Assembly (NCBI GenBank): GCA_029202385.1
Contig: CP119314.1
Span: 4,825,001-4,889,000, forward strand
DNA: 64,000 nucleotides
Direction: 5' to 3'
Source of the DNA: Candidatus Sphingomonas phytovorans
GTDB lineage: Bacteria > Pseudomonadota > Alphaproteobacteria > Sphingomonadales > Sphingomonadaceae
Shown: piece by piece, positions 1-64,000 of the stretch
How positions within the stretch are numbered: position 1 is the stretch's first letter
Layout: every line of letters begins with the position of its first letter
Notes under the pieces: generated by a model
The model's input: only the letters and a program-made list of their open reading frames with translations
The model's database searches: none
What the model was told of the DNA's origin: nothing
Made by a program: the position numbers and the translations under genes

Positions 1-22
1 CACCGGCAGTGATGCGCGCCAT
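1..22 (-). CDS. ligB: Protocatechuate 4,5-dioxygenase beta subunit, 5' end only
   Basis: Only the first seven codons (MARITAG) lie in the window; the ATG is at 22-20 and the gene continues past base 1. The start sits one nucleotide after the ligA stop codon (24-26), the usual ligA-ligB arrangement, and the residues match the expected LigB N-terminus. LigB would carry the Fe(II) active site of the extradiol dioxygenase that opens protocatechuate between C4 and C5. The call rests mainly on position next to ligA, since too little coding sequence is visible for a domain match. Confidence 0.75.
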
Positions 23-23
23 G

Positions 24-434
24 TCAGTACCCCTTTTTGATCGAGCGGACGCCCTCGGGCGACCTGCCCCCGGCGATCATCATCGCCGAATACTCTTCCA
101 GGCTCATGCCGCTCATCGTGCTGACCGCCTGGAGGAAGCTCTGCCCATCGGTCGAGAAGACCTTGGCGAGGAAATAGATGTTGCCGCCCAGGTCGAGCAG
201 GCGGTTGTAATCGCGGTCGAGCACCGCCTGTTTCTGTTCCTCGCTCAATTTCCACTGGTCGAGATAGGCGCGCTCATCGGCCTTCCAGCGGTCGCGATTC
301 TCCGCCTTCATCAGGCTCATCGCGAACTGGTTGAGGTGATAGCCCTGCCGTGCCCGGGCGGCGGTGAAGACGCGCGTGCCGGGAATGTCGTCGAATTCGG
401 CCAGATAGGCGTGGATGTCGCGCGGTGTCGTCAC
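24..434 (-). CDS. ligA: Protocatechuate 4,5-dioxygenase alpha subunit LigA
   Basis: A 136-aa protein of the LigA family, the small helical subunit of the type II extradiol dioxygenase that converts protocatechuate to 4-carboxy-2-hydroxymuconate-6-semialdehyde in the cytoplasm. The sequence has the family's features, such as GTRVFTAARARQGYHLN near the N-terminus, KAENRDRWKADERAYLD, and a C-terminal segment ending MMIAGGRSPEGVRSIKKGY. It starts with GTG at 434; the GTGA overlaps the ligJ stop codon by 4 nt, so translation is probably coupled. The next gene is ligB. In the LigAB enzyme LigA contributes to the substrate pocket while LigB holds the iron (family knowledge). Confidence 0.95.
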   Translation of the reverse strand: MTTPRDIHAYLAEFDDIPGTRVFTAARARQGYHLNQFAMSLMKAENRDRWKADERAYLDQWKLSEEQKQAVLDRDYNRLLDLGGNIYFLAKVFSTDGQSFLQAVSTMSGMSLEEYSAMMIAGGRSPEGVRSIKKGY

Positions 435-1456
435 AGGCCCCGCTCCCGGAGCTTCGCGTCGAGGCGGGGGAACACCCGCCGGGCATTGCCCTCGAAGATC
501 GCGTGCTTCCGCTCGGGGCTGACGGGCAGCGCGTCGACATAGCGTTTAGTATCGTCGAAATACTGGCCGGTCTGCGGATCGATGCCGCGCACCGCGCCGA
601 CCATCTCGCTGCCGAACAGGATATTCTTGGTGTCGATCACCTCGGCGAGCAGGTCGATGCCGGGCTGGTGATAGACGCAGGTATCGAACCAGACATTGTT
701 CATCACATGCGTGTCGAGGCTCGGCTGCTTGAGCATGTCGGCCAGGCCGCGATAGCGCCCCCAATGATAGGGCACCGCCCCGCCGCCATGCGGGATGATG
801 AAGCGGAGCGTCGGGAAATCCCTGAACAGGTCGCCCTGGATCAGCTGCATGAAGGCGATGGTGTCGGCCGCGATGTAGAAGGCGCCGGTCGCGTGAAGCG
901 CCGGGTTGCAGGAGCCCGAGACGTGGATCATCGCCGGCACGTCAAGCTCGACCATCTTTTCGTAAAAGGGATACCAGTAACGATCGGTCAGGGCAGGGAA
1001 GGCGAAGTGCCCGCCGCCGGGGTCGGGATTGAGATTGCATCCGATGAAGCCGAGCTCCGTGATGCAGCGATCCAGCTCCTCGATCGATCCCTGCAGATCG
1101 GCCTTGGGCGATTGCGGCAGCATGCACACGCCGGCGAAGGTCTCGGGATAGAGATCGCACACGCGGGCGATCAGATCGTTCGAGACGTGCGCCCAGGCCT
1201 TGCTGACGGCTTCATCGCCGACATGGTGCGCCATGGTCGAGGCGCGGGGGCTGAAGATCGTCATGTCGGCGCCGCGCTCCTTCAGGAGCTTGAGCTGATT
1301 CGCCTCGATCGTCTCGCGAATCTCGTCGTCGGAGATGGCGGGGAAGGGCGGGGGCGTCTCGCCGGCCTTGAACGCGGCCTTTTGCGCGTCGCGCCACGCG
1401 TCGTGCTGCGCGGGCGCGGTAGTATAATGGCCGTGGCAATCAATGATCATGGTCAT
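431..1456 (-). CDS. ligJ: 4-oxalomesaconate hydratase LigJ
   Basis: A 341-aa amidohydrolase-superfamily protein. It hydrates 4-oxalomesaconate to 4-carboxy-4-hydroxy-2-oxoadipate (CHA) in the protocatechuate 4,5-cleavage pathway. Visible features: the N-terminal metal motif IIDCHGHYTT (HxH), the segment IHVSGSCNPALHATGAFY, the IIPHGGGAVPYHWGR His motif and ILFGSEMVGAVRGIDP near the C-terminus, a set typical of the LigJ/GalB-type hydratase with ACMSD-like fold. The frame is open upstream to 1579, but ATG 1456 fits the family N-terminus, has AGGAAG upstream and overlaps the TGA of the dehydrogenase (ATGA). Downstream it overlaps ligA by 4 nt. Confidence 0.94.
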   Translation of the reverse strand: MTMIIDCHGHYTTAPAQHDAWRDAQKAAFKAGETPPPFPAISDDEIRETIEANQLKLLKERGADMTIFSPRASTMAHHVGDEAVSKAWAHVSNDLIARVCDLYPETFAGVCMLPQSPKADLQGSIEELDRCITELGFIGCNLNPDPGGGHFAFPALTDRYWYPFYEKMVELDVPAMIHVSGSCNPALHATGAFYIAADTIAFMQLIQGDLFRDFPTLRFIIPHGGGAVPYHWGRYRGLADMLKQPSLDTHVMNNVWFDTCVYHQPGIDLLAEVIDTKNILFGSEMVGAVRGIDPQTGQYFDDTKRYVDALPVSPERKHAIFEGNARRVFPRLDAKLRERGL

Positions 1457-2403
1457 GCTGGGTCCGCTTCCTGGTCCGGGATCGTGAAACCTCCGTTCGT
1501 TTCGAGCGACGTCGAGAAACCTGCACGGGACGCCTGTTTTTCGACGTCGCTCGAAACCAACGGCGAAAGGGCGGTGCATTTTGCTTTGAGGCCTTCAGGC
1601 GGCGTCAGGCCGAGCACACCGATCGCCCGCTGGCGCTCGACCGTGCCGCGCGTCATCGCGGAACCGGTGCCGAGCGCGTCGAGCGTCTTCACGACCTCTT
1701 CCATCTCCGCCGCGCGGCGAAGGCCATGCACCATCATTCGGTCGAGATTGTAATCGGCCTTGTCTGCCCAATCGATGTCCGGCCAGCCAGCGTCGAGCGA
1801 GGCGGCGACCTCGCCGGCCACGCCGGCTTTCTCCGCCGCGAGGAAGCATTCGGCGGTCAGCGCCTCGAGCCCCTTCACCATCACGGAGCGGATCATCTTG
1901 ATCGAAGACGCCGCGCCGACCGGGCCGGCCAGGACCGTGACATTGGTGAAGCCGAACGCCGTCAGCATTTTCGCGCCGATCCCGGCATGCGGTCCGCTCA
2001 GCAGCAGGGGCACGGCGCGCCGGGCGGGGTGGACGGGCGCCATCACCGCGACGTCGACATAGCGCCCGCCGGACGCTTCGATCAGCGTTGCCGCGTCCCG
2101 CTTCGTGTCGGGCGCGACGCTGTTCATGTCGAACCAGAAGGTGCCGGCTGCGATACTGGACGCGCCCGACCGCGCGGCGGCGAGCGCCTGGTCGGCCGTA
2201 ACCACGGAGAGGATGGCACCGGCGCGCCCGATCGCCTCGGCGGCATCGGCGCAGGCCGTTACGCCGGCCCTGGTGAAATCGTGGAGCTTTGTGGCGCGCA
2301 GGCTGGGCTCGTCGGTCTTGCGATCATAGCCGAACGCTGCGGAGCCTCCGGCAAAGGCCGCGCCGGCTTCTCCGAACCCGATAAAGGCGAATGTCGCGTC
2401 CAT
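1453..2403 (-). CDS. NAD-binding dehydrogenase of 6-phosphogluconate / 3-hydroxyisobutyrate type with DUF1932 C-terminus
   Basis: A 316-aa protein. The N-terminus (FAFIGFGEAGAAFAGG) is a Rossmann GxGxxG dinucleotide site; a segment GPVGAASSIKMIRSVMVKG carries the conserved lysine of beta-hydroxyacid dehydrogenases, and the rest resembles DUF1932. It is translationally coupled (ATGA) to ligJ and is the first enzyme gene of this arm, so a role in protocatechuate, gallate or methoxyaromatic catabolism is likely. The pathway's known dehydrogenase, LigC, is a Gfo/Idh/MocA protein and not this family; the substrate here is therefore unknown. Oddity: the last ~37 residues are encoded by a long palindromic element (1493-1563) that does not look like ancestral protein sequence. 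Confidence 0.8.
   Translation of the reverse strand: MDATFAFIGFGEAGAAFAGGSAAFGYDRKTDEPSLRATKLHDFTRAGVTACADAAEAIGRAGAILSVVTADQALAAARSGASSIAAGTFWFDMNSVAPDTKRDAATLIEASGGRYVDVAVMAPVHPARRAVPLLLSGPHAGIGAKMLTAFGFTNVTVLAGPVGAASSIKMIRSVMVKGLEALTAECFLAAEKAGVAGEVAASLDAGWPDIDWADKADYNLDRMMVHGLRRAAEMEEVVKTLDALGTGSAMTRGTVERQRAIGVLGLTPPEGLKAKCTALSPLVSSDVEKQASRAGFSTSLETNGGFTIPDQEADPA
1493..1563. repeat. Large imperfect palindrome (REP-like element) inside the 3' end of a CDS
   Basis: Two 28-nt arms (1493-1520 and 1536-1563) match as reverse complements at 26 of 28 positions, separated by 15 nt. The core is GTTTCGAGCGACGTCGA. It resembles the intergenic dyad repeats scattered through sphingomonad genomes (recollection, not searched). 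It lies wholly inside the dehydrogenase frame and keeps it open, encoding VSSDVEK and FSTSLETNG in the C-terminal tail. The RNA could fold into a stable hairpin just before the ligJ start. Confidence 0.8.
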
Positions 2404-2457
2404 GAAGCAGGCCTAGGTGACACGGGCCCGCACCCGCCAATCCAATTGTCGACCGGG

Positions 2458-3648
2458 CTATTGGTTTTCCCGAATTCTTGTATCGGAAACGGCGGTTTGC
2501 AGCAGGGCGATAAAACGACGTTGTGCCGCCGTGGGCCGCCAGCCGGTGCGGGTGGTGATACCGATGGTGCGCACGCCATGGTCGAGCGGCCGGCTGATCG
2601 CGGCGAGGATGCCGCCCCGTATCTCCATGGCCACCTGATCGGGCGACAACAGGGTAAGCAGGTCGCTGCCGCGCAGGACACCGCGGATCACCATCACCGA
2701 CCCGCATTCGATCGGCGCGTCGGGCATCGGGCGCCCGGCAAACAAGGCGTTCCAGTGGCCCCGAAGAGGCGTGTCGGCCTGGCCGACGATCCAGCCATAG
2801 CGGGACAGGTCGTCCAGCGTCACCACTGGTTTTCCGGCCAGGGGATGGCCCGCCCGTCCGATCACCACCAGCCGATCAGTGAACAGCGCGCGCTGGTCGA
2901 GCCCGGGCGGAGTCTCGTCGCGCAATGCCCCGATCATCAGGTCGATCACGCCGTCGCGCAGCGGTTCTACCAGTTCGCGCCAGGAGCCTTCCGCAACATC
3001 GACCAGCGCACGCGGCGAACCCTGGACGAAGGCAGCGATGGCGGCGGGCAGGATCAGGGCGCGCGATAGTGGCATCGCGCCGATCGCGATCCGGCCGCTG
3101 TCCTGCTCTCCGGCTGCTTCGGCAATGCCGGCGGCGAGTTCCTGCGCCGCCAGCCTTACCCCGCGCGTGAGCCGCCGTCCCATGGTGGTGAGGACGACAC
3201 CGCGCCCGCGCCGCTCGGCCAGGGCGACGCCGCAGATCTGCTCCAGGTCGCGCACCGCGCGATGGAGAGAAGGCTGAGACAGGCCGGTTGCCGCCGCGGC
3301 GCCGACGAAACTGCCGGCATCCGCCAAAGCCAGAAGGGCATGAAGTTGACTTGCCGTCATGAGCTGCTCAGGTCGGGCGAAGCCGCGCCCGCCACGCCGC
3401 AGTGCGGGCTTGGTCGCGACGGTGAGATACTCGACCGCGGTCGTCGCCCGATCGGCCATCAACACTCCTGCTTCGGTTGGGCTGACGCCGTCGGGATGGC
3501 GGTCGAACAGGGGCACGCCGAGCTGGCGTTCGAGCTTGGCGAGCCCCTGGGTGAGCGCCGGCTGCGACAGGTTAACGGCCTGTGCCGCAGCGTTCATGCT
3601 GCGATGCGCGGCGATCGCCGAGAGGGCCCGGAGGTGGCGCAGATTCAT
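2458..3648 (-). CDS. LysR-family regulator with two tandem HTH domains, probable lig regulator
   Basis: A 396-aa protein, about 100 residues longer than a normal LysR regulator. Residues about 3-60 form one LysR winged HTH (RSMNAAAQAVNLSQPALTQ, PLFDR, PTEAG); residues about 100-158 form a second (GSFVGAAAATGLSQPSLHR, VVLTTMGRRL); the substrate-binding domain fills about 185-385. It sits between the two lig arms, reading in the direction of the dehydrogenase-ligJAB operon (54-nt gap) and divergent from ligKUI. That is the position expected for a LigR-type activator responding to protocatechuate or gallate. ATG 3666 and TTG 3669 are in-frame alternatives without a visible ribosome site; 3648 was chosen because LysR proteins begin MNLRHLRAL-like. 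The regulated genes are inferred from position. Confidence 0.85.
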   Translation of the reverse strand: MNLRHLRALSAIAAHRSMNAAAQAVNLSQPALTQGLAKLERQLGVPLFDRHPDGVSPTEAGVLMADRATTAVEYLTVATKPALRRGGRGFARPEQLMTASQLHALLALADAGSFVGAAAATGLSQPSLHRAVRDLEQICGVALAERRGRGVVLTTMGRRLTRGVRLAAQELAAGIAEAAGEQDSGRIAIGAMPLSRALILPAAIAAFVQGSPRALVDVAEGSWRELVEPLRDGVIDLMIGALRDETPPGLDQRALFTDRLVVIGRAGHPLAGKPVVTLDDLSRYGWIVGQADTPLRGHWNALFAGRPMPDAPIECGSVMVIRGVLRGSDLLTLLSPDQVAMEIRGGILAAISRPLDHGVRTIGITTRTGWRPTAAQRRFIALLQTAVSDTRIRENQ

Positions 3649-3676
3649 GTCGAAAGGCGTGACCATCAACGCATCT

Positions 3677-3691
3677 ATAGCAAAAACTTAT
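3677..3691. promoter_or_regulatory. LysR-type operator candidate (T-N11-A) between ligR-like gene and ligK
   Basis: ATAGCAAAAACTTAT is an A/T-rich imperfect dyad (ATAG/TTAT) in GC-rich DNA and contains T-N11-A (T3678, A3690), the LysR consensus form. It lies 75-89 nt before the ligK start and just upstream of the regulator's own start, so it could serve activation of ligKUI and autoregulation. Confidence 0.5.
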
Positions 3692-3765
3692 CAGGTGGGT
3701 GCAATTGTGATTGGGGGCACGATGCGACTACTGCCTAGGGCTGATGCTTCTGCAAGGAGATCAGC

Positions 3766-4440
3766 ATGGCGGGTCGTGTCATTCGCACTATCGAGCGCGC
3801 CGAGGCATCGGTGATCGACGGTCTCGCCGCGTGTGGCGTCGCGACGGTGCATGAGGCGCAGGGCCGGATCGGCTTGCTCGCCAGCCGGTTGCGGCCGATC
3901 TATCCGGGCGCGCGGATCGCCGGGTCGGCCGTTACCATTTCGGCACCGCCGGGCGACAACTGGATGATCCATGTCGCGATCGAGCAGCTACGCGCCGGCG
4001 ACATCCTGGTGCTCGCACCCACCTCCCCCTGCGAGGACGGATATTTCGGCGATCTGCTGGCGACGTCGGCGATGGCGCGGGGATGCCGTGGGCTGGTGCT
4101 CGACGCGGGTGTCCGTGACGTGCGCGATCTGACCCATATGGGCTTTCCGGTCTGGTCGAAGGCGGTGTTCGCTCAAGGCACGGTCAAGGCGACGCTCGGA
4201 TCGGTCAATGTGCCGATCGTCTGCGCGGGCGCGGCGATCGAGGCGGGTGACGTGATCGTGGCGGATGACGACGGGGTGTGCGTGGTCAGGCGGGCAGATG
4301 CGGCGGCGGTCCTGCAAAAGGCGCAGGCGCGCGAGGTGGCGGAGGAATCGAAGCGACAGCGATTGGCGGCGGGCGAACTGGGGCTCGATATCTATAATAT
4401 GCGCGGGAAGCTGGCCGAGCTGGGGCTGACCTATGAGTGA
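3766..4440 (+). CDS. ligK: 4-carboxy-4-hydroxy-2-oxoadipate aldolase LigK
   Basis: A 224-aa class II pyruvate aldolase of the RraA-like HMG/CHA aldolase family. It cleaves CHA to pyruvate and oxaloacetate, the last step of the pathway, and many members also decarboxylate oxaloacetate. The signature [16 protein letters not shown] (residues 92-107) followed by the Arg117-Asp118 pair ([11 protein letters not shown]) is the D/E-X20-R-D divalent-metal and pyruvate site of this family. Start ATG 3766 has the ribosome site AAGGAGA 7 nt upstream. It leads the ligK-ligU-ligI operon, 42 nt before ligU. Length is normal for the family. Confidence 0.95.
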
Positions 4441-4482
4441 CGTCACTCGCCTCTCCGTCGCTCGACGCGAACGGAGGTTGTG

Positions 4483-6440
<1,958 letters not shown>

Positions 6441-6586
6441 GGGGGCCAGGATCCGGCACCGCATGCCGATGCGCCGTGGCCGGACTGGACCCATCCACTC
6501 CGCGAAAATTGGATGTTTCGTGATCCGCCGAGTCGGCCCTCTATGGTCGACATGAACCGAACCCATCACCTTTCCGCGTGTCGTCC

Positions 6587-8254
6587 ATGATCGATCGTCG
6601 CCAGTTCATCGGCGCAAGCGCTGCGATGATGCTGACCTCGCCATTGCTGGCGGCGGCGCCCGGCCTTGATATCGCCCTGGTCAATGCCCGGGTGTGGACC
6701 GGGCGGCGCGAACGGGACACGATCACCGCGGTGGGGGTCGTAGGCGACAGGATTGCCGCGATCGGTGCTGGTGCGGTTCGTGCGGCGACCACCCGGGCGA
6801 CGCGCGTGATCGACCTGGACGGCGCGTTCCTGATGCCGGCCTTCACCGACAATCATACGCATTTCCTGCGCGGATCGGCGATGCTGCGTCAGCCGAGCCT
6901 GCGCGATGCGCGCACGCCGGCCGCCTTTGCCGAACGGGTCGGCGCGGCGGCGCGGCTGCTCAAGCCCGGCCAATGGGTCGAGGGCGGCTATTGGGACGAG
7001 CAGCTCTGGGGCGGCGACCTGCCGACCCGCGCGTGGATCGATGCGGTTACGCCGGACCATCCGGTGGCGGTGAACCGGCTCGACCTGCACATGATCCTGC
7101 TCAATTCGGTCGCGCTGAAGCTGGCCGGGATCGATCGCAACACCGTGCCGCCGGAGGGCGGGGTGATCGTGCGCGACGCAGCGGGTGAGCCGACCGGCAT
7201 CCTCAAGGACAATGCCGCCTGGCTCGCCGAGCGCGCGATCCCGAAGCTCGACGAGGCGGGGATCGAGGATATCCTGCGCGGCGGCATCGCCGAGGGCCTG
7301 TCGAAGGGTGTAGCTCAGGCGCATTCGCCCGAGATCGACTGGTCGATGTACGATGCCCTGCGGCGCGTGGGCGCGAAGGGGCGCCCGGACATGCGCTTCT
7401 ATTCCTTCGTCCCGCTGGCCGACTGGGAAAAGATGGCGGCGATCGTTGCGGCCGAGGGCAGGGGCGACGACTGGATTCGCTGGGGCGGGGTCAAGGGCCT
7501 GATGGACGGGTCGCTCGGATCGCGCACCGCCCTGTTCCGTGATCCCTATAGCGATGCGCCCGACACGCGCGGCGTGCGGGTGACGCCCCGCGCTGACATC
7601 GCGACATGGGTCGCCGCTGCCGATGCGCGCCACATGCCGGTGACGGTCCACGCGATTGGAGACGAGGCGAACGACGAATTGCTGGACATCTATGCGGACG
7701 TCGCCCGCGTCAACGGCAAGCGCGACCGGCGTTTCCGCATCGAGCATGCCCAGCATCTCAGCCAGGCGGCGATCCCGCGCTTCGCGCGGCAGGATGTGAT
7801 CGCCTCGGTCCAGCCCTATCACGCGATCGACGACGGCCGCTGGGCGGTGAAGCGCATCGGTGAATCGCGGCTGCGCGGCACCTATGCGTTCAAGTCGCTG
7901 CTCGACGCCGGTGCGCGCGTCACTTTCGGGTCTGACTGGCCGGTGGCGCCGTTCGACCCGATCGCCGGCATTCATGCCGCGGTGACGCGCGCGACGATCG
8001 ACGGACTCAACCCGGACGGCTGGCTGCCAGACCAGAAGGTCACGGTCGAACAGGCGCTCACTGCCTATACCAGTGCCAACGCCCATGCCGGCTTCCAGGA
8101 AGACCGGCTCGGGCTGATCGCGCGCGGGTATCTCGCCGACCTTGTCGTGCTTGATGCCGATCCGCGCAGCGTTCCCCCGGCGAGCATCGCCCGGACGAGG
8201 GTGCTGCGCACTTTCGTCGGCGGGAAACAGCGTTTCGGGCCGCAAGACGGCTGA
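6587..8254 (+). CDS. Exported amidohydrolase, YtcJ-like family
   Basis: A 555-aa metal-dependent hydrolase of the Amidohydro_3/YtcJ type. It begins MIDRRQFIGASAAMMLTSP followed by LLAAAPG, a twin-arginine-like signal, so it probably acts in the periplasm. The catalytic domain starts with LVNARVWTG and contains the HxH metal motif NHTHF, the downstream GSLGSRTALF segment, VTVHAIGDEAND, the RIEHAQHL His motif and FGSDWPVAPFDP. The substrate is unknown; family members act on amide or cyclic C-N bonds. GTG 6578 is an in-frame alternative; neither start has a clear ribosome site. The gene precedes a TonB receptor, suggesting uptake and processing of the same class of compound. Confidence 0.85.
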   Translation: MIDRRQFIGASAAMMLTSPLLAAAPGLDIALVNARVWTGRRERDTITAVGVVGDRIAAIGAGAVRAATTRATRVIDLDGAFLMPAFTDNHTHFLRGSAMLRQPSLRDARTPAAFAERVGAAARLLKPGQWVEGGYWDEQLWGGDLPTRAWIDAVTPDHPVAVNRLDLHMILLNSVALKLAGIDRNTVPPEGGVIVRDAAGEPTGILKDNAAWLAERAIPKLDEAGIEDILRGGIAEGLSKGVAQAHSPEIDWSMYDALRRVGAKGRPDMRFYSFVPLADWEKMAAIVAAEGRGDDWIRWGGVKGLMDGSLGSRTALFRDPYSDAPDTRGVRVTPRADIATWVAAADARHMPVTVHAIGDEANDELLDIYADVARVNGKRDRRFRIEHAQHLSQAAIPRFARQDVIASVQPYHAIDDGRWAVKRIGESRLRGTYAFKSLLDAGARVTFGSDWPVAPFDPIAGIHAAVTRATIDGLNPDGWLPDQKVTVEQALTAYTSANAHAGFQEDRLGLIARGYLADLVVLDADPRSVPPASIARTRVLRTFVGGKQRFGPQDG

Positions 8255-8269
8255 CCGGAAAAGGCCGTC
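8246..8269 (+). terminator. Terminator-like hairpin after the amidohydrolase
   Basis: GACGGC (8246-8251) pairs with GCCGTC (8264-8269) across a 12-nt loop and overlaps the stop codon. There is no U-run, so its role as a terminator is uncertain. Confidence 0.35.
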
Positions 8270-8343
8270 AGAGGGAATGGCGGCCAAGGTGCGGGCAAGC
8301 GGCAAAGGCCGCAGCCCGCATCACCATGAAGGGGTATGCGACC

Positions 8344-10521
8344 ATGATTCGAACCGTATCGCGCTATCTGCCCGCCGTCCCGGCGATCGCCCTGCTGGCT
8401 GCCGGCTCGGCATCCGCCCAGGCCCAGGCCACCGTCCAGGCGGAACCTGCCGCCGAAAGCGGCGGTGACATCATCGTTACCGCCAACAAGCGGGCCGAGA
8501 AGCTGAGCAATGTCGCCGGGGGTGTCTCGGCCGTGACCGGTGCCCAACTCGAGGCGATCGGCGCGCAAGACTTCAAGGACTATCTAACCCGCACGACGGG
8601 TGTCGCGTTCAACGAAGGTCCCTCGAACAATTCCACTGCCGTGATCCGCGGCATCGGCACGACGGCCGGGCTTGACCAGGGCCAGGGCAGCACTGGCTAT
8701 TTCATCAACGATATCCCGATGAACGAGCCGGGTTACACCATCGTCATCCCGGACATCGATGCGTTCGACGTGTCGCGGGTGGAGGTGCTGCGCGGCCCGC
8801 AGGGCACGCTGTTCGGATCGGCCTCGCTCGGTGGGGCGATCAACTTCATCTCCAACCTTGCCGACCCCAGCGGCTTCCACGCCGCGGCTGAAGGATCGAT
8901 CGGCACCACGCGCTTCTCGGCGGGCGAGGTGAACTATCGCGCCAAGGGGATGATCAACGTGCCGCTGGTCGCCGACAAGCTGGCGGTGCGCCTGGTCGCG
9001 ACTCAGCGGGTGGACGCTGGCTATATCGACAATATCGGGACGCACATCCGCGGGTCGAACGATGTCCATACCTTCGGTCTGCGCGGGTCGATCGTCTTTA
9101 CCCCGGATGTCGATACGACGATCAGCTATCTTGGCCTCTACCAGAAGAGCCGCACCGACGACCCCAGCGTCAGCAATCTGGGGCTCGGCCTGTTGCAGCG
9201 CTCGACCAGGTTCGAAACCCCGGTGATCTTCAAGACTCAGCTCCACAGCCTGCGGCTCGACCATGATTTCGGTTTCGCCACCGCCACGGTGATCGGCACC
9301 TACAACCGCAAGACCGGCGATATCTTCGACGATTTCACACCCTTCTACGGCAACCTCAATCCCGGCAATCATTATTTCCTGCAGGCAGGGCAGAGTAATA
9401 CCTATTCCTATGAAGTCCGCTTCGCCTCGCCCAAGGGCCGGACGTTCGACTGGCTGATCGGCGCCACGCATATCGATACGACCAAGGGCTTTCAGGAACA
9501 TCTGTCGTCGCCGGGCTATGCCGCGGCGCATCCGGCGGATGTGGCGGCTGGCCTGACGCATGGCGACGAATATTATTACGCCGCCTCGCATACCAAGGGT
9601 GACGAGGACGCGCTGTTCGGCGAGGCCAATCTGCATTTCGGCGATGTCACCATCACCGGGGGCGGGCGCCTGTTCCGCACGCGGACCGACACCTATACCG
9701 ACCAGTTCGGCATCTTCTTCGGCGGCACCGTCATCAACCCGCCGTACAAGGTGCAGGATTCGGGTTTCGCGCCCAAGGCCTCGATCAAATACCAGCCACG
9801 CCCCGACCTGATGTTCTACGCGCTGGCGTCGAAGGGCTATCGCTTCGGCTCGCCCAACACCCTGCCGCCGCTCGCCGGATCGCCGATCCCGGCCGGGACG
9901 ACATCGGACAGCCTGTGGAATTATGAGGTGGGCACGCGCTTCAGCCTGGTCGACCGGAAGCTCTTCGTCAGCGTCACGGGTTTCTATATCGACTGGACCA
10001 ATTTGCAGGTCAGGCTGCGTCGTGTCGGCGACGGGCTGACCTATGGCGCGAATGCGGGTGCCGCCGAGATCTACGGCGCCGAAGCGTCGGCCACGCTCAA
10101 TCTTGGCGGTCTCTCGCTCGTGTCGAACCTGACCTATCTCGATGCAAAGCTGACCAAGGACATCCCCACCGCGGCACCGCCCCTGGCGTCGGGCAAGACG
10201 CTGCCTTCGGCCGCGAAATGGCGCATCTCCAACACTGTATCCTATAATTTCGGTGGTGTCGCGGAACCGACCGTCACCTTGCTCCATCGCTACGTGTCGC
10301 GCTCGCCCGGCTTCCTTAACGAGGATACGACCTTCGCACCCTATCATATCTTCGATGCGCGCGTGTCGGTGAAGGTCGCCGATTTTACGGTCGCCGCGTT
10401 CGCCGAGAATATCGGCGACAAGCGCGCCATCACCTTCGGCTATCAGGACTTCGGATCGGGCGCGAGCCGGTTCATCGTCAAGCCGCGCACGCTCGGCGTG
10501 CAGGTCAACTGGGCGATGTAG
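8344..10521 (+). CDS. TonB-dependent outer-membrane receptor
   Basis: A 725-aa receptor. A signal peptide (MIRTVSRYLPAVPAIALLAA, cleaved after SASAQA) is followed by a TonB box-like GGDIIVTANKR, a plug domain with the VEVLRGPQGTLFGSASLGG motif, and a long beta-barrel ending in an aromatic residue region (LGVQVNW). The plug and barrel layout matches the CirA/FecA-like receptors common in sphingomonads. ATG 8326 is in frame, but AAGGGG at 8329-8334 sits 9 nt before ATG 8344 and the signal peptide begins there. The substrate cannot be read from sequence; neighbouring exported hydrolases suggest organic ligands rather than iron, and no Fur-like box is visible upstream. Confidence 0.93.
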   Translation: MIRTVSRYLPAVPAIALLAAGSASAQAQATVQAEPAAESGGDIIVTANKRAEKLSNVAGGVSAVTGAQLEAIGAQDFKDYLTRTTGVAFNEGPSNNSTAVIRGIGTTAGLDQGQGSTGYFINDIPMNEPGYTIVIPDIDAFDVSRVEVLRGPQGTLFGSASLGGAINFISNLADPSGFHAAAEGSIGTTRFSAGEVNYRAKGMINVPLVADKLAVRLVATQRVDAGYIDNIGTHIRGSNDVHTFGLRGSIVFTPDVDTTISYLGLYQKSRTDDPSVSNLGLGLLQRSTRFETPVIFKTQLHSLRLDHDFGFATATVIGTYNRKTGDIFDDFTPFYGNLNPGNHYFLQAGQSNTYSYEVRFASPKGRTFDWLIGATHIDTTKGFQEHLSSPGYAAAHPADVAAGLTHGDEYYYAASHTKGDEDALFGEANLHFGDVTITGGGRLFRTRTDTYTDQFGIFFGGTVINPPYKVQDSGFAPKASIKYQPRPDLMFYALASKGYRFGSPNTLPPLAGSPIPAGTTSDSLWNYEVGTRFSLVDRKLFVSVTGFYIDWTNLQVRLRRVGDGLTYGANAGAAEIYGAEASATLNLGGLSLVSNLTYLDAKLTKDIPTAAPPLASGKTLPSAAKWRISNTVSYNFGGVAEPTVTLLHRYVSRSPGFLNEDTTFAPYHIFDARVSVKVADFTVAAFAENIGDKRAITFGYQDFGSGASRFIVKPRTLGVQVNWAM

Positions 10522-10529
10522 GACAGTGC

Positions 10530-10557
10530 GAAGGCGGTCGGAAGGTCGACCGCCTTC
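10530..10557. terminator. Terminator-like hairpin after the TonB receptor
   Basis: GAAGGCGGTC (10530-10539) and GACCGCCTTC (10548-10557) form a perfect 10-bp stem with an 8-nt loop directly after the receptor stop. No U-run follows. It probably ends or attenuates the receptor message before the peptidase gene. Confidence 0.6.
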
Positions 10558-10582
10558 GGCCACGATAATGAATGGGAACGAC

Positions 10583-12769
10583 ATGATCGACCGCCGACAT
10601 CTATGCGTATCGATGCTGGCCCTTGCCGCGGGGACGCTGGCACGGCCGGGCCGGGTGCTGGCCGCGACGATGCGCTGGCCGGTTCCGCCGCAACCCCTCC
10701 GCGTGCCGGCCGTGGTCGGCAATTTCGGTCACAAGCGCACCGATGATTATGCGTGGATGCGCCCGAAGGACTGGCACGCGGTGCTGCGCGATCCGGCGAC
10801 GCTCGACGCGCCGATCGCTGCCGCGGTGAAGGCCGAGAATGCCTATACCGATGCGATGCTTGCGCCGTCCGGGCCGCTGCAGGCAACGCTGCTGGCGCGC
10901 GCCCGGGCTGTGGAGGCGGGGGCGGACGCGCCGATCGAGGTCGAGGATGGCGGCTATTTCTATTATCAGCGCCAGCCGGGCGACAGCCAGTATCCGGTCT
11001 TCGCGCGACGTCCGGCCGGCGGCGGGGCCGAACAGATACTGCTCGATGTCGGGGCGGAGGCGGCCGGCAGGAAATTCTTCGCGCTGCACTGGGGCGGGAC
11101 CTTCCACAGTCCCGACCAGAAACTGTTCGGATGGTCGCAGGATCTGACCGGTTCCGGCATCTTTGGCATCCGCGTGCGGGAGATCGCGACCGGCCGGATG
11201 GTGGTGGCCGATATCAACGAAGGCCATGGCAGCTTCGCTTTCGACTCGGGCGGCCGCTATCTCTTCTGGGTCGGTCGCGACGGCAACGGTCATCCGAATT
11301 CGGTGTGGCGGCGGGATATGCGGGACGGCACTGACGTCCAGATCCATGCCGAGACTGATCCTGCCTTCTTCATCGAGTTGAAGACCACTGCATCCGGCGG
11401 CTTCGTCGTGATCCGCCTGCTCAACAGCGCGCAGACCGAAGCCTGGCTGGTGCCGGCGAGCGATCCCATCGCGAGGCCGATTCTGGTCGAGAAGCGCGCC
11501 GAAGGCCTGCGCTACGATGTCGATCACTGGAACGACCGGCTCGTGATCCTGACCGATGTGGACGATGCAGTCGACATGAAGATCATGACCGCGCCGGTCG
11601 CCACGCCGGGGCGGGCTCACTGGAAGGAGTGGGTCCCGCACAAGGCCCGACGGTTCATCGCCGCGATCCATCCGTTCCGGGACACGCTGGTGCGGGAGGA
11701 ATGGCGTGACGCGCTGCCCCGGCTGGTGATGATGGGCAAGGACGGCAAGGAGCGCGAGGTTGCGTTCGATGAGCCCGCCTATGCCTTGTCGGTGCCGCAT
11801 GGGCAGGGCTGGGCGGCATCCGCGCTGTCCTTCACCTATCAGTCGCCGCGTCTCGCGCCGCGCGCCTATCGCCTGGCGCTGAACGACGGCGCCTCGGCGC
11901 CGGCCGCGGCTGTTGCTGCCAATCCCGCCTATGATCCCGGCGGATATGATCTCGAACGGATCGAGGCGACGACCGAAGACGGTATGCGGGTGCCGATCAC
12001 CATATTGCGCCGGAAGGGCGCGCCGAAGGACGGCAAGGCACCCCTGTTCCTTTATGGTTATGGCTCCTACGGCGCGACGGTCGATGCAGCGTTCGAGGCC
12101 GGCAAGATCGCGCTGGTCGATCAGGGCTGGACCTATGCGATCGCCCATGTCCGGGGCGGTGCAGAGCGCGGCAACGACTGGTGGCGGTCGGTCCTGAAGA
12201 CAGGGAAGAAGAAGACCTTCACTGACTTCATCGCCTGCGCCGAGCATCTCGTGGCTAAAGGCTATGCTGCGAAGGGTCGGATCGTCGCCCATGGCTATTC
12301 GGCGGGCGGGTTGCTGATGGGGGCGATCTACACGATGCGGCCTGATCTGTGGGCGGGGGTGATCGCGCAGGTGCCGTTCGTCGACCCGCTCAACACGATG
12401 GATTATTTCGAGACGCACCCGCTCGGGCTGACCGCGCTGCCGATCTGGGGGGACCCGCGCGTGCCGGCGGAATATGCCTATATCGCGAGCTATTCGCCCT
12501 ATGACCAGCTCAGATCCGCCGCCTATCCGGCATTGTTGGCGACGGGCAGTGTCGCCGATGAACGCGTCGCCTTCTACGAGCCGCTCAAATTCGCGGTGCG
12601 CGCCAGGTCTCTGACCACCGCCGGCAATCCCATGATGGCCCGCATCGCCACGACCGGTGGTCATATGGGCGCATCGGGTGCGGCGGCGGCGCAGGAGCAG
12701 GAGGCGGTGTTCCATGCCTTCGCGATCTGGGCGGCAGACCGCAAATGGGGCATCGTACCGCAACGATGA
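10583..12769 (+). CDS. Exported S9A prolyl oligopeptidase / oligopeptidase B-like
   Basis: A 728-aa serine peptidase with an N-terminal beta-propeller and a C-terminal alpha/beta hydrolase domain. The N-terminus MIDRRHLCVSMLALAAGTLA looks like a twin-arginine or Sec signal, so the enzyme is probably periplasmic. The catalytic serine is Ser573 in GYSAGG; the Asp lies in SVADERV and the His in TTGGHMG near the C-terminus. PLFLYGYGSYG and HVRGGAERG are the oxyanion and S9A signatures. ATG 10568 is an in-frame alternative. It overlaps the PaiB-like gene by 4 nt, so the peptidase, PaiB and hydrolase genes form one operon, likely for use of peptides. Confidence 0.92.
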   Translation: MIDRRHLCVSMLALAAGTLARPGRVLAATMRWPVPPQPLRVPAVVGNFGHKRTDDYAWMRPKDWHAVLRDPATLDAPIAAAVKAENAYTDAMLAPSGPLQATLLARARAVEAGADAPIEVEDGGYFYYQRQPGDSQYPVFARRPAGGGAEQILLDVGAEAAGRKFFALHWGGTFHSPDQKLFGWSQDLTGSGIFGIRVREIATGRMVVADINEGHGSFAFDSGGRYLFWVGRDGNGHPNSVWRRDMRDGTDVQIHAETDPAFFIELKTTASGGFVVIRLLNSAQTEAWLVPASDPIARPILVEKRAEGLRYDVDHWNDRLVILTDVDDAVDMKIMTAPVATPGRAHWKEWVPHKARRFIAAIHPFRDTLVREEWRDALPRLVMMGKDGKEREVAFDEPAYALSVPHGQGWAASALSFTYQSPRLAPRAYRLALNDGASAPAAAVAANPAYDPGGYDLERIEATTEDGMRVPITILRRKGAPKDGKAPLFLYGYGSYGATVDAAFEAGKIALVDQGWTYAIAHVRGGAERGNDWWRSVLKTGKKKTFTDFIACAEHLVAKGYAAKGRIVAHGYSAGGLLMGAIYTMRPDLWAGVIAQVPFVDPLNTMDYFETHPLGLTALPIWGDPRVPAEYAYIASYSPYDQLRSAAYPALLATGSVADERVAFYEPLKFAVRARSLTTAGNPMMARIATTGGHMGASGAAAAQEQEAVFHAFAIWAADRKWGIVPQR

Positions 12770-13362
12770 CCGGGAAATTCTCGCCGAGATCGCCGGAGGA
12801 TGTCGCTGCGTTCGTGCGCGCGCAGATGCTTGGCCTTGTCATATCCGATGGCCCGCAAGGGCATGTGACGACACCGTTGCCGCTCCTGCCGCAAACCGAT
12901 GAGACCGGGGCTGTCATCGAATTCTTCGGCCATTTCGCCCGCGCCAATCCGCAGGTGGGGATGGTGCGCGACCGACCTCGCGCACTGATTCTGTTCCAGG
13001 GGCCGCACGCCTATATTCCGCCGGCCTGGGTCTCCACCCCCGGCTGGGCGCCGACCTGGAACTATGCGCTGGCTCAGTTCGAGGTCGACATCAGCCTGCT
13101 CCCCGAGGAGAATGATCGTGCGATCGCTGAACTGGTGAACGCGCTGGAGGGGCAGGCGTCCGGTGCCTGGACCGTCGATACGATGGGCGACCGCTATGCC
13201 AGGATGTTGCCACACATCGTTGCGTTCCGCGCGAGGGTGATCCGCAGCGACGCGAAGTTCAAGCTTGGCCAGGACGAATCCGACACTGCCTTTGCGGAGA
13301 TTGTCGACGCGCTGGGCGAGACGCCCCTGTCGCGGATGATGCGCGACGCGCGGCGGCCGTGA
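12766..13362 (+). CDS. PaiB-like FMN-binding protein
   Basis: A 198-aa protein of the PaiB / FMN-binding negative transcriptional regulator family, which has a split-barrel flavin fold. Matching segments are MLGLVISDGPQGHVTTPLP, GHFARANPQ, ALILFQGPHAYIPPAWV and TWNYALAQF near the middle, and KFKLGQDESD near the C-terminus. In Bacillus PaiB represses sporulation and protease genes; in proteobacteria the role is mostly unknown, and the protein may be a flavin oxidoreductase. ATG 12766 overlaps the peptidase stop, and the stop overlaps the hydrolase start, so all three are translationally coupled. Confidence 0.9.
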   Translation: MTGKFSPRSPEDVAAFVRAQMLGLVISDGPQGHVTTPLPLLPQTDETGAVIEFFGHFARANPQVGMVRDRPRALILFQGPHAYIPPAWVSTPGWAPTWNYALAQFEVDISLLPEENDRAIAELVNALEGQASGAWTVDTMGDRYARMLPHIVAFRARVIRSDAKFKLGQDESDTAFAEIVDALGETPLSRMMRDARRP

Positions 13363-14285
13363 CATCCGACGATCTCGATCCCGATATCCGGATTTTCCAG
13401 CGGCGGCTGACGGCGGACTATGCGCGGCATGGCGCGCCGGCTGACGTCACGGATCGTCGGCGTATCGCGGCGCTCGTGCGTGAGCCCTGGAATCTCGGCG
13501 GCCCGGTGATGGCTTCGACCGTCGACCTGCATATCGGGGGCGTGACGGCACGTCTTCACCGCCCCGACGACGCCCCGGATCTGCCCGTGCTCGTGTATCT
13601 CCATGGCGGCGGCTGGGTATTGTTCAGCGTCGACACGCATGATCGGCTGATGCGGGAATATGCCGCGCGCAGCGGCTGCGCCGTGCTCGGCGTGAACTAC
13701 AGCCTGAGCCCCGAGGCGCGCTATCCGCAAGTGCTGGCGGAGGTTCACGCGGTGCTCGAATGGCTGCGGGCCGAGGGTGGGGCATTCGGGCTCGATCCGC
13801 GCCGGATCGCGATCGGCGGCGATTCCGCCGGCGGGAACCTCTCGGTCGCGACCGCGCTGCGGCTGCGCGATGCGGGCCAGGATTGGCTGGGCGCCGTGCT
13901 GGTCAATTATGGCGCGTTCGACACCAGACACCGCGCCTCGCACGGCCTTTTCCAGTCGGACGACTATATCCTCAACCCGGAGGAGATGGCTGCCTTCTGG
14001 TCGGACTATCTGGGCGATGCGGACCGTGACGATCCCTATGCCCGGCCGCTCCTGGCCGATCTCGCCGGTTTACCACCGACCTTCCTGTGCATCGCCGAAT
14101 GCGACATCCTCGCCGACGAGAATCGCGAGATGGCGGCGCGGCTGGCGGCTGCGGGTGTGCCGGTCGAGGCCAGACTCTATGCCGGTGCCACCCACAGCTT
14201 CATCGAAGCGGTCGGTATCTCACCGCTCGCCGCGCGCGCGATCGACGATGGCGCGCGCTGGCTGGCGGCGCGGTTGAGGCCCTGA
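13359..14285 (+). CDS. Alpha/beta hydrolase, hormone-sensitive-lipase (GDXG) family
   Basis: A 308-aa cytoplasmic esterase-type enzyme. It has the HSL family oxyanion motif YLHGGGWVLF and the nucleophile motif GDSAGGN with Ser156; the Asp lies in CIAECDILADEN and the His in YAGATHSF. No signal peptide is seen. Start codon is GTG 13359, overlapping the PaiB stop by 4 nt (GTGA). Family members hydrolyse short-chain esters or acylated compounds; the substrate is not evident. As the third gene of the coupled operon it may deacylate products released by the S9A peptidase, which is inference. Confidence 0.9.
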   Translation: MTSDDLDPDIRIFQRRLTADYARHGAPADVTDRRRIAALVREPWNLGGPVMASTVDLHIGGVTARLHRPDDAPDLPVLVYLHGGGWVLFSVDTHDRLMREYAARSGCAVLGVNYSLSPEARYPQVLAEVHAVLEWLRAEGGAFGLDPRRIAIGGDSAGGNLSVATALRLRDAGQDWLGAVLVNYGAFDTRHRASHGLFQSDDYILNPEEMAAFWSDYLGDADRDDPYARPLLADLAGLPPTFLCIAECDILADENREMAARLAAAGVPVEARLYAGATHSFIEAVGISPLAARAIDDGARWLAARLRP

Positions 14286-14354
14286 GCGGGTCGCTTGCCG
14301 CTCCTGGCGGCGTGGCCCATAGGATGGTTGAATAGTCGAGCAGGTGAGGGTCCA

Positions 14355-15833
14355 ATGCTGCGACCATGGAAGGTGATGCTGTCCGAGCGGATCAGCGCCA
14401 CGCGGGCGATGCCGCTCTACCTCCAGATCGTGCATGCGCTGATCCACGAGATACAGCGCGGGCGGCTGGCGCCCGGCACCTATCTGCCCAGCAGCCGGGA
14501 GCTTGCCGCGACGCTTGAAGTCAACCGCAAGACGATCGTGCTCGCCTATGACGATCTGACCGCGCAGGGGTGGCTCGAATCGAAGGGAACGCGCGGCACG
14601 ATGGTTGCCGCGAACCTGCCGGAACAGCCGCTCGAGCCGCAAGGCGTGGCGGGACCGCCCGACACAGCCGAATTTCCCTTCGCGATGACGGCGACCGCAC
14701 CCTTTGTCCTGTCGGGCAGCGACTGGCTGACCTTCGACGAGGGGAGCCCTGATTGCCGGCTGTTTCCGACCGAGCTCCTTGCCCGAGCTTATCGCGACTC
14801 GATCGCGCGGGCGCGGCGCGGCAACCGGTTGCGCTATGGAGATCCGCGCGGATCGGCCGTGCTGCGTCAGTGCATCGCCGACATGCTCAATGCGCAGCGC
14901 GGGGTGGTCGCCGGGGTTGATAATATCTGCATCACGCGCGGCAGCCAGATGGGGGTGGCGCTGGCGGCGCGGATCCTGCTCTCCCGCGGCGATACCGTGC
15001 TGATGGAATCGCTCAGCTACGCGCCGGCCGCCGTCGTCTTCCAGGCGATGGGCGCGACGGTGGTCGGCGTCCCGCTCGATCGTGACGGTATCGATGTCGA
15101 GGCTGTGGAGCGCATGTGCCGGCTGCACCGCGTCAAGGCGATCTTCCTGACGCCGCATCACCAGTTTCCGACCACCGTGGCGCTGCGGCCCGAGCGACGG
15201 CTGCGGCTGCTCGAACTGGCGCGGCAATTCGCCTTTGCGATCATCGAGGACGACTATGACCATGAATATCATTTCGAATCGCAGCCGCTGCTGCCGCTTG
15301 CCAGTTACGCGCCGGGCCGGATCATCTATATCGGGTCGCTGTCCAAGCTGACCCTGCCCAGCCTGCGGATCGGCTATATCGTCGCGCCGACGCGGGTGAT
15401 CGACGCGATCGCGCATCAGGTGATGTCGCTTGACCGACAGGGGAACACCCTGACCGAGGATGCGGTTGCGGAATTGATCGACGCCGGCGAGCTGCGTCGC
15501 CACGCGCGCAAGACGAACATCGTCTACGGGGCACGACGGCGAGCCTTCGCTGACGCGCTCGATCGTCATTTCGGCGGGCTGGCCGAATTCGAGGTGCCCG
15601 ATGGCGGGCTGGCCTTCTGGCTGCGCTTCGCGGATTCAGCGCTGCTCGACCGCATCGACCGGAACGGCGCGGCGGTGGGTCTCCGCTTCGCGCCGTCGAC
15701 TTCCTATGCGATCGCACCTTCGGTCGAACGGGGGGTGCGTCTTGGCTTTGCGAGCCTCGACGAAGTCGAGGCGGACGATGCGCTCCGCCGTCTGCGAGCT
15801 GCCGCCGACCTGCCCACACAGGCTCCCGCTTGA
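14355..15833 (+). CDS. MocR/PdxR-type GntR regulator with aminotransferase domain
   Basis: A 492-aa fusion. Residues about 15-85 are a GntR winged HTH (MPLYLQIVHALIHEIQRGRL, PSSRELAATLEVNRKTI); the rest is a fold-type I aminotransferase domain with the PLP lysine at Lys331 (IGSLSKLTLPSLR) and the PLP-contact segment IIEDDYDHEY. Such proteins sense PLP or amino compounds and regulate neighbours. Start ATG 14355 has GAGGG upstream; an ATG at 14295 lacks support. The target genes are unclear: it stands alone between the peptidase operon and the iron operon, with only 69 nt before it. Confidence 0.92.
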   Translation: MLRPWKVMLSERISATRAMPLYLQIVHALIHEIQRGRLAPGTYLPSSRELAATLEVNRKTIVLAYDDLTAQGWLESKGTRGTMVAANLPEQPLEPQGVAGPPDTAEFPFAMTATAPFVLSGSDWLTFDEGSPDCRLFPTELLARAYRDSIARARRGNRLRYGDPRGSAVLRQCIADMLNAQRGVVAGVDNICITRGSQMGVALAARILLSRGDTVLMESLSYAPAAVVFQAMGATVVGVPLDRDGIDVEAVERMCRLHRVKAIFLTPHHQFPTTVALRPERRLRLLELARQFAFAIIEDDYDHEYHFESQPLLPLASYAPGRIIYIGSLSKLTLPSLRIGYIVAPTRVIDAIAHQVMSLDRQGNTLTEDAVAELIDAGELRRHARKTNIVYGARRRAFADALDRHFGGLAEFEVPDGGLAFWLRFADSALLDRIDRNGAAVGLRFAPSTSYAIAPSVERGVRLGFASLDEVEADDALRRLRAAADLPTQAPA

Positions 15834-15902
15834 CCCAATAATTTAGGAGAATTGGACCCGTCCCGCCGCTTGTTCGACAGGGCGCGCTGCGCTAACGATA
15901 TC

Positions 15903-15918
15903 TGATAATGCCTCTCAA
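15903..15918. promoter_or_regulatory. Fur-like iron box before the PepSY/siderophore receptor operon
   Basis: TGATAATGCCTCTCAA lies 22-37 nt before the PepSY start. Its reverse complement TTGAGAGGCATTATCA matches, at 12 of 16 positions, the box before the PiuC gene (48810-48825), giving a shared TTG(A/C)GAG...TTATCA. Both target genes are iron-type families, supporting Fur or a similar iron regulator. Confidence 0.6.
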
Positions 15919-15939
15919 TATAGCTCGAGATGCTCGTCG

Positions 15940-17097
15940 ATGAGCCGGAGCACGATCCGGGCGTGGTATCTCGTCCATAAATGGTCGAGCATCGTCTGCA
16001 CCGGCTTCCTGCTGATGCTCTGCGTCACCGGCCTGCCGCTGATCTTCCACGATGAGATCGACTCGCTGACGGGTGGCCGGCCGGAGATTGTCGGCGTCCG
16101 CGCCGATGCGCCGCTCAAGTCGCTCGACGAACTGATGCAAACGGCGCTTGCGACGCGACCGGGCGAGGTCGGGCTGTTCATGAGCTTTGACGAGGACCGG
16201 CCGGTGGTCAACATCACCACCGGGCCGACACCGGACGCGCCGGCCGCGAAGATGACGACCCGCGCGTTCGATCGGCGCACGGGCGCGCTGGTCGGTACGT
16301 TCGACGGCGGCGGGGTTATCGCGTTCCTGCTGAAGCTGCATACCGACATGTTCCTCGGCCTGCCGGGCATGCTGTTTCTGGGCCTGATGGGAGTGCTGTT
16401 CTTCGTCGCGATCGTCTCGGGCGTGGTGCTTTATGCGCCGTTCATGCGGAAGCTCGCTTTCGGCACAGTGCGCGTTTCGCGCAGCACGCGGCTCAAATGG
16501 CTCGACTATCACAACCTCCTCGGCATCGTCGTGCTTGCCTGGGCCAGCGTCGTCGGCGTGACCGGTGTGATCAACACACTCGCCACGCCGATCATCCAGC
16601 TCTGGCAGAGGAACGACCTGGCCGAGATGACAGCCGCCTATAAGGACACGAAGGCGCCGTCGCCCGGCCGGCTCGCGTCGATCAACGCCGCGGTCGAAAC
16701 GGCGAAGGCCGCCGCGCCCGGCAACCAGCCGCAATTCGTCGCCTTTCCCGGCGGCGGTTTCAGCAGCAGGCATCATTATGCCGTGTTTCTCCAGGGCGAA
16801 ACGCCGATCACCAAGCGCCTGCTCACGCCCGCGCTGGTCGATGCCGAGACGGGGAAACTGACCGCGATTCGGCCGCTGCCCTGGTATGCGCAGGCGCTGC
16901 TCGTGTCGCAGCCACTGCATTTCGGCGATTATGGCGGACTGCCGCTCAAGATCCTCTGGGCGATACTCGATCTGTTCACGCTCGTGATCCTCGGGTCCGG
17001 CCTGTACCTCTGGCTGGGCAAGCGGCGGACGCCGCTCGACGCACGGGTGCGCGAGGTCGAGACCGGGGGTGCCGTCGAGCCGGTGGCGACCGCATGA
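15940..17097 (+). CDS. PepSY-associated TM helix protein, putative siderophore reductase subunit
   Basis: A 385-aa inner-membrane protein with four predicted helices: about 8-35 (SIVCTGFLLMLCVTGLPLIF), 144-170, 195-220 and 335-355. The large periplasmic parts contain PepSY regions. Histidines lie at helix ends or in loops (LVHKWSS, KLHTDMFLG, DYHNLLG, QPLHFGDYGG), which could be haem ligands, as in the PepSY_TM iron-reductase-like proteins. It is followed by a coupled 64-aa membrane protein and a siderophore receptor and preceded by a Fur-like box. The likely role is electron transfer to ferric siderophore in the periplasm; that is family inference and not demonstrated. Confidence 0.85.
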   Translation: MSRSTIRAWYLVHKWSSIVCTGFLLMLCVTGLPLIFHDEIDSLTGGRPEIVGVRADAPLKSLDELMQTALATRPGEVGLFMSFDEDRPVVNITTGPTPDAPAAKMTTRAFDRRTGALVGTFDGGGVIAFLLKLHTDMFLGLPGMLFLGLMGVLFFVAIVSGVVLYAPFMRKLAFGTVRVSRSTRLKWLDYHNLLGIVVLAWASVVGVTGVINTLATPIIQLWQRNDLAEMTAAYKDTKAPSPGRLASINAAVETAKAAAPGNQPQFVAFPGGGFSSRHHYAVFLQGETPITKRLLTPALVDAETGKLTAIRPLPWYAQALLVSQPLHFGDYGGLPLKILWAILDLFTLVILGSGLYLWLGKRRTPLDARVREVETGGAVEPVATA

Positions 17098-17288
17098 GCA
17101 CCGCTCGCAAGCTCGGCGGACAAACGACCCGCCAGATCTTCGCCGTGCCCGTCGCCATCGCGGTGGTCAGCACGGTCGGCCTGATCAGCGCGCTCGCCGG
17201 AGACGGCATCGAGGACGTCGCCTCATGGATTGCGCTGTCGGTCCCGGTCGTCGCGGTGGCCTGGGCGATGCGTGCCCGACGAACCTGA
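17094..17288 (+). CDS. Small two-helix membrane protein
   Basis: A 64-aa protein with two hydrophobic segments (about 15-34, IFAVPVAIAVVSTVGLISAL, and 42-59, ASWIALSVPVVAVAWAM), a basic N-terminus and a basic C-terminus. Its ATG overlaps the PepSY stop codon (ATGA), and it lies 39 nt before the siderophore receptor, so it is probably a real gene of the iron operon. It may be an accessory subunit of the PepSY protein. No function is recognised from sequence. Confidence 0.75.
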   Translation: MSTARKLGGQTTRQIFAVPVAIAVVSTVGLISALAGDGIEDVASWIALSVPVVAVAWAMRARRT

Positions 17289-17327
17289 ACTCCATGCAGG
17301 CGCCACGCGCCGATGAAAGGGATACCC

Positions 17328-19520
17328 GTGTCCAAGTCCATCTTCAGCTTCGTCTCGCGCCTCGCGCTTTCCGGCTCGGCGCTGGCGCTCGCCACGCCGG
17401 GCTGGGCACAGGAATCGGCGCCGTCCGACGCCGACATCATCGTCACCGCGCAGAAGGGCAACCAGACCGAGGTGAGGCGCGGCGGGCAGGTCGGCGTGCT
17501 CGGCGACAAGGCGGCCGAGGACGTGCCGTTCAGCATCACGAGCTACAACGCTGCGCTGATCCTCAACCAGCAGCCGCAGACATTGGGTCAGGTACTGGAG
17601 AATGATCCGTCGATCCGCACGACCTATGGCTTCGGCAACGCCGCCGAACAGTTCGTCATTCGCGGCTTCACCCTGGCCGGCGACGATGTCGGCTTCAACG
17701 GGCTCTACGGGCTGGCCCCGCGTCAGCTCGTCGCGCCTGAGCTGTATGATTCAGTGCAGGTGCTGAACGGCGCGAGCGCCTTCCTCAACGGCGCCGCCCC
17801 GGGCGGGACAGGTGTCGGCGGCAGCGTCAACCTCGTATCGAAACGCGCTGGCACCACGCCGCTGACCCGGGTGACGGCCAACTACAGCAGCGGGTCGCAT
17901 TTCGGCGGCAGCTTCGACGTGTCGCGCCGCTTCGGCGACGACGATGCCTTCGGCATTCGAATCAACGGCGCCTATCGGTCGGGCGACGTCGCGATCGACA
18001 ATGAATTCCGTCGTACGGCAGTGCTCGGCGCCGGCCTCGACTGGCACAGCGATCGCGTTCGGCTCTCGCTCGACCTTGCCTATCAGCGCGTGCAGATCCG
18101 CAATCTCAGGCCGAAGGTGACTGTGGGCGCGGCGATCCCCGCAGTGCCGGCCGCCGATCACAATTACGGCCAGGCTTTCTCCTACACCACGCTCCGCGAC
18201 ATCTTCGGTGCGGTGCGCGGCGAATATGACCTGTCCGACAACGCCATGCTCTATGCCGCGTTCGGCGCGCGCGACGGGTCGGAGCGGGGCATTTACGACG
18301 GCATCACCGTGACCAATGCGGTGACGGGCGACGCCAACGGCAACGCGCTGTTCGTGCCGCGAACCGACAATAACGAGACGGCGCAGGCCGGGATTCGCGT
18401 CAAGCTGGCGGCCGGCGGCGTCACCCAGGAATTCAACCTTGGCGGTTCGATGATCTGGCAGGTCAACCGCAACGCCTATGACTTCCTCTATGGCCCCGGC
18501 TTTGCCGGCTATGCGACCAATCTCTACAACACGCCCAGGGTCGCACTGCCCGGCTCGACTCTGGTCGGCGGCAATCTGGCCGATCCCTTCCCCGTCGGCC
18601 GCTCGAAGCTGGGCAGCATGTTCGCGTCGGATACGCTCGGTTTCTGGGACGACAGGATCCTGCTCACCGCCGGCCTCCGGCTGCAGACGATCGACACGCG
18701 TTCTTATGCCTATAACGCCGATCCGGCGAACGGGATCGCGGCGGGCGACCTGACGACGAAACTCAGGACCAGTGCCGTGACGCCGGTCGTCGGGCTGGTG
18801 ATCAAGCCGGTCACTGGTCTGTCGCTGTTCGCCAACCGGATCGAGGGCTTGCAACAGGGCGCCGTCGCAGGTGCCGGCAACATCAATGTGGGCCAGATCT
18901 TCCCGGCCTACGTATCGACTCAATATGAAATCGGCGGGAAGGTGGGCCTTGGCCGGTTCAACGCCTCGCTTGCCTTGTACCAGACCGAATTGCCGAGCGC
19001 GTACAGCGTGCCCACGCCGACACCGGCCAATCCGACGGCAACGACGTTCGGCCTGTTCGGCCTGCAGCGCAATCGCGGCATCGAGTTGAGCGTCGATGGC
19101 GAGATCACGCATGGACTTCGCGTTATCGCCGGTGGTTCGGTGAACCAGGCGAAGTTGCGCAAGACGCTGGGCGGCGCGAACGACGGCAACACCGCGGTCG
19201 GCGTCCCCGATTATCTCGCCAACGCGAATGTCGAATGGGATCTGGGCTTCCTGCCCGGCGCCACATTGACCGGCCGGGTCGTCAATACCGGCAAGCAGCA
19301 GGTCAATGCCGCGAACACGCTGGAGATTCCATCCTGGACCCGATTCGATCTCGGCGCGCGCTATGTCCTGCTGGTGGGCGGCAATCCGCTGACCCTGCGC
19401 GCCACCGTCGATAACGTCGCCAACAAGCGCTATTGGGCTTCCTCGTTCGACTCGTTCGGCACCTCGTTGCTGCAAGGCGCGCCGCGTACGGTCAAAGTAT
19501 CGGCTTCCATCGAGCTCTAG
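17328..19520 (+). CDS. TonB-dependent siderophore receptor
   Basis: A 730-aa outer-membrane receptor. A signal peptide (ending ATPGWAQ) precedes a TonB box-like ADIIVTAQKG, a plug with FVIRGFTLAGDDVGFNGLYG and VQVLNGASAFLNGAAPGG, and a 22-strand-type barrel; SFGTSLLQGAPRTVKV and SASIEL at the C-terminus are typical of TonB siderophore receptors. GTG 17328 has AAAGGGA 6 nt upstream and gives a clean signal peptide (VSKSIFSFVSRLALSGSALA); ATG 17313 is the in-frame alternative. It ends the operon that begins with the PepSY gene under a Fur-like box, so it probably imports a ferric siderophore, whose identity is unknown. Confidence 0.93.
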   Translation: MSKSIFSFVSRLALSGSALALATPGWAQESAPSDADIIVTAQKGNQTEVRRGGQVGVLGDKAAEDVPFSITSYNAALILNQQPQTLGQVLENDPSIRTTYGFGNAAEQFVIRGFTLAGDDVGFNGLYGLAPRQLVAPELYDSVQVLNGASAFLNGAAPGGTGVGGSVNLVSKRAGTTPLTRVTANYSSGSHFGGSFDVSRRFGDDDAFGIRINGAYRSGDVAIDNEFRRTAVLGAGLDWHSDRVRLSLDLAYQRVQIRNLRPKVTVGAAIPAVPAADHNYGQAFSYTTLRDIFGAVRGEYDLSDNAMLYAAFGARDGSERGIYDGITVTNAVTGDANGNALFVPRTDNNETAQAGIRVKLAAGGVTQEFNLGGSMIWQVNRNAYDFLYGPGFAGYATNLYNTPRVALPGSTLVGGNLADPFPVGRSKLGSMFASDTLGFWDDRILLTAGLRLQTIDTRSYAYNADPANGIAAGDLTTKLRTSAVTPVVGLVIKPVTGLSLFANRIEGLQQGAVAGAGNINVGQIFPAYVSTQYEIGGKVGLGRFNASLALYQTELPSAYSVPTPTPANPTATTFGLFGLQRNRGIELSVDGEITHGLRVIAGGSVNQAKLRKTLGGANDGNTAVGVPDYLANANVEWDLGFLPGATLTGRVVNTGKQQVNAANTLEIPSWTRFDLGARYVLLVGGNPLTLRATVDNVANKRYWASSFDSFGTSLLQGAPRTVKVSASIEL

Positions 19521-19584
19521 CTGTCCTCTCGCCTGCCGAGCCGGAAGAGGCCGAGGTAGACTCCCGGCGGGCGCCGGTCATTTG

Positions 19585-19625
19585 CGAATGATACTTCGAC
19601 GGCAAGATACATTACACACTTGTAA
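19585..19625. promoter_or_regulatory. Two dyads upstream of the beta-propeller lipoprotein
   Basis: CGAA-TGATAC-TTCG (19585-19598) looks like a Fur-type half-dyad starting TTGCGAATGATAC; TTACA-CACT-TGTAA (19612-19625) is a perfect inverted repeat of the form bound by OmpR-family regulators. Both lie in the 273-nt gap before 19794. GGCGCC occurs twice nearby (19643-19648, 19654-19659). A promoter cannot be placed with confidence. Confidence 0.4.
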
Positions 19626-19793
19626 CTTGAAATCGCAGGTGAGGCGCCGAAAAGGCGCCGGCACTTGTGCGGCAGCTGTCAAGAAGATCGAGAGGATGGA
19701 CGGTGAATACGGTTCGCCTCGACTATGTGTCGGGGAATTCATCGGTAATCCACTTCGCCGGAAAAGCATAAGGCAATGGAATCCGGAGGAATC

Positions 19794-20852
19794 ATGCGTA
19801 ATTTACTTGCCTGCTCCGTTGCCCTGGTCATGCTTGCAGGCTGTCATTCCGCGTCCACCAGCGGCGAGGCCGCGTCCGCCGGCAATGCGACGGCGGCGGC
19901 CCCCATCGCCTTCCGGGTCGCTAGGGTGCCGCTGCCCGGCGACGGCCGGGGCGATTATCTCACGGTCGATTCCGACTCGAACCGTCTGTACGTCACTCAT
20001 TCAACGACGGTGCATGTGCTCGATCTCGCCACGCTGAAGCCGCTGTTCCAGGTGGACGGGCTGAAAGTGTCGCATGGCGTCGCGCTCGATCCGGCGCGGG
20101 GCCATGGCTTCGTCACTGATGGCGGCCAGAACGCGGTGGTGATGTTCGACCTGGCGAACGGCAAGGCGATCACGACGATCCCGGCCGGGCAGAAGCCGGA
20201 TTCGATCGTGCACGACACGGCATCGGGAATGATCTTCGCCTTCAACGGCGGCTCGGCCGATATCAGCGTGATCGATCCGGCCAGGGCTGCCGTCATCAAG
20301 ACGATCAAGCTGCCCAAGGCGCCCGAATTTTCGCAGGCCGATGGCCAGGGCAAGGTCTGGGTCAATCTCGAAGAGGGCAATGCCATCGCCGAGATCGACA
20401 CAAAGACCCTGACGCTCGCGCGGACGATCAAGCTCGACGGATGCGATGGCCCGGGGCCGCTGGCATTCGACCCGTCCGATCGTTTGCTGTTCAGCGGCTG
20501 CACCGGCAATTCGCTGATGGTCGTGGTCGATGCCGACACCGGCAAGATCGTCGCGACCGTGAAGGTTGGCGACGATCCCGACGGTATCGCCTACGATGAT
20601 GCGAAGGACCGGATCTTCGTCGCCAACCGCAAGGGCGGCTGGACGATCATCGACCAGGTCGACAAGACTCATTACGCGGTCAACCAGACGCTGCCGATCG
20701 ACGATTATGCCAAGACGGTATCGATCGACCCGAAGAGCCACCGGGCCTTCAGCTCGACCGCCGACCTCCTCTGGACGAAGGACGCGAGCGGCAAGCCGCG
20801 GCCGGAGGCGAAGCCGGGTAGTTTCCGCCTGATGGTCGTATCGGAAAAATAG
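19794..20852 (+). CDS. YncE-like beta-propeller lipoprotein
   Basis: A 352-aa protein with a lipoprotein signal MRNLLACSVALVMLAGC (lipobox LAGC, lipid Cys17) and then blades of about 40-45 residues typical of YVTN/YncE propellers (VDSDSNRLYVTHS, LDPARGHGFVTDGG, FDPSDRLLFSGCTG, YDDAKDRIFVANRKGG). It would be an outer- or inner-membrane-anchored periplasmic protein. E. coli YncE is iron-regulated and DNA-binding, but the function of the family is unclear. Start 19794 has GGAGGA 3 nt upstream; ATG 19776 would spoil the signal peptide. It lies between the siderophore receptor and the two-component system. Confidence 0.87.
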   Translation: MRNLLACSVALVMLAGCHSASTSGEAASAGNATAAAPIAFRVARVPLPGDGRGDYLTVDSDSNRLYVTHSTTVHVLDLATLKPLFQVDGLKVSHGVALDPARGHGFVTDGGQNAVVMFDLANGKAITTIPAGQKPDSIVHDTASGMIFAFNGGSADISVIDPARAAVIKTIKLPKAPEFSQADGQGKVWVNLEEGNAIAEIDTKTLTLARTIKLDGCDGPGPLAFDPSDRLLFSGCTGNSLMVVVDADTGKIVATVKVGDDPDGIAYDDAKDRIFVANRKGGWTIIDQVDKTHYAVNQTLPIDDYAKTVSIDPKSHRAFSSTADLLWTKDASGKPRPEAKPGSFRLMVVSEK

Positions 20853-20874
20853 TCGCGGTCGCCGCATCCGCGAC
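20852..20874 (+). terminator. Hairpin after the propeller gene
   Basis: GTCGCGG (20852-20858) pairs with CCGCGAC (20868-20874) with a 9-nt loop, beginning at the last base of the stop codon. No U-run follows. It may separate the propeller gene from the response-regulator operon, whose start lies 100 nt further on. Confidence 0.45.
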
Positions 20875-20974
20875 GAGGATCCAGCTACCGTCGCCGTCCA
20901 ATATTGGCGATTTGTATAAAGCGCGAAAAGGGTGACCAATCCGCGCTGGTGCAAAGCCGATACAGGAGGACGCG

Positions 20975-21655
20975 GTGTTGAAAGTGCTGGTCGCTGAAGA
21001 TGATGCCGAGACGCGCGACTATATCGAGCGCGGCCTGCGCGAGCTCGGCCATGTGGTGACCACCGCGGCCGACGGTCGTGACGCGATGTTTCTCGCGACC
21101 GGCGAACCGTTCGACGCGATCATCCTCGATCGTATGCTGCCGGTGCTGGACGGCATGACGATCCTGCGGTCGATCCGCTCGGCGGGCATCGCCACCCCGG
21201 TGCTGATGCTGACCGCGCTGTCGCGGGTGGAGGATCGTGTCGCGGGCCTCGAGACGGGCGCCGACGACTATCTGGTCAAGCCCTTCGCCTTCACTGAGCT
21301 GACGGCGCGGCTCAACGCCCTGTCGCGGCGGCCGGCAGCGGTCGCGACGGAGACCGTGCTGCGCGCGGGCGATGTCGAGATGGACCTGCTGAAGCGCGAG
21401 GTGCGTCGCGCCGGGCAGCGCATCGAGGTCCAGGCGCGGGAATTCGCCCTGCTTGAACAATTGATCCGCAATGCGGGGCGGGTGGTGACCCGGACGATGC
21501 TGCTCGAACGCGTGTGGAATTTCCATTTCGATCCAAAGACCAACATCGTCGAAACGCATATCAGCCGGCTCCGGTCGAAGCTCAACGCCGGTTCCGGCCG
21601 CGACCGGATCCAGACGATCCGGGGTGCGGGCTATCTGTTCGACGCCGATGCCTAG
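20975..21655 (+). CDS. OmpR-family response regulator
   Basis: A 226-aa cytoplasmic response regulator. The receiver domain (1-120) has the acidic pair Glu8-Asp9/Asp10 region (VLVAEDDAET), phospho-acceptor Asp52 (AIILDRMLPVLDG), and the VKPFAF lysine loop; the C-terminal winged helix (130-226) carries EFALLEQLIRNAGRVVTR and the TIRGAGYLF end. Start codon is GTG 20975 with AGGAGG 5 nt before it. It overlaps its sensor kinase gene by 8 nt and opens a five-gene operon with an RND pump, which it presumably controls. The signal is unknown; CusR/CopR-like regulators of this type often respond to metals. Confidence 0.95.
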   Translation: MLKVLVAEDDAETRDYIERGLRELGHVVTTAADGRDAMFLATGEPFDAIILDRMLPVLDGMTILRSIRSAGIATPVLMLTALSRVEDRVAGLETGADDYLVKPFAFTELTARLNALSRRPAAVATETVLRAGDVEMDLLKREVRRAGQRIEVQAREFALLEQLIRNAGRVVTRTMLLERVWNFHFDPKTNIVETHISRLRSKLNAGSGRDRIQTIRGAGYLFDADA

Positions 21656-22997
21656 ATTGCCTTCCTCGACCGCGTTCCGGTTCGCGGCCTTTTACAGCCT
21701 CGCCTTCACGGTGCTGATCCTCGCGCTGGGCACGGCCATGTACTGGGCGATCCGGCAGGAACTGCGCTACGAGCTCGAGCAGCGCGTGGTGACCGAACGC
21801 GGTGCCATTCTGCGCGAGGCGGACAACCTCGGGGCGGGCGGGCTGGAGAAGATCATCGCCGAGCGCGTCCGCCAGGAGCGGGGCGATATGCGCTACGCCG
21901 TGCTTGATGCCACGGGCCGGTTGCAGGCCGGGCGCAAGGTGACCGCGATCCCGCCGCCCGGCTGGTCGAACATGTGGTTCGTCAAGGACGGCGGCATGCT
22001 GGACGATACGCGCGCCTTCGCGTCGCGTACCGTCGGCGGCGGCACGCTGATCGTCGGTGCCGACCCCGAAGCGATCGAGGAACTCGACGGCCGGATCATC
22101 CCGCTGTTCGCGATCGCCTTCAGCCTGATCGCCGCTATCGGCGTCATCGGGACCTTCCTGTTGAGCGGTGCTCTCGGACGGCGGCTCGGCGCGATCAATC
22201 GGACCGCTGATGCGATCATCGGCGGCGATCTGGCGCAACGCATGCCGTTGTCCGGCACCGGCGATGAATTCGATCGATTGTCCGAAACGCTCAACCAGAT
22301 GCTTGACCGGATTGCCGGGCTGCTCGACAATCTGCGCCAGGTGTCGGGCGACATCGCGCACGATCTGCGTACGCCGCTCGCGCGCCTGCGGCAGAAGCTC
22401 GATATCGCGCTGGCAAGCAACGCCGATGCGCCGGCACTGCGGACGGCGATGCAGCAGGCAATCGAGCAGACCGAGGACATGCTCGACCTGTTCGCCGCGA
22501 TCCTGAGCATTTCGGAGGTCGAGGCGGGCGGGGTCGTCGTGCGCATGACTCGACTCGACCTTAGCGCGCTGATGACTGATCTCGCCGATTCCTATCTGCC
22601 GTCGGCGGAGGATTCCGGCCGGCAATTGCTGCGCAGCATCGCGCCCGATGTCGAGATCGACGGCAATCGGGAACTGATCGCTCAGCTTGTCGTGAACCTG
22701 CTCGACAACGCGCTTCGCCATACCCCGCCCGGCACCGCGATCGGGATCGCCCTGGCTGCCGGCGAGGAGGGCGTCCAGCTCGTCGTGAGCGACAGGGGAC
22801 CGGGTATCCCCGAAGCCGATCGCGAGCGCGTGTTCGCGCGCTTCGCGCGGCTGGAAAGCAGCCGTACCACACCCGGTCACGGCCTGGGTCTCAGCCTCGT
22901 GGCGGCGATCGCCAGGGCGCATGGCGGCACCGTTCGCCTCGACGACAATTATCCCGGAGTGACGGCCCTGGTGAGCCTGCCCCGGAGGTCACGATGA
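21648..22997 (+). CDS. Membrane sensor histidine kinase
   Basis: A 449-aa kinase. Helix 1 is about residues 13-32, a periplasmic region covers about 33-150, helix 2 about 151-173, then a HAMP domain, the dimerisation helix with His238 in SGDIAHDLRTPLARLR, and an ATPase domain with the N box (LVVNLLDNALRHTPPG), G1 (SDRGPGIPEADRERVF) and G2 (GHGLGLSLV). Start ATG 21648 lies inside the response-regulator gene; the HK stop overlaps the OMF gene (ATGA). It probably phosphorylates the adjacent regulator. The short periplasmic region shows no recognised ligand fold, so the stimulus is open. Confidence 0.95.
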   Translation: MPRLPSSTAFRFAAFYSLAFTVLILALGTAMYWAIRQELRYELEQRVVTERGAILREADNLGAGGLEKIIAERVRQERGDMRYAVLDATGRLQAGRKVTAIPPPGWSNMWFVKDGGMLDDTRAFASRTVGGGTLIVGADPEAIEELDGRIIPLFAIAFSLIAAIGVIGTFLLSGALGRRLGAINRTADAIIGGDLAQRMPLSGTGDEFDRLSETLNQMLDRIAGLLDNLRQVSGDIAHDLRTPLARLRQKLDIALASNADAPALRTAMQQAIEQTEDMLDLFAAILSISEVEAGGVVVRMTRLDLSALMTDLADSYLPSAEDSGRQLLRSIAPDVEIDGNRELIAQLVVNLLDNALRHTPPGTAIGIALAAGEEGVQLVVSDRGPGIPEADRERVFARFARLESSRTTPGHGLGLSLVAAIARAHGGTVRLDDNYPGVTALVSLPRRSR

Positions 22998-24340
22998 GGC
23001 GCGCGTCGCTCACCCTGCTGCTGGCCGGCAGCCTGCTTTCGGGCTGCGTCGGGTACAAGGCGGCGCCGCTTTCCACCCCGTCGGATGTGCTTGCGCCACC
23101 GGATGCGGCGCTCCTGTCGGCGGATGCCGCGAAGATCGACCGCCCCTGGCTGGCGCCCCAGTCGATCGACCTGTCGCGGGCGCTGACACCCAATGCGCTG
23201 GCGGTGATCGCGGTGCTGGAGAATCCCGAACTGAAGGCGCAGCGGGCGAAGACAGGCGTGACCGATGCGCAGGCCTTTGCCGCACGGCTGCTGCCGGATC
23301 CAAGCTTCCAGGCCAGCTTCGAGAAGATCCTGTCGGGCCCGGATGTCTTCAACGCGCTGGGCGCGCAGCTTGGCCTCGATATCGCGCAGCTCCGTACGGC
23401 ACGCGTGACGCGCGAGGCGGGCGATGCGAGCAAGCGGCAGGTACGGCTCGATCTCGCCTGGGCCGAATGGCAGGTTGCTGGGCAGGCCCGGCTGCAGGGG
23501 GTGCGGATTCTCGCGCTGGCCGACCAGCTCGTCATTGCGCGCACCAGCGCGGCCGCCGCCGAAAGGCTGTTCGAGGCAACGCAGCGTGCCGCTGGACGGG
23601 GCGACATCGCCGGGGGCGAACTCGACACCCGCCGCCAGTCGCTGGTCGATCTGACCGACAAGATGCGCGTTGCCGAACGCGATCTCGCCGCCGCGCGCGG
23701 CGACCTCAACAAGATGCTCGGCCTGCCGCCCGAGACCAGCCTGTCGCTTGCCGCGCCCTCCGATCCCATCGTGCCGCCGGACGGTGCGACGCTCACCGCG
23801 CAGGCACTCGCGCGCCGGCTCGATCTCCAGGCGCTGCGCGCGGGCTATGGCGTGGCCGAGGCTGGCCTGCACAAGGCAGTCCTCGACCAGTTCCCCAATC
23901 TCTCGCTGACCGTGGCGGGTGCCCGCGATACCGCGAACAACTACACTGTCGGTCCGGCGATCGGTTTCACCCTGCCGCTATGGAACCGCAACCGTGGCGG
24001 GATCGCGATCGCCAGCGCGACGCGGGAGCAGCTCCATGCCGAATATGATGCGCGGCTGTTCCAGACCCGCGCCGAGATCGACGCGGCGGTCACGGTTCTC
24101 GTCACGGTGCGCCGCCAGAGGGGCCAGCTGATCGCGCAGATGCCGGAGCTTGAGCGTTTCGCCGCCAGTACCGAACGCGCCGCGAAACGCGGCGATCTGG
24201 CGCCCGCAACCGCAGAGACCGCCGCGCAGTCCCTGCGCGACCGGCGCCTCACCCTGCGCCAGCTGGACCAGCAGATCGCCGAGCAGACCATCGCGCTCGA
24301 ATTGCTCTCGGGCGGTCCCGCCGAAGGATGGACCCAATGA
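22994..24340 (+). CDS. TolC-family outer-membrane efflux lipoprotein
   Basis: A 448-aa outer-membrane factor with two OEP repeats. The N-terminus MRRASLTLLLAGSLLSGC is a lipoprotein signal (lipobox LSGC). Coiled-coil-forming segments rich in Ala, Arg and Leu (for example LDTRRQSLVDLTDKM, LRDRRLTLRQLDQQ) follow the pattern of the alpha-barrel helices, and GPAIGFTLPLWNRNRG is the conserved OMF motif. It overlaps the kinase gene (ATGA) upstream and the adaptor gene (ATGA) downstream. It would form the exit duct of the pump encoded by the next two genes. Confidence 0.92.
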   Translation: MRRASLTLLLAGSLLSGCVGYKAAPLSTPSDVLAPPDAALLSADAAKIDRPWLAPQSIDLSRALTPNALAVIAVLENPELKAQRAKTGVTDAQAFAARLLPDPSFQASFEKILSGPDVFNALGAQLGLDIAQLRTARVTREAGDASKRQVRLDLAWAEWQVAGQARLQGVRILALADQLVIARTSAAAAERLFEATQRAAGRGDIAGGELDTRRQSLVDLTDKMRVAERDLAAARGDLNKMLGLPPETSLSLAAPSDPIVPPDGATLTAQALARRLDLQALRAGYGVAEAGLHKAVLDQFPNLSLTVAGARDTANNYTVGPAIGFTLPLWNRNRGGIAIASATREQLHAEYDARLFQTRAEIDAAVTVLVTVRRQRGQLIAQMPELERFAASTERAAKRGDLAPATAETAAQSLRDRRLTLRQLDQQIAEQTIALELLSGGPAEGWTQ

Positions 24341-25374
24341 AGTCGTACCTGCCGCTCCTTCTTCCGCTCCTGCTGGCCGGCTGTGGCGGCAAGGCCGCGA
24401 CCGAGGCCGAGGCGCCCACAGCGGTCGCGCAGGTTCGCACCGGCATTGCCGAAGCCGGCGCATCCAGCGATTCCGTGACTGTCTATGGCGCGACCGAGGC
24501 CGGTCCGGGCGGCGAGCGATCGGTGGTGGCGCCGGCGGAGGCAATCATCGCCTCGATCGCCGCACCGACAGGAACCGCGGTGGGTGCCGGCCAGGCGATC
24601 ATGCTGCTGCGGCCCAGCCCGGCGTCCCGACTCGCCATTGCCAGGGCGGGTACGGAGGCGGCGGCGGCGCAGGCAGCCTATGCCCGTGCGCTCCGGCTGC
24701 GCGCCGACGGGCTGGTCAGCAACGCCGATGTCGAAACCGCTCGTGCGGCCGCCGCCGTCGCCAGCGCGACGCGCGCCAATCTCGGGATCAAGGACGGCGG
24801 ACTGGTGTTGCGCGCGCCGATCGCCGGCACGGTGCGCAACCTGACCGCCAGGCCGGGCGACCAGGTGGCTGCCGGTGCGGCCGTGGCGACGGTCGCGGTA
24901 CAGGGCGATCTGCGCGCACGCTTCGGCGTCGATTCAGCGATCGCGCAACGCCTTCATCCGGGCCAGCCGATCGATATCGATACGGTCAACGGCAATATGC
25001 CCGCCAGGGTGGCTATGGTCGGCATCGATCCGCAGATCGATCCGGCCACGCGGCTCGCCTCGATCTATGTCCGCATCCCGGCCGGCCTGCATCTGGGGGC
25101 CGGCGAGCCGCTGCGTGCGACGCTTCAGGTCGGCGCGACGAGCAACGGCATCACCATCCCCTATGCGGCGCTGCTCGACGATGGCGGGCGAAGCTATGTC
25201 TTTGTGGTCAGGAACGGCGTGGCGAAAAGTCGAGACGTCTCGCCGGGCAATTCCTCGGGGGACCGTGTCCAGATTCTTAAGGGGCTCCAGCCGGGCGAGA
25301 AGGTCGTGACTGAAGGCGGCACCGCGCTTGAAGATGGCATGAAGGTCGCTGAAGGCGCCGGAGCCGCCAGGTGA
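24337..25374 (+). CDS. RND efflux periplasmic adaptor (membrane fusion protein)
   Basis: A 345-aa adaptor. MKSYLPLLLPLLLAGCGG gives a lipoprotein signal (lipobox LAGC). A lipoyl/hairpin region (VVAPAEAIIASIAAPTGTAV, ARALRLRADGLVSNADVE, LRAPIAGTVRN), a beta-barrel domain and a membrane-proximal domain (GVAKSRDVSPGNSSGDRVQI, GLQPGEKVVTEG) follow in the usual order. Start 24337 overlaps the OMF stop (ATGA); the stop overlaps the pump gene (GTGA). It links the RND pump to the TolC-type channel. The hairpin is short, consistent with a CusB/MexA-like adaptor. Confidence 0.93.
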   Translation: MKSYLPLLLPLLLAGCGGKAATEAEAPTAVAQVRTGIAEAGASSDSVTVYGATEAGPGGERSVVAPAEAIIASIAAPTGTAVGAGQAIMLLRPSPASRLAIARAGTEAAAAQAAYARALRLRADGLVSNADVETARAAAAVASATRANLGIKDGGLVLRAPIAGTVRNLTARPGDQVAAGAAVATVAVQGDLRARFGVDSAIAQRLHPGQPIDIDTVNGNMPARVAMVGIDPQIDPATRLASIYVRIPAGLHLGAGEPLRATLQVGATSNGITIPYAALLDDGGRSYVFVVRNGVAKSRDVSPGNSSGDRVQILKGLQPGEKVVTEGGTALEDGMKVAEGAGAAR

Positions 25375-28300
25375 GGGAGGTGCTGCAACGCCATCGCCGG
25401 TCGATCTGGCTGAGCGTCTTCCTGATAACGCTGGCGGGTCTGGTCGCGGCGACCCGGCTGCCGGTCACCCTGTTCCCGCATATCGATTATCCGCGCGTCG
25501 TCGTCTCGATCGATGCGGGCGAGCGCGATGCGGCGCAGATGGCCGCCGATATCACCCGCCCGGCCGAGATTGCGCTGCGCGGAATCCCCGGCGTGACCGG
25601 GATCCGTTCGACCACCAGCCGCGGCTCGGCGGAGATCGCGATCGGCTTCGCCTGGGGCGACGACATGGTCGCCGCGACGCTGGCGACTCAGGGCGCGCTG
25701 GCGACGATCGCGCCCGATCTGCCGGCCGGGACGCGTTTCAGCGTGCGCCGGTCGGACCCGACGATCTTCCCGGTGCTCGGAATCTCGCTGACGTCGGGCA
25801 AACTGAACGGCGTGGCACTGGCGCAGCTTGCTCAGTTGAAGCTCAGGCCCTTGCTCTCGACCGTGCCGGGCGTTGCCGGCGTGGATGTGCTCGGTGGAGC
25901 AGCGCCGGAGATCGAGGTCGACGTCGATCCGGCGCGGCTCCAGTCGCTCGGCCTTACCGTCACTGATGTCTCGACAGCGCTCGGCAGTGCCAACAGCGTC
26001 GCCGCGCTCGGCCGGATCGAGGACCGTCACCGGCTGTATCTCGCCCTGGTCGAAGACCGGCTGGCAAATGAGGCCGACATTGCCGCGATCCCGGTCAAGG
26101 CTGGAAACGCGCCCGGCGCGGGGGTCGCGACGCTTGGCCAGATCGCGACGATCCGCCGCGCGCCGGCGCCTGCCTGGACCAAGGTGACCTCCAATGGCGC
26201 TGACGCGGTGCTCATCAATATCCGCCAGACCCCGACGGCTGATGCGGTGACGCTGGTCAGGCAGGTCGACGAGCGGCTGAAGGGCATCGCGCTACCCGCC
26301 GATGTCAAGGTCAGCGCCTATTACGACCAGTCGGAACTGGTGACGGGCGCGGCCAATGCGGTGCGCGACGCAATCCTGCTCGGCGCGATCCTGGCCGGCG
26401 TGGTGCTGTTCCTGTTCCTGCGAAGCTGGCGGCTGATGGTCATCACCGCCGCGCTGTTGCCGGCGGTGCTCGCGGCGACCTGCCTCGGGCTCTACGCGCT
26501 GCACATGAGCTTCAACATGATGACGCTCGGTGGCATGGCCGCGGCGGTCGGCCTTGTCGTCGATGACGCGGTGGTGATGCTCGAACATCTCATGCGCCGC
26601 CTCCAGGAGGCGGAGAAAGGCGAGCGTCCGTCGATGCTGGCGGCCGCGCGCGAGATGGCGAAGCCGCTGTTCGGATCGACCATGGCGACGATCGTCGTGT
26701 TCCTGCCGCTGGCTTTCATCACCGGCGTGACCGGTGGTTTCTTCAAGGCGCTGGCGGTGACGATGGCGGCGGCACTGGTCGTCTCGCTGCTCTACGCCCG
26801 CTTCGTCCTGCCGATCATCGCCGATCGCTGGCTGACGCTGAAGGATGCCGAGGCAGCGGACAGGGCCGATCGAGTCACGGGGGCGCTTGGCAGCCGGTAC
26901 GAGAAGCTGGCGGTTCGTGCCTTCGCCAGGCCCCGCCTGTTCGCGGCGGTCGGGGTGGGCGTCCTGATCCTGATGGGCCTGTTCGCCTGGAACAATCTGC
27001 AATCGGGCTTCATGCCCGTGATGGACGAGGGCGGCTTCGTGCTCGACTATAAGGCGAAATCGGGTGCGGCGCTCTCGGACACCGATCGGCTGCTGCGCCA
27101 GGTCGAGAAGATCATCCGCGAGACGCCGGAGGTGACCGGCTATTCGCGGCGTACCGGTGTTCAGCTCGGCGGTGGACTGACCGAGGCTGACGAAGGCGAT
27201 TTCTTCATCCGCCTGAAATCCGGATCGCGCCAGCCGATCGACGAGGTAATGGAGGAGATTCGCGGGAAGGTGGAAACGACCGTCCCCGGCCTGAAGATCG
27301 AGACCGTCCAGTTGATGGAGGATCTGATCGGCGATCTCACCGCCGTACCGCAGCCGATCGAGGTGAAGCTGTTCGGCGACGATCAGGCGCAGCTCGCCGC
27401 TGCGGCCGGCAAGGTCGCTGAGACGATCGGCAGGATCGGTGGCGTGGTCGAGGTGCAGGATGGCCTTCGGGTCGCGGGCGATGCGATCATCATCAAGGTC
27501 GATCGCGCCGCCGCCGCGCTGGCGGGGCTCGACCCCGATGCGGTGGCGAAGCAGGTCGAGACTCAGGTCGGCGGCACGGTCGCGACGAAGATTCTGTCTG
27601 GTGAACAGGTCATCGATGTGCGCGTTCGCCTGCCGCGCGAACTGCGTCAGCGCGCGGACGCACTCAAGGCGCTGACGATCCGGGCGGCGGATGGTCGGGC
27701 GGTGACGCTGCGCGCGATCGCGCAGGTGAATATCGCGGCCGGCCAGCGCCAGATCACCCGCGAGGATCTTGCCCCCTTCATCCCAGTCACCGCGCGGCTT
27801 GAGGGCAAGGATCTCGGGTCAGGCATCAAGGAGGTGCAGGCGGCGGTCGCCGGACTGAATCTGCCTTCAACGATCCGGGTCGATTATGGCGGGCTCTATG
27901 CGCAGCAGAAACAGTCGTTCAGCGACCTGACGACCGTCTTCGTCGCGGCGTTGCTGCTCTCAGCGTTATTGCTGACCCTGCTCTATGAGCAATGGGCCTT
28001 CACCGCGGCGGTGATCGGGACGGTGCTGCTGTCGACCACGGCGGTGTTCGCCGGCTTGTGGCTGACCGGGACTGAACTCGACATCTCGGCGCTGATGGGG
28101 CTGACCATGGTGGTCGGCATGATTACCGAACTGGCGATCTTCTATCTGGCCGAGCTCGTGCCCGATGCGCCGGTCGATGCGGCCAGCCTGCTCGCGGCCG
28201 GCAAGGCGCGGCTTCGCCCGATCGTGATGTCGGCGCTGATCGCGATCCTGACCCTGTTGCCGCTGGCGCTGGGGATCGGCCGGGGATCGGGCCTGCAGAA

Positions 28301-28445
28301 ACCGCTGGCGACCGCGATCATCTTCGGTCTGGCGATCGGCGCGCCGCTGGTCCTGACGATCCTGCCGACCCTGGTGCTGGTGCTGACGAAGCGGGCGCGC
28401 ACGATGGAGGTGCAGGGGGGCGATTCTGCCTTGGTGCCGGGCTGA
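25371..28445 (+). CDS. RND-superfamily inner-membrane efflux pump
   Basis: A 1024-aa proton-driven transporter with 12 predicted helices and two large periplasmic loops. TM4 holds the proton-relay pair Asp398-Asp399 (GLVVDDAVVMLEH), which is the form found in HAE-type drug and solute pumps rather than CusA-type metal pumps; this makes a drug, solvent or metabolite substrate more likely than a heavy metal. Other marks: LPVTLFPHIDYPRVVVS at the N-terminus and LMGLTMVVGMITELAIF in TM10. The start codon is GTG 25371, overlapping the adaptor stop. The gene closes the regulator-kinase-OMF-adaptor-pump operon. Confidence 0.94.
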   Translation: MREVLQRHRRSIWLSVFLITLAGLVAATRLPVTLFPHIDYPRVVVSIDAGERDAAQMAADITRPAEIALRGIPGVTGIRSTTSRGSAEIAIGFAWGDDMVAATLATQGALATIAPDLPAGTRFSVRRSDPTIFPVLGISLTSGKLNGVALAQLAQLKLRPLLSTVPGVAGVDVLGGAAPEIEVDVDPARLQSLGLTVTDVSTALGSANSVAALGRIEDRHRLYLALVEDRLANEADIAAIPVKAGNAPGAGVATLGQIATIRRAPAPAWTKVTSNGADAVLINIRQTPTADAVTLVRQVDERLKGIALPADVKVSAYYDQSELVTGAANAVRDAILLGAILAGVVLFLFLRSWRLMVITAALLPAVLAATCLGLYALHMSFNMMTLGGMAAAVGLVVDDAVVMLEHLMRRLQEAEKGERPSMLAAAREMAKPLFGSTMATIVVFLPLAFITGVTGGFFKALAVTMAAALVVSLLYARFVLPIIADRWLTLKDAEAADRADRVTGALGSRYEKLAVRAFARPRLFAAVGVGVLILMGLFAWNNLQSGFMPVMDEGGFVLDYKAKSGAALSDTDRLLRQVEKIIRETPEVTGYSRRTGVQLGGGLTEADEGDFFIRLKSGSRQPIDEVMEEIRGKVETTVPGLKIETVQLMEDLIGDLTAVPQPIEVKLFGDDQAQLAAAAGKVAETIGRIGGVVEVQDGLRVAGDAIIIKVDRAAAALAGLDPDAVAKQVETQVGGTVATKILSGEQVIDVRVRLPRELRQRADALKALTIRAADGRAVTLRAIAQVNIAAGQRQITREDLAPFIPVTARLEGKDLGSGIKEVQAAVAGLNLPSTIRVDYGGLYAQQKQSFSDLTTVFVAALLLSALLLTLLYEQWAFTAAVIGTVLLSTTAVFAGLWLTGTELDISALMGLTMVVGMITELAIFYLAELVPDAPVDAASLLAAGKARLRPIVMSALIAILTLLPLALGIGRGSGLQKPLATAIIFGLAIGAPLVLTILPTLVLVLTKRARTMEVQGGDSALVPG

Positions 28446-28549
28446 GTTTCCGAGGCGTGGGCCGCTTCGCGGAACGGGCGACGGGCTCACAGGGTGTTGA
28501 TGCCCCCTCGATAGCCAGGATCGAATCGACTAAAAGCTGTTGTGGAAAA

Positions 28550-28969
28550 ATGGAGAAGCCGGTGCCGATCCCTGAAACGACGGGCGCGTTCGCCATCGTC
28601 CCGCACAATGATCTGTCAGGCGCCATTCCGTTCTGGGAGCGTCTCGGCTTCGCCAGGACAGGTGGTGACAGCGCCTATATCATCATGACCGGCTGGGGAT
28701 GCGAGGTTCATCTGACACAAGCGGGAACCGGCCCGTGGCGAGTTCCCGAGGAGCACAATCCCTTCGGTGTCTTCATCCGCACGCCCGAGGTGGACGCGAT
28801 CGCGGCGCGGATCGACGATCTCATCATTCGTCCCGGCGGCGTTCTTCGTCACCGTGAATGGGGGCTCTATGAGGTCGGGATCTGCGGCCCCGATGGTATG
28901 CTCGTCCGAATTGGCTGGCCCTCCCGGCTGATGCGGGAACCAGCGCCGGCAGGTGGCGATCGGGCCTGA
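28550..28969 (+). CDS. Glyoxalase/bleomycin-resistance (VOC) family protein
   Basis: A 139-aa protein with the paired beta-alpha-beta-beta-beta fold of the vicinal oxygen chelate superfamily. AFAIVPHNDLSGAIPFWERL at the N-terminus, CEVHLTQ, VFIRTPEVDAIAARIDDL and YEVGICGPDGMLVRIGWP near the C-terminus fit the bleomycin-resistance subgroup, which binds but does not modify ligands. The ORF is open upstream to 28457 but ATG 28550 has a GGAAAA ribosome-like site and begins where homology begins. It may protect against a metabolite exported by the upstream pump; this is a guess. It converges on the secreted hypothetical gene. Confidence 0.85.
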   Translation: MEKPVPIPETTGAFAIVPHNDLSGAIPFWERLGFARTGGDSAYIIMTGWGCEVHLTQAGTGPWRVPEEHNPFGVFIRTPEVDAIAARIDDLIIRPGGVLRHREWGLYEVGICGPDGMLVRIGWPSRLMREPAPAGGDRA

Positions 28970-29029
28970 TATTCAGGGGCCCGCCTGACCCGGCACGATA
29001 TGGGCGGCGATCGACGGACTATGGCAGCG

Positions 29030-29434
29030 TCAGCGCCGGCGAGGATATCCGAAAGTGCTGCTTTCGAACGACACCGTCGCCCCTGCATTCTCACCCAGGG
29101 GGATGTTCGCGGTGCCATAGGCGCCACGCGTGCCGTTCGTGCCGATCATGACGCCGATTTCGCCATGGATGCCCCGCCCGGGGGCGTCCGCTCCGACAAG
29201 TTCGCCCCGGGCCGCCGCGGCTTTTTCCACGGTGTTGTTGTTCAGTATTTCCATCCGCTGCTCATCCGTCAGGCGAATGACATCGCCGCCCGAGGATGGC
29301 GCGGCTTGTGTCGTCGTTGCCGCCTGTTCGGGGGCGGATTGAGCGAAGGAGGCCGTCGGCCAGAGGGAAACTGCCGCCACAAGGACGATCGCTGTCGGAA
29401 GGGCACGAAAGTGCCGGGGCGTCGAACGGGTCAT
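29030..29434 (-). CDS. Secreted hypothetical protein
   Basis: A 134-aa protein with a good Sec signal peptide (ALPTAIVLVAAVSLWPTASF, cut after AFA/AQS), then a Gln/Ala/Ser-rich linker (SAPEQAATTTQAAPSSGG), an Asp/Glu/Asn stretch (RLTDEQRMEILNNNTVEKAA) and a Gly-rich end (MIGTNGTRGAYGTANIPLGE). The family is not recognised. The Gly-Thr-rich tail resembles that of small autotransporter or beta-strand proteins. It converges with the VOC gene and is followed upstream by the Lrp-type regulator, 130 nt away. It is likely real because of its signal peptide and codon bias. Confidence 0.7.
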   Translation of the reverse strand: MTRSTPRHFRALPTAIVLVAAVSLWPTASFAQSAPEQAATTTQAAPSSGGDVIRLTDEQRMEILNNNTVEKAAAARGELVGADAPGRGIHGEIGVMIGTNGTRGAYGTANIPLGENAGATVSFESSTFGYPRRR

Positions 29435-29563
29435 TCGTGTCTTATAGACCGGTCATACCCGAGCACAACCTGAACGGAATGAACGCGCGCCGCGACAGGC
29501 TTGCCGGGCTGGGTGGTAGCTCAGCCATTGCCTATGTCCGCAACCCTCGCCCGATGGTCGGGC

Positions 29564-30043
29564 TCAGATCGGCAACCGCGTCGTCGCTTTCACCTCCTCA
29601 AGCACCGCATAGGTGCGCGTCTCGCGCACCCCGGGAATGCTGGTCAGGATCTCGCCGAGGAAGCGGCGATAGGCGGCCATGTCCGCCACGCGCACCTTGA
29701 GCAGATAGTCGAACCCGCCCGCCACCATATGGCATTCGAGCACTTCCGGAATGTCGCCGACCTGCGCGGCGAACGCCGTGAACACATCGTCGGTGGTGCG
29801 GTCGAGAACGACCTCGACGAAGATCAGCAGCGCCTGGCCGAGCTTCGCCGGATCGAGCAGGGCGGTATAGCCGGCGATCACCCCGCTTGTCCGCAACCGC
29901 TTCACCCGGTCGAAACAGGCTGCCGGCGACAGGCCGGCGCGGCTCGCCAGTTCCTGGTTGGTGATGCGCCCGTCTTCCTGAAGGATGCGCAGGATTCGGA
30001 GATCCACGGCATCGGCCGAAGATTCCACGGTGCGGACGTTCAA
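29564..30043 (-). CDS. Lrp/AsnC-family regulator, probable proline-utilisation regulator
   Basis: A 159-aa regulator. An AsnC HTH (VDLRILRILQEDGRITNQEL, LSPAACFDRVKRL) is followed by an RAM (effector) domain (ALLIFVEVVLDRTTDD, ECHMVAGGFDYLLKVRVAD). The start is set by the ribosome site AAGGAG (30057-30052) 8 nt before a TTG codon at 30043; upstream ATGs at 30088 and 30133 would add residues that do not fit the family. A TTG start lowers translation and is fitting for a regulator. It is divergent from putA, the arrangement of PutR-type regulators that activate putA with proline. Confidence 0.88.
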   Translation of the reverse strand: MNVRTVESSADAVDLRILRILQEDGRITNQELASRAGLSPAACFDRVKRLRTSGVIAGYTALLDPAKLGQALLIFVEVVLDRTTDDVFTAFAAQVGDIPEVLECHMVAGGFDYLLKVRVADMAAYRRFLGEILTSIPGVRETRTYAVLEEVKATTRLPI

Positions 30044-30055
30044 AATACAAACTCC

Positions 30056-30081
30056 TTCGGAATATGTGGCAATATAACGAA
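30056..30081. promoter_or_regulatory. Lrp-type operator between regulator and putA
   Basis: A 26-bp symmetric element: TTCG, 2 nt, ATAT, a 6-nt centre, ATAT, 2 nt, CGAA. It fits the A/T-rich half-site layout of Lrp/AsnC operators and overlaps the ribosome site of the regulator gene, so the regulator may repress itself while activating putA 70 nt away. Confidence 0.55.
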
Positions 30082-30150
30082 GCACGTTCATCGCTGAAAG
30101 CGGTATGACGAAGATGTTCAGCCATTTCGCCATTCGCCAAGGAAACCCTG

Positions 30151-33100
30151 ATGCCACGCTCGCCCTGGGACTCGATCGACGACGCCAAATATCGCGACGA
30201 GGCGGAAACCATCGCTGATCTGCTTGCGCGCCAGCCGCTTTCGGTTCCGGAGCGCAAAGCTGTCGTGGCGGAGGCGATCGCGCTGGTGGAGTCGGCGCGC
30301 TCGGCGGCGAAGAAACAGGGCGTGGTCGAGGATTTCCTCCAGCAATTCTCGCTCGGCACGCGCGAGGGCCTTGCGCTGATGTGCCTCGCCGAGGCGCTGC
30401 TGCGCGTGCCCGATGCCGAGACGCGCGACCGGCTGATCGCCGAGAAGATCGGATCGGCCGACTGGGCAAGCCATGTCGGCAAGTCGGACAGCCTGTTCGT
30501 CAACGCCTCGACCTGGGGCCTGTTGCTGACCGGCAAGCTGGTAGAGGCGGACGAGACCGCGAAGAAGGATATTGGCGGCTATATCAAGCGCATCGCGGCG
30601 CGCATCGGCGAGCCGGTGATCCGCCAGGCGGTGGCCGCCGCGGTGCGGATCATGGGCGAGCAGTTCGTGCTTGGCCGCACGATCGAAGCGGCGCTGGCGC
30701 GGGCGAAGAAGGAAGACACGCTCTGCTCGTTCGACATGCTGGGCGAGGGCGCCCGGACCGAGGTCGACGCGGCACGCTTCGAGCAGATCTATGCCGATGC
30801 GATCGAGACGGTGGGCAAGGCCGCGGCGGGCGCCGGTCCTGAGCTTGGGCATGGCGTGTCGGTCAAGCTGTCGGCGCTCCACCCGCGCTACGAGGCAGTG
30901 CAGGAAGCGCGCGTCTGGGACGAGCTTTATCCCCGCGTGAAGCGCCTCGCGCTGATCGCGGCCCGCTACGACCTGAACTTCGCGATCGATGCCGAGGAGG
31001 CCGATCGCCTCGTGCTCTCGCTCAAGCTGGTCGACCGGCTGGTGCGCGAGCCTGAGCTTGGCGACTGGAAGGGTCTCGGCGTCGTGGTCCAGGCCTATCA
31101 GAAGCGCGCGCCGCTGGTCATCGCCGCGCTGGCCGATCTGGCGAAGGAGACGGGCCGCCGGATCATGATCCGCCTGGTCAAGGGCGCCTATTGGGACAGC
31201 GAGATCAAGCGCGCCCAGGTCGCGGGCCGGCCGGATTATCCGGTCTATACCACCAAGGCAGCGACCGACCTCAGCTATCTGGTGTGTGCGAAGGCGCTGA
31301 TCGACGCCTCGCCCGCGCTCTACCCGCAATTCGCGTCGCACAACGCCCATACGCTGGCGGCGGTGCGCCACATGGCCGACGCGGCTGGTGTCCGGATCGA
31401 GCATCAGCGGCTGCACGGCATGGGCGAGGCGCTCTATGCCGGGGCGGACAAGCGTTATGGCGGCATCATCCTGCGCGCTTATGCGCCGGTCGGCGGGCAT
31501 GAGGAACTGCTGCCCTATCTCGTCCGCCGCCTGCTCGAGAATGGCGCGAACACCAGCTTCGTCCACGCGCTGCTCGACGAGGAAATCCCGGCCGCCGAGG
31601 TCGTCCGCGATCCGGTCGCGATCGTCGAGGTCCATCCCCGCGCGCATGACAAGATTCCGGTGCCGTCGCGGCTCTACGGTGCCGCCCGTCGCAACTCGGA
31701 AGGCCGCGACTTTTCGTTGCTGGCCGCGCGCGACACGGCTGGCAAGGCGCTCGCGATGGTGCGTGCCGAAAAGCTCAAGGCCGGGCCGCTCGTGGGCGGC
31801 AAGCTCGTCACGCGTCCGACCGAGCCAGTCACCAATCCCGCTGACCGCAGCCTGACGATTGGCCAGGTCGGCAGCGCGACGCCCGCCGATATCGACGCGG
31901 CGATCAAGCTCGCGCGCAAGGCGCAGCCGCGCTGGAACGCTCTGACCGGCACCGGTCGCGCCATCGTGCTGCGTGCGATGGCCGATGCGCTCGAGGCGGA
32001 GGAGGATCGCCTCGTCGCGCTGCTCTCGCTCGAGGCGGGCAAGACGCTCAACGATGGCGTCGCCGAAGTGCGCGAGGCAGTCGATTTCTGCCGTTATTAC
32101 GCGGTGCTTGCCGAGCGCCAGTTCGGTGCGCCGGTGATCCTCGACGGCCCGGTCGGCGAGGTGAACAGCCTGGAATTGCACGGCCGCGGCGTGTTCGCCT
32201 GTATCTCGCCATGGAATTTCCCGCTGGCGATCTTCACCGGCCAGATCGCCGCCGCGCTGGCGGCAGGCAATGCTGTGCTGGCCAAGCCGGCCGAGCAGAC
32301 CCCGCTGATCGCGGCTGAAGCGGTGCGCATCTACCACAAGGCCGGGCTCGACACGGCGCTGCTCGCGCTGGTGCCGGGCGACGGCGCTATCGTCGGGGCG
32401 GCCTTGGTCGCGCATCCCGGTATCGATGGCGTCGCCTTCACCGGCGGCACCGACACCGCGGGCGCGATCAACCGGACGTTGGCGGCGCGTCCGGGCCCGA
32501 TCGTCCCGTTCATTGCCGAGACCGGCGGGCTCAACGGCATGTTCGTCGATTCGACCGCGCTGCGCGAGCAGGTGGTTGACGACGTCATCCTCTCCGCCTT
32601 CGGTTCAGCCGGGCAGCGCTGCTCGGCGCTCCGCCTGCTGTACCTGCCAAAGGACACTGCCGAGGAGACGATCGCGACCCTGGTCGGCGCGCTCGAAGCT
32701 CAAATCCTCGCCAACCCGGGCGACCCTTCGACCGATATCGGCCCGGTGATCGACGAGGAGGCGCGCGAGGCGCTGAACAGGCATGTCGTCAGGCTGGAAA
32801 AGGAGGCGCGCATCGTTGCCCGGCTCGATCCCGGCGCGCTTGCGACGCGGGGCAGTTTCTTCGGCCCGGTCATCGCCGAAGTGCCGACGCCCGATTTCCT
32901 TGAGCGCGAGGTGTTCGGCCCGATCCTGCACATCTACCGCTACGACCCGAACGAACTGGAAGCAGTTGCGGGCAAGCTGGCTGCGCGAGGTTACGGCCTG
33001 ACGCTCGGCGTCCACAGCCGGATCGACCGTTTCGCCGAGGAAGTCCGCGAGGCGGTGCCCGCCGGCAATGTCTATGTGAACCGCTCGATCATCGGCGCGG

Positions 33101-33252
33101 TCGTCGGTGTCCAGCCGTTCGGCGGGGAGGGGTTGTCGGGCACTGGCCCCAAGGCAGGCGGCCCCCACGCGCTGCTGCGCTATGCGCTTGAACGGGCTGT
33201 CTCGGTCAACATCACCGCCCAGGGTGGCGACCCCGCGTTGCTCAACCTCTAG
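30151..33252 (+). CDS. putA: Bifunctional proline dehydrogenase / L-glutamate gamma-semialdehyde dehydrogenase PutA
   Basis: A 1033-aa enzyme converting proline to glutamate in two steps: FAD-linked proline dehydrogenase (about residues 80-490, with KLSALHPRYEAVQEARVW, LNFAIDAEEADRL and RLVKGAYWDSEIK) and NAD-linked P5C dehydrogenase (about 530-1000, with SPWNFPLAIFTGQIAAAL, the catalytic Cys824 in GSAGQRCSALRL, and IAETGGLNGMFVDS). There is no N-terminal ribbon-helix-helix domain, so it is not a self-regulating trifunctional PutA; regulation falls to the divergent Lrp-type protein. A C-terminal GGEGLSGTGPKAGGP segment matches the family. AAGGAAA precedes ATG 30151. Confidence 0.97.
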   Translation: MPRSPWDSIDDAKYRDEAETIADLLARQPLSVPERKAVVAEAIALVESARSAAKKQGVVEDFLQQFSLGTREGLALMCLAEALLRVPDAETRDRLIAEKIGSADWASHVGKSDSLFVNASTWGLLLTGKLVEADETAKKDIGGYIKRIAARIGEPVIRQAVAAAVRIMGEQFVLGRTIEAALARAKKEDTLCSFDMLGEGARTEVDAARFEQIYADAIETVGKAAAGAGPELGHGVSVKLSALHPRYEAVQEARVWDELYPRVKRLALIAARYDLNFAIDAEEADRLVLSLKLVDRLVREPELGDWKGLGVVVQAYQKRAPLVIAALADLAKETGRRIMIRLVKGAYWDSEIKRAQVAGRPDYPVYTTKAATDLSYLVCAKALIDASPALYPQFASHNAHTLAAVRHMADAAGVRIEHQRLHGMGEALYAGADKRYGGIILRAYAPVGGHEELLPYLVRRLLENGANTSFVHALLDEEIPAAEVVRDPVAIVEVHPRAHDKIPVPSRLYGAARRNSEGRDFSLLAARDTAGKALAMVRAEKLKAGPLVGGKLVTRPTEPVTNPADRSLTIGQVGSATPADIDAAIKLARKAQPRWNALTGTGRAIVLRAMADALEAEEDRLVALLSLEAGKTLNDGVAEVREAVDFCRYYAVLAERQFGAPVILDGPVGEVNSLELHGRGVFACISPWNFPLAIFTGQIAAALAAGNAVLAKPAEQTPLIAAEAVRIYHKAGLDTALLALVPGDGAIVGAALVAHPGIDGVAFTGGTDTAGAINRTLAARPGPIVPFIAETGGLNGMFVDSTALREQVVDDVILSAFGSAGQRCSALRLLYLPKDTAEETIATLVGALEAQILANPGDPSTDIGPVIDEEAREALNRHVVRLEKEARIVARLDPGALATRGSFFGPVIAEVPTPDFLEREVFGPILHIYRYDPNELEAVAGKLAARGYGLTLGVHSRIDRFAEEVREAVPAGNVYVNRSIIGAVVGVQPFGGEGLSGTGPKAGGPHALLRYALERAVSVNITAQGGDPALLNL

Positions 33253-33338
33253 CACGGGGAGCTTGACCTCCGTCGGCGCGTTACGGATAGGCGGGGCAGG
33301 GCGCCCGTGGCGCGTAACGGCAAAGAGGGAAGATCGGC

Positions 33339-33611
33339 GTGGCGGCAGACAAGATGGACATCGACCAGTCGACGATCCTCGACAATGAGCATGAACAGCT
33401 CGTCGAGTTCACCGGCGAGGTCGATGGCGACGAATATGAATTCGCTGTCCAATATGCAGTGCTTGAGGCGCTGAGCGGTGACGCGCCGGATGATGATGCG
33501 GTCGACATGTTCAACCGCTTCAGCGACGTGATCGCTGACGCCGGCCTGGTCGCGCTTGCGCGCAACAGCGATCAGGCACTGATCGTGATCAGCGAGAACG
33601 ACTTGGAATAA
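33339..33611 (+). CDS. Small acidic protein, DUF1488-like
   Basis: A 90-aa protein, strongly acidic (many Asp and Glu; EFTGEVDGDEYEFAVQYAVL, DAPDDDAVDMFNRFSDVIAD), with a C-terminal helix-strand unit ending LIVISENDLE. The pattern (F/V-x-G-E-V-x-G core, then a central helix F-N-R-F, then a final strand and Asp) resembles DUF1488, a small domain of unknown function; I give this as a tentative match. Start is GTG 33339 with AGAGGGAA upstream; ATG 33354 is the alternative. It follows putA by 86 nt in the same direction but probably has its own message. Confidence 0.65.
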   Translation: MAADKMDIDQSTILDNEHEQLVEFTGEVDGDEYEFAVQYAVLEALSGDAPDDDAVDMFNRFSDVIADAGLVALARNSDQALIVISENDLE

Positions 33612-33895
33612 CGCGCCCGCCGCGTTATCTCCGGAACTGCCGGGCGCGCTCGACAGGGCGCGTCCCGGCTATGACATCCGACACGGCAACCCACGCGGCG
33701 ACAGACCGCCTGCGGCGATGGCGCGTGCCTGAGGGCACGCCCACAGGGACGGGCAAGGCCGCCCGGCTATGGCGGGTCAGTCCGATAGAGTCCGAAAATG
33801 AACTCCGCATTCTCTGCGCCCTCCGCGCGAATCCTCCTTTTTGCTGCAACCGCGCCAGTGAGGTGAATGTCGATCCGACCTAACTCGAATCGTCG

Positions 33896-33914
33896 CCCCG
33901 GACCTGCTCCGGGG
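33896..33914. repeat. CCCCGGA/TCCGGGG intergenic hairpin repeat
   Basis: CCCCGGA (33896-33902) and TCCGGGG (33908-33914) form a 7-bp stem with a 5-nt loop. This hairpin, near the sequence GTCGCCCCGG, is a form often repeated between genes in alphaproteobacteria (recollection, not searched). No other copy is found in this window. Confidence 0.5.
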
Positions 33915-34018
33915 CTCGCCGTGTCGCGTATCCATCGCGCTTCGATGCTCTCGCCTTGCTGGATCAGGCCGGCGGGGGCGGGGCCGCTTATTCCTGTCGA
34001 CCAGTGGCACAATTCCGT

Positions 34019-34047
34019 TTGACAGTTCTCCAATTGGGATCATACCA
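34019..34047 (+). promoter_or_regulatory. Possible sigma70-type promoter for the M19 gene
   Basis: TTGACA (34019-34024) is followed after 17 nt by ATACCA (34042-34047), a weak -10. It lies 36 nt before the GTG start. The -35 match is perfect but the -10 is poor. Confidence 0.3.
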
Positions 34048-34082
34048 TCCCGATCAATCAAATAATCTACAGAGAGGCCGCC

Positions 34083-35231
34083 GTGAAGAAGCTACTCCCC
34101 ATGTCGCGACGTCAGCTTCTCGGCGGAGCCACCGCGCTCGCGGTGTCCGGTTTTCCGATGATCAATTTCGGCCAGTATCGCCTCGATGCCGCCTCGCCGA
34201 AGACCTATTCGAAGCGCGCGGTCGACCTCACCCGGCAGTCGCTCGTCATCGACATGCTCGGCGCGCTCAAGATCGACATGGGCCCCAAATTCTTCGCCGT
34301 GCCGCTGAGTGAAAAGGACGCGAAGGAATTCCTGTCCAGCGGCATCACCGGCTTCCACCACGCGATCGGCCTGGGCGGCCCGAATCCGCGCGAAGCCGCG
34401 CTCGATTTCTTCGCCACCTGGCAAGGCTATGCCGGGCGCAACAGCGATGTCTTCACCCTGGTCGACAAGGCGGCCGACCTGGTCCGCGCGAAGAAGAACG
34501 GCAAATGCGCGGTCATCATGGGCTTGCAGAGCTCGGACCATCTCCGCCGGGCGGAGGATGTCAAATATTTCTACCAGATCGGCCAGCGCTGTTCGCAGCT
34601 CACCTATAACAGCCAGAATCTGCTTGGTTCGGGCTCGACCGAGCGCGTCGACGGGGGCGTCTCCGATCTCGGCGCTGAGATCATCGCCGCGATGAACGAG
34701 GTCGGCATGCTAGTCGACGTGTCGCATTGCGGCGATCGCACCACGCTCGACGCCATCGCGATCTCGCCCAAGCCGATCGCCATCACGCACAGCAATTGCC
34801 GCGCTCTCGTCAATCATCCCCGTTTGAAGACCGACGAGGCGATCAAGGCGCTTGGCGCCAAGGGCGGCGTGATGGGCATCACCGGGGTGCGCATGTTCGT
34901 CAGCGAGAAGGAGCCGACCACGATTGTCGACATAGTCGACCATATCGATCACGTCGTGAAGCTGATCGGCATCGAGCATGTCGGTATCGGCTCCGATGCC
35001 GATCTCAACGGCTATGACGACACCCCGCCGGAAGTTCAGAAGCAGATCCGTGCCGCGTACAAGTCAAGCTACGCCTTCCGCGACAAGATCGACACCGACG
35101 GCTTCGATCATCCGCTGAAGATGTACGACCTGACCGAGGAACTGATCCGCCGCAAATATTCCGACGCGAACATCGCGGCGATACTGGGTGGCAACTTCCA
35201 GCGCCTGCTGACGGCGACCTGGGGCGGATGA
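34083..35231 (+). CDS. M19-family dipeptidase homologue lacking several metal ligands
   Basis: A 382-aa protein of the renal dipeptidase (M19) family with a twin-arginine-like signal (SRRQLLGGATALAVSG), so exported. His motifs DVSHCGDRT and ITHSNCRAL and the Asp motif VGIGSDADLNG are kept. However, the usual N-terminal HxD zinc motif is replaced by VIDMLGALKID, and the bridging Glu of the EGGH motif is Gln here (IMGLQSSDHL). It may bind one metal, act on another substrate or be inactive. Start is GTG 34083 after AGAGAGG. It precedes the YkvI-like transporter by 107 nt, and a uORF lies between. Confidence 0.85.
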   Translation: MKKLLPMSRRQLLGGATALAVSGFPMINFGQYRLDAASPKTYSKRAVDLTRQSLVIDMLGALKIDMGPKFFAVPLSEKDAKEFLSSGITGFHHAIGLGGPNPREAALDFFATWQGYAGRNSDVFTLVDKAADLVRAKKNGKCAVIMGLQSSDHLRRAEDVKYFYQIGQRCSQLTYNSQNLLGSGSTERVDGGVSDLGAEIIAAMNEVGMLVDVSHCGDRTTLDAIAISPKPIAITHSNCRALVNHPRLKTDEAIKALGAKGGVMGITGVRMFVSEKEPTTIVDIVDHIDHVVKLIGIEHVGIGSDADLNGYDDTPPEVQKQIRAAYKSSYAFRDKIDTDGFDHPLKMYDLTEELIRRKYSDANIAAILGGNFQRLLTATWGG

Positions 35232-35275
35232 TCCGTCGCGACCGACCTCGCACCCATAGCCGGATGGAGCCAGCC

Positions 35276-35335
35276 ATGATCTTCCGCCAGCTCCAGGGCG
35301 CTCGCCGCTCCGGCTGCCTTTCCATGCGCGGCTGA
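35276..35335 (+). CDS. Possible 19-aa leader peptide before the YkvI-like gene
   Basis: The frame MIFRQLQGARRSGCLSMRG starts at ATG 35276 behind GGAG (spacing 6-7 nt) and ends at TGA 35333-35335, 3 nt before the transporter ATG at 35339, in the same reading frame. The transporter itself has no visible ribosome site, so re-initiation or coupling from this leader is plausible. It could also be the relic of a longer N-terminus broken by a stop. Confidence 0.35.
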   Translation: MIFRQLQGARRSGCLSMRG

Positions 35336-35338
35336 TTC

Positions 35339-36454
35339 ATGGCCCAGGGTGACGGCGCCGTCCGCTCGAGCTGGTTCCAGCGTTTCCTCCTGCCCGGCTT
35401 TGCCTTCAAAGCGGTGGTGATCGGCGGCGGCTATGCCACCGGGCGCGAGCTTGCCGAGTTCTTCCTGCCGAGCGGCCCCTGGGGCGGGCTTGCCGGGATG
35501 CTGCTGGCGATGATCATCTGGAGCACGGTCTGCGCCGTCACCTTCGCTTTCGCCCGTGCGGCCCAGGCCTACGACTACCGCACCTTCTTCGAGCATCTGC
35601 TCGGTCCGGGCTGGATCCTGTTCGAGATCGCCTATGTGGCGTTCGTCATCCTGATCCTGTCGGTATTCGGCGCCGCGGCGGGGGCGATCGGGGCGGCGAC
35701 CATGGGCTTGCCGCCGATCGTCGGCACGCTGACGCTCGCGGGCGCGATCGCGCTGTTCGCGACCTTCGGCAATGCCTCGGTCGAGCAGCTGTTCAAATAT
35801 GTCTCGTTCCTGCTCTACGGCGTCTACGCGCTGTTCGTCGTTCTGGCGTTGACCAGCTTCGGCGATCGCATTTCGGCCAATCTCGCGCTGGCGACGCCGA
35901 CGGACGGCTGGGCGGTGGGTGGCCTGACCTATGCCGGCTATAACATCGTTGGCGCGGTGGTGATCCTGCCGGTAATGCGCCATCTGACCAGCCAGCGCGA
36001 CGCGATCGTCTCCGGCCTGATCGCCGGTCCGCTGGCGATGCTGCCAGCGCTCCTGTTCTTCATCTGCATGATCGCCTTCTACCCCGGCATCGCCAGCGAG
36101 ACGCTGCCGTCGGATTTCATGCTCCAGCAGTTGCGCATCCCGGTCTTCCACCTGCTGTTCCAGCTGATGATCTTCGCTGCCCTGCTGGAAAGCGGCACCG
36201 GATCGGTCCACGCGATCAATGAACGCATCGCGGCGGTGTGGCGTAGACGACGTGGCGTCGATCTGTCGCACCGGGCACGGGCAGGCATCGCGACCTTGCT
36301 GCTGATCGGGTGCATCTTCGTGGCTGACCGCTTCGGTCTCGTCACGCTGATCGGCAACGGCTACCGGATTCTCGCTTACGCGCTGCTCGCGGTCTACGTG
36401 GTCCCGCTGCTGACACTGGGGCTGTACCGGGTGGTCAAGGGCATGCCGACCTAG
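35339..36454 (+). CDS. YkvI-like inner-membrane transporter
   Basis: A 371-aa integral membrane protein with about ten hydrophobic helices, resembling the uncharacterised YkvI family (Nramp/LeuT-type fold). The N-terminus LLPGFAFKAVVIGGGYATGR has the G-G-G-Y motif of the family, and LTYAGYNIVGAVVILPVMR is its central helix signature. The C-terminus ends VYVVPLLTLGLYRVVKG. The substrate is unknown. It follows an exported dipeptidase homologue and precedes an S9 peptidase, which might hint at an amino acid or peptide substrate, but distances of 107 and 79 nt make an operon uncertain. ATG 35339 has no clear ribosome site. Confidence 0.8.
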   Translation: MAQGDGAVRSSWFQRFLLPGFAFKAVVIGGGYATGRELAEFFLPSGPWGGLAGMLLAMIIWSTVCAVTFAFARAAQAYDYRTFFEHLLGPGWILFEIAYVAFVILILSVFGAAAGAIGAATMGLPPIVGTLTLAGAIALFATFGNASVEQLFKYVSFLLYGVYALFVVLALTSFGDRISANLALATPTDGWAVGGLTYAGYNIVGAVVILPVMRHLTSQRDAIVSGLIAGPLAMLPALLFFICMIAFYPGIASETLPSDFMLQQLRIPVFHLLFQLMIFAALLESGTGSVHAINERIAAVWRRRRGVDLSHRARAGIATLLLIGCIFVADRFGLVTLIGNGYRILAYALLAVYVVPLLTLGLYRVVKGMPT

Positions 36455-36533
36455 ACGCGTCCGAAGGCCGAAGCTGCCCGAGGCGGGGGAAATTTCCGGG
36501 AACATCGTCAATCACATGGTCGAAAGGTGGGGA

Positions 36534-38663
36534 ATGAGGATCAGGACGTTGGAGCGCACTTGTGTCGCGGCCTTGCTGTGCGGGGTGGCGGTGCTGCCCT
36601 TCGCCGCGCCGGCCCTTGCCCAGAATGCGCCGCTTGAAAGCGTGATGAGCGCTCCCTTTCCGATGGACCTGACCGCATCCCGCACCGACGGACGTGTCGC
36701 CTGGGTTTCCAACGAGCAGGGCGTGCGCAACATCATGGTCGCGGCGCGCAAGCCGGATGGTTCCTTCGCGCCGGCCAGCGTCACGAGCTACAGCCGCGAC
36801 AATGGCTATGAACTGGATCACCTGACCTGGGCGAACAGCGGCAAGGCGATCGTCTATACTGGCGGCGGCAGCCTCGAAGGCGGCGGCCCGGTCAACACCG
36901 AAAGCCTGCCGTCCGGCCCGATGGTCAAGGAAGTGCTCGCGCTGACGATCGGCGAGGCGACCTCGCGCACCTTCGGTCCCGGCGAAGCGCCTGAGGCATC
37001 GCCGGTCGACGATCGCATCGCCTTCGTTCGCGGCGGCCAGATCTGGCTCGCCCGGCTCGGATCGAAGGATGTGGCGACTCAGTTGATCCACGATCGCGGT
37101 TCCTCAAGCGGCATTTCCTGGTCGCCTGACGGATCGAGGATCGCGTTCATCAGTCATCGCCGTGACGGACAGGCGCTGCTCGGCATCTACGAATTCGCCA
37201 GCGCGAAGATCCTGTGGATGGCGCCCGCCACTGATCGCGACGGTGCCCCGCAATGGTCACCTGATGGCAAGCGCATCGCCTGGGTACGCATTCCGGCGGG
37301 CCAGCCGGCGTTCCGTGGCTTCCTGCCGATCCGCGCCGCGCCGCCCTGGTCGATCTGGGTCGGCGATGCGACGACGGGTGAATCGCGCCAGGTCTGGCGC
37401 GCGGCGTCAGGCCCGGGCAGCGCCTTCCGCCAGGTCGAGGACGGCACGATGCTGTTCTGGGCCGCCGACGACCGCCTCGTCTTCCCGTGGGAGAAGACCG
37501 GATGGATCAGGCTCTATTCGGTCCCTGCCGATGGCGGCGAGGCTACTCCGCTGACGCCGGACGGCTCGGAACTGTTCGCGGCCGATCTCGATCCGTCGCG
37601 CAGGAAGATCATCTTCTCGTCCAATTCGACCGATGACGACCACCGCCATCTCTGGGAAGTCCCTGCCGCGGGCGGCACCGCGCGGGCGCTGACCAGGGGG
37701 GCGAGCGTCGAGGACCTGCCGGCCGTCACGAAGGACGGTGTGGTCTATGCGCTGCACGGCACCGGTCGCGATCCGCTGACGCCGGTCGCGCTCAACGCCA
37801 GTGGCGCGATGGAGCCTGTCTATGCTCCGGCAGCCTTGAAGAACTTTCCGCGCCAGGCGCTGGTCGTGCCGCAGCGGGTGGTGTTCGACGCCAGCGACAG
37901 GCTGCCGGTCCATGGCCAGCTCTTCCTTCCGGAGGGCAAGGCGCCGGGCAGGAAGCCCGCCGTCCTGTTCTTCCATGGCGGGCCGCAACGGCAGATGCTG
38001 CTCGGCTGGCATCCGATGGGCGCCTACACGCATCTCTATGCGATGAACCAGTTCCTCGCGAGCCAGGGCTATATCGTCCTGTCGGTAAACTTCCGCGGCG
38101 GTACCGGCTACGGCCTCAACTGGCGCGAACCGCTCGAGTTCGCCGAGACGGGGGGCAGCGAGGTTCGCGATATCGCCGGGGCGGTCGCCTATCTCAAGAC
38201 CCGCCCGGACGTGGATGCGTCGCGCATCGGCGTCTACGGGATGAGCTATGGCGGGGTGATGACCTCGCTCGCGCTGTCGAAGCTGCCGAACGACTTTGCC
38301 GCCGGTGTCGATATCGCCGGGGTGCACAACTGGAAGACCTTCCTGCCTTACCTTACCGAGCCGGGCGCACCTCCCGGACCGGCCGAGGTGGCGGTGAAAT
38401 CCTCGGCGATCAGCAGCGTCGCTGACTGGACCGCGCCGGTGCTGATCGTCCAGGGCGACGATGATCGCGCGGTGAACTTCGCACAGTCGGTCGAGCTGGT
38501 CGGCGCATTGCGTGAGGTCGGCAAGGTCGAGCCTGAGTTGTTCGTCCTGCCCGACGAGGTGCACGACTTCATCCGCCACCGGAGCTGGCTGGCGGTGTTC
38601 GACAGGACTCAGGAATTCCTGCAGCGCAAGTTGATGAAAAAGGGCGTGAGCGCGGGAAAGTGA
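36534..38663 (+). CDS. Exported S9-family prolyl/acylaminoacyl peptidase
   Basis: A 709-aa serine peptidase with a WD40-like propeller (TolB-type repeats such as DGRVAWVSNEQGVRNIMVA, WSPDGSRIAFISHR, WSPDGKRIAWVRI) and a C-terminal catalytic domain: Ser571 in GMSYGGVM, Asp in VQGDDDRAVN, His in LPDEVHDF, with FHGGPQRQ as oxyanion loop. A signal peptide (TCVAALLCGVAVLPFAAPAL) directs export. Start ATG 36534 follows AAGGTGGGG; an ATG at 36516 is less fitting. It resembles the DPP4/S9C acylaminoacyl peptidase group. It converges with the LMW phosphatase gene. Confidence 0.93.
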   Translation: MRIRTLERTCVAALLCGVAVLPFAAPALAQNAPLESVMSAPFPMDLTASRTDGRVAWVSNEQGVRNIMVAARKPDGSFAPASVTSYSRDNGYELDHLTWANSGKAIVYTGGGSLEGGGPVNTESLPSGPMVKEVLALTIGEATSRTFGPGEAPEASPVDDRIAFVRGGQIWLARLGSKDVATQLIHDRGSSSGISWSPDGSRIAFISHRRDGQALLGIYEFASAKILWMAPATDRDGAPQWSPDGKRIAWVRIPAGQPAFRGFLPIRAAPPWSIWVGDATTGESRQVWRAASGPGSAFRQVEDGTMLFWAADDRLVFPWEKTGWIRLYSVPADGGEATPLTPDGSELFAADLDPSRRKIIFSSNSTDDDHRHLWEVPAAGGTARALTRGASVEDLPAVTKDGVVYALHGTGRDPLTPVALNASGAMEPVYAPAALKNFPRQALVVPQRVVFDASDRLPVHGQLFLPEGKAPGRKPAVLFFHGGPQRQMLLGWHPMGAYTHLYAMNQFLASQGYIVLSVNFRGGTGYGLNWREPLEFAETGGSEVRDIAGAVAYLKTRPDVDASRIGVYGMSYGGVMTSLALSKLPNDFAAGVDIAGVHNWKTFLPYLTEPGAPPGPAEVAVKSSAISSVADWTAPVLIVQGDDDRAVNFAQSVELVGALREVGKVEPELFVLPDEVHDFIRHRSWLAVFDRTQEFLQRKLMKKGVSAGK

Positions 38664-38671
38664 AACCGGGG

Positions 38672-38691
38672 CCTGAAGAGCGATCTTCAGG
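38672..38691. terminator. Bidirectional terminator hairpin between convergent genes
   Basis: CCTGAAGA (38672-38679), loop GCGA, TCTTCAGG (38684-38691): a perfect 8-bp stem between the S9 peptidase and the phosphatase genes, overlapping the phosphatase stop codon. It can work in either direction; no clear U-run is present. Confidence 0.65.
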
Positions 38692-39157
38692 TCCGTAGCC
38701 GGTCCACCAGCGCCCGGGCGGCGGTGGTGACATCGTTCCAGGTCGTCTCGAATCCCTCGTCGTCACCGTAATAAGGATCCTGTACCGCCTGGCCTTCGCG
38801 ACCCGGCGCGACGTTCAGCAGAAGGTCCAGTGCCGCGGTCGAATCCGCCGGTGCGATTGCCTGCAGGTCAGCGAGATTACTGGCGTCGAGCGCGAAGATA
38901 TGGGTGAATCGGCGAAAGTCCCCGGCGCTGACCTGCCGGGCGCGATAGCCCGAAATGTCGATGCCGTGGCGCTTCGCCGTCGCCACCGCACGGCGATCGG
39001 GACCGGCGCCGATATGCCAGTCCCCCGTCCCGGCGGAATCGGCCTCGGCCGACAGACCCGCTCGATCCGCTTCGGCACGGAATGCCGCTTCGGCCAGGGG
39101 TGAGCGGCAGATATTGCCGAGGCAGACGAACAGGATGGCGGCCTTGGATGCGGTCAT
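38687..39157 (-). CDS. Low-molecular-weight protein tyrosine phosphatase
   Basis: A 156-aa phosphatase. The P-loop CLGNICRS with Cys12 and Arg18 and the general-acid loop DPYYGDDEGF near the C-terminus are complete, so it should be active on phosphotyrosine or small phosphoesters. SAGTGDWHIGAGPDRRA, KRHGIDISGYRARQ and HIFALDASN match the family order. It is single, with no neighbouring Wzc/Wzb-type kinase, and is followed on the same strand by hutC upstream, 71 nt apart. Role cannot be fixed from context. Confidence 0.95.
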   Translation of the reverse strand: MTASKAAILFVCLGNICRSPLAEAAFRAEADRAGLSAEADSAGTGDWHIGAGPDRRAVATAKRHGIDISGYRARQVSAGDFRRFTHIFALDASNLADLQAIAPADSTAALDLLLNVAPGREGQAVQDPYYGDDEGFETTWNDVTTAARALVDRLRT

Positions 39158-39228
39158 GTCCGACGGATACGCGCTGGCAACCGGTTTGTCGCGTTCCTCC
39201 GAACGCCGGATTCCGGCAAGCCATGCCG

Positions 39229-39918
39229 TCAGCGCGGCGTGAAATCCTCGACCAGGTCATAGCGGTCGCCCGGAAAGAGCTGCCGCGCGAAGGTGACCGC
39301 CGCATCGCTCCGCCAGGTCCAGCGCTCGATCTGCAGGCAGGGCGAGCCGGCGGCGACATGGAGGTGGCGCGCGACGGCGGGCGAGGCGGCAACCGCGCCG
39401 ATCCGGTGACGCGCGTCGGTCCAGGGCACATGGCCGAGCAGCCAGGTGCCGGGCGCGACCTCGTCGAAGGAGATCTCCGCTGCCTCGGGCACGGTGTCCA
39501 GGTCGAGCCAGCGCTCTTCCCAGCCAAAGGGCTGGCCGCTCGCATGATGGATACCGCAGAGCCGCAGCCACCGCGCGGCGGGGCTCGTCTCGACCTCTCC
39601 CGGCGGGCTCATGTCGAGACTCTTCGAGACCAGCTTCCAGCGATAGGCCTCGCCGCGCGCCGCGATCAGCGCGCCGATATCCGGCACGCCGACCACCGCC
39701 GACTGGATGCGCGGATGTGCCACGAACGATCCGGCGCGACGGCGGCGCTCGATCAGCCCTTCGCGCGCGAGGCGGCTGAGCGCCTTGTTCACGGTCGCGC
39801 GGGCGCAGCCATAGGTGACGACAAGCTCATGCTCGAACGGGATGCGTGTGCCGGGCACCCATTCGCCTGACCGGATGCGCTCCTCGATATCGCGCCGGAT
39901 GCGCGCCTCGATCGTCAT
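39229..39918 (-). CDS. hutC: Histidine utilisation repressor HutC (GntR/HutC family)
   Basis: A 229-aa GntR regulator of the HutC subfamily: winged HTH at 5-70 (MTIEARIRRDIEERIRSGEW, YGCARATVNKALSRLAREGL, RRRAGSFVAHP) and a UbiC-transcription-regulator ligand domain afterward (ERWLDLDTVPEAAEISFDEV, TFARQLFPGDRYDL). It represses hut genes until urocanate binds (family knowledge). ATG 39918 overlaps the hutF stop (ATGA), so the frame open to 40401 was not used. The palindromic site at 41291-41310 is its likely operator. Confidence 0.95.
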   Translation of the reverse strand: MTIEARIRRDIEERIRSGEWVPGTRIPFEHELVVTYGCARATVNKALSRLAREGLIERRRRAGSFVAHPRIQSAVVGVPDIGALIAARGEAYRWKLVSKSLDMSPPGEVETSPAARWLRLCGIHHASGQPFGWEERWLDLDTVPEAAEISFDEVAPGTWLLGHVPWTDARHRIGAVAASPAVARHLHVAAGSPCLQIERWTWRSDAAVTFARQLFPGDRYDLVEDFTPR

Positions 39919-41267
39919 CCGTCCATCAGGCGGGCGAGCACGGCAGAAAAGCGCCGCCGTGTTTCTTCGCCGCGCACATGCCTGCCACCCTCCACCAGCC
40001 GGGTGCCCCGGCGCCAGACACAGTCTATCCCCGTGCGCGTCGCGAAAATCCAGCTGTCGAGCAGCCTGTCGCCCGAACGCGCGACAAAGGCGGGGTCGTC
40101 GGCATCGAGTGAGACCAGGTCGGCGGGACGACCGACCGCGATCCCTCCCTCGACACCCAGCGCGCGCGATCCGCCGGCCAGGGCGCCCGCGAACAATGTC
40201 GCGCCGATCGAGGGCCGGTCGCCGGCAAGGACGCAGCGCTGGTGCAGGCTCAGCCGCTGGCCATATTCGAGCAGGCGCAGTTCCTCGGTGGCGGAGATCA
40301 GCACGTTGGAATCGCTGCCGATCCCGAAGGCGCCGCCTTCGGCGAGATAGGTGGCAGCCGGAAAGATGCCGTCGCCGAGATTGGCCTCGGTGATCGGACA
40401 AAGCCCGGCGATCGCGCCGCTACGCGCAAGGGCGAAGCGTTCCGCGTCAGTGACATGAGTCGCATGGACCAGGCACCAGCGGGGATCGACCGGCATTTCG
40501 CCCTGCAGCCATTCGACCGGCCGCCGGCCGCTCCAGGCCAGGCAATCGGCCACTTCCTTGCGCTGCTCGGCGATATGGATGTGGATCGGGTTGGCTCCAG
40601 CGAGCGGCAGGATCGCACGAAGCTCATCGGGTGTCGCCGCGCGCAGGCTGTGCGGCGCGATGCCGGCCACGGCGTCGGGCAGGGCAGCGACGGCGCTGCG
40701 GCTTCCGTCCAGCAATCTGGCATAGCCGTCGACATCGTTCAGGAAACGGCGTTGCGCGGCACCGGGCGCCGCGCCGCCAAAGCCGCCATGGGCGTAGAAG
40801 ACCGGTAGCAGCGTCAGGGCGATGCCGCTCGCCTGCGCCGCCGCCGCGACTCGAGCCGCCATCTCCGCCGGGTCGGCATAAAGGCGGCCGTCGGGATCGT
40901 GGTGGAGATAGTGGAACTCGCCGACCCGCGTGAAGCCGGTCTCAAGCATCTCGACATAGGCCAGCGTCGCGATCGCCTCCACATCCTCAGGGCCGAGCCG
41001 GTCGAGGAAGCGGTACATCAGGTCCCGCCACGACCAGAAATCGTCGCCGGTCGTGCCGCGCTGCTCGGCGAGACCAGCCATGCCGCGCTGGAATGCATGG
41101 CTGTGGAGATTGGGCAGGCCGGGCAGGCCGATCGCATGGCGCTCGTCGCCGGCGGCCGGATCGACGCCGGTCGCGATCGCGGAAATCAGGCCGTCTGAAA
41201 TCTCCAGCCGAACCCGGTCGACCCAGTCGTTATCAACGAACGCGGTCTCGAACCACAATGCCGGCAT
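39915..41267 (-). CDS. hutF: Formimidoylglutamate deiminase HutF
   Basis: A 450-aa amidohydrolase-superfamily enzyme that deaminates N-formimino-L-glutamate to N-formyl-L-glutamate. The metal motif LHSHAFQRGMAGL (HxH), VTAGCT-like barrel elements, HIHIAEQRKEV, LVHATHV and GIGSDSNVLIS follow in order. Its presence with hutG gives the five-step histidine pathway (ammonia plus formate) rather than direct formiminoglutamase. The ribosome site AGGAGA is 6 nt from the second of two consecutive ATGs (41267); frame extension to 41477 was rejected. Transcribed divergently from hutI. Confidence 0.95.
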   Translation of the reverse strand: MPALWFETAFVDNDWVDRVRLEISDGLISAIATGVDPAAGDERHAIGLPGLPNLHSHAFQRGMAGLAEQRGTTGDDFWSWRDLMYRFLDRLGPEDVEAIATLAYVEMLETGFTRVGEFHYLHHDPDGRLYADPAEMAARVAAAAQASGIALTLLPVFYAHGGFGGAAPGAAQRRFLNDVDGYARLLDGSRSAVAALPDAVAGIAPHSLRAATPDELRAILPLAGANPIHIHIAEQRKEVADCLAWSGRRPVEWLQGEMPVDPRWCLVHATHVTDAERFALARSGAIAGLCPITEANLGDGIFPAATYLAEGGAFGIGSDSNVLISATEELRLLEYGQRLSLHQRCVLAGDRPSIGATLFAGALAGGSRALGVEGGIAVGRPADLVSLDADDPAFVARSGDRLLDSWIFATRTGIDCVWRRGTRLVEGGRHVRGEETRRRFSAVLARLMDG

Positions 41268-41290
41268 CATCTTCTCCTGCCTGTCGGTAC

Positions 41291-41310
41291 GAATATGTCT
41301 AGACATATTC
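41291..41310. promoter_or_regulatory. hutO: HutC operator, perfect 20-bp palindrome
   Basis: GAATATGTCTAGACATATTC is a perfect palindrome in the 68-nt gap between the divergent hutF and hutI genes, 24 nt from hutF and 25 nt from hutI. Its TGTCTAGACA core fits GntR/HutC operators. One bound dimer could control both promoters. No other copy is seen in the window. Confidence 0.85.
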
Positions 41311-41335
41311 ATCGGATTGGCCAAGTCTGTATCGC

Positions 41336-42553
41336 ATGACGACTCCGAACCATCCCCGCTGCGACCGCCTGTGGCGCAATGCCCGGCTGGCGACCTGTGT
41401 GGGCGAGGGGCTTGGGCTGGTCGACGACGGCATTGTCGCGGCGTGCGACGGGCGAATCGCTTATGCCGGGCCGGCAAGCGGCGCGCCGGCCTTCGAAGCG
41501 GACGAGTCGATCGACTGCGAAGGCCGCTGGATCACGCCTGGCCTGATTGATTGCCACACCCACCTCGTCCATGCTGGCGACCGCGCGCGCGAGTTCGAGA
41601 TGCGGCTGGACGGCGCAACCTATGAAGAGATTGCACGTGCGGGCGGCGGCATCCGCTCGACCATGGCCGCGACCCGGGCCGCCGGCGAGGCAGAGCTTGT
41701 CGGGAGCGCGCTGCGCCGTCTCGACGCGTTGATCGCTGAAGGGGCGACGACCGTCGAGGTGAAGTCGGGCTATGGCCTGACGCTCGATGACGAACTGAAG
41801 ATGCTGCGCGCGGCACGCGCGCTCGGCGAAACCCGGCGGGTCCGTGTCCGCACGACCTTCCTCGGCGCCCATGCCCTGCCGCCCGAATGGGCCGGCGATC
41901 CCGACGGCTATGTCGATCTGGTCTGCGACACGATGATCCCGGCGGTTGCCGGGGCGGGCCTCGCCGATGCCGTGGATGCGTTCTGCGAGGGGATCGGCTT
42001 CACCGTCGCGCAGACCGAGCGCGTCTTCGCCGCCGCTACCGCGCAGGGCCTTCCGGTCAAGCTCCATGCCGAGCAACTGTCGAACCTGCATGGTGCCGCG
42101 CTCGCCGCACGCTACGGCGCGCTGTCGGCCGACCATCTCGAATATCTCGATTCGGACGGTATCGCGGCGATGGCGCGAAGCGGCACGGTCGCGACCCTTT
42201 TGCCCGGCGCCTATTATTTCGTGCGGGAAACCAAGCTGCCGCCGATCGCCGCGCTGCGCGAGGCTTCTGTGCCGATCGCGCTCGCGACCGACTGCAATCC
42301 CGGCACCTCGCCGCTCACCTCGCTGCTGCTGGTCATGAACATGGGCGCGACGCTGTTCCGCCTGACCGTGACTGAATGCCTGCGCGGCGTGACCGTCAAC
42401 GCGGCCCGCGCGCTCGGCCTGCAGGACGAGGTCGGCACGCTTGAGGCGGGCAAGGCCTGCGATCTCGCCATCTGGGACGTGGGTCACCCGTCCGAACTCG
42501 TCTATCGCATGGGGTTCAACCCGCTCCATGCCCGTATCTGGAGTGGTCTATGA
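41336..42553 (+). CDS. hutI: Imidazolonepropionase HutI
   Basis: A 405-aa amidohydrolase that opens 4-imidazolone-5-propionate to N-formimino-L-glutamate. Visible signatures are the metal motif [40 protein letters not shown] [23 protein letters not shown] (metal His) and [11 protein letters not shown] (metal Asp). No Shine-Dalgarno sequence is seen before ATG 41336, so the message may be leaderless or nearly so, given the operator only 25 nt upstream. The stop overlaps hutH (ATGA). Confidence 0.97.
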
Positions 42554-44082
42554 AAGCGATTGTCCTGAAACCCGGTGCGGTGCCGCTGAGTGACTGGCGT
42601 GCCATTTATCGGGGCGCGGCGGTATCGCTCGATCCGGTGTCCGCCGGGGTGATCGCCGCCAGCGCCGCGGCGGTCGAGCGGATTCTCGCCCGGGGCGAGC
42701 CGGTCTATGGCATCAACACCGGTTTCGGGAAGCTCGCCAGCGTTCGCATCGAGGCGGGCGATCTCGCCACGCTCCAGCGCAACATCGTGCTGAGCCACGC
42801 CGCCGGAACCGGTGGGCCGTCGCCGGTGCCGGTGGTGCGGCTGATGCTGGCGCTGAAGCTGGCCAGCCTTGCCCAGGGCGCGTCGGGCGTGCAGCCCGCG
42901 ACCGTCGCCCTGCTCGAAGCGATGCTGGCGCGCGGGCTGACGCCGCTGATCCCGGCACAGGGTTCGGTCGGCGCCTCGGGCGATCTCGCGCCGCTCGCGC
43001 ATATGGCCGCGACGATGATCGGGGTCGGTGACATCCTGGTCGACGGGCAGCGGCTGTCGGCGGCCGAAGCGCTGGCCGGCGCCGGGCTGGCGCCGGTGAC
43101 GCTTGGCCCCAAGGAAGGGCTGGCACTGCTCAATGGCACGCAATTCTCCACCGCCACCGCGCTGGCGGGGCTGTTCGAGGCGGAACTGCTGCACCAGTCG
43201 GCGCTCGTCACCGGGGCGCTTTCGACCGAGGCGGCCAAGGGATCGGACACGCCGTTCGATCCGCGCATCCACACGCTCCGCCGCCATGCCGGGCAGATCG
43301 AGACGGCGGCGGTGCTGCGTACCCTGATGACGGGGTCGGCGATCCGCGCCTCGCATGCGGTAGGCGATCCGCGCGTGCAGGACCCTTATTGCCTGCGCTG
43401 CCAGCCCCAGGTGATGGGCGCGGTGCTTGACGTGCTGCGCCAGGCCGCCGCCACGCTGGAGAACGAGGCGAACTGCGTTTCCGACAACCCGCTGATCTTC
43501 GCTGATACCGATGAAGCGCTGTCGGGCGGCAATTTCCATGCCGAGCCGGTTGCCTTCGCCGCCGACATGATCGCGCTCGGGCTCTGCGAGATCGGCTCGA
43601 TTGCCGAGCGGCGCATCGCCATGCTGGTCGATCCCGCGCTGTCCGGCCTGCCCGCCTTCCTGACGCCGCAGCCGGGGCTCAACTCCGGCTTCATGATTCC
43701 GCAGGTGACGGCGGCGGCGCTCGTCTCGGAGAACAAGCAGCGGGCGTATCCGGCGAGCGTGGATTCGATCCCGACCTCGGCCAATCAGGAAGACCATGTC
43801 TCGATGGCGGCGCATGGCGCGCGCCGGCTGCTCGACATGGCGGAGAATCTTGGCGCGGTCTTGGGCATCGAATTGCTCGCCGCCGTGCAGGGCTGTGAAT
43901 TCCATGTGCCGCTCACCTCGTCCGACGCGCTCGAGGCGGCGCGGGCGCGGCTGCGGCGCGAGGTGCCGTGGCTTGACCATGATCGCCACATGCATCCCGA
44001 TATGGAGGCGGCGAACGCGATCATCCGTTCCGGCGCGCTGGTCGAGGCAGTGGGGATCGCCCTGCCGGGAGTGGCGGGATGA
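42550..44082 (+). CDS. hutH: Histidine ammonia-lyase HutH
   Basis: A 510-aa lyase that deaminates L-histidine to urocanate, the first step of the pathway. The MIO cofactor triad Ala142-Ser143-Gly144 lies in [14 protein letters not shown] at the same numbers as in Pseudomonas HutH; the active-site tyrosine region [10 protein letters not shown] and the [20 protein letters not shown] signature are also intact. It overlaps hutI and hutG by 4 nt each. Cytoplasmic, homotetrameric by family knowledge. Confidence 0.97.
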
Positions 44083-44894
44083 GCGTGGAGATCCGGCGCG
44101 GCACCGCGCCGCTCGTCGTCAGCTTTCCGCATACCGGCACTGATCTTCCGGCGGAGATCGAGGGCGGGTTCGTGTCGCCGTGGCTCGCGCGCCGCGATGC
44201 CGATTGGTGGATCGACCGGCTCTACGACTTTGCCGGCGATCTCGGCGCGACGACCGTCCGTACGACCGTCTCGCGCAGCGTGATCGACGTGAACCGCGAT
44301 CCGTCGGGCGCGTCGCTCTATCCCGGACAGGCGACGACCGAATTATGCCCGACCACGACCTTCGACGGCGGACCGCTCTATCGTGTCGGGCGCCAACCCG
44401 ATGGCGAGGAGATCGCGCGGCGTCGCTCGCTATGGTTCGATCCCTATCACGAGGCGATTGCCGCTGAACTGGCGCGCCTGCGGAAGGAACATCCGCGCGT
44501 GGTGCTGTACGATGCCCATTCGATCCGCAGCCATATCCCCCGGCTGTTCGAGGGCGAATTGCCGCAGTTCAATATCGGCACCTTCTCCGGCGCGAGCTGC
44601 GATCCGGCGCTGGCCGGCGCGGTGGAGGCTGAATGCATCGCGTCCGGCATGAGCCATGTGCTGGACGGCCGCTTCAAGGGGGGCTGGACCACCCGCCATT
44701 ATGGTCGCCCCCTGGATGGCGTCCACGCGATCCAGATGGAATTGGCGATGCGCGGCTATATGGCGGAGCCCGAGATGCCGGCGCCTGACATCTGGCCTAC
44801 CCCGCTCGATCCCGACACCGCCGCGCCGCTGCGTGCGACGCTTATCCGTATTCTGGAGGCGTGCACCGCCTTCGCGCTCAAGGACGTTCTATGA
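44079..44894 (+). CDS. hutG: N-formylglutamate deformylase HutG
   Basis: A 271-aa N-formylglutamate amidohydrolase releasing glutamate and formate, the last step of the five-step hut pathway. [10 protein letters not shown] near the N-terminus, [36 protein letters not shown] and [17 protein letters not shown] match the family. It pairs with hutF, which makes its substrate. ATGA overlap with hutH, and its own stop overlaps hutU. Confidence 0.95.
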
Positions 44895-46555
44895 CTCGTT
44901 TGGACAATAGCCGCATCATCCGCCCCGCCACCGGTACCGCCCTGTCGGCGAAGAGCTGGCTGACCGAAGCGCCGCTGCGGATGCTGATGAACAACCTCCA
45001 TCCGGATGTGGCGGAGCGGCCTGAGGAACTAGTGGTCTATGGTGGGATCGGCCGCGCGGCGCGGGACTGGGAAAGCTATGACAGGATCGTCGCGGCGCTG
45101 ACCCGGCTCGAGGATGACGAGACCTTGCTGATCCAGTCGGGCAAGCCGGTCGGCGTGTTCCGCACCCATGCCGATGCCCCGCGCGTGCTGCTCGCCAATT
45201 CCAACCTGGTGCCGCACTGGGCAACCTGGGAGCATTTCAACGAGCTCGATCGCAAGGGCCTGGCGATGTACGGCCAGATGACCGCCGGGTCGTGGATCTA
45301 TATCGGCACCCAGGGCATCGTGCAGGGCACGTACGAGACGTTCGTCGAGATGGGACGTCAGCATTATGGCGGCGACCTGAAGGGCCGCTGGCTGCTGACC
45401 GCCGGGCTTGGCGGCATGGGCGGCGCGCAGCCGCTGGCGGCGGTGATGGCGGGTGCCTCCTGCCTCGCGATCGAATGCCAGCCGAGCCGGATCGAGATGC
45501 GGCTTCGCACCGGCTATCTCGATCGTGCCGCCGAGACGATCGACGAAGCGCTGGCGATGATCGAGCAGGCAAGGGCTGACGGAAAGCCGGTGTCGGTCGG
45601 CCTGCTCGGCAACGCCGCCGAGATCCTGCCCGAGCTCTACGCACGGGGCGTGCGGCCCGATTTGCTGACTGACCAGACCTCGGCGCACGACCCGATCAAC
45701 GGCTATCTGCCCGCCGGCTGGAGCGTCGCCGAGTGGATCGAGCGGCGCGAACGCGATCCGGAGAGCGTCGCCGTGGCCGCCAAGGCATCGATGGCGGTGC
45801 ATGTCCGCTCGATGCTCGATTTCCAGGCGGCGGGCGTGCCGACGGTCGACTACGGCAACAATATCCGCCAGGTGGCCAAGGACGAGGGCGTTGCCAACGC
45901 GTTCGACTTCCCCGGTTTCGTGCCGGCCTATATCCGCCCGCTGTTCTGCCGGGGCGTCGGCCCGTTCCGCTGGGTGGCGCTGTCGGGCGATCCGGAGGAC
46001 ATCTACAAGACCGATGCCAAGGTGAAGGAACTGCTGCCGGACAACAAGCATCTCCACACCTGGCTCGACATGGCGCGGGAACGGATCCATTTCCAGGGCC
46101 TGCCAGCGCGGATCTGCTGGGTCGGGCTCGGCGACCGGCAGCGGCTTGGCATGGCCTTTAACGAGATGGTGGCGAGCGGCGAGCTTAAGGCGCCGATCGT
46201 GATCGGGCGGGACCATCTCGATTCAGGATCGGTCGCCAGCCCCAATCGCGAGACCGAGGCGATGCGGGACGGGTCGGACGCGGTTTCGGACTGGCCGTTG
46301 CTCAACGCGTTGCTCAACACCGCCTCGGGCGCGACCTGGGTGTCGCTGCATCATGGTGGCGGGGTCGGCATGGGCTATTCGCAGCATGCCGGCATGGTGA
46401 TCGTCGCCGACGGCACAGAGGCTGCGGCGCGCCGGCTTGAGCGCGTGCTCTGGAACGATCCGGCCACCGGCGTGATGCGCCATGCCGACGCCGGATACGA
46501 CATCGCCATCGACTGCGCCCGCGAGAAAGGCCTCGACCTGCCGTCGCTCCGCTGA
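44891..46555 (+). CDS. hutU: Urocanate hydratase HutU
   Basis: A 554-aa urocanase converting urocanate to 4-imidazolone-5-propionate with bound NAD+. The active-site motif [16 protein letters not shown], the Rossmann-type [22 protein letters not shown] segment ([18 protein letters not shown]), [17 protein letters not shown] and the C-terminal [19 protein letters not shown] are all present. ATG 44891 overlaps the hutG stop, so the whole hutIHGU set is translationally coupled; the longer frame from 44861 was rejected. Confidence 0.97.
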
Positions 46556-46736
46556 GACTCCCCACCGGGCCGGTCCTATCCCCGGATTGCACCGTCCGAT
46601 ATGTGCGTATAGTCTGAGTTTCTATGACCAGAGCTATATCGCATGGAGAATATCCCGGTTGGGACGGAATGAGCCGGTTTAGAGAGCGCCCCGGCATGGG
46701 CCTGGACCAGCCAGTGCGACCGCTGCGAGCGGCCGC

Positions 46737-47384
46737 GTGAAGGCCAGCCAGCCCACGCTGGGCGCGCTGTTGCGCGCGCTTCGGTCGCGCAACAGCTGGA
46801 CGCTCAAGGAGATGAGCGAGCATAGCGGCATCCCGATCTCGACCTTGTCGAAGGTCGAGCATGATCGCCTGACGCTGACCTATGACAAGCTCCTCCAGCT
46901 CAGCCAGCGGCTCAACATCCGCATGTCGGAGCTGTTCGCGGAGAATGATGCCGGCGCCGAGCCGCCCATCACGGCGCGACGCAGTCTTGGCGATCTCGAT
47001 CATGCGGTGCGGGTGAACACCCGCAACTACGACTATTATTATCTCTGCACCGAGCTGCGGCGGAAGCGGATGATCCCGCTGATCACGCGTATCCGTTCGA
47101 AATCGGCCGAGGAATTCGGCGAGCTGATCCACCATCCCGGCGAGGAATTCATCTACGTCGTCAGCGGGCGGATCGTGGTGCACAGCGAATTCTACGATCC
47201 GGTTTCGCTTGAGGAGGGGCAGTCCATCTACCTCGATTCCACCATGGGCCATGCCTATGTGACGGGTAAGGACTGCGAGGAGGCGGTCGTGCTGGCGGTC
47301 TGCTCCAGCGCGGAGGACGGCCTGATGGATTCGCTGCTGAACCTCCACGGCGACGACGTCGAATATGAGACCGCCAGGGCCTGA
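46737..47384 (+). CDS. XRE-family regulator with cupin domain
   Basis: A 215-aa cytoplasmic regulator. The HTH (GALLRALRSRNSWTLKEMSE, SGIPISTLSKVEHDRLTLTY) spans residues 8-65; a cupin_2 domain (IHHPGEEFIYVVSGRIVVHS, GQSIYLDSTMGHAYV) spans about 120-195, with His/Glu residues that can bind a metal or small ligand. Such XRE-cupin proteins regulate amino acid or polyamine oxidation genes. Start is GTG 46737 with weak ribosome site. The next gene on the strand is an FAD oxidoreductase 270 nt away with repeats in its upstream region, so it is the probable target. Confidence 0.9.
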   Translation: MKASQPTLGALLRALRSRNSWTLKEMSEHSGIPISTLSKVEHDRLTLTYDKLLQLSQRLNIRMSELFAENDAGAEPPITARRSLGDLDHAVRVNTRNYDYYYLCTELRRKRMIPLITRIRSKSAEEFGELIHHPGEEFIYVVSGRIVVHSEFYDPVSLEEGQSIYLDSTMGHAYVTGKDCEEAVVLAVCSSAEDGLMDSLLNLHGDDVEYETARA

Positions 47385-47531
47385 GGGCCGCCAGGCGCTG
47401 CAACAGGTTGCGTATCGGTCGCTCCGGGCTCGTTTCCGGAAGGCGCTGCCCCGTGCATATCGTGAATGGACGTCCCGCTCTCGGTTGCGTCAAACTCGCG
47501 CCCGACGGGCATCGCTAACTCGATCAGCCAC

Positions 47532-47569
47532 AAATTTTCCAATTTAGCTATGATTTTCCATTTGGAGAA
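47532..47569. promoter_or_regulatory. A/T-rich repeats before the FAD oxidoreductase
   Basis: AAATT-TTCC-AATTT (47532-47545) and TTTTCCA-TT-TGGAGAA (47554-47569) are two dyads sharing the direct-repeat core ATTTTCCA, 19 nt apart, in an otherwise GC-rich region. They lie 86-123 nt before the oxidoreductase start and 147 nt after the XRE-cupin gene, its likely binder. Confidence 0.45.
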
Positions 47570-47654
47570 TTCGTGTCATCCCCTATAGCATTGGCGAGCA
47601 AGCGAAGGGGCAGCTTTCGCTGATGCGCGATGGGGCGATTGCCCGGAATTGGGG

Positions 47655-48806
47655 ATGTCGATCCGAATGGCGAAGATTGATTTCCTCGTAATAGGTGGAG
47701 GGATTGCCGGGGCATCGGTTGCCGCGACGCTTGCCGACGAAGCAAGCGTGACGCTGCTCGAGGCCGAGGAGCAGCCCGGCTATCATTCGACCGGCCGGTC
47801 GGCCGCTCAATTCTCCGAAATCTATGGAAACGCCGCGATCAGGGCGCTGTCCCGGGCAAGCCGGTCCTTCCTGTTCGATCCGCCAAGGACCTTTACCGAC
47901 CAGCCACTGGTCAGGCCGCGCGGTACGCTGTTCCTCGCGTCGGAGGCGCAGCTCGATACGCTTGCCGCCTTCGCCGCGCTTCCCGATGTCGCCCCGGCCA
48001 CGCAGATGCTGACACCTGGGGAGATGAAGCTGATCTGCCCTTTGCTGCGCGACGACTATATCGCCGGTGGACTGCACGAGCCCTTGTCGACCGACCTCGA
48101 AGTCCATGAACTGCATCATGGGTATCTGCGGCAGTTCCGGCAGCGCGGCGGCATCCTGCGTACCGATGCGCGCGTGTCTGCGATCGCCCGGCGCGGGGAG
48201 GCGTGGCATGTCACCGCTGGCGGCGAGGAGTATGAGGCTGCCACATTGATCAATGCCGCCGGTGCCTGGGCTGACGAGATCGCCATCATGGCCGGGGTGC
48301 CGCTGATCGGGCTTCAAGCCCATCGGCGCACCGCAGCCCTGGTCGCCGTGCCCGCCGGCGTGGTCGCTGACGACTGGCCGTTGCTGATCGACATCGACGA
48401 GAACTTCTACGTCAAGCCGGACGCGGGCCTGCTGCTCGTGTCGCCCGCGGACGAGACACCTACCGAACCGTGCGACGTCCAGCCCGACGACCTCGACATC
48501 GCCATCGCGGTCCACCGCGCCGAGGAGGCGATGACGCTCGATGTGCGGAGCATCAGGCATAGCTGGGCCGGTCTCCGGAACTTCGTTCCCGATCGTACGC
48601 CGGTCGTCGGCTACGAACCCGGGGTGGAGGGGTTCTTCTGGCTGGCGGGACAGGGTGGCTATGGCATCCAGACCGCGCCGGCGCTGGCACGTACCGCCGC
48701 CGCGCTCGCCTTGGGCCGGGATCTGCCGGACGATCTCGCCGCGTTCGGCGTGACGACCGCAGCGATCGCCCCGTCCCGGCTGCGCCCGCCGGCCAGCGCT
48801 GATTGA
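47655..48806 (+). CDS. FAD-dependent amine/D-amino-acid oxidoreductase (DadA-like)
   Basis: A 383-aa flavoprotein of the DAO family (glycine oxidase, sarcosine oxidase and DadA relatives). The N-terminus FLVIGGGIAGASVAATLADE is the GxGxxG FAD site, GYHSTGRSAAQFSEIYG follows, ATLINAAGAWADEIA is the second FAD motif, and FFWLAGQGGYGIQTAP is the C-terminal flavin segment. Substrate not fixed. ATG 47655 was chosen; TTG 47649 and ATG 47670 are in frame and possible. Separated from the hut genes by the XRE-cupin regulator, it may oxidise an amino acid-derived amine. Confidence 0.88.
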   Translation: MSIRMAKIDFLVIGGGIAGASVAATLADEASVTLLEAEEQPGYHSTGRSAAQFSEIYGNAAIRALSRASRSFLFDPPRTFTDQPLVRPRGTLFLASEAQLDTLAAFAALPDVAPATQMLTPGEMKLICPLLRDDYIAGGLHEPLSTDLEVHELHHGYLRQFRQRGGILRTDARVSAIARRGEAWHVTAGGEEYEAATLINAAGAWADEIAIMAGVPLIGLQAHRRTAALVAVPAGVVADDWPLLIDIDENFYVKPDAGLLLVSPADETPTEPCDVQPDDLDIAIAVHRAEEAMTLDVRSIRHSWAGLRNFVPDRTPVVGYEPGVEGFFWLAGQGGYGIQTAPALARTAAALALGRDLPDDLAAFGVTTAAIAPSRLRPPASAD

Positions 48807-48809
48807 CAT

Positions 48810-48825
48810 TGATAACCGCTCGCAA
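48810..48825. promoter_or_regulatory. Fur-like iron box before the PiuC gene
   Basis: TGATAACCGCTCGCAA (rc TTGCGAGCGGTTATCA) lies 70-85 nt before the PiuC start and just after the FAD oxidoreductase stop. It shares 12 of 16 positions with the box at 15903-15918 before the PepSY/siderophore operon. Confidence 0.6.
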
Positions 48826-48894
48826 TAGCGGGTCTTTCGACCGAAAGGGCCCGAGCTTGCGCGCAACCACACCCATCCGACGCGGCCCCGCGCG

Positions 48895-49578
48895 ATGCTG
48901 ATCGCCATTCCCGACCTGCTCTCGCCCGATCAGCTTGCCGGAATGCGCGGGATCATCGATGCGGCTGCCTGGGTCGACGGCAATGTGACGTCGGGGCATC
49001 AGTCGGCCCTTGCCAAGCGCAACGAACAACTGCCCGAGGATTCGGACGCCGCGCGCCGTGCCGGGGCGATGGTGCTCGATGCGCTCGCCGCGTCGCCCCT
49101 GTTCGTCGCGGCTGCCCTGCCGCTCAAGGTCTTCCCGCCCCTGTTCAATCGCTACGCCGGGGGGCAGGCCTTCGATACGCATGTCGACAATGCGATCCGT
49201 ATCAGGCGCGGCAGCGATTTCCGTATCCGCAGCGATCTTTCGGCAACGCTCTTCCTCGCCGATCCGGGGAGCTATGACGGCGGCGAACTAGTGATCGAGG
49301 GGCAGTTCGGCGAGCAGAAGGTCAAGCTGCCCGCCGGCCATATGGTGCTCTATCCTGCCTCGAGCCGCCATCATGTGACGCCGGTCACCCGGGGCACCCG
49401 CGTGGCGTCCTTCTTCTGGATTCAGTCGATGGTGCGCGACGAGAGCGCACGCAATATCCTGTTCGATCTGGATTCCGCGGTGCAGGCGGTCGCGGGCGAT
49501 CGGGGGCAGGACGACGCCGCGGTGGTACAGTTGACGGGAGTCTATCACAATCTGCTGCGCCGCTGGGCCGACGCCTGA
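48895..49578 (+). CDS. PKHD-type Fe(II)/2-oxoglutarate hydroxylase (PiuC/YbiX family)
   Basis: A 227-aa dioxygenase of the PiuC family, often found beside siderophore receptors. The iron ligands are His and Asp in [14 protein letters not shown] and His in [11 protein letters not shown], and the 2-oxoglutarate Arg lies in [29 protein letters not shown] and [18 protein letters not shown] are family signatures. It has a Fur-like box upstream, as for iron-starvation genes. It converges with the ApbE gene (10 nt apart), so both ends of this block are iron-type. Confidence 0.93.
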
Positions 49579-49588
49579 GGGCGGGGCC

Positions 49589-50578
49589 TTAGCCGAGCAT
49601 CTCGTCCAGCGCAGGCGACAGGATTTCCCGATATCCGGAGGCGTCCCGCACGATGAAACGTGCGGCAAGACCCTCGCGGACGGCCAATTCCAGGCCCTCT
49701 TCCGGCCCGAGTACCGTCAATGCCGTCGCCCACGCATCGGCCAGCATGCAGCTCGGGTTCAGTACGGTGACCGCGGCGACGCCGTTGGCCACGGGGCGGC
49801 GGGTCCGCGGGTCGATGCTATGGGCGTAGCGTCGCCCGCCTGTTTCGAAGAAACGCCGGTAATCGCCCGAGGTGGCAACGGCGAGATCATGCAATGCCAC
49901 GCGCAAGGGGGCGATTCTTGCACCGGGCGGTGCTTCAAGCTCGACCCACCACGGTTCGCCGTCCGGCTTTACGCCTGCTCCTACCAGCTCGCCGCCAATC
50001 TCCGCGAGGAAATCGCCGGCGCCGAGGCCGTGCAGCGCGCGGGCCAGCGCGTCGACCCCGAACCCCTTGGCGATACCCGACAGGTCGAGCCGCACATCGG
50101 CGGTTCGCCGCGCGCGCGTTTCGGAAATCTCCAGCTTCCGCCAGCCGACCGATGCGGCCATCACCTCGGTTTCCGCCGGAAGGTCGCCCCGCCCCGCCGG
50201 CCCGAAACCCCACAGGTCGACCAGCGCACCCGCTGTCGGATCAAAGGCTCCGCTACTGGCGCGGGCGACGGCCAGCCCCGCGTCGAGCACTCGGAGGAGA
50301 TCGGCCGGAAGCTCCTGCCACAGGCCGGGCGGCGCGCGGTTGAACCGCGACAGGTCGGAATCCGGTTCCCAGTTGCTCATCTCGGCGATCACGCCGTCCA
50401 GCGCGCGCCTGATTGCCGAGCGTATGTCACTGCCCGGTCGCGAGGAGACGACCCGCGCCGACCAGCTCGTCCCCATCGTGTCGCCGCCGAACAGGGTGAT
50501 CGTCGCCCCGGCGTCGCGTCGCCGGAACGACTCGGGCGAGACGTGCAACGGCACCGCGACCCGAGGCGCCCCTGTCAT
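49589..50578 (-). CDS. apbE: ApbE-type FAD:protein FMN transferase
   Basis: A 329-aa flavin transferase. It moves FMN from FAD onto a Thr or Ser of the D-G-x-S/T-G-A-T motif. GTSWSARVVSSRP, FDPTAGALVDLWGFGP, VRLDLSGIAKGFGVDALA, AEIGGELVGAG, HSIDPRTRRPVANGV and the DAWATALTVLG end are all present. Unlike most ApbE proteins it shows no signal peptide or lipobox at its N-terminus (MTGAPRVAVPLHVSPESF), which would place it in the cytoplasm; that is odd if its target is exported. Its start overlaps the DUF4198 stop (TGATG). It is the last gene of the operon. Confidence 0.93.
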   Translation of the reverse strand: MTGAPRVAVPLHVSPESFRRRDAGATITLFGGDTMGTSWSARVVSSRPGSDIRSAIRRALDGVIAEMSNWEPDSDLSRFNRAPPGLWQELPADLLRVLDAGLAVARASSGAFDPTAGALVDLWGFGPAGRGDLPAETEVMAASVGWRKLEISETRARRTADVRLDLSGIAKGFGVDALARALHGLGAGDFLAEIGGELVGAGVKPDGEPWWVELEAPPGARIAPLRVALHDLAVATSGDYRRFFETGGRRYAHSIDPRTRRPVANGVAAVTVLNPSCMLADAWATALTVLGPEEGLELAVREGLAARFIVRDASGYREILSPALDEMLG

Positions 50579-51390
50579 CAGGGTTGCAGCACCTCAAGCA
50601 CGGTAGTGTAGCTCATCCGCTTCTCGCCGTCCGGGATGACGGTGCTCGGCGCGGTGGTCGATGCTGACATCCAGTACATGCCGGCGCCCGGCCAGGTGAT
50701 CGCGACCTGCCCCTGGGCGTCGGTCTTCAGCGCGATCTCGTTGACCGAGGTGCGATAACGGCTGCCGCCGGGGATGACGGTGACGGCGATATTCGCGGCC
50801 GGCTTGCCGTCGGCGATCAGCTTGAATGTCGCCGGCTCGCCGGCCACCAGGTCGTTGGGATGAGTGACGGGGACCAGCTCGAGGCCCTGGCCGGTCGGCT
50901 TGAGCACGGTGTCGGTCGGCGCGCCTGATGTGACGAACACCTCGTTGCGGCTGATCGATTCGCCCAGCTTCACGTCGGTCGCGCCGGCCGGCACGGCGGT
51001 GGCCAGCTTGTCGGCGGTGGTGCCGCGCGGCAGGCGCTGCTCTACGCCGTTGACCTTGAAGCTGCCCATGATCCCGGCATTCTGGATCACGATCTTGTAG
51101 GTGCCCTTCTGGGTCATGTGCAGGTCGAAATTCGCCCGGTACTGGCCGATGTTCATATGCTCGACCTTGCCCGGCGTGCCGTCGGGCTGGACCACCGCTG
51201 GCTCGGCGCGCAGCGGCTGGTGGTCGGGGAAGAACAGGTCGTTCGACGCGGCGGCGTCGAACGTGATCCAGTCATCGTCACCCGATACGATCGTGGTCGA
51301 AGGCAGCATCCAGAGGCGATGCGCCTGCAGCGGCGCGGCGATCGCGGCCGTGCAGACGGCGGCGGCAAGCAGTTTGTGGAGGGTCTTCAT
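50578..51390 (-). CDS. DUF4198 secreted protein
   Basis: A 270-aa protein with signal peptide MKTLHKLLAAAVCTAAIAAP (cut near LQA/HRL) and the DUF4198 features: the start HRLWMLPSTTIVSGDDDW, DLFFPDHQPLRAEP, and a C-terminal Ig-like domain ending YTTVLEVLQ. The N-terminal His after cleavage resembles the His-first metal sites of such proteins. Related NikM/DUF4198 proteins go with metal uptake; here iron is the context. It sits between DUF2271 and ApbE in the minus-strand operon. Function unknown. Confidence 0.9.
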   Translation of the reverse strand: MKTLHKLLAAAVCTAAIAAPLQAHRLWMLPSTTIVSGDDDWITFDAAASNDLFFPDHQPLRAEPAVVQPDGTPGKVEHMNIGQYRANFDLHMTQKGTYKIVIQNAGIMGSFKVNGVEQRLPRGTTADKLATAVPAGATDVKLGESISRNEVFVTSGAPTDTVLKPTGQGLELVPVTHPNDLVAGEPATFKLIADGKPAANIAVTVIPGGSRYRTSVNEIALKTDAQGQVAITWPGAGMYWMSASTTAPSTVIPDGEKRMSYTTVLEVLQP

Positions 51391-51417
51391 GGGCGGATCC
51401 TTCCGGAGCGATTATGA

Positions 51418-51936
51418 TCAGGGCTTGAAGGTGACGGAGACGGCGCCGAGCTCGGTCTTGCCGGTGGCGCGGGCTGTCTGGCCCGGCTTGGCCGGCCAGG
51501 CGAAGGGAAGGCGCAGGACCTCGCGCCCGCCGGTCTCGCGCGCGGCTTCGACGACCAGGGTGTATTCGCCCGGCTTGAGCCCGAGCTTGGCGGCGTTGAA
51601 GCTCAGCGCCTGGACGCCGGGCGCGCGCGTCGCGCCCGATGTGCCGTCGGCGACGAAGGCGTTGGTACGGCCGGAGGCGCGCCACCAGGACCGCACCTCG
51701 TTCAGCCATTTGCGGCCTTCGTTCTTCGCCTTTTTCACGTCGTACCAGACCGATAATGTCCTGGCCGGGGCGCCATTGCCCTCGACGAAGATCGCCACAT
51801 AGGGGCGGTGATATTCGGCGACCGACAGGCGCGGCACGGTGACGACGACGTCGATCGTCTGGGCGAAGGCGGGCGTGCCCGCGGCCAGCCCGGCGACGGG
51901 AATGCCGGTGAGGATCAGGCGATGGCTGAGCTGCAT
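51418..51936 (-). CDS. DUF2271 secreted protein with covalent flavinylation motif
   Basis: A 172-aa protein with a signal peptide (MQLSHRLILTGIPVAGLAAG, cut after AFA/AFAQ) and DUF2271 sequence (PRLSVAEYHRPYVAIFVEG, SVWYDVKKAKNEGRKWLNEV, YTLVVEAARETGGREVLRLP). Residues 97-103 are D-G-T-S-G-A-T, the exact consensus used by ApbE to attach FMN through the Thr (here Thr103, codon 51630-51628). With ApbE in the same operon, this protein is the probable flavinylated partner, working in the periplasm. The flanking VADGTSGATRAPGVQ region would be exposed. Located between PepSY and DUF4198 genes. Confidence 0.93.
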   Translation of the reverse strand: MQLSHRLILTGIPVAGLAAGTPAFAQTIDVVVTVPRLSVAEYHRPYVAIFVEGNGAPARTLSVWYDVKKAKNEGRKWLNEVRSWWRASGRTNAFVADGTSGATRAPGVQALSFNAAKLGLKPGEYTLVVEAARETGGREVLRLPFAWPAKPGQTARATGKTELGAVSVTFKP

Positions 51937-51955
51937 TGACGGAACTCCCGATGGA

Positions 51956-52591
51956 TCAGTGGATGAAGAAGATGGCGAGGCCAGCCGGAATGGCGAGGCC
52001 GAGGGCGACGAGCGGCCAGGTGATCGGGCGCTTGGCCGCGTGGAGCTGGAGCAGGACCAGCCCGGTCAGTGCGAAGACGAGGCAGGCAAAGGCGAAGATG
52101 TCGATGAACCATTTCCACGCGGCGCCCGAGTTGCGCCCCTTGTGAAGGTCGTTGAGATACGAGATCCAGCCACGATCGGTGAATTCCGACGTCACCGCGC
52201 CTGATGCCCGGTTGATCGAAACCCAGCCGTCGCCGCCGGGCCGGGGCAGCGCCAGATAGATTTCGTCGGCTGACCATTCGGCGTCGCCGCGCGCGCTGGC
52301 GGGGAAATGCGCCTCGACCCAAGTCGCCACCTCGGGCGGGAGGGGTTTCTTGACGTCGGGGCCCTCGACCGGGGCGACGGCGCGCAGCAGCGGCGCTGGC
52401 AGCGCCGCGGCCTTTGCGACGACCGTCGGTTTGGCTTCGATATCGGCCGCGTGGTTCAGCGTGAATCCGGTGACGGCGAACAGCAGGAGCCCGACAAGGC
52501 TGACCGCTGAGCTTATCCAGTGCCAGGTGTGAAGCTGCTTGAGCCAGAAGGTCTTGCGCCGTGGCTTCTGCCGCGCGGCCTGGATAGTCAT
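51956..52591 (-). CDS. PepSY-type small membrane protein with conserved histidines
   Basis: A 211-aa inner-membrane protein. Helix 1 is about residues 18-40 (WHWISSAVSLVGLLLFAVTG), followed by a periplasmic PepSY domain (TWVEAHFPASARGDAEWSAD, GDGWVSINRASGAVTSEF), helix 2 about 150-173 and helix 3 about 185-205. Histidines in TWHWIS, LNHAAD and NDLHKGR at membrane interfaces are candidate haem b ligands. ATG 52591 was chosen because the frame open to 52777 covers the operator region. It is the first gene of the operon; the likely role is to carry electrons across the membrane to the flavinylated DUF2271 protein. Confidence 0.87.
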   Translation of the reverse strand: MTIQAARQKPRRKTFWLKQLHTWHWISSAVSLVGLLLFAVTGFTLNHAADIEAKPTVVAKAAALPAPLLRAVAPVEGPDVKKPLPPEVATWVEAHFPASARGDAEWSADEIYLALPRPGGDGWVSINRASGAVTSEFTDRGWISYLNDLHKGRNSGAAWKWFIDIFAFACLVFALTGLVLLQLHAAKRPITWPLVALGLAIPAGLAIFFIH

Positions 52592-52613
52592 TACTGGCGG
52601 ACGGCCCCGGCTC

Positions 52614-52657
52614 GAATTGAGAGTGAGTCGCGATAACGCAAACGACTCGCAGTTGCA
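52614..52657. promoter_or_regulatory. Putative iron-type operator region for the PepSY-DUF2271-DUF4198-ApbE operon
   Basis: Within the 185-nt gap, TTGAGAG (52617-52623) repeats the start of the Fur-like motif seen at 15903 (rc) and 48810 (rc), and GAGTCG-N12-CGACTC (52625-52648) forms an inverted repeat around CGATAACGCAA. It is 23 nt upstream of the PepSY start. The match to the other boxes is only partial. Confidence 0.4.
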
Positions 52658-52776
52658 AGACTTTGGCTGGGCCTGTGCCGTGGCGGCGAAGGCCGACGTA
52701 CTGATAACAAGGCTTGCCCCGATCATGCGCAAGGCGGCATAGGCGCCCCCTTTGTGTGCTGAATCGGAGGTCGGCA

Positions 52777-54078
52777 ATGGAACATGTTGCCGCAGGCACC
52801 GCGATCGGCCTGGATTTCGGGACCACCAACAGCGTGCTCGCGCGGGCGGGTGCTGATGCGGGCGCGACGCTGGTCGAGTTCGATGGCCCCGAGGAACGCG
52901 GCGCGGTGTTCCGGTCGGCGCTGTGCTTCTGGCATGACGATGATGTGCGGGGCGGCCTGGCGGTCGAGGCGGGGCCCTGGGCTATCGCCGAATATCTGGA
53001 TTACCCGCAGGACACGCGGTTCATCCAGTCGTTCAAGTCGGTCGCGGCCAGCGCGGTGTTCGAACATGCCTCGGTGTTCGAGAAGCGCTACCGCTTCGAA
53101 GAGCTTGGGCGGCTGTTCCTCCAAAAGCTCGCGGCGCATGCCGGGGGCGGCCTGGATGTCAGGCCCCAGCGAGTCATCGTCGGGCGTCCGGTAGAATATG
53201 CCGGCGCGCGGCCCGATGTCGCGCTCGCCCGGCAACGCTATGACGCGATGTTCGACGGTTTCGGCGCCGAGATCCACTATGTCTATGAACCGCTCGGTGC
53301 GGCGTTCAGCCATGCGACGCGGCTTGAGGAACCGGCCACGATCCTCGTCGCCGACTTTGGCGGCGGCACCAGCGACTTCTCCGTGGTGCGCGTGGCGGAG
53401 CCGGGGGCGGCCAAGCGCTGCGTGCCGCTCGGCCATGCCGGCATCGGCATCGCGGGCGATCGTTTCGACCAGCGCATCGTCGACCGGCTGGTTCTGCCGA
53501 TGCTCGGCAAGGGCGGCAGCTATCGTTCGTTCGACAAGGTGCTCGATATCCCCGGCGGCTATTTCAATGATTTCGCTGACTGGTCGCGGCTCGCGCTGAT
53601 GCGCAATCGCCGCACGCTTGAGGAGCTGAACCGGCTTCAGCGCTCGGCGATCGATCCAGCGGCGATCGGGCGGATGATCGCGCTGATCGAGAACGAGCTT
53701 GGTTTCCCCCTATATGACGCGGTCGGTCGTCTGAAGCGGAGCCTGTCCACCGACGACCACGCTCATTTCCATTTTGCGGGCGCCGGGCTCGAGGTCGAGG
53801 CGGACGTCGCGCGGTCCGAGTTCGAAGCCTGGATCGCCGAGGATCTGCGCCGCATCGACGCGACCGTCGATCGTGCGCTGTCCGCGGCCGGGCTTGGCGC
53901 GGACGGCATCGACCGGGTATTCCTGACCGGCGGTTCGTCGCTGATCCCCGCCGTCCGCGCGCTGTTCTCGCGGCGCTTCGGCGATGCGGCGATCAGCTCG
54001 GGCGACGAGCTGACCTCGATCGCCCATGGCCTCGCCCTGATCGGGCAGCAGGACGATATCGCCGCCTGGTCGGCCTGA
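52777..54078 (+). CDS. YegD-like Hsp70-family protein
   Basis: A 433-aa Hsp70 homologue that lacks the usual substrate-binding domain, like E. coli YegD. Nucleotide motifs: phosphate-1 IGLDFGTTNSVLA at the N-terminus, phosphate-2 LVADFGGGTSDFSVV, and adenosine VFLTGGSSLIPAVR near the C-terminus. It could be an ATP-dependent actin-fold chaperone-like protein; clients unknown. Start is ATG 52777, after GGAGG; the frame from 52714 was rejected. Divergent from the iron-type operon, with no other link. Confidence 0.92.
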   Translation: MEHVAAGTAIGLDFGTTNSVLARAGADAGATLVEFDGPEERGAVFRSALCFWHDDDVRGGLAVEAGPWAIAEYLDYPQDTRFIQSFKSVAASAVFEHASVFEKRYRFEELGRLFLQKLAAHAGGGLDVRPQRVIVGRPVEYAGARPDVALARQRYDAMFDGFGAEIHYVYEPLGAAFSHATRLEEPATILVADFGGGTSDFSVVRVAEPGAAKRCVPLGHAGIGIAGDRFDQRIVDRLVLPMLGKGGSYRSFDKVLDIPGGYFNDFADWSRLALMRNRRTLEELNRLQRSAIDPAAIGRMIALIENELGFPLYDAVGRLKRSLSTDDHAHFHFAGAGLEVEADVARSEFEAWIAEDLRRIDATVDRALSAAGLGADGIDRVFLTGGSSLIPAVRALFSRRFGDAAISSGDELTSIAHGLALIGQQDDIAAWSA

Positions 54079-54201
54079 CGCCGAATCGCAACGATAACGT
54101 CATCAAAGCTGCATTGATTGCCGGTAGAATTCCCAGACGATCGCCAGTGTTCCCGCCAGAGGCGAGACCGCGATCGTCTTGATGTTACGGGAGCGAACCG
54201 C

Positions 54202-54765
54202 ATGATTCACCTCGGCGAAATAGCAGCTGACCGGACCGACATGCTTGCACGGTTCCACGCTACCTTCGGACAGGACAACTGGGTTCATCGCACCAGCGGC
54301 TGGACGCTGATCGGCGTCAACCCGGCCTCGTTCGACACTGATCCCGACAGCCCGCAAATGGCGTGGCTGGGCGGTGTGCTCGATGCGAGCGCGGGCCCGA
54401 TCGGCCTGTTCCTGAACAAGCCGTGGTTCAAGACGGTCGATGGCGATGTCTCGCGCGATACGCGGCGGGGCCTTGAGGCGCTTTTCGACGGCCATGACCT
54501 CCGCTTCGTCGCACAGGGCCATGTCCATCAGGTCAATGATCGGCCCACTGAGGGTATCGGCATCGACTGGCTGCCCTCGGTCGCGGTCGTCGAGCACGGC
54601 GGAACGGAAGATGGTGGCGCTCGTCTGGCCGGTCTCGCCCGGCTGACGCTGGATCGCACCGGCCACCGTTTCGACACTTGCGACGTGGTTGGCATGGCCG
54701 ATCATGTCGTCGAGTTCCCCGGCGTTCCGGCGGCGCGCGCTCGGCCCGAACTCGCCGACGCCTGA
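54202..54765 (+). pseudogene. 5'-truncated metallophosphoesterase remnant
   Basis: A 187-aa frame whose sequence corresponds to the C-terminal part of a calcineurin-type phosphatase: MLARFHATFGQDNWVHRTSG, WTLIGVNPASFDTD, GPIGLFLNKPWF and the metal-binding GHVHQVNDR are recognisable. The N-terminal part with DxH, Asp and GNHD metal ligands is absent, and the 123 nt upstream (to the Hsp70 stop) do not supply it in any frame. GGGAG lies near ATG 54202, so a shortened protein could still be made, but it should lack phosphatase activity. Best read as a decayed gene. Confidence 0.6.
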
Positions 54766-54866
54766 GGGCCCGCGCCTCATGACAACGGTGGGGCGTCGCA
54801 GCAATACTGCCACGGTGAGCCTATAGGCTGATGGTGCCGTCCTCGTCGCGAGAGACGAGCACTGGC

Positions 54867-55967
54867 CTAGCCGCGCAACGCTGCCGAGATGCCCTTGAGC
54901 CCGCCCTCCAGTTCCTCGGCGGTCGGCCAGCCATAGCCGAGGCGGAAACAGGTGTCGGGTCGCTCGAACCAGTGGCCCGGGCCGACATAGCAGCCATGCT
55001 CCTCGAGCAGGCGTTTGTAGAAGGCCTCGACGCCGCCGGGCGGTTCCTGGCGCATGCGGGGGAAGCAGACGACGCCGCCCCTGGGCGCGACCCATTCAAG
55101 CAGGTTTTCGCCCGCCATCCATTCGGTTATCCGGGCCAGGCGGCGGCGCATCTCGGCCAGCACTGGCTGAAGAATATCGTCGCGACGCGACAGGATCTGC
55201 TCGCCGACCCATTCGTCGATCACGCTGCCGCAGATGCTGATCTGTTCCTTGGCGGCGAGGAATCGTTCCTGCAGCGCCGGGTCCCTGCAGACGATCCAGC
55301 CGATCCTGATGCCGGGCACGCCATAGGCCTTGGAGAGCGACGCAACGCTGATGACATGGTCGCCGAGGGAGGCGGCCAGCGGCAGCGTGCCGTCAAGCGA
55401 CAGGTCGCGATAGGTCTCGTCGACCAGCAGGATACAGCCGCGCTTCTTCGCCAGCGCGACCAGTTCGTGCAGTTCGACCTCGGCCAGCATCGTGCCGGTC
55501 GGGTTGTGCGGGGTGGTGATGCTGATGATCCGGGTCTGCGGCGTGATCGCGGCGACGATGGCGGCGGGATCGATGCGGAAGCCGGTCTCGAAGTCGAGGT
55601 CGACATGGGTGACCTTGCAGCCGATCGCGCGGGGCGTCTCCAGGTTTGTCGCATAGTTCGGCCTGATCACGACGAGGTGATCGTCCGTGCCGAGCAGGGC
55701 GGTGGCGATGATGAACAATGCCCCGGCCGCGCCGACGGTGACGAGGATGTCGTCGGCCTCGATCCCACCGCTTGCCTCGGCGATCAGGCGCCGCAGCGTC
55801 GCGCCGCCGCGATGCTCGCCATAGAGCAGGGTCAGGTCGGGAATGGTCAGGCCAAGGTCGGCCAGGCTTCGGTCAGCGACCGAGCTTTCGGAAAGATTGT
55901 AGCGGATCCGGCCATAGCCATATTCCTCGGGTGACTCGACCTCGATCGGCATCCGGACATAGCGCAT
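54867..55967 (-). CDS. Pyridoxal-phosphate aminotransferase, class I/II
   Basis: A 366-aa fold-type I enzyme. The PLP lysine is Lys213 in SVASLSKAYGVPGIR, with SISTTPHNPTGTMLAEVEL-type (ITTPHNPTGTM) substrate loop and LLVDETYRDLS before it. The frame is open to 56006 but GGGGGGAGGAACCG before ATG 55967 is a strong ribosome site. Substrate unknown; the C-terminal GCYVGPGHWFERPDTCFRLG resembles capreomycidine or aspartate-type aminotransferases. It reads the same way as AstD 161 nt upstream, with a strong hairpin between, so they are separate messages or attenuated. Confidence 0.9.
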   Translation of the reverse strand: MRYVRMPIEVESPEEYGYGRIRYNLSESSVADRSLADLGLTIPDLTLLYGEHRGGATLRRLIAEASGGIEADDILVTVGAAGALFIIATALLGTDDHLVVIRPNYATNLETPRAIGCKVTHVDLDFETGFRIDPAAIVAAITPQTRIISITTPHNPTGTMLAEVELHELVALAKKRGCILLVDETYRDLSLDGTLPLAASLGDHVISVASLSKAYGVPGIRIGWIVCRDPALQERFLAAKEQISICGSVIDEWVGEQILSRRDDILQPVLAEMRRRLARITEWMAGENLLEWVAPRGGVVCFPRMRQEPPGGVEAFYKRLLEEHGCYVGPGHWFERPDTCFRLGYGWPTAEELEGGLKGISAALRG

Positions 55968-56096
55968 CGGTTCCTCCCCCCACTCTGCGACCGCGAACTC
56001 TGGCATCGCGATCCTGCACGCGCGGTGCCGCCGACACCATCCCCCGAGAGATCGGAACGAGCCGCGGCGCGCGCGGCTGAGCCGGAGAGGGGCTCA

Positions 56097-56122
56097 TGGC
56101 CGCTACCGGACGGTAACGGCCA
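56097..56122. terminator. Strong hairpin after astD
   Basis: TGGCCG (56097-56102) with CGGCCA (56117-56122) and TACCG (56104-56108) with CGGTA (56111-56115) give an 11-bp stem with one mismatch and a 2-nt loop, 6 nt after the AstD stop on the minus strand. No U-run is seen, so it may need a factor. Confidence 0.6.
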
Positions 56123-56128
56123 TCGCTC

Positions 56129-57547
56129 TCAGTCGCGGATACCCCGCAGGTCGTGCACCTGGTCGGCCACCCGGTCCGCCTCGAAGCTCGCGACCGGATA
56201 GGCGCAATAGTCCGCGGCGTAGTAGGCGCTCGGGCGATGATTGCCCGAGGCGCCGAGGCCGCCGAACGGCATTGATCCGGCAGCGCCCGTGGTCGGGCGG
56301 TTGCGGTTGACCACGCCAGCGCGAATATGGCTCTTGAACCGGTCCCATAGCGAGTCATCGTCGCTGATCAGCCCGGCCGACAGGCCGAAGCGGGTGGCGT
56401 TGGCCGCGGCGATGGCGGCGTCGAAATCGGCCACGCGCGTCACCTGGAGCACCGGGCCGAAAATCTCTTGGTCCGGCACGTCGACCCCGGTCACGTCGAG
56501 GATCGTCGGGCCGACGAACGCGGTCGACCGGCCGGGTCGGCCCTCGAACGGACGGATCGCCTGCGCGCCGAGCTTCATCAGTTCCTCGGCCTGGAGCGAC
56601 ACGCGTGCCGCCGCCCCGGGGGAGATCAGCGGGCCCATGAAAGGCTCCGGCGTGTCGTCCCACGCGCCGATCGTGATCCGGTCGGACAGGGCGGCGACCG
56701 CGGCGACGATCGCCTCGCCCTTCGCCCCCTCGGGCACGATCAGGCGGCGCGCGCAGGAGCAGCGCTGGCCGGTGGTGATGAACGCTGACGCGACGACGAT
56801 CGAGGCGATCGCTGCCGGATCGCCGTCCCAGGCGATCAGCGGATTGTTGCCGCCCAGTTCGAGCGCAAGGATCACCTTGGGCCGGTCGGCGAAGATGCGG
56901 CTGAAATGAGCGCCGGCGCCAGCCGATCCGGTGAACAGCAGCCCGTCGATATCTTCGGCGATCAGGGCAGCGCCGGTGTCGCGGCCACCCTGGACGACGG
57001 TGAACACGCCCTCGGGCAGCCCGGCCTTGCGCATCGCCGCGCCGATCAGCTCTCCGACGAGAGGAGTCTCCTCGGACGGCTTGAACAGGATCGTGTTGCC
57101 CGCCAGCAATGCGGGCACGATATGGCCGTTGGGCAGGTGGCCGGGGAAATTATACGGCCCAAGCACCACCATCACGCCGTGCGGGCGATGGCGCAGCACC
57201 GCTCGGCCGAACGGCGCATCCTGTTCGCGGCTGCCGGTGCGCTCGGCATGGGCGGCGACCGACAGGTCGACCTTACCGATCATCGAGGCGAGCTCGGTCC
57301 TCGTCTCCCACAGCGCCTTGCCGGTTTCGCGCGAGATCGCCGCGGCGATGGCCTCGCCGTCCTCCTTCAGCGCGTCGCGGTAGCGATGGACGAACGCGAT
57401 TCGCTCTTCCACCGTCGTCGCCGACCAGCCGTCAAAGGCGGCGCGCGCCGTCGCGACGGCGGCGGCGCAATCGGCCGCGCTCGTCTCGGGGCCGGACCAG
57501 ACCATTTCACCGGTGGCAGGGTCGAAGGAGTGGAACAGGTTGGTCAT
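56129..57547 (-). CDS. astD: Succinylglutamate-semialdehyde dehydrogenase AstD
   Basis: A 472-aa aldehyde dehydrogenase. The catalytic Cys263 (TTGQRCSCARRL) and Glu230 (LALELGGNNP) are present, and VVLGPYNFPGHLPNGHIVPA and GGLGASGNHRPSAYYAADYC are hallmarks of AstD. It oxidises N-succinylglutamate 5-semialdehyde in the arginine succinyltransferase (AST) pathway. The other ast genes (astA, B, C, E) are not in the window, so the gene is solitary here or the rest lies elsewhere. Located upstream of an aminotransferase of another class than AstC. Confidence 0.9.
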   Translation of the reverse strand: MTNLFHSFDPATGEMVWSGPETSAADCAAAVATARAAFDGWSATTVEERIAFVHRYRDALKEDGEAIAAAISRETGKALWETRTELASMIGKVDLSVAAHAERTGSREQDAPFGRAVLRHRPHGVMVVLGPYNFPGHLPNGHIVPALLAGNTILFKPSEETPLVGELIGAAMRKAGLPEGVFTVVQGGRDTGAALIAEDIDGLLFTGSAGAGAHFSRIFADRPKVILALELGGNNPLIAWDGDPAAIASIVVASAFITTGQRCSCARRLIVPEGAKGEAIVAAVAALSDRITIGAWDDTPEPFMGPLISPGAAARVSLQAEELMKLGAQAIRPFEGRPGRSTAFVGPTILDVTGVDVPDQEIFGPVLQVTRVADFDAAIAAANATRFGLSAGLISDDDSLWDRFKSHIRAGVVNRNRPTTGAAGSMPFGGLGASGNHRPSAYYAADYCAYPVASFEADRVADQVHDLRGIRD

Positions 57548-57691
57548 ATCGGGTCGTCATCTCGCTAGGTGTCGCGGTTCGAACGCAATGTCGGCTTCGG
57601 CGGGCGAGAGATCAAGCGCGGGAAGCAGCCTAATGCACGTCCCGTCCCATCGCCCGCCGGAATGGACGCCGGGCAGGGGCAGGGAGGCAGG

Positions 57692-58594
57692 TCAGCCGGG
57701 CCGGTCTCTGATGAAATCCACGAACGCGCGGAGCGGCGCGGGCAGGTAACGGCGGCCGGGATAATAAAGGAACGGGCCGGTGAAGCGCTGCCACCACGGC
57801 TCGAGCACCGGCACCAGCGCGCCATTGTCGAGATGCGGCTTGAGCCAGTCCTCGAACAGATGGACGATGCCCAGCCCGCCGATCGCCGCATCGACCAGCA
57901 GGTCGGCCGAGGCACCCGGCTGGATCAGCAGCGGCCCGGCCGGGTCGATCCGCACGATCTCCCCGTCGCGCTCGAATTCCCAGACGGCGATCCGCCCGCT
58001 GGAGAAGCGCCCGCGCATGCAGGCATGGTCGAGCAGGTCGCGCGGATGATCCGGCCGGCCATATGCCGCGAGATAGGCGGGCGCGGCGGCGGTGGCGATG
58101 CACTGGAAACGCGGGCCGATCGGCACCGCGATCATATCCTGCTCCAGCCGCTCGTCATAGCGGATGCCGGCGTCGTGGCCGGTGGCGAGGATGTCGATGA
58201 AGCCATCCTCGCTCGTCACCTCGAGGCGGATCTCCGGATAGGCCTTGAGGAACGGCGTCACGATCGACGGCAGCACGATCCGCGCGACATTGGCCGGCAC
58301 GTTGAGCCGCAGCGTGCCGGCTGGCCGGTCGCGAAAGGCGTTGACCACGTCGAGCGCCGCCTCCACCTCGCCCAGCGCCGGGCCGAGCCGTTCGAACAGG
58401 CGCGCGCCGGCCTCGGTCGGCGTGACGCTGCGGGTGGTGCGGTTGAGCAGGCGCACGCCGAGCCGTGCCTCGAGCCGGCGGATCGCTTCGCTCAGGCCCG
58501 ATGCCGACGCCGTTCCGGCGCGTGCCGCATCGCGAAAGCCCCCGGCGCGCACCACCGCGGCAAAGGTCGCCAGATCGTCGAGCTCGGTCGCCAT
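57692..58594 (-). CDS. LysR-family regulator
   Basis: A 300-aa regulator of normal length. HTH at 4-62 (LATFAAVVRAGGFRDAARAG, LSEAIRRLEARLGVRLLNRT, PTEAGARLFERL) and substrate-binding domain at 90-295 (GTLRLNVPANVARIVLPSIV, IDILATGHDAGIRYDERLEQ). Divergent from the aldo/keto reductase by 96 nt, with a dyad in the gap, so it probably controls that gene. The SxLS motif in HTH1 (TASASGLSEAI) is that of the common oxidoreductase-linked LysR subgroup. Ligand unknown. Confidence 0.93.
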   Translation of the reverse strand: MATELDDLATFAAVVRAGGFRDAARAGTASASGLSEAIRRLEARLGVRLLNRTTRSVTPTEAGARLFERLGPALGEVEAALDVVNAFRDRPAGTLRLNVPANVARIVLPSIVTPFLKAYPEIRLEVTSEDGFIDILATGHDAGIRYDERLEQDMIAVPIGPRFQCIATAAAPAYLAAYGRPDHPRDLLDHACMRGRFSSGRIAVWEFERDGEIVRIDPAGPLLIQPGASADLLVDAAIGGLGIVHLFEDWLKPHLDNGALVPVLEPWWQRFTGPFLYYPGRRYLPAPLRAFVDFIRDRPG

Positions 58595-58595
58595 T

Positions 58596-58611
58596 GTGCA
58601 TATTATCGCAC
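58596..58611. promoter_or_regulatory. Dyad in the LysR / aldo-keto reductase gap
   Basis: GTGC (58596-58599), ATATTATC, GCAC (58608-58611) form an inverted repeat with an A/T-rich centre, at the LysR start and 80 nt before the reductase start. It resembles a LysR-type site and would suit autoregulation plus activation. Confidence 0.4.
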
Positions 58612-58690
58612 GGCTTGTCCCGATTGTCCTGTCTTATAGTCCGGTGACGTCAGGCGCATATCCTGCGCAGCGAAACCCCGGAGACCCGAT

Positions 58691-59560
58691 ATGACCGACA
58701 CCACCACCTTCCGCCTCGGCGACCGCATCGTGAACCGCATGGGCTATGGCGCGATGCAGCTTGCGGGGCCGGGCGTGTTCGGCCCGCCCAGGGACCGCGC
58801 CGCGGCAGTCGCCGTGCTGCGCGAAGCGATCGTGAGCGGCGTGAACCATATCGATACCAGCGATTTCTATGGCCCGCACGTCACCAACCAGATCATCCGC
58901 GAAGCGCTTCATCCCTATCCCGAGGCACTGACGATCGTGACCAAGGTCGGCGCGGTGCGCGGTGACGATGCGTCCTGGAATCCCGCCATGAGCCCCGCGG
59001 AATTGACCCGGGGCGTGCACGACAATCTGCGCAACCTTGGCGTCGAAGCGCTCGACGTGGTGAATCTGCGCATCCTCGGCGATGGTCATGGGCCAAGTGA
59101 GGGTTCGATCGCCGAGCGATTCACCACTCTGGCCGACCTGCAGCGCCAGGGACTGATCCGGCATCTCGGTCTGAGCAACGTGACATCGGCGCAGGTCGCG
59201 GAGGCGGAGCGTATCGCGCCGGTGGTGTGCGTGCAGAACCAGTATAACCTCGTCCACCGCGAGGACGACGCGCTGGTCGACGAACTAGCGGCCAGGGGCA
59301 TCGCCTATGTGCCCTTCTTTCCGCTTGGCGGTTTCTCGCCGCTTCAATCCTCGTCCCTGTCGGACGTCGCGACGCGGCTCGGCGCGACACCGATGCAGGT
59401 CGCGCTCGCCTGGCTGCTGCGGCGCGCGCCAAATATCCTGCTGATCCCCGGCACTTCCTCGACCGGGCATCTGCGCGAGAATCTCGCCGCGGCCGATCTT
59501 GTGCTGTCGGAGGAGGTAATTGGTGAGCTCGACCGGATCGGCACGACCGGCGGCGCATGA
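58691..59560 (+). CDS. Aldo/keto reductase
   Basis: A 289-aa NADPH-dependent reductase with TIM-barrel fold. The catalytic Asp and Tyr are in NHIDTSDFYGP and the Lys in IVTKVGAVRG. At the place of the usual catalytic His the sequence reads DVVNLRILGDG, so Arg takes that position, as in some bacterial AKR relatives (recollection). PLGGFSPLQSS and LIPGTSSTGHLRENLAA are the cofactor motifs. GGAG lies 8 nt before ATG 58691. Divergent from LysR, its probable regulator, and convergent with the serine hydrolase (4 nt between stops). Confidence 0.93.
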   Translation: MTDTTTFRLGDRIVNRMGYGAMQLAGPGVFGPPRDRAAAVAVLREAIVSGVNHIDTSDFYGPHVTNQIIREALHPYPEALTIVTKVGAVRGDDASWNPAMSPAELTRGVHDNLRNLGVEALDVVNLRILGDGHGPSEGSIAERFTTLADLQRQGLIRHLGLSNVTSAQVAEAERIAPVVCVQNQYNLVHREDDALVDELAARGIAYVPFFPLGGFSPLQSSSLSDVATRLGATPMQVALAWLLRRAPNILLIPGTSSTGHLRENLAAADLVLSEEVIGELDRIGTTGGA

Positions 59561-59564
59561 AAGG

Positions 59565-61265
59565 TCAGGCGCCGCGCTGGCGCACGAAGCGCATGTTTTC
59601 GGCGACCGGCCCCGATATCAGCACGCCGGTGACGCTGCCGTCGGGTCCGCGTTCGAAGACGAGCCGTTCGAGGAAGAATTCGGGGCTTGAGAAGGTGTCG
59701 GGCTGATACGGGGTGAGGCCGATATCGTCGCGGCGCGGGTGGCGGGCGATGAGCCGGCCATCCTTCACGACAAGGTCATAGGCGGTCTTCAGTTCCTCGC
59801 TCCAGTAGCGGCCGGCATAGTCCGCCAGCCGGGCGCTGGACGGGGCAAAGGGTTTGAGGTCGATCCGTGGCGCTACGAGAAAGCCGTCCATGCCGACGCG
59901 GTACACGAAGTGCGGTGCCTTGCCCTTGACTGGCGCGGGGAATTCCAGCGCGATATCCGCCCTGGCATCGAGCGCGAAGCGGTCGCCCGACAGCGCTGGG
60001 AGGGCGACCGGCTTGTCGTCGCCGAGCGGGGCGAAGAACAGGCGCTCGCCGTCGGTCGAGACCGTGAAGATCAATCCGGGGAACAGCTCATAGGCGCCGG
60101 CATAGGTCGCGAGTTGCCGGGGCGTCGGTGCGGTGGGGACCGCCGCCGGCTCGGCCCGATAACCGGGCTGGTCGGCCAGATAGAGGTCGGCCAGCGCGAA
60201 GGCGAGGTGGGCGCTGTTGAGATCGGCGACATTGCCCAGCACCGCGACCGAGAATCGTTCCCCCGGCACCCGCAGCAGGAAGCTGCGAAACCCCGCATCC
60301 CGGCCGCCATGCATCCAGACGTCGAGACCATGCCAGCGGCGATATTCCTGGCCGATCGCATAGGCATTGACCGTGCCGTCGCGCAGCACGCCGCGTTCCT
60401 CCATGCGACGGAACAGGCGCGTGGAGCCGATCGTCGCCGTTTCGAAATTCCGCGCCCAGCGCCCAAGGTCGCCCGCTGTGGTCGCCAGCCCGGTCGGGCC
60501 GGTCAGCGTGTAGCTGAGCGGAGACCGGGCATAGCCGGTGCGCGTGCGGCGATAGGATTCGGCGCGGCCCGGGATGGTCGCCGTCACATCGTCCTGGAAC
60601 CGGGTGTGTTCCATGCCGAGCGGCAGGAAGATGCGCTCGCGGCAAAAGGCGTCGAGGCTCTTGCCTGACAGGCGCCGAACGATCTCGGCGAGGAGCGTAT
60701 AGTCGGAATTGATATATTGATATCGGGTGCCGGGCGCGAAATTGGCGCCGCGCTGGGCGAGCAGCATGGCGACCGCCTGGCCGTCGGTCAGCAGGTCCTC
60801 GGCGCGCCAGCCGGCGGCCGCCATCAGCGTATATTGGTCGCGCAGGCCGCTGGTGTGATTCAGCAACTGGCGCAGCGTGACCGGCCCGAGCGGCGCCGCT
60901 TCGGGGATATGGCGGGTCAGCGGATCGTCGATCGACAACAGCCCGTCCTGTTCGAGCAGCAGGATGGCGAAGGCGGTGACCTGTTTCGACAACGACGCGG
61001 CATGGAAGACTGAATCCGGTGTCACGGGGGTCTGGTGTTCGAGGTCTGCCGCGCCGGCGGCGAAGCTGCCGACGACCTTGCCGTCGAGCATCACCGACAC
61101 CTGCACGCCGGGCCCGTCGGCCTTGCTCCACGGCTCGAGCAGGGCGGCGATACGCGGGTCCGTTGCGGTAGACCCGGCAGGAGGCGCCGCAAGTGCGATC
61201 GGTCCGCAGGGCAGCATCAGGGCCGCGAGGACGATGAGGATCCGGTTGGGGAATCGGGTTGGCAT
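59565..61265 (-). CDS. Secreted beta-lactamase-fold serine hydrolase (class C type)
   Basis: A 566-aa penicillin-binding/beta-lactamase class C relative. Signal peptide RILIVLAALMLPCGPIALAA; catalytic SxxK at Ser91-Leu-Ser-Lys94 (HAASLSKQVTAF), Tyr-x-Asn at YQYINSDYTLL, and HGGRDAG as the KTG-like box. The extra C-terminal domains (residues about 370-566, with LATYAGAYELFPGLIF) are beta-barrel regions as in D-aminopeptidase or esterase EstB types. Likely an esterase or peptidase rather than a resistance enzyme. Start ATG 61265 with GGAG upstream; the longer frame to 61412 was rejected. Follows the AraC-type gene. Confidence 0.9.
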   Translation of the reverse strand: MPTRFPNRILIVLAALMLPCGPIALAAPPAGSTATDPRIAALLEPWSKADGPGVQVSVMLDGKVVGSFAAGAADLEHQTPVTPDSVFHAASLSKQVTAFAILLLEQDGLLSIDDPLTRHIPEAAPLGPVTLRQLLNHTSGLRDQYTLMAAAGWRAEDLLTDGQAVAMLLAQRGANFAPGTRYQYINSDYTLLAEIVRRLSGKSLDAFCRERIFLPLGMEHTRFQDDVTATIPGRAESYRRTRTGYARSPLSYTLTGPTGLATTAGDLGRWARNFETATIGSTRLFRRMEERGVLRDGTVNAYAIGQEYRRWHGLDVWMHGGRDAGFRSFLLRVPGERFSVAVLGNVADLNSAHLAFALADLYLADQPGYRAEPAAVPTAPTPRQLATYAGAYELFPGLIFTVSTDGERLFFAPLGDDKPVALPALSGDRFALDARADIALEFPAPVKGKAPHFVYRVGMDGFLVAPRIDLKPFAPSSARLADYAGRYWSEELKTAYDLVVKDGRLIARHPRRDDIGLTPYQPDTFSSPEFFLERLVFERGPDGSVTGVLISGPVAENMRFVRQRGA

Positions 61266-61318
61266 GAAGGCTCCGTCACGAAGGAGCCGATGGCATCGCC
61301 CGCCCTGGGGGCGGTGGC

Positions 61319-61340
61319 GACCGACTTCGCGAAGTCGGTC
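61319..61340. terminator. Perfect 22-bp palindrome between AraC-type gene and hydrolase gene
   Basis: Positions 61319-61340 are a perfect self-complementary sequence with core CCGACTTCGCGAAGTCGG, in the 89-nt gap after the AraC stop and before the hydrolase start. It could be a hairpin terminator/attenuator, or the binding site of the AraC-type regulator. A second GC stem (CCGCCC/GGCGGG) is adjacent. Confidence 0.55.
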
Positions 61341-61354
61341 GTCGATCCTGATGG

Positions 61355-62503
61355 TCAGCCGGTGACCGCCGTCGCGCCCGTGCGGCGAAACACGGTCGGG
61401 GTCACGCCGCAATGCTTGCTGAACGCGGTGTTGAAGGAGGATTTCGAATTGAACCCGGCCTCATGGGCGATCTCCAGGATGGTCTTGTCCGCATGGGTGG
61501 GGTCGGCGAGCAACGCGGACGCCCTGCGGACGCGATGCTGGTTCACGAAATCGAAGAAATGCTGGCCGAGATGCCGGTTGAGCAGCGCTGACAGGTCGCG
61601 CTCGGCGATGCCGGTGCGGCGCGCGAGGCGGCGCACCGTCAGCGCGGGATCGAGAAACGGCTCCTGCTCGATCATGTAGCGATTCAGGCGTTCGAGGGCA
61701 TGGGCGTCGATCGTCGCGAATTCCGATCCCGGTACGACCGGGCGACCGCGGCCTTTGGCGGGGGGCATGTCGATACCGACGAACAGGCTTTGCCGGGTCA
61801 GGGCGACGAAGGTGAGCGCGCAGTTCACGCCGACTGCCACGATGCCGGTGCAAAGCTGCAGCCATGCATAGGCTTGCCGGTCGTCGCCGAGCCAGGCCCA
61901 GCTCTTCGCGACGACCATCATATGCGCGGCAAATGATATGCCGAGCAGGGTGGCGACCCAGTAGAGGGTGGCCTGGCCGGCGCGATCGTCCGTCTCCCGA
62001 CGGCGCGCGCGATACCGCATCAGCAGCACGGCCATGACCGCCAGATAGAGATAGAATTGCAGGTGGAGTGCAACGTCGTTGCCGGCCAGGTCGAGTCCGG
62101 TCGCGACGAACTGATCGGTGCTTCCGCCCGGGGAGAGGCCCGGGGAAAGGATCGTCCGCGCGCGCGGTATCAGCGAGATCGCTGACAGGATCGCGGCAAG
62201 CCCTCCGGTCATGTCCGCCCTGGAGCGCTGCCCGGGAAAGCAGAGCGCACGGACATAGGCGCACAGCAGCGGCATTTGCAGATAGCCGAACGGCAGGCGC
62301 AACGGAAACCAGACCTGCCAGCCGGGCGGGAAGAGCAGGATCGTCCAGCCGAGCAGGTCGATCGCGGTGAGCAGCAGGAAGCCGGCGAGGAACCGGTTGG
62401 CACGCCGCAATGGTCCGGACACCGCCAGCAGGAACGCCGACATCAGCACGCACAGCCCCACCGACAGCGCGCCCAGGGCGGTCATGACAAGATCCAGCGC
62501 CAC
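61355..62503 (-). CDS. Membrane-anchored AraC-family regulator
   Basis: A 382-aa fusion of seven hydrophobic helices (about residues 5-235; GALSVGLCVLMSAFLLAVSG, LLTAIDLLGWTILLF, ATLLGISFAAHMMVVAK) and a C-terminal AraC HTH domain (about 265-375; RLARRTGIAERDLSALLNRH, ILEIAHEAGFNSKSSFNTAF). Such 7TM-AraC regulators sense at the membrane and regulate nearby genes. Start is GTG 62503 with GGAG 4 nt upstream; ATG 62485 is the alternative. The serine hydrolase gene, same strand and next, is the most likely target. Confidence 0.92.
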   Translation of the reverse strand: MALDLVMTALGALSVGLCVLMSAFLLAVSGPLRRANRFLAGFLLLTAIDLLGWTILLFPPGWQVWFPLRLPFGYLQMPLLCAYVRALCFPGQRSRADMTGGLAAILSAISLIPRARTILSPGLSPGGSTDQFVATGLDLAGNDVALHLQFYLYLAVMAVLLMRYRARRRETDDRAGQATLYWVATLLGISFAAHMMVVAKSWAWLGDDRQAYAWLQLCTGIVAVGVNCALTFVALTRQSLFVGIDMPPAKGRGRPVVPGSEFATIDAHALERLNRYMIEQEPFLDPALTVRRLARRTGIAERDLSALLNRHLGQHFFDFVNQHRVRRASALLADPTHADKTILEIAHEAGFNSKSSFNTAFSKHCGVTPTVFRRTGATAVTG

Positions 62504-62709
62504 GCGACTCCGACATTCACGATCAGGATATCCGTCGCGCTTAGTCCCAGGCGGCCAAGGGATACAAATGCGGCGTTCGGAATCGCCGGCAGAGGCGCCC
62601 GCGCTGGGTACAGGTTGCCGTCGGTGCCGCGCTGGGTCAGGAATGGACAGGAAGGCTGCCAGGGGATTCCCCGCGGTGGCGCCACTGTCCCTGTTTCGAA
62701 AGCCAGCAC

Positions 62710-64000
62710 ATGCGCCGTTCCGCTATCCTGCCCCTGCTTCTGTTCGCTGCGATGCCCCTGCCCCTGGCGGCGGCCGCACCCGACAGGACCTGGGTCGAAA
62801 CCAGCAACCGGAATGCGTTGCTGGTGGCGGAGGCGCAGGCACGGTTCGATCCGGAATCGGCGTCGCAGAACGGCATGACTGCCTTTGACGGACTGGCGAC
62901 CGATCTTGGGCCCAGGCTTGACGAGCGCACCGCCGCGGCGATGGACAAGGTGACGGCCGAGCTCAGGCAAAGGCTGGCTGTCGAGAAGGACCCGAACGTC
63001 AGGCAGGATCTGGAGATACTGATCAGGTCGGTCGATTCCGATCTTGAGGGGACGCGCCTCAGGCGGAAATATTTCCTCTCCTGGATCGATGCGCCAAGGA
63101 CGCTGTTCGGCGGGATCAAGGGGGTGCTCGACGATCAGGTCTCGCCCGCACGGCGTCTGAAGGCGGTCGAGCTGCTGCGCCGCTATGTCGGGGATTATCC
63201 GGGTACGACGCCATTGACTGATCTTGCCAGGGCGCGCTTCGCCGAGACTCGGGCGCCGGGCCTGCTTGGGCCGGACAAGGTCGCGCTGGACGATGCGCTG
63301 ACCAATGCCGGAACCTATGCCGAGGGGATCCGGAAACTGTTCGCCAAATACCGGATCACCGGCGCCGAGGCGGCGCTGGCCAGGCTCGACAAGCAGATCG
63401 CCGACTATACCGCCTGGGAACGTGCCGAGGTGCTGCCGCTGGCACGGGCCGATTTCCGCCTCCCGCCCGAGGTCTATGCCTATCGGCTGAAGCAGTTCGG
63501 CATCGATATCGATCCGCGCCTGCTGATCCAGCAGGCTGAGATCGAGTTCGCCGAGACTCGCGCCGCGATGATCGCGCTGGCGCCGCTGGTCGCGAAGGAG
63601 AAGGGGCTGAAGGGCGGCAGCTATGCCGACGTCATCCGCCAGCTCAAGCAGGCGACCATCCCGAACGACAGGCTCGAGGCGAGCTATGCCGAGGTGATCC
63701 GCGCCAACGAGGCAGCGATCAGGCGCGAACATATCGTCGACCTGCCCGACCGGCCGATGCAGATGCGGCTCGCCAGCGAGGCGGAATCGGCTGCGTCGCC
63801 CGCGCCGCACATGGAGCCGCCGCCGCTGATCGGCAACAAGGGCGAGCGCGGCACCTTCGTCCTGCCGCTGAGCGTGGCGAGTTCAGGTCCCGATGCCGCC
63901 TATGACGATTTCAACTTCCCCTCGGCGCAATGGACCGTGGCCGCGCATGAGGGGCGGCCCGGGCACGAGCTGCAATTCACCGCGCTGGTCGAGCGCGGCG
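62710..64000 (+). CDS. DUF885 metallopeptidase-like protein, 3' end missing
   Basis: At least 430 aa, cut by the right edge. A signal peptide (AILPLLLFAAMPLPLAAAAP) marks it as exported. The frame reaches the HEGRPGH metal motif (His at codon 413, 63946-63948), the HExxx-like signature AHEGxPGH of DUF885, and before it NFPSAQWTV. DUF885 proteins are probably zinc peptidases related to M32/M3; substrates are mostly unknown. A helical region covers about 30-330. Divergent from the AraC-type gene; the 206-nt gap shows no clear element. Confidence 0.88.
   Translation, partial: MRRSAILPLLLFAAMPLPLAAAAPDRTWVETSNRNALLVAEAQARFDPESASQNGMTAFDGLATDLGPRLDERTAAAMDKVTAELRQRLAVEKDPNVRQDLEILIRSVDSDLEGTRLRRKYFLSWIDAPRTLFGGIKGVLDDQVSPARRLKAVELLRRYVGDYPGTTPLTDLARARFAETRAPGLLGPDKVALDDALTNAGTYAEGIRKLFAKYRITGAEAALARLDKQIADYTAWERAEVLPLARADFRLPPEVYAYRLKQFGIDIDPRLLIQQAEIEFAETRAAMIALAPLVAKEKGLKGGSYADVIRQLKQATIPNDRLEASYAEVIRANEAAIRREHIVDLPDRPMQMRLASEAESAASPAPHMEPPPLIGNKGERGTFVLPLSVASSGPDAAYDDFNFPSAQWTVAAHEGRPGHELQFTALVERG

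Follow-up and report, generated by a model that had tools for sequence, protein, structure and literature searches.

A PepSY/DUF2271 flavin operon of a Sphingomonas-like bacterium and its recurrent genomic tie to the Fiu/PiuC iron-catecholate uptake pair

Introduction

PepSY-like flavinylation clusters were described by Meheust 2021 as gene clusters that combine a PF03929 or PF16357 protein with ApbE, FMN_bind, DUF2271 or DUF3570 (PMC8238504). In that work 2,833 PepSY/DUF2271 clusters were reported, covalent flavin was shown on a DUF2271 homologue and iron reduction was proposed as the function. PF16357-type PepSY, DUF2271 carrying the motif [S/T]GA[S/T], DUF4198 and ApbE occur there together, as they do in the locus described here, and the text available to us holds no mention of PiuC. 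The Caulobacter operon CC3059-CC3063 (CCNA_03155-03159) has the same four-gene order, is iron-responsive, is bound and repressed by Fur, and matters for fitness in EDTA (PMC3751524, PMC12004947). The ferri-siderophore reductases FoxB and HiuB share the PepSY family, and their conserved histidines have been proposed or shown to bind haem (PMC11334425, PMC13001220). The pairs CciT-CciO, Fiu-YbiX and PiuA-PiuC are known from iron uptake (PMC12004943, PMC12004947); PepSY TM proteins rank second among the neighbours of cciT, in fewer than 25% of genomes (PMC12004943), and Fiu/PiuA-type uptake also imports the antibiotic cefiderocol (PMC12004947).

The operon analyzed here is a further member of the PepSY/DUF2271 class, an idea in print since 2021. 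What is new is its recurrent genomic tie to the Fiu/PiuC iron-catechol uptake pair, together with a flavin-attaching ApbE that seemingly remains in the cytosol, whereas its target is exported.

Results

Gene content and layout of the operon

The window is the full 64-kb stretch analyzed, with coordinates counted from its first letter, and comes from a Sphingomonas-like bacterium. As the initial annotation had proposed, it holds four closely spaced minus-strand genes, in the order PepSY, DUF2271, DUF4198 and ApbE. The PepSY_TM_like_2 membrane protein (51956-52591, 211 amino acids from the ATG at 52591) matches PF16357 with 257.4 bits and additionally PF03929 in part with 44.8 bits, both scores being taken on a longer TTG-started reading frame that reaches 52777. 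It is followed after 19 bp by the DUF2271 protein (51418-51936; PF10029, 140.7 bits), a probable ApbE target, and after a further 27 bp by the secreted DUF4198 protein (50578-51390; PF10670, 187.5 bits), which overlaps by one base with the FMN transferase ApbE (49589-50578, 329 amino acids; PF02424, 270.5 bits). The PF16357, DUF2271 and ApbE matches place the locus among the described clusters.

In Caulobacter a fifth gene, annotated as a sulfite reductase flavoprotein, follows ApbE, whereas the window has none: no match to a diflavin reductase was found in six frames of the 64 kb. Such a reductase is encoded at 31 of 48 phylum loci.

All four genes are present in 18 of 19 congener loci fetched, the 19th (L040) stopping short of ApbE, and DUF2271 is interrupted by a stop in one congener locus (G009, L047). 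The complete set was likewise found in 75 of 80 named loci, the remaining five lying on short fragments that end early; the four families thus do co-occur across the genomes surveyed, as had been anticipated. The genome encodes a single ApbE, a single DUF2271 and no FMN_bind protein.

Flavin site and export of DUF2271

The sequence D97-G-T-S-G-A-T103 (51628-51648, minus strand) is an exact ApbE target motif, with SGAT at residues 100-103, and the earlier assignment of Thr103 as the predicted FMN site agrees with the alignments. Position 103 is threonine in 80 of 81 aligned rows, the remaining row being a gap, and in the phylum set it is threonine in 48 of 49 sequences and serine in one (window included in both). 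At least one target gene of a flavinylation cluster is expected to encode a signal peptide or a lipidation site; the N-terminus of DUF2271, judged by eye, shows a hydrophobic stretch followed by AFA-Q, indicating a Sec-type signal peptide. Tat export was considered, since a protein loaded and folded in the cytosol could leave by that route, and was rejected: a loose twin-basic pattern occurs in 3 of 81 N-termini, with no clear Tat motif by eye.

ApbE without a signal peptide

A periplasmic lipoprotein ApbE carries an N-terminal secretion signal, but the ApbE of the window has no signal peptide and, by eye, no signal-like N-terminal stretch. A start-site error concealing a leader is ruled out in the window by an in-frame stop six codons upstream of the ATG. 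The match to NF007774 (188 bits) lies under its cut-off of 498. The signal peptide is also missing from ApbE in nearly all relatives examined. A hydrophobic run of at least 10 residues, used as leader test, gave results that are not clean: among ApbE sequences it picked out 8 of the 74 named, 3 of the 28 phylum and none of the 5 class proteins, and the window ApbE itself just reaches a run of 10, its first domain strand being counted in. Inspection by eye finds ApbE signal peptides only in L174 and L234, with L165 and L226 ambiguous. As controls, the test was positive for 68 of 81 DUF2271, 73 of 79 DUF4198 and 0 of 45 PiuC sequences; an earlier hydropathy score was discarded, its classes overlapping (PiuC up to 1.99, DUF2271 down to 1.19).

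PepSY and DUF4198 models

In PepSY, His24, His150 and His184 are invariant (81/81 aligned), with His211 conserved in 80 and His47 in 79 of the 81. These histidines and the family suggest that PepSY carries haem; in the FoxB type of reductase, two haems are bound by pairs of histidines. The AF2 model (pTM 0.62) has three long helices, and no haem protein, FoxB included, is among the listed fold matches of a model of this confidence. In contrast to FoxB and HiuB, the protein is of the shorter PF16357 type and is accompanied by a separate flavin carrier.

The initial annotation treated DUF4198 simply as a secreted protein. Secretion stands, whereas the model now points to a metal-binding type, having the fold of metal-binding DUF4198/Zcp proteins (matches to Zcp and 9gcb). 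His24 follows directly after LQA and is the predicted mature N-terminus (cleavage site by eye), and a histidine stands at this position in 71 of 79 named DUF4198 proteins. The solved DUF4198 (9GCB, PMC12537917) binds Ni best, with a Kd of 18 nM. At the offset of its second ligand, His18 of IsDUF4198, the window protein holds Trp41, not histidine; His57 and His177, each conserved in 78 of 79 sequences, could serve as alternative ligands. The Zcp structures (PDB entries 9mhi-9mhn) contain Zn, Cu or Co, and the title of 9mhk gives H29, H31 and H142 as mutated residues, so the Zcp site may not use the N-terminus.

Fiu/PiuC neighborhood

Next to the operon lies a PiuC/CciO/YbiX-type Fe(II)/2OG dioxygenase gene (48895-49578, plus strand; PF18331, PF13640), which scores 392.2 bits against the NF003973 cut-off of 336, passing the threshold of the PiuC/CciO/YbiX equivalog and so belonging to the same dioxygenase family as CciO, YbiX and PiuC. 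It is convergent with ApbE and therefore not on the operon's transcript here, and the fiu gene of this genome is ~243 kb away. Unlike in CciT-CciO, the neighbor is a flavin operon with DUF2271, DUF4198 and ApbE, and the genome's own receptor gene is distant.

The link of the operon to PiuC, noted initially, proved broader than one genome could show. Of 48 loci from a phylum sample that have PepSY and DUF2271, 21 carry a Fiu/PiuC pair, with receptors of the Fiu family, within the 9-kb flanks retrieved; these loci come from 7 of 18 families and have the pair on the same strand in 10 cases and on the opposite strand in 11. PiuC accompanies 45 of 75 four-gene named loci, and in several congeners gene ends overlap with the pair. 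PiuC is not in the fetched stretch of 27 of the 48 phylum loci, nor in that of 6 of 9 class genomes having both PepSY and DUF2271.

Fur-like boxes

The Fur-like box previously noted at PiuC is present (48803-48829, minus strand, 22.5 bits; 13.3 on the other strand) and is the second-best site of the window. The best, which had gone unnamed, precedes PepSY itself (52630-52656, minus strand, 31.2 bits). The third-best has no iron gene alongside. The region upstream of the distant fiu scores 26.1 bits, and the genome encodes FeoB. Scored as motif sites, these boxes suggest regulation by a Fur-type repressor.

Discussion

The locus is probably a Fur-type-regulated operon for a PepSY/DUF2271 flavin-dependent iron reductase acting together with the catecholate-uptake pair Fiu/PiuC. 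Iron shortage would, judging from the motifs, derepress PepSY, PiuC and the distant fiu through the box ahead of each. ApbE would attach FMN to Thr103 of DUF2271, as the conserved motif and the published chemistry of a homologue suggest. PepSY would carry electrons across the inner membrane via haem from a donor encoded off-locus, and FMN-bearing DUF2271 would reduce Fe(III) delivered, to judge from the synteny, by a Fiu-type receptor and probably complexed by a catecholate. DUF4198, whose fold is known from the model, may bind a periplasmic metal. Fe2+ would enter by FeoB, and, in line with the literature, PiuC may act in the cytoplasm, either on the ligand or on the iron. An iron role for a membrane-to-flavin path, proposed in the initial annotation and already published in 2021, is still the best reading, with the qualification that a diflavin reductase donor is absent from the locus and ApbE is leaderless.

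Conservation of the four-gene set with its motif and the position of the two best Fur-like sites before PepSY and PiuC favor this reading. So do the recurrence of the Fiu/PiuC pair, the single ApbE and DUF2271 in a genome lacking FMN_bind proteins, the DUF4198 fold, the presence of FeoB, and the published flavinylation of a DUF2271 homologue and iron, Fur and EDTA findings on the Caulobacter operon. Against it stand the convergent PiuC, the distance of fiu, the missing diflavin reductase, the PepSY model without a listed haem match, an ApbE unlike those of usual periplasmic loading, and the third Fur-like site without an iron gene. The absence of PiuC from the fetched stretch of 27 of 48 phylum loci also counts against it, and would fit an unlikely but credible alternative in which the same electron path serves general ferric reduction or other siderophores (hydroxamates, citrate, EDTA-type chelates), Fiu/PiuC being nearby merely through a shared Fur regulon. 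That alternative gains from Caulobacter, where cciT/cciO lie elsewhere and the operon nevertheless matters in EDTA, and from other receptor types next to PepSY in L222, L225 and L228 (best matches CirA/CfrA/IreA-like, under cut-off); the spread of the pair over 7 of 18 families, its two orientations and the overlapping gene ends in several congeners argue against mere co-regulation.

The nickel preference of the solved DUF4198, in which the counterpart of Trp41 is His18, is a further point against the iron reading. Together with Zn, Cu or Co in Zcp and the copper sensitivity of cciT/cciO mutants (PMC12004943), it would suit a task in nickel, zinc or copper handling, with DUF4198 binding the metal and the flavin chain acting on its redox state or ligand. 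This is improbable in view of the Fur-like boxes and of the Caulobacter operon, for which responses to iron and Fur have been published. Alteromonas PepSY proteins have been interpreted as siderophore permeases rather than electron carriers (PMC7190382), which is very improbable here: the model has three long helices only, the histidines are invariant, a flavin carrier is always alongside PepSY, and many phylum loci add a diflavin reductase.

Since ApbE lacks a signal peptide, flavin loading may not occur outside the cytosol. We tentatively suggest, from sequence features and with some doubt, that leaderless ApbE puts FMN on DUF2271 in the cytosol and that the flavin-bearing precursor is then exported by Sec, or that loading takes place during translocation. 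In the assay of Meheust 2021 the ApbE signal peptide had to be removed (PMC8238504), whereas the window ApbE has none. Klebsiella likewise has a cytosolic ApbE without signal peptide, but its target is a soluble fumarate reductase (review, PMC12052999), in contrast to the target here, which carries an export signal. No description of a cytosolic-loading route to periplasmic covalent flavin was found in the available text of the literature searched. If true, cytosolic loading would remove the need for FAD export. If the tie to Fiu/PiuC is functional, it would make ferric catecholates the substrate class of a reductase family that lacks a proven substrate in the literature available to us, and would supply a reduction step for Fiu/PiuA-type uptake.

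Results

The four-gene minus-strand set proposed in the initial annotation was found complete, with each gene over its Pfam cut-off. In transcription order the genes encode PepSY_TM_like_2 (51956-52591), DUF2271 (51418-51936), DUF4198 (50578-51390), and ApbE (49589-50578). Searches for ApbE, DUF2271, and FMN_bind in the genome, a single contig of 5.45 Mb, gave one ApbE, one DUF2271, and no FMN_bind protein. The ApbE target motif assigned to DUF2271 is likewise present as DGTSGAT, ending in the predicted FMN site Thr103, and a Sec-type signal is recognizable by eye at the N terminus of the protein. Comparison of the window with the named loci, a set biased to close kin because the best 80 of 575 relatives were taken, shows Thr at residue 103 in 80 of the 81 rows, the exception being a gap. 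In the phylum sample (398 genomes, 65 DUF2271 carriers, 68 matches at E ≤1e-10) the residue is Thr in 48/49 and Ser in 1/49. The Ser or Thr target is also kept in all 16 PepSY+DUF2271 phylum loci whose fetched stretch contains no ApbE match >150 bits (L221, L224, L230, L236, L239-L242, L245, L247, L249, L253, L256, L258, L262, and L267); their ApbE may be encoded elsewhere in the genome or be too divergent for the model used. The nearest named locus among the matches listed, from Sphingomonas sp. ERG5, has a PepSY identity of 80%, with records very near our genome possibly left out.

Among 81 PepSY sequences (window plus best 80 of 575) His24, His150, and His184 are invariant, and His211 and His47 are kept in 80/81 and 79/81. 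The AF2 model (mean pLDDT 83.6, pTM 0.62) has three long helices with one domain between helices 1 and 2. Their positions along the helices would put His24 and His184 at one membrane face and the remaining three, His47, His150, and His211, at the opposite face, an arrangement compatible with two haems. Neither sequence searches nor the fold matches listed gave a closely related solved structure. DUF4198 is predicted to have a metal-binding fold, and its His57 is kept in 78/79 sequences overall (best 80 of 575 relatives). The N-terminal His is replaced by Ala or Pro in L110, L111, L113, L120, L125, L127, L146, and L156, which provide natural variants for testing the need for His1. A further DUF4198 match in our genome, at G000:C1:584788-585000, is partial (36 bits); a few kb separate it from a TonB receptor match (580013-581806).

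In the window ApbE, an in-frame stop lies six codons upstream of the ATG, and MGTSW is preceded by 34 residues devoid of signal features. Among 102 non-fused ApbEs of PepSY+DUF2271 loci (74 named, from the best 80 of 575, and 28 phylum) an automatic leader test flagged 11, and by eye signal peptides are seen only in L174 and L234, with L165 and L226 ambiguous. A short R-I-A-I-P-type segment lies N-terminal to the ApbE domain in 60 of these 74 named loci. Natural ApbE-DUF2271 fusions occur in L265, L266, L268, L283, and L289. Unlike the leaderless stand-alone ApbE, the two fusions examined of these five (L266 and L283, which passed the motif filter) have leader-like N termini.

Training on 119 upstream regions of the named loci (79 PepSY and 40 Fiu; best 80 of 575), without PiuC promoters, gave a 27-base motif (GcAATTGCGAATCGTTCGCGtTA...), of which 113/119 contain a site. 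The window and own fiu regions stood outside the training, but these 3 regions were among the 122 whose k-mers were counted to obtain the seed. We infer that the motif belongs to Fur. A scan of the entire window on both strands placed the best site before PepSY (52630-52656, 31.2 bits) and the second-best before PiuC (48803-48829, 22.5 bits), and the own fiu upstream region scores 26.1 bits. The third site (33586-33612, 18.2 bits) is flanked by genes for a PutA-type proline dehydrogenase and an M19 peptidase and adjoins no iron gene. The fourth (15896-15922, 15.8 bits) lies before a second PepSY_TM gene of the window (PF03929, 15940-17097, plus strand), which is followed by a gene for a TonB-dependent siderophore receptor (17313-19520, plus strand, TIGR01783 over cut-off). 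An Hsp70-like gene (weak PF00012 match, 52714-54078) is divergent from the operon PepSY and shares the region with its Fur-like box.

The PiuC gene (48895-49578, plus strand), encoding a CciO/YbiX-type dioxygenase, adjoins the operon convergently, and fiu, the gene of the iron-catechol receptor, lies ~243 kb distant and is 72% identical to that of L102. The least biased test of the link to both is the phylum sample, for which 66 loci, all but G000 (our genome) and G010, were fetched with up to about 9 kb per side, besides eight class-sample loci. A PF16357-type PepSY lies beside DUF2271 in 48/66. PiuC is within the fetched stretch in 21 of these 48, each time with a Fiu-type receptor >400 bits. 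It is on the same strand in 10 and the opposite strand in 11, and recurrence in 7/18 families and on both strands indicates that no single fixed gene arrangement accounts for the link. The PiuC neighbor with a Fur-like box, taken initially as support for an iron role, is real in the window. PiuC was not found in the fetched stretch of the other 27/48 loci. PiuC was found in 0/18 fetched stretches of DUF2271 phylum loci lacking a detected PF16357-type PepSY, several of which instead encode a long protein with a weak reductase-model match and a PepSY-like start. All four genes are present in 75/80 named loci (best 80 of 575), with PiuC in 45/75, and the 69 with ≥4 kb past ApbE include 43 with PiuC, 44 with a Fiu-type receptor, and 42 with both. 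Within this named set PiuC is on the operon strand in L131, L169, and L180, the last a Xanthomonadaceae bin in which fiu, piuC, and the four operon genes form a single run.

PiuC is in the fetched stretch of 10/19 congener loci and, by coordinates, ≤11 kb away in 12/20 DUF2271-bearing congeners (own included). It lies upstream of PepSY on the same strand in four congeners, overlapping it by 4 bases in L035, L043, and L047; in L040 its end adjoins PepSY, and the listed frame has an earlier start. For receptors adjoining PiuC in nine congener loci the Fiu model is the best match, two being over its cut-off. PiuC is present in 20/20 congeners with DUF2271 and 12/17 without, a contrast of little weight because four of the five PiuC-less congeners are <90% complete. 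In the class sample (n = 240) PKHD_C occurs in 8/9 genomes with DUF2271 and PF16357 over cut-off versus 29/231 others (Fisher P 1.3e-6, shared ancestry ignored), and within the fetched stretch in 3/9 (our genome, G152, and G264). A second TonB receptor lies between PiuC and PepSY in L222, L225, and L228, with CirA/CfrA/IreA-like best matches, all below cut-off.

A diflavin reductase (flavodoxin plus NAD-binding) is encoded at 31/48 PepSY+DUF2271 phylum loci and at 12/75 named loci with ApbE (best 80 of 575), and record titles assign none of the 12 to a sphingomonad; in the eight cases checked by Pfam it is the gene immediately after ApbE. None is present in the window. L264, a phylum locus from the window's own family, does match, though less strongly (302 bits), so not every locus of the family lacks the reductase.

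Discussion

The window locus belongs to a known kind of system, and the idea behind it is sound and already in print. Meheust et al. 2021 (PMC8238504) describe 3,220 PepSY-like flavinylation clusters, with DUF2271 in 2,833 and DUF4198 in 1,500, and propose iron reduction as their role; they show one DUF2271 protein to be flavinylated by its own ApbE, and Thr replacement abolishes its flavinylation. According to PMC3751524, Caulobacter CC3059-CC3063 has the same gene order, is iron- and fur-responsive, and has a promoter bound by Fur, but its fifth gene, CC3063, by annotation the same kind as the diflavin reductase, has no counterpart in the window. Other reports describe mutants of that operon as unfit in EDTA (PMC12004947), an iron response of DUF2271 and DUF4198 genes in Alteromonas (PMC7190382), and PepSY TM proteins as second among cciT neighbors, in <25% of genomes (PMC12004943). 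No literature combining PiuC and ApbE was found. The available text of Meheust et al. 2021 (PMC8238504) contains no comment on leaderless ApbEs; a cluster was accepted there if any single target gene had a signal, so leaderless ApbEs could be among those data. For cytosolic ApbEs, the targets named in the available part of a review (PMC12052999) are non-exported. The value of the locus lies in three testable additions: the tie to Fiu and PiuC, an ApbE that lacks a leader although its target carries an export signal, and the predicted metal-binding fold of DUF4198.
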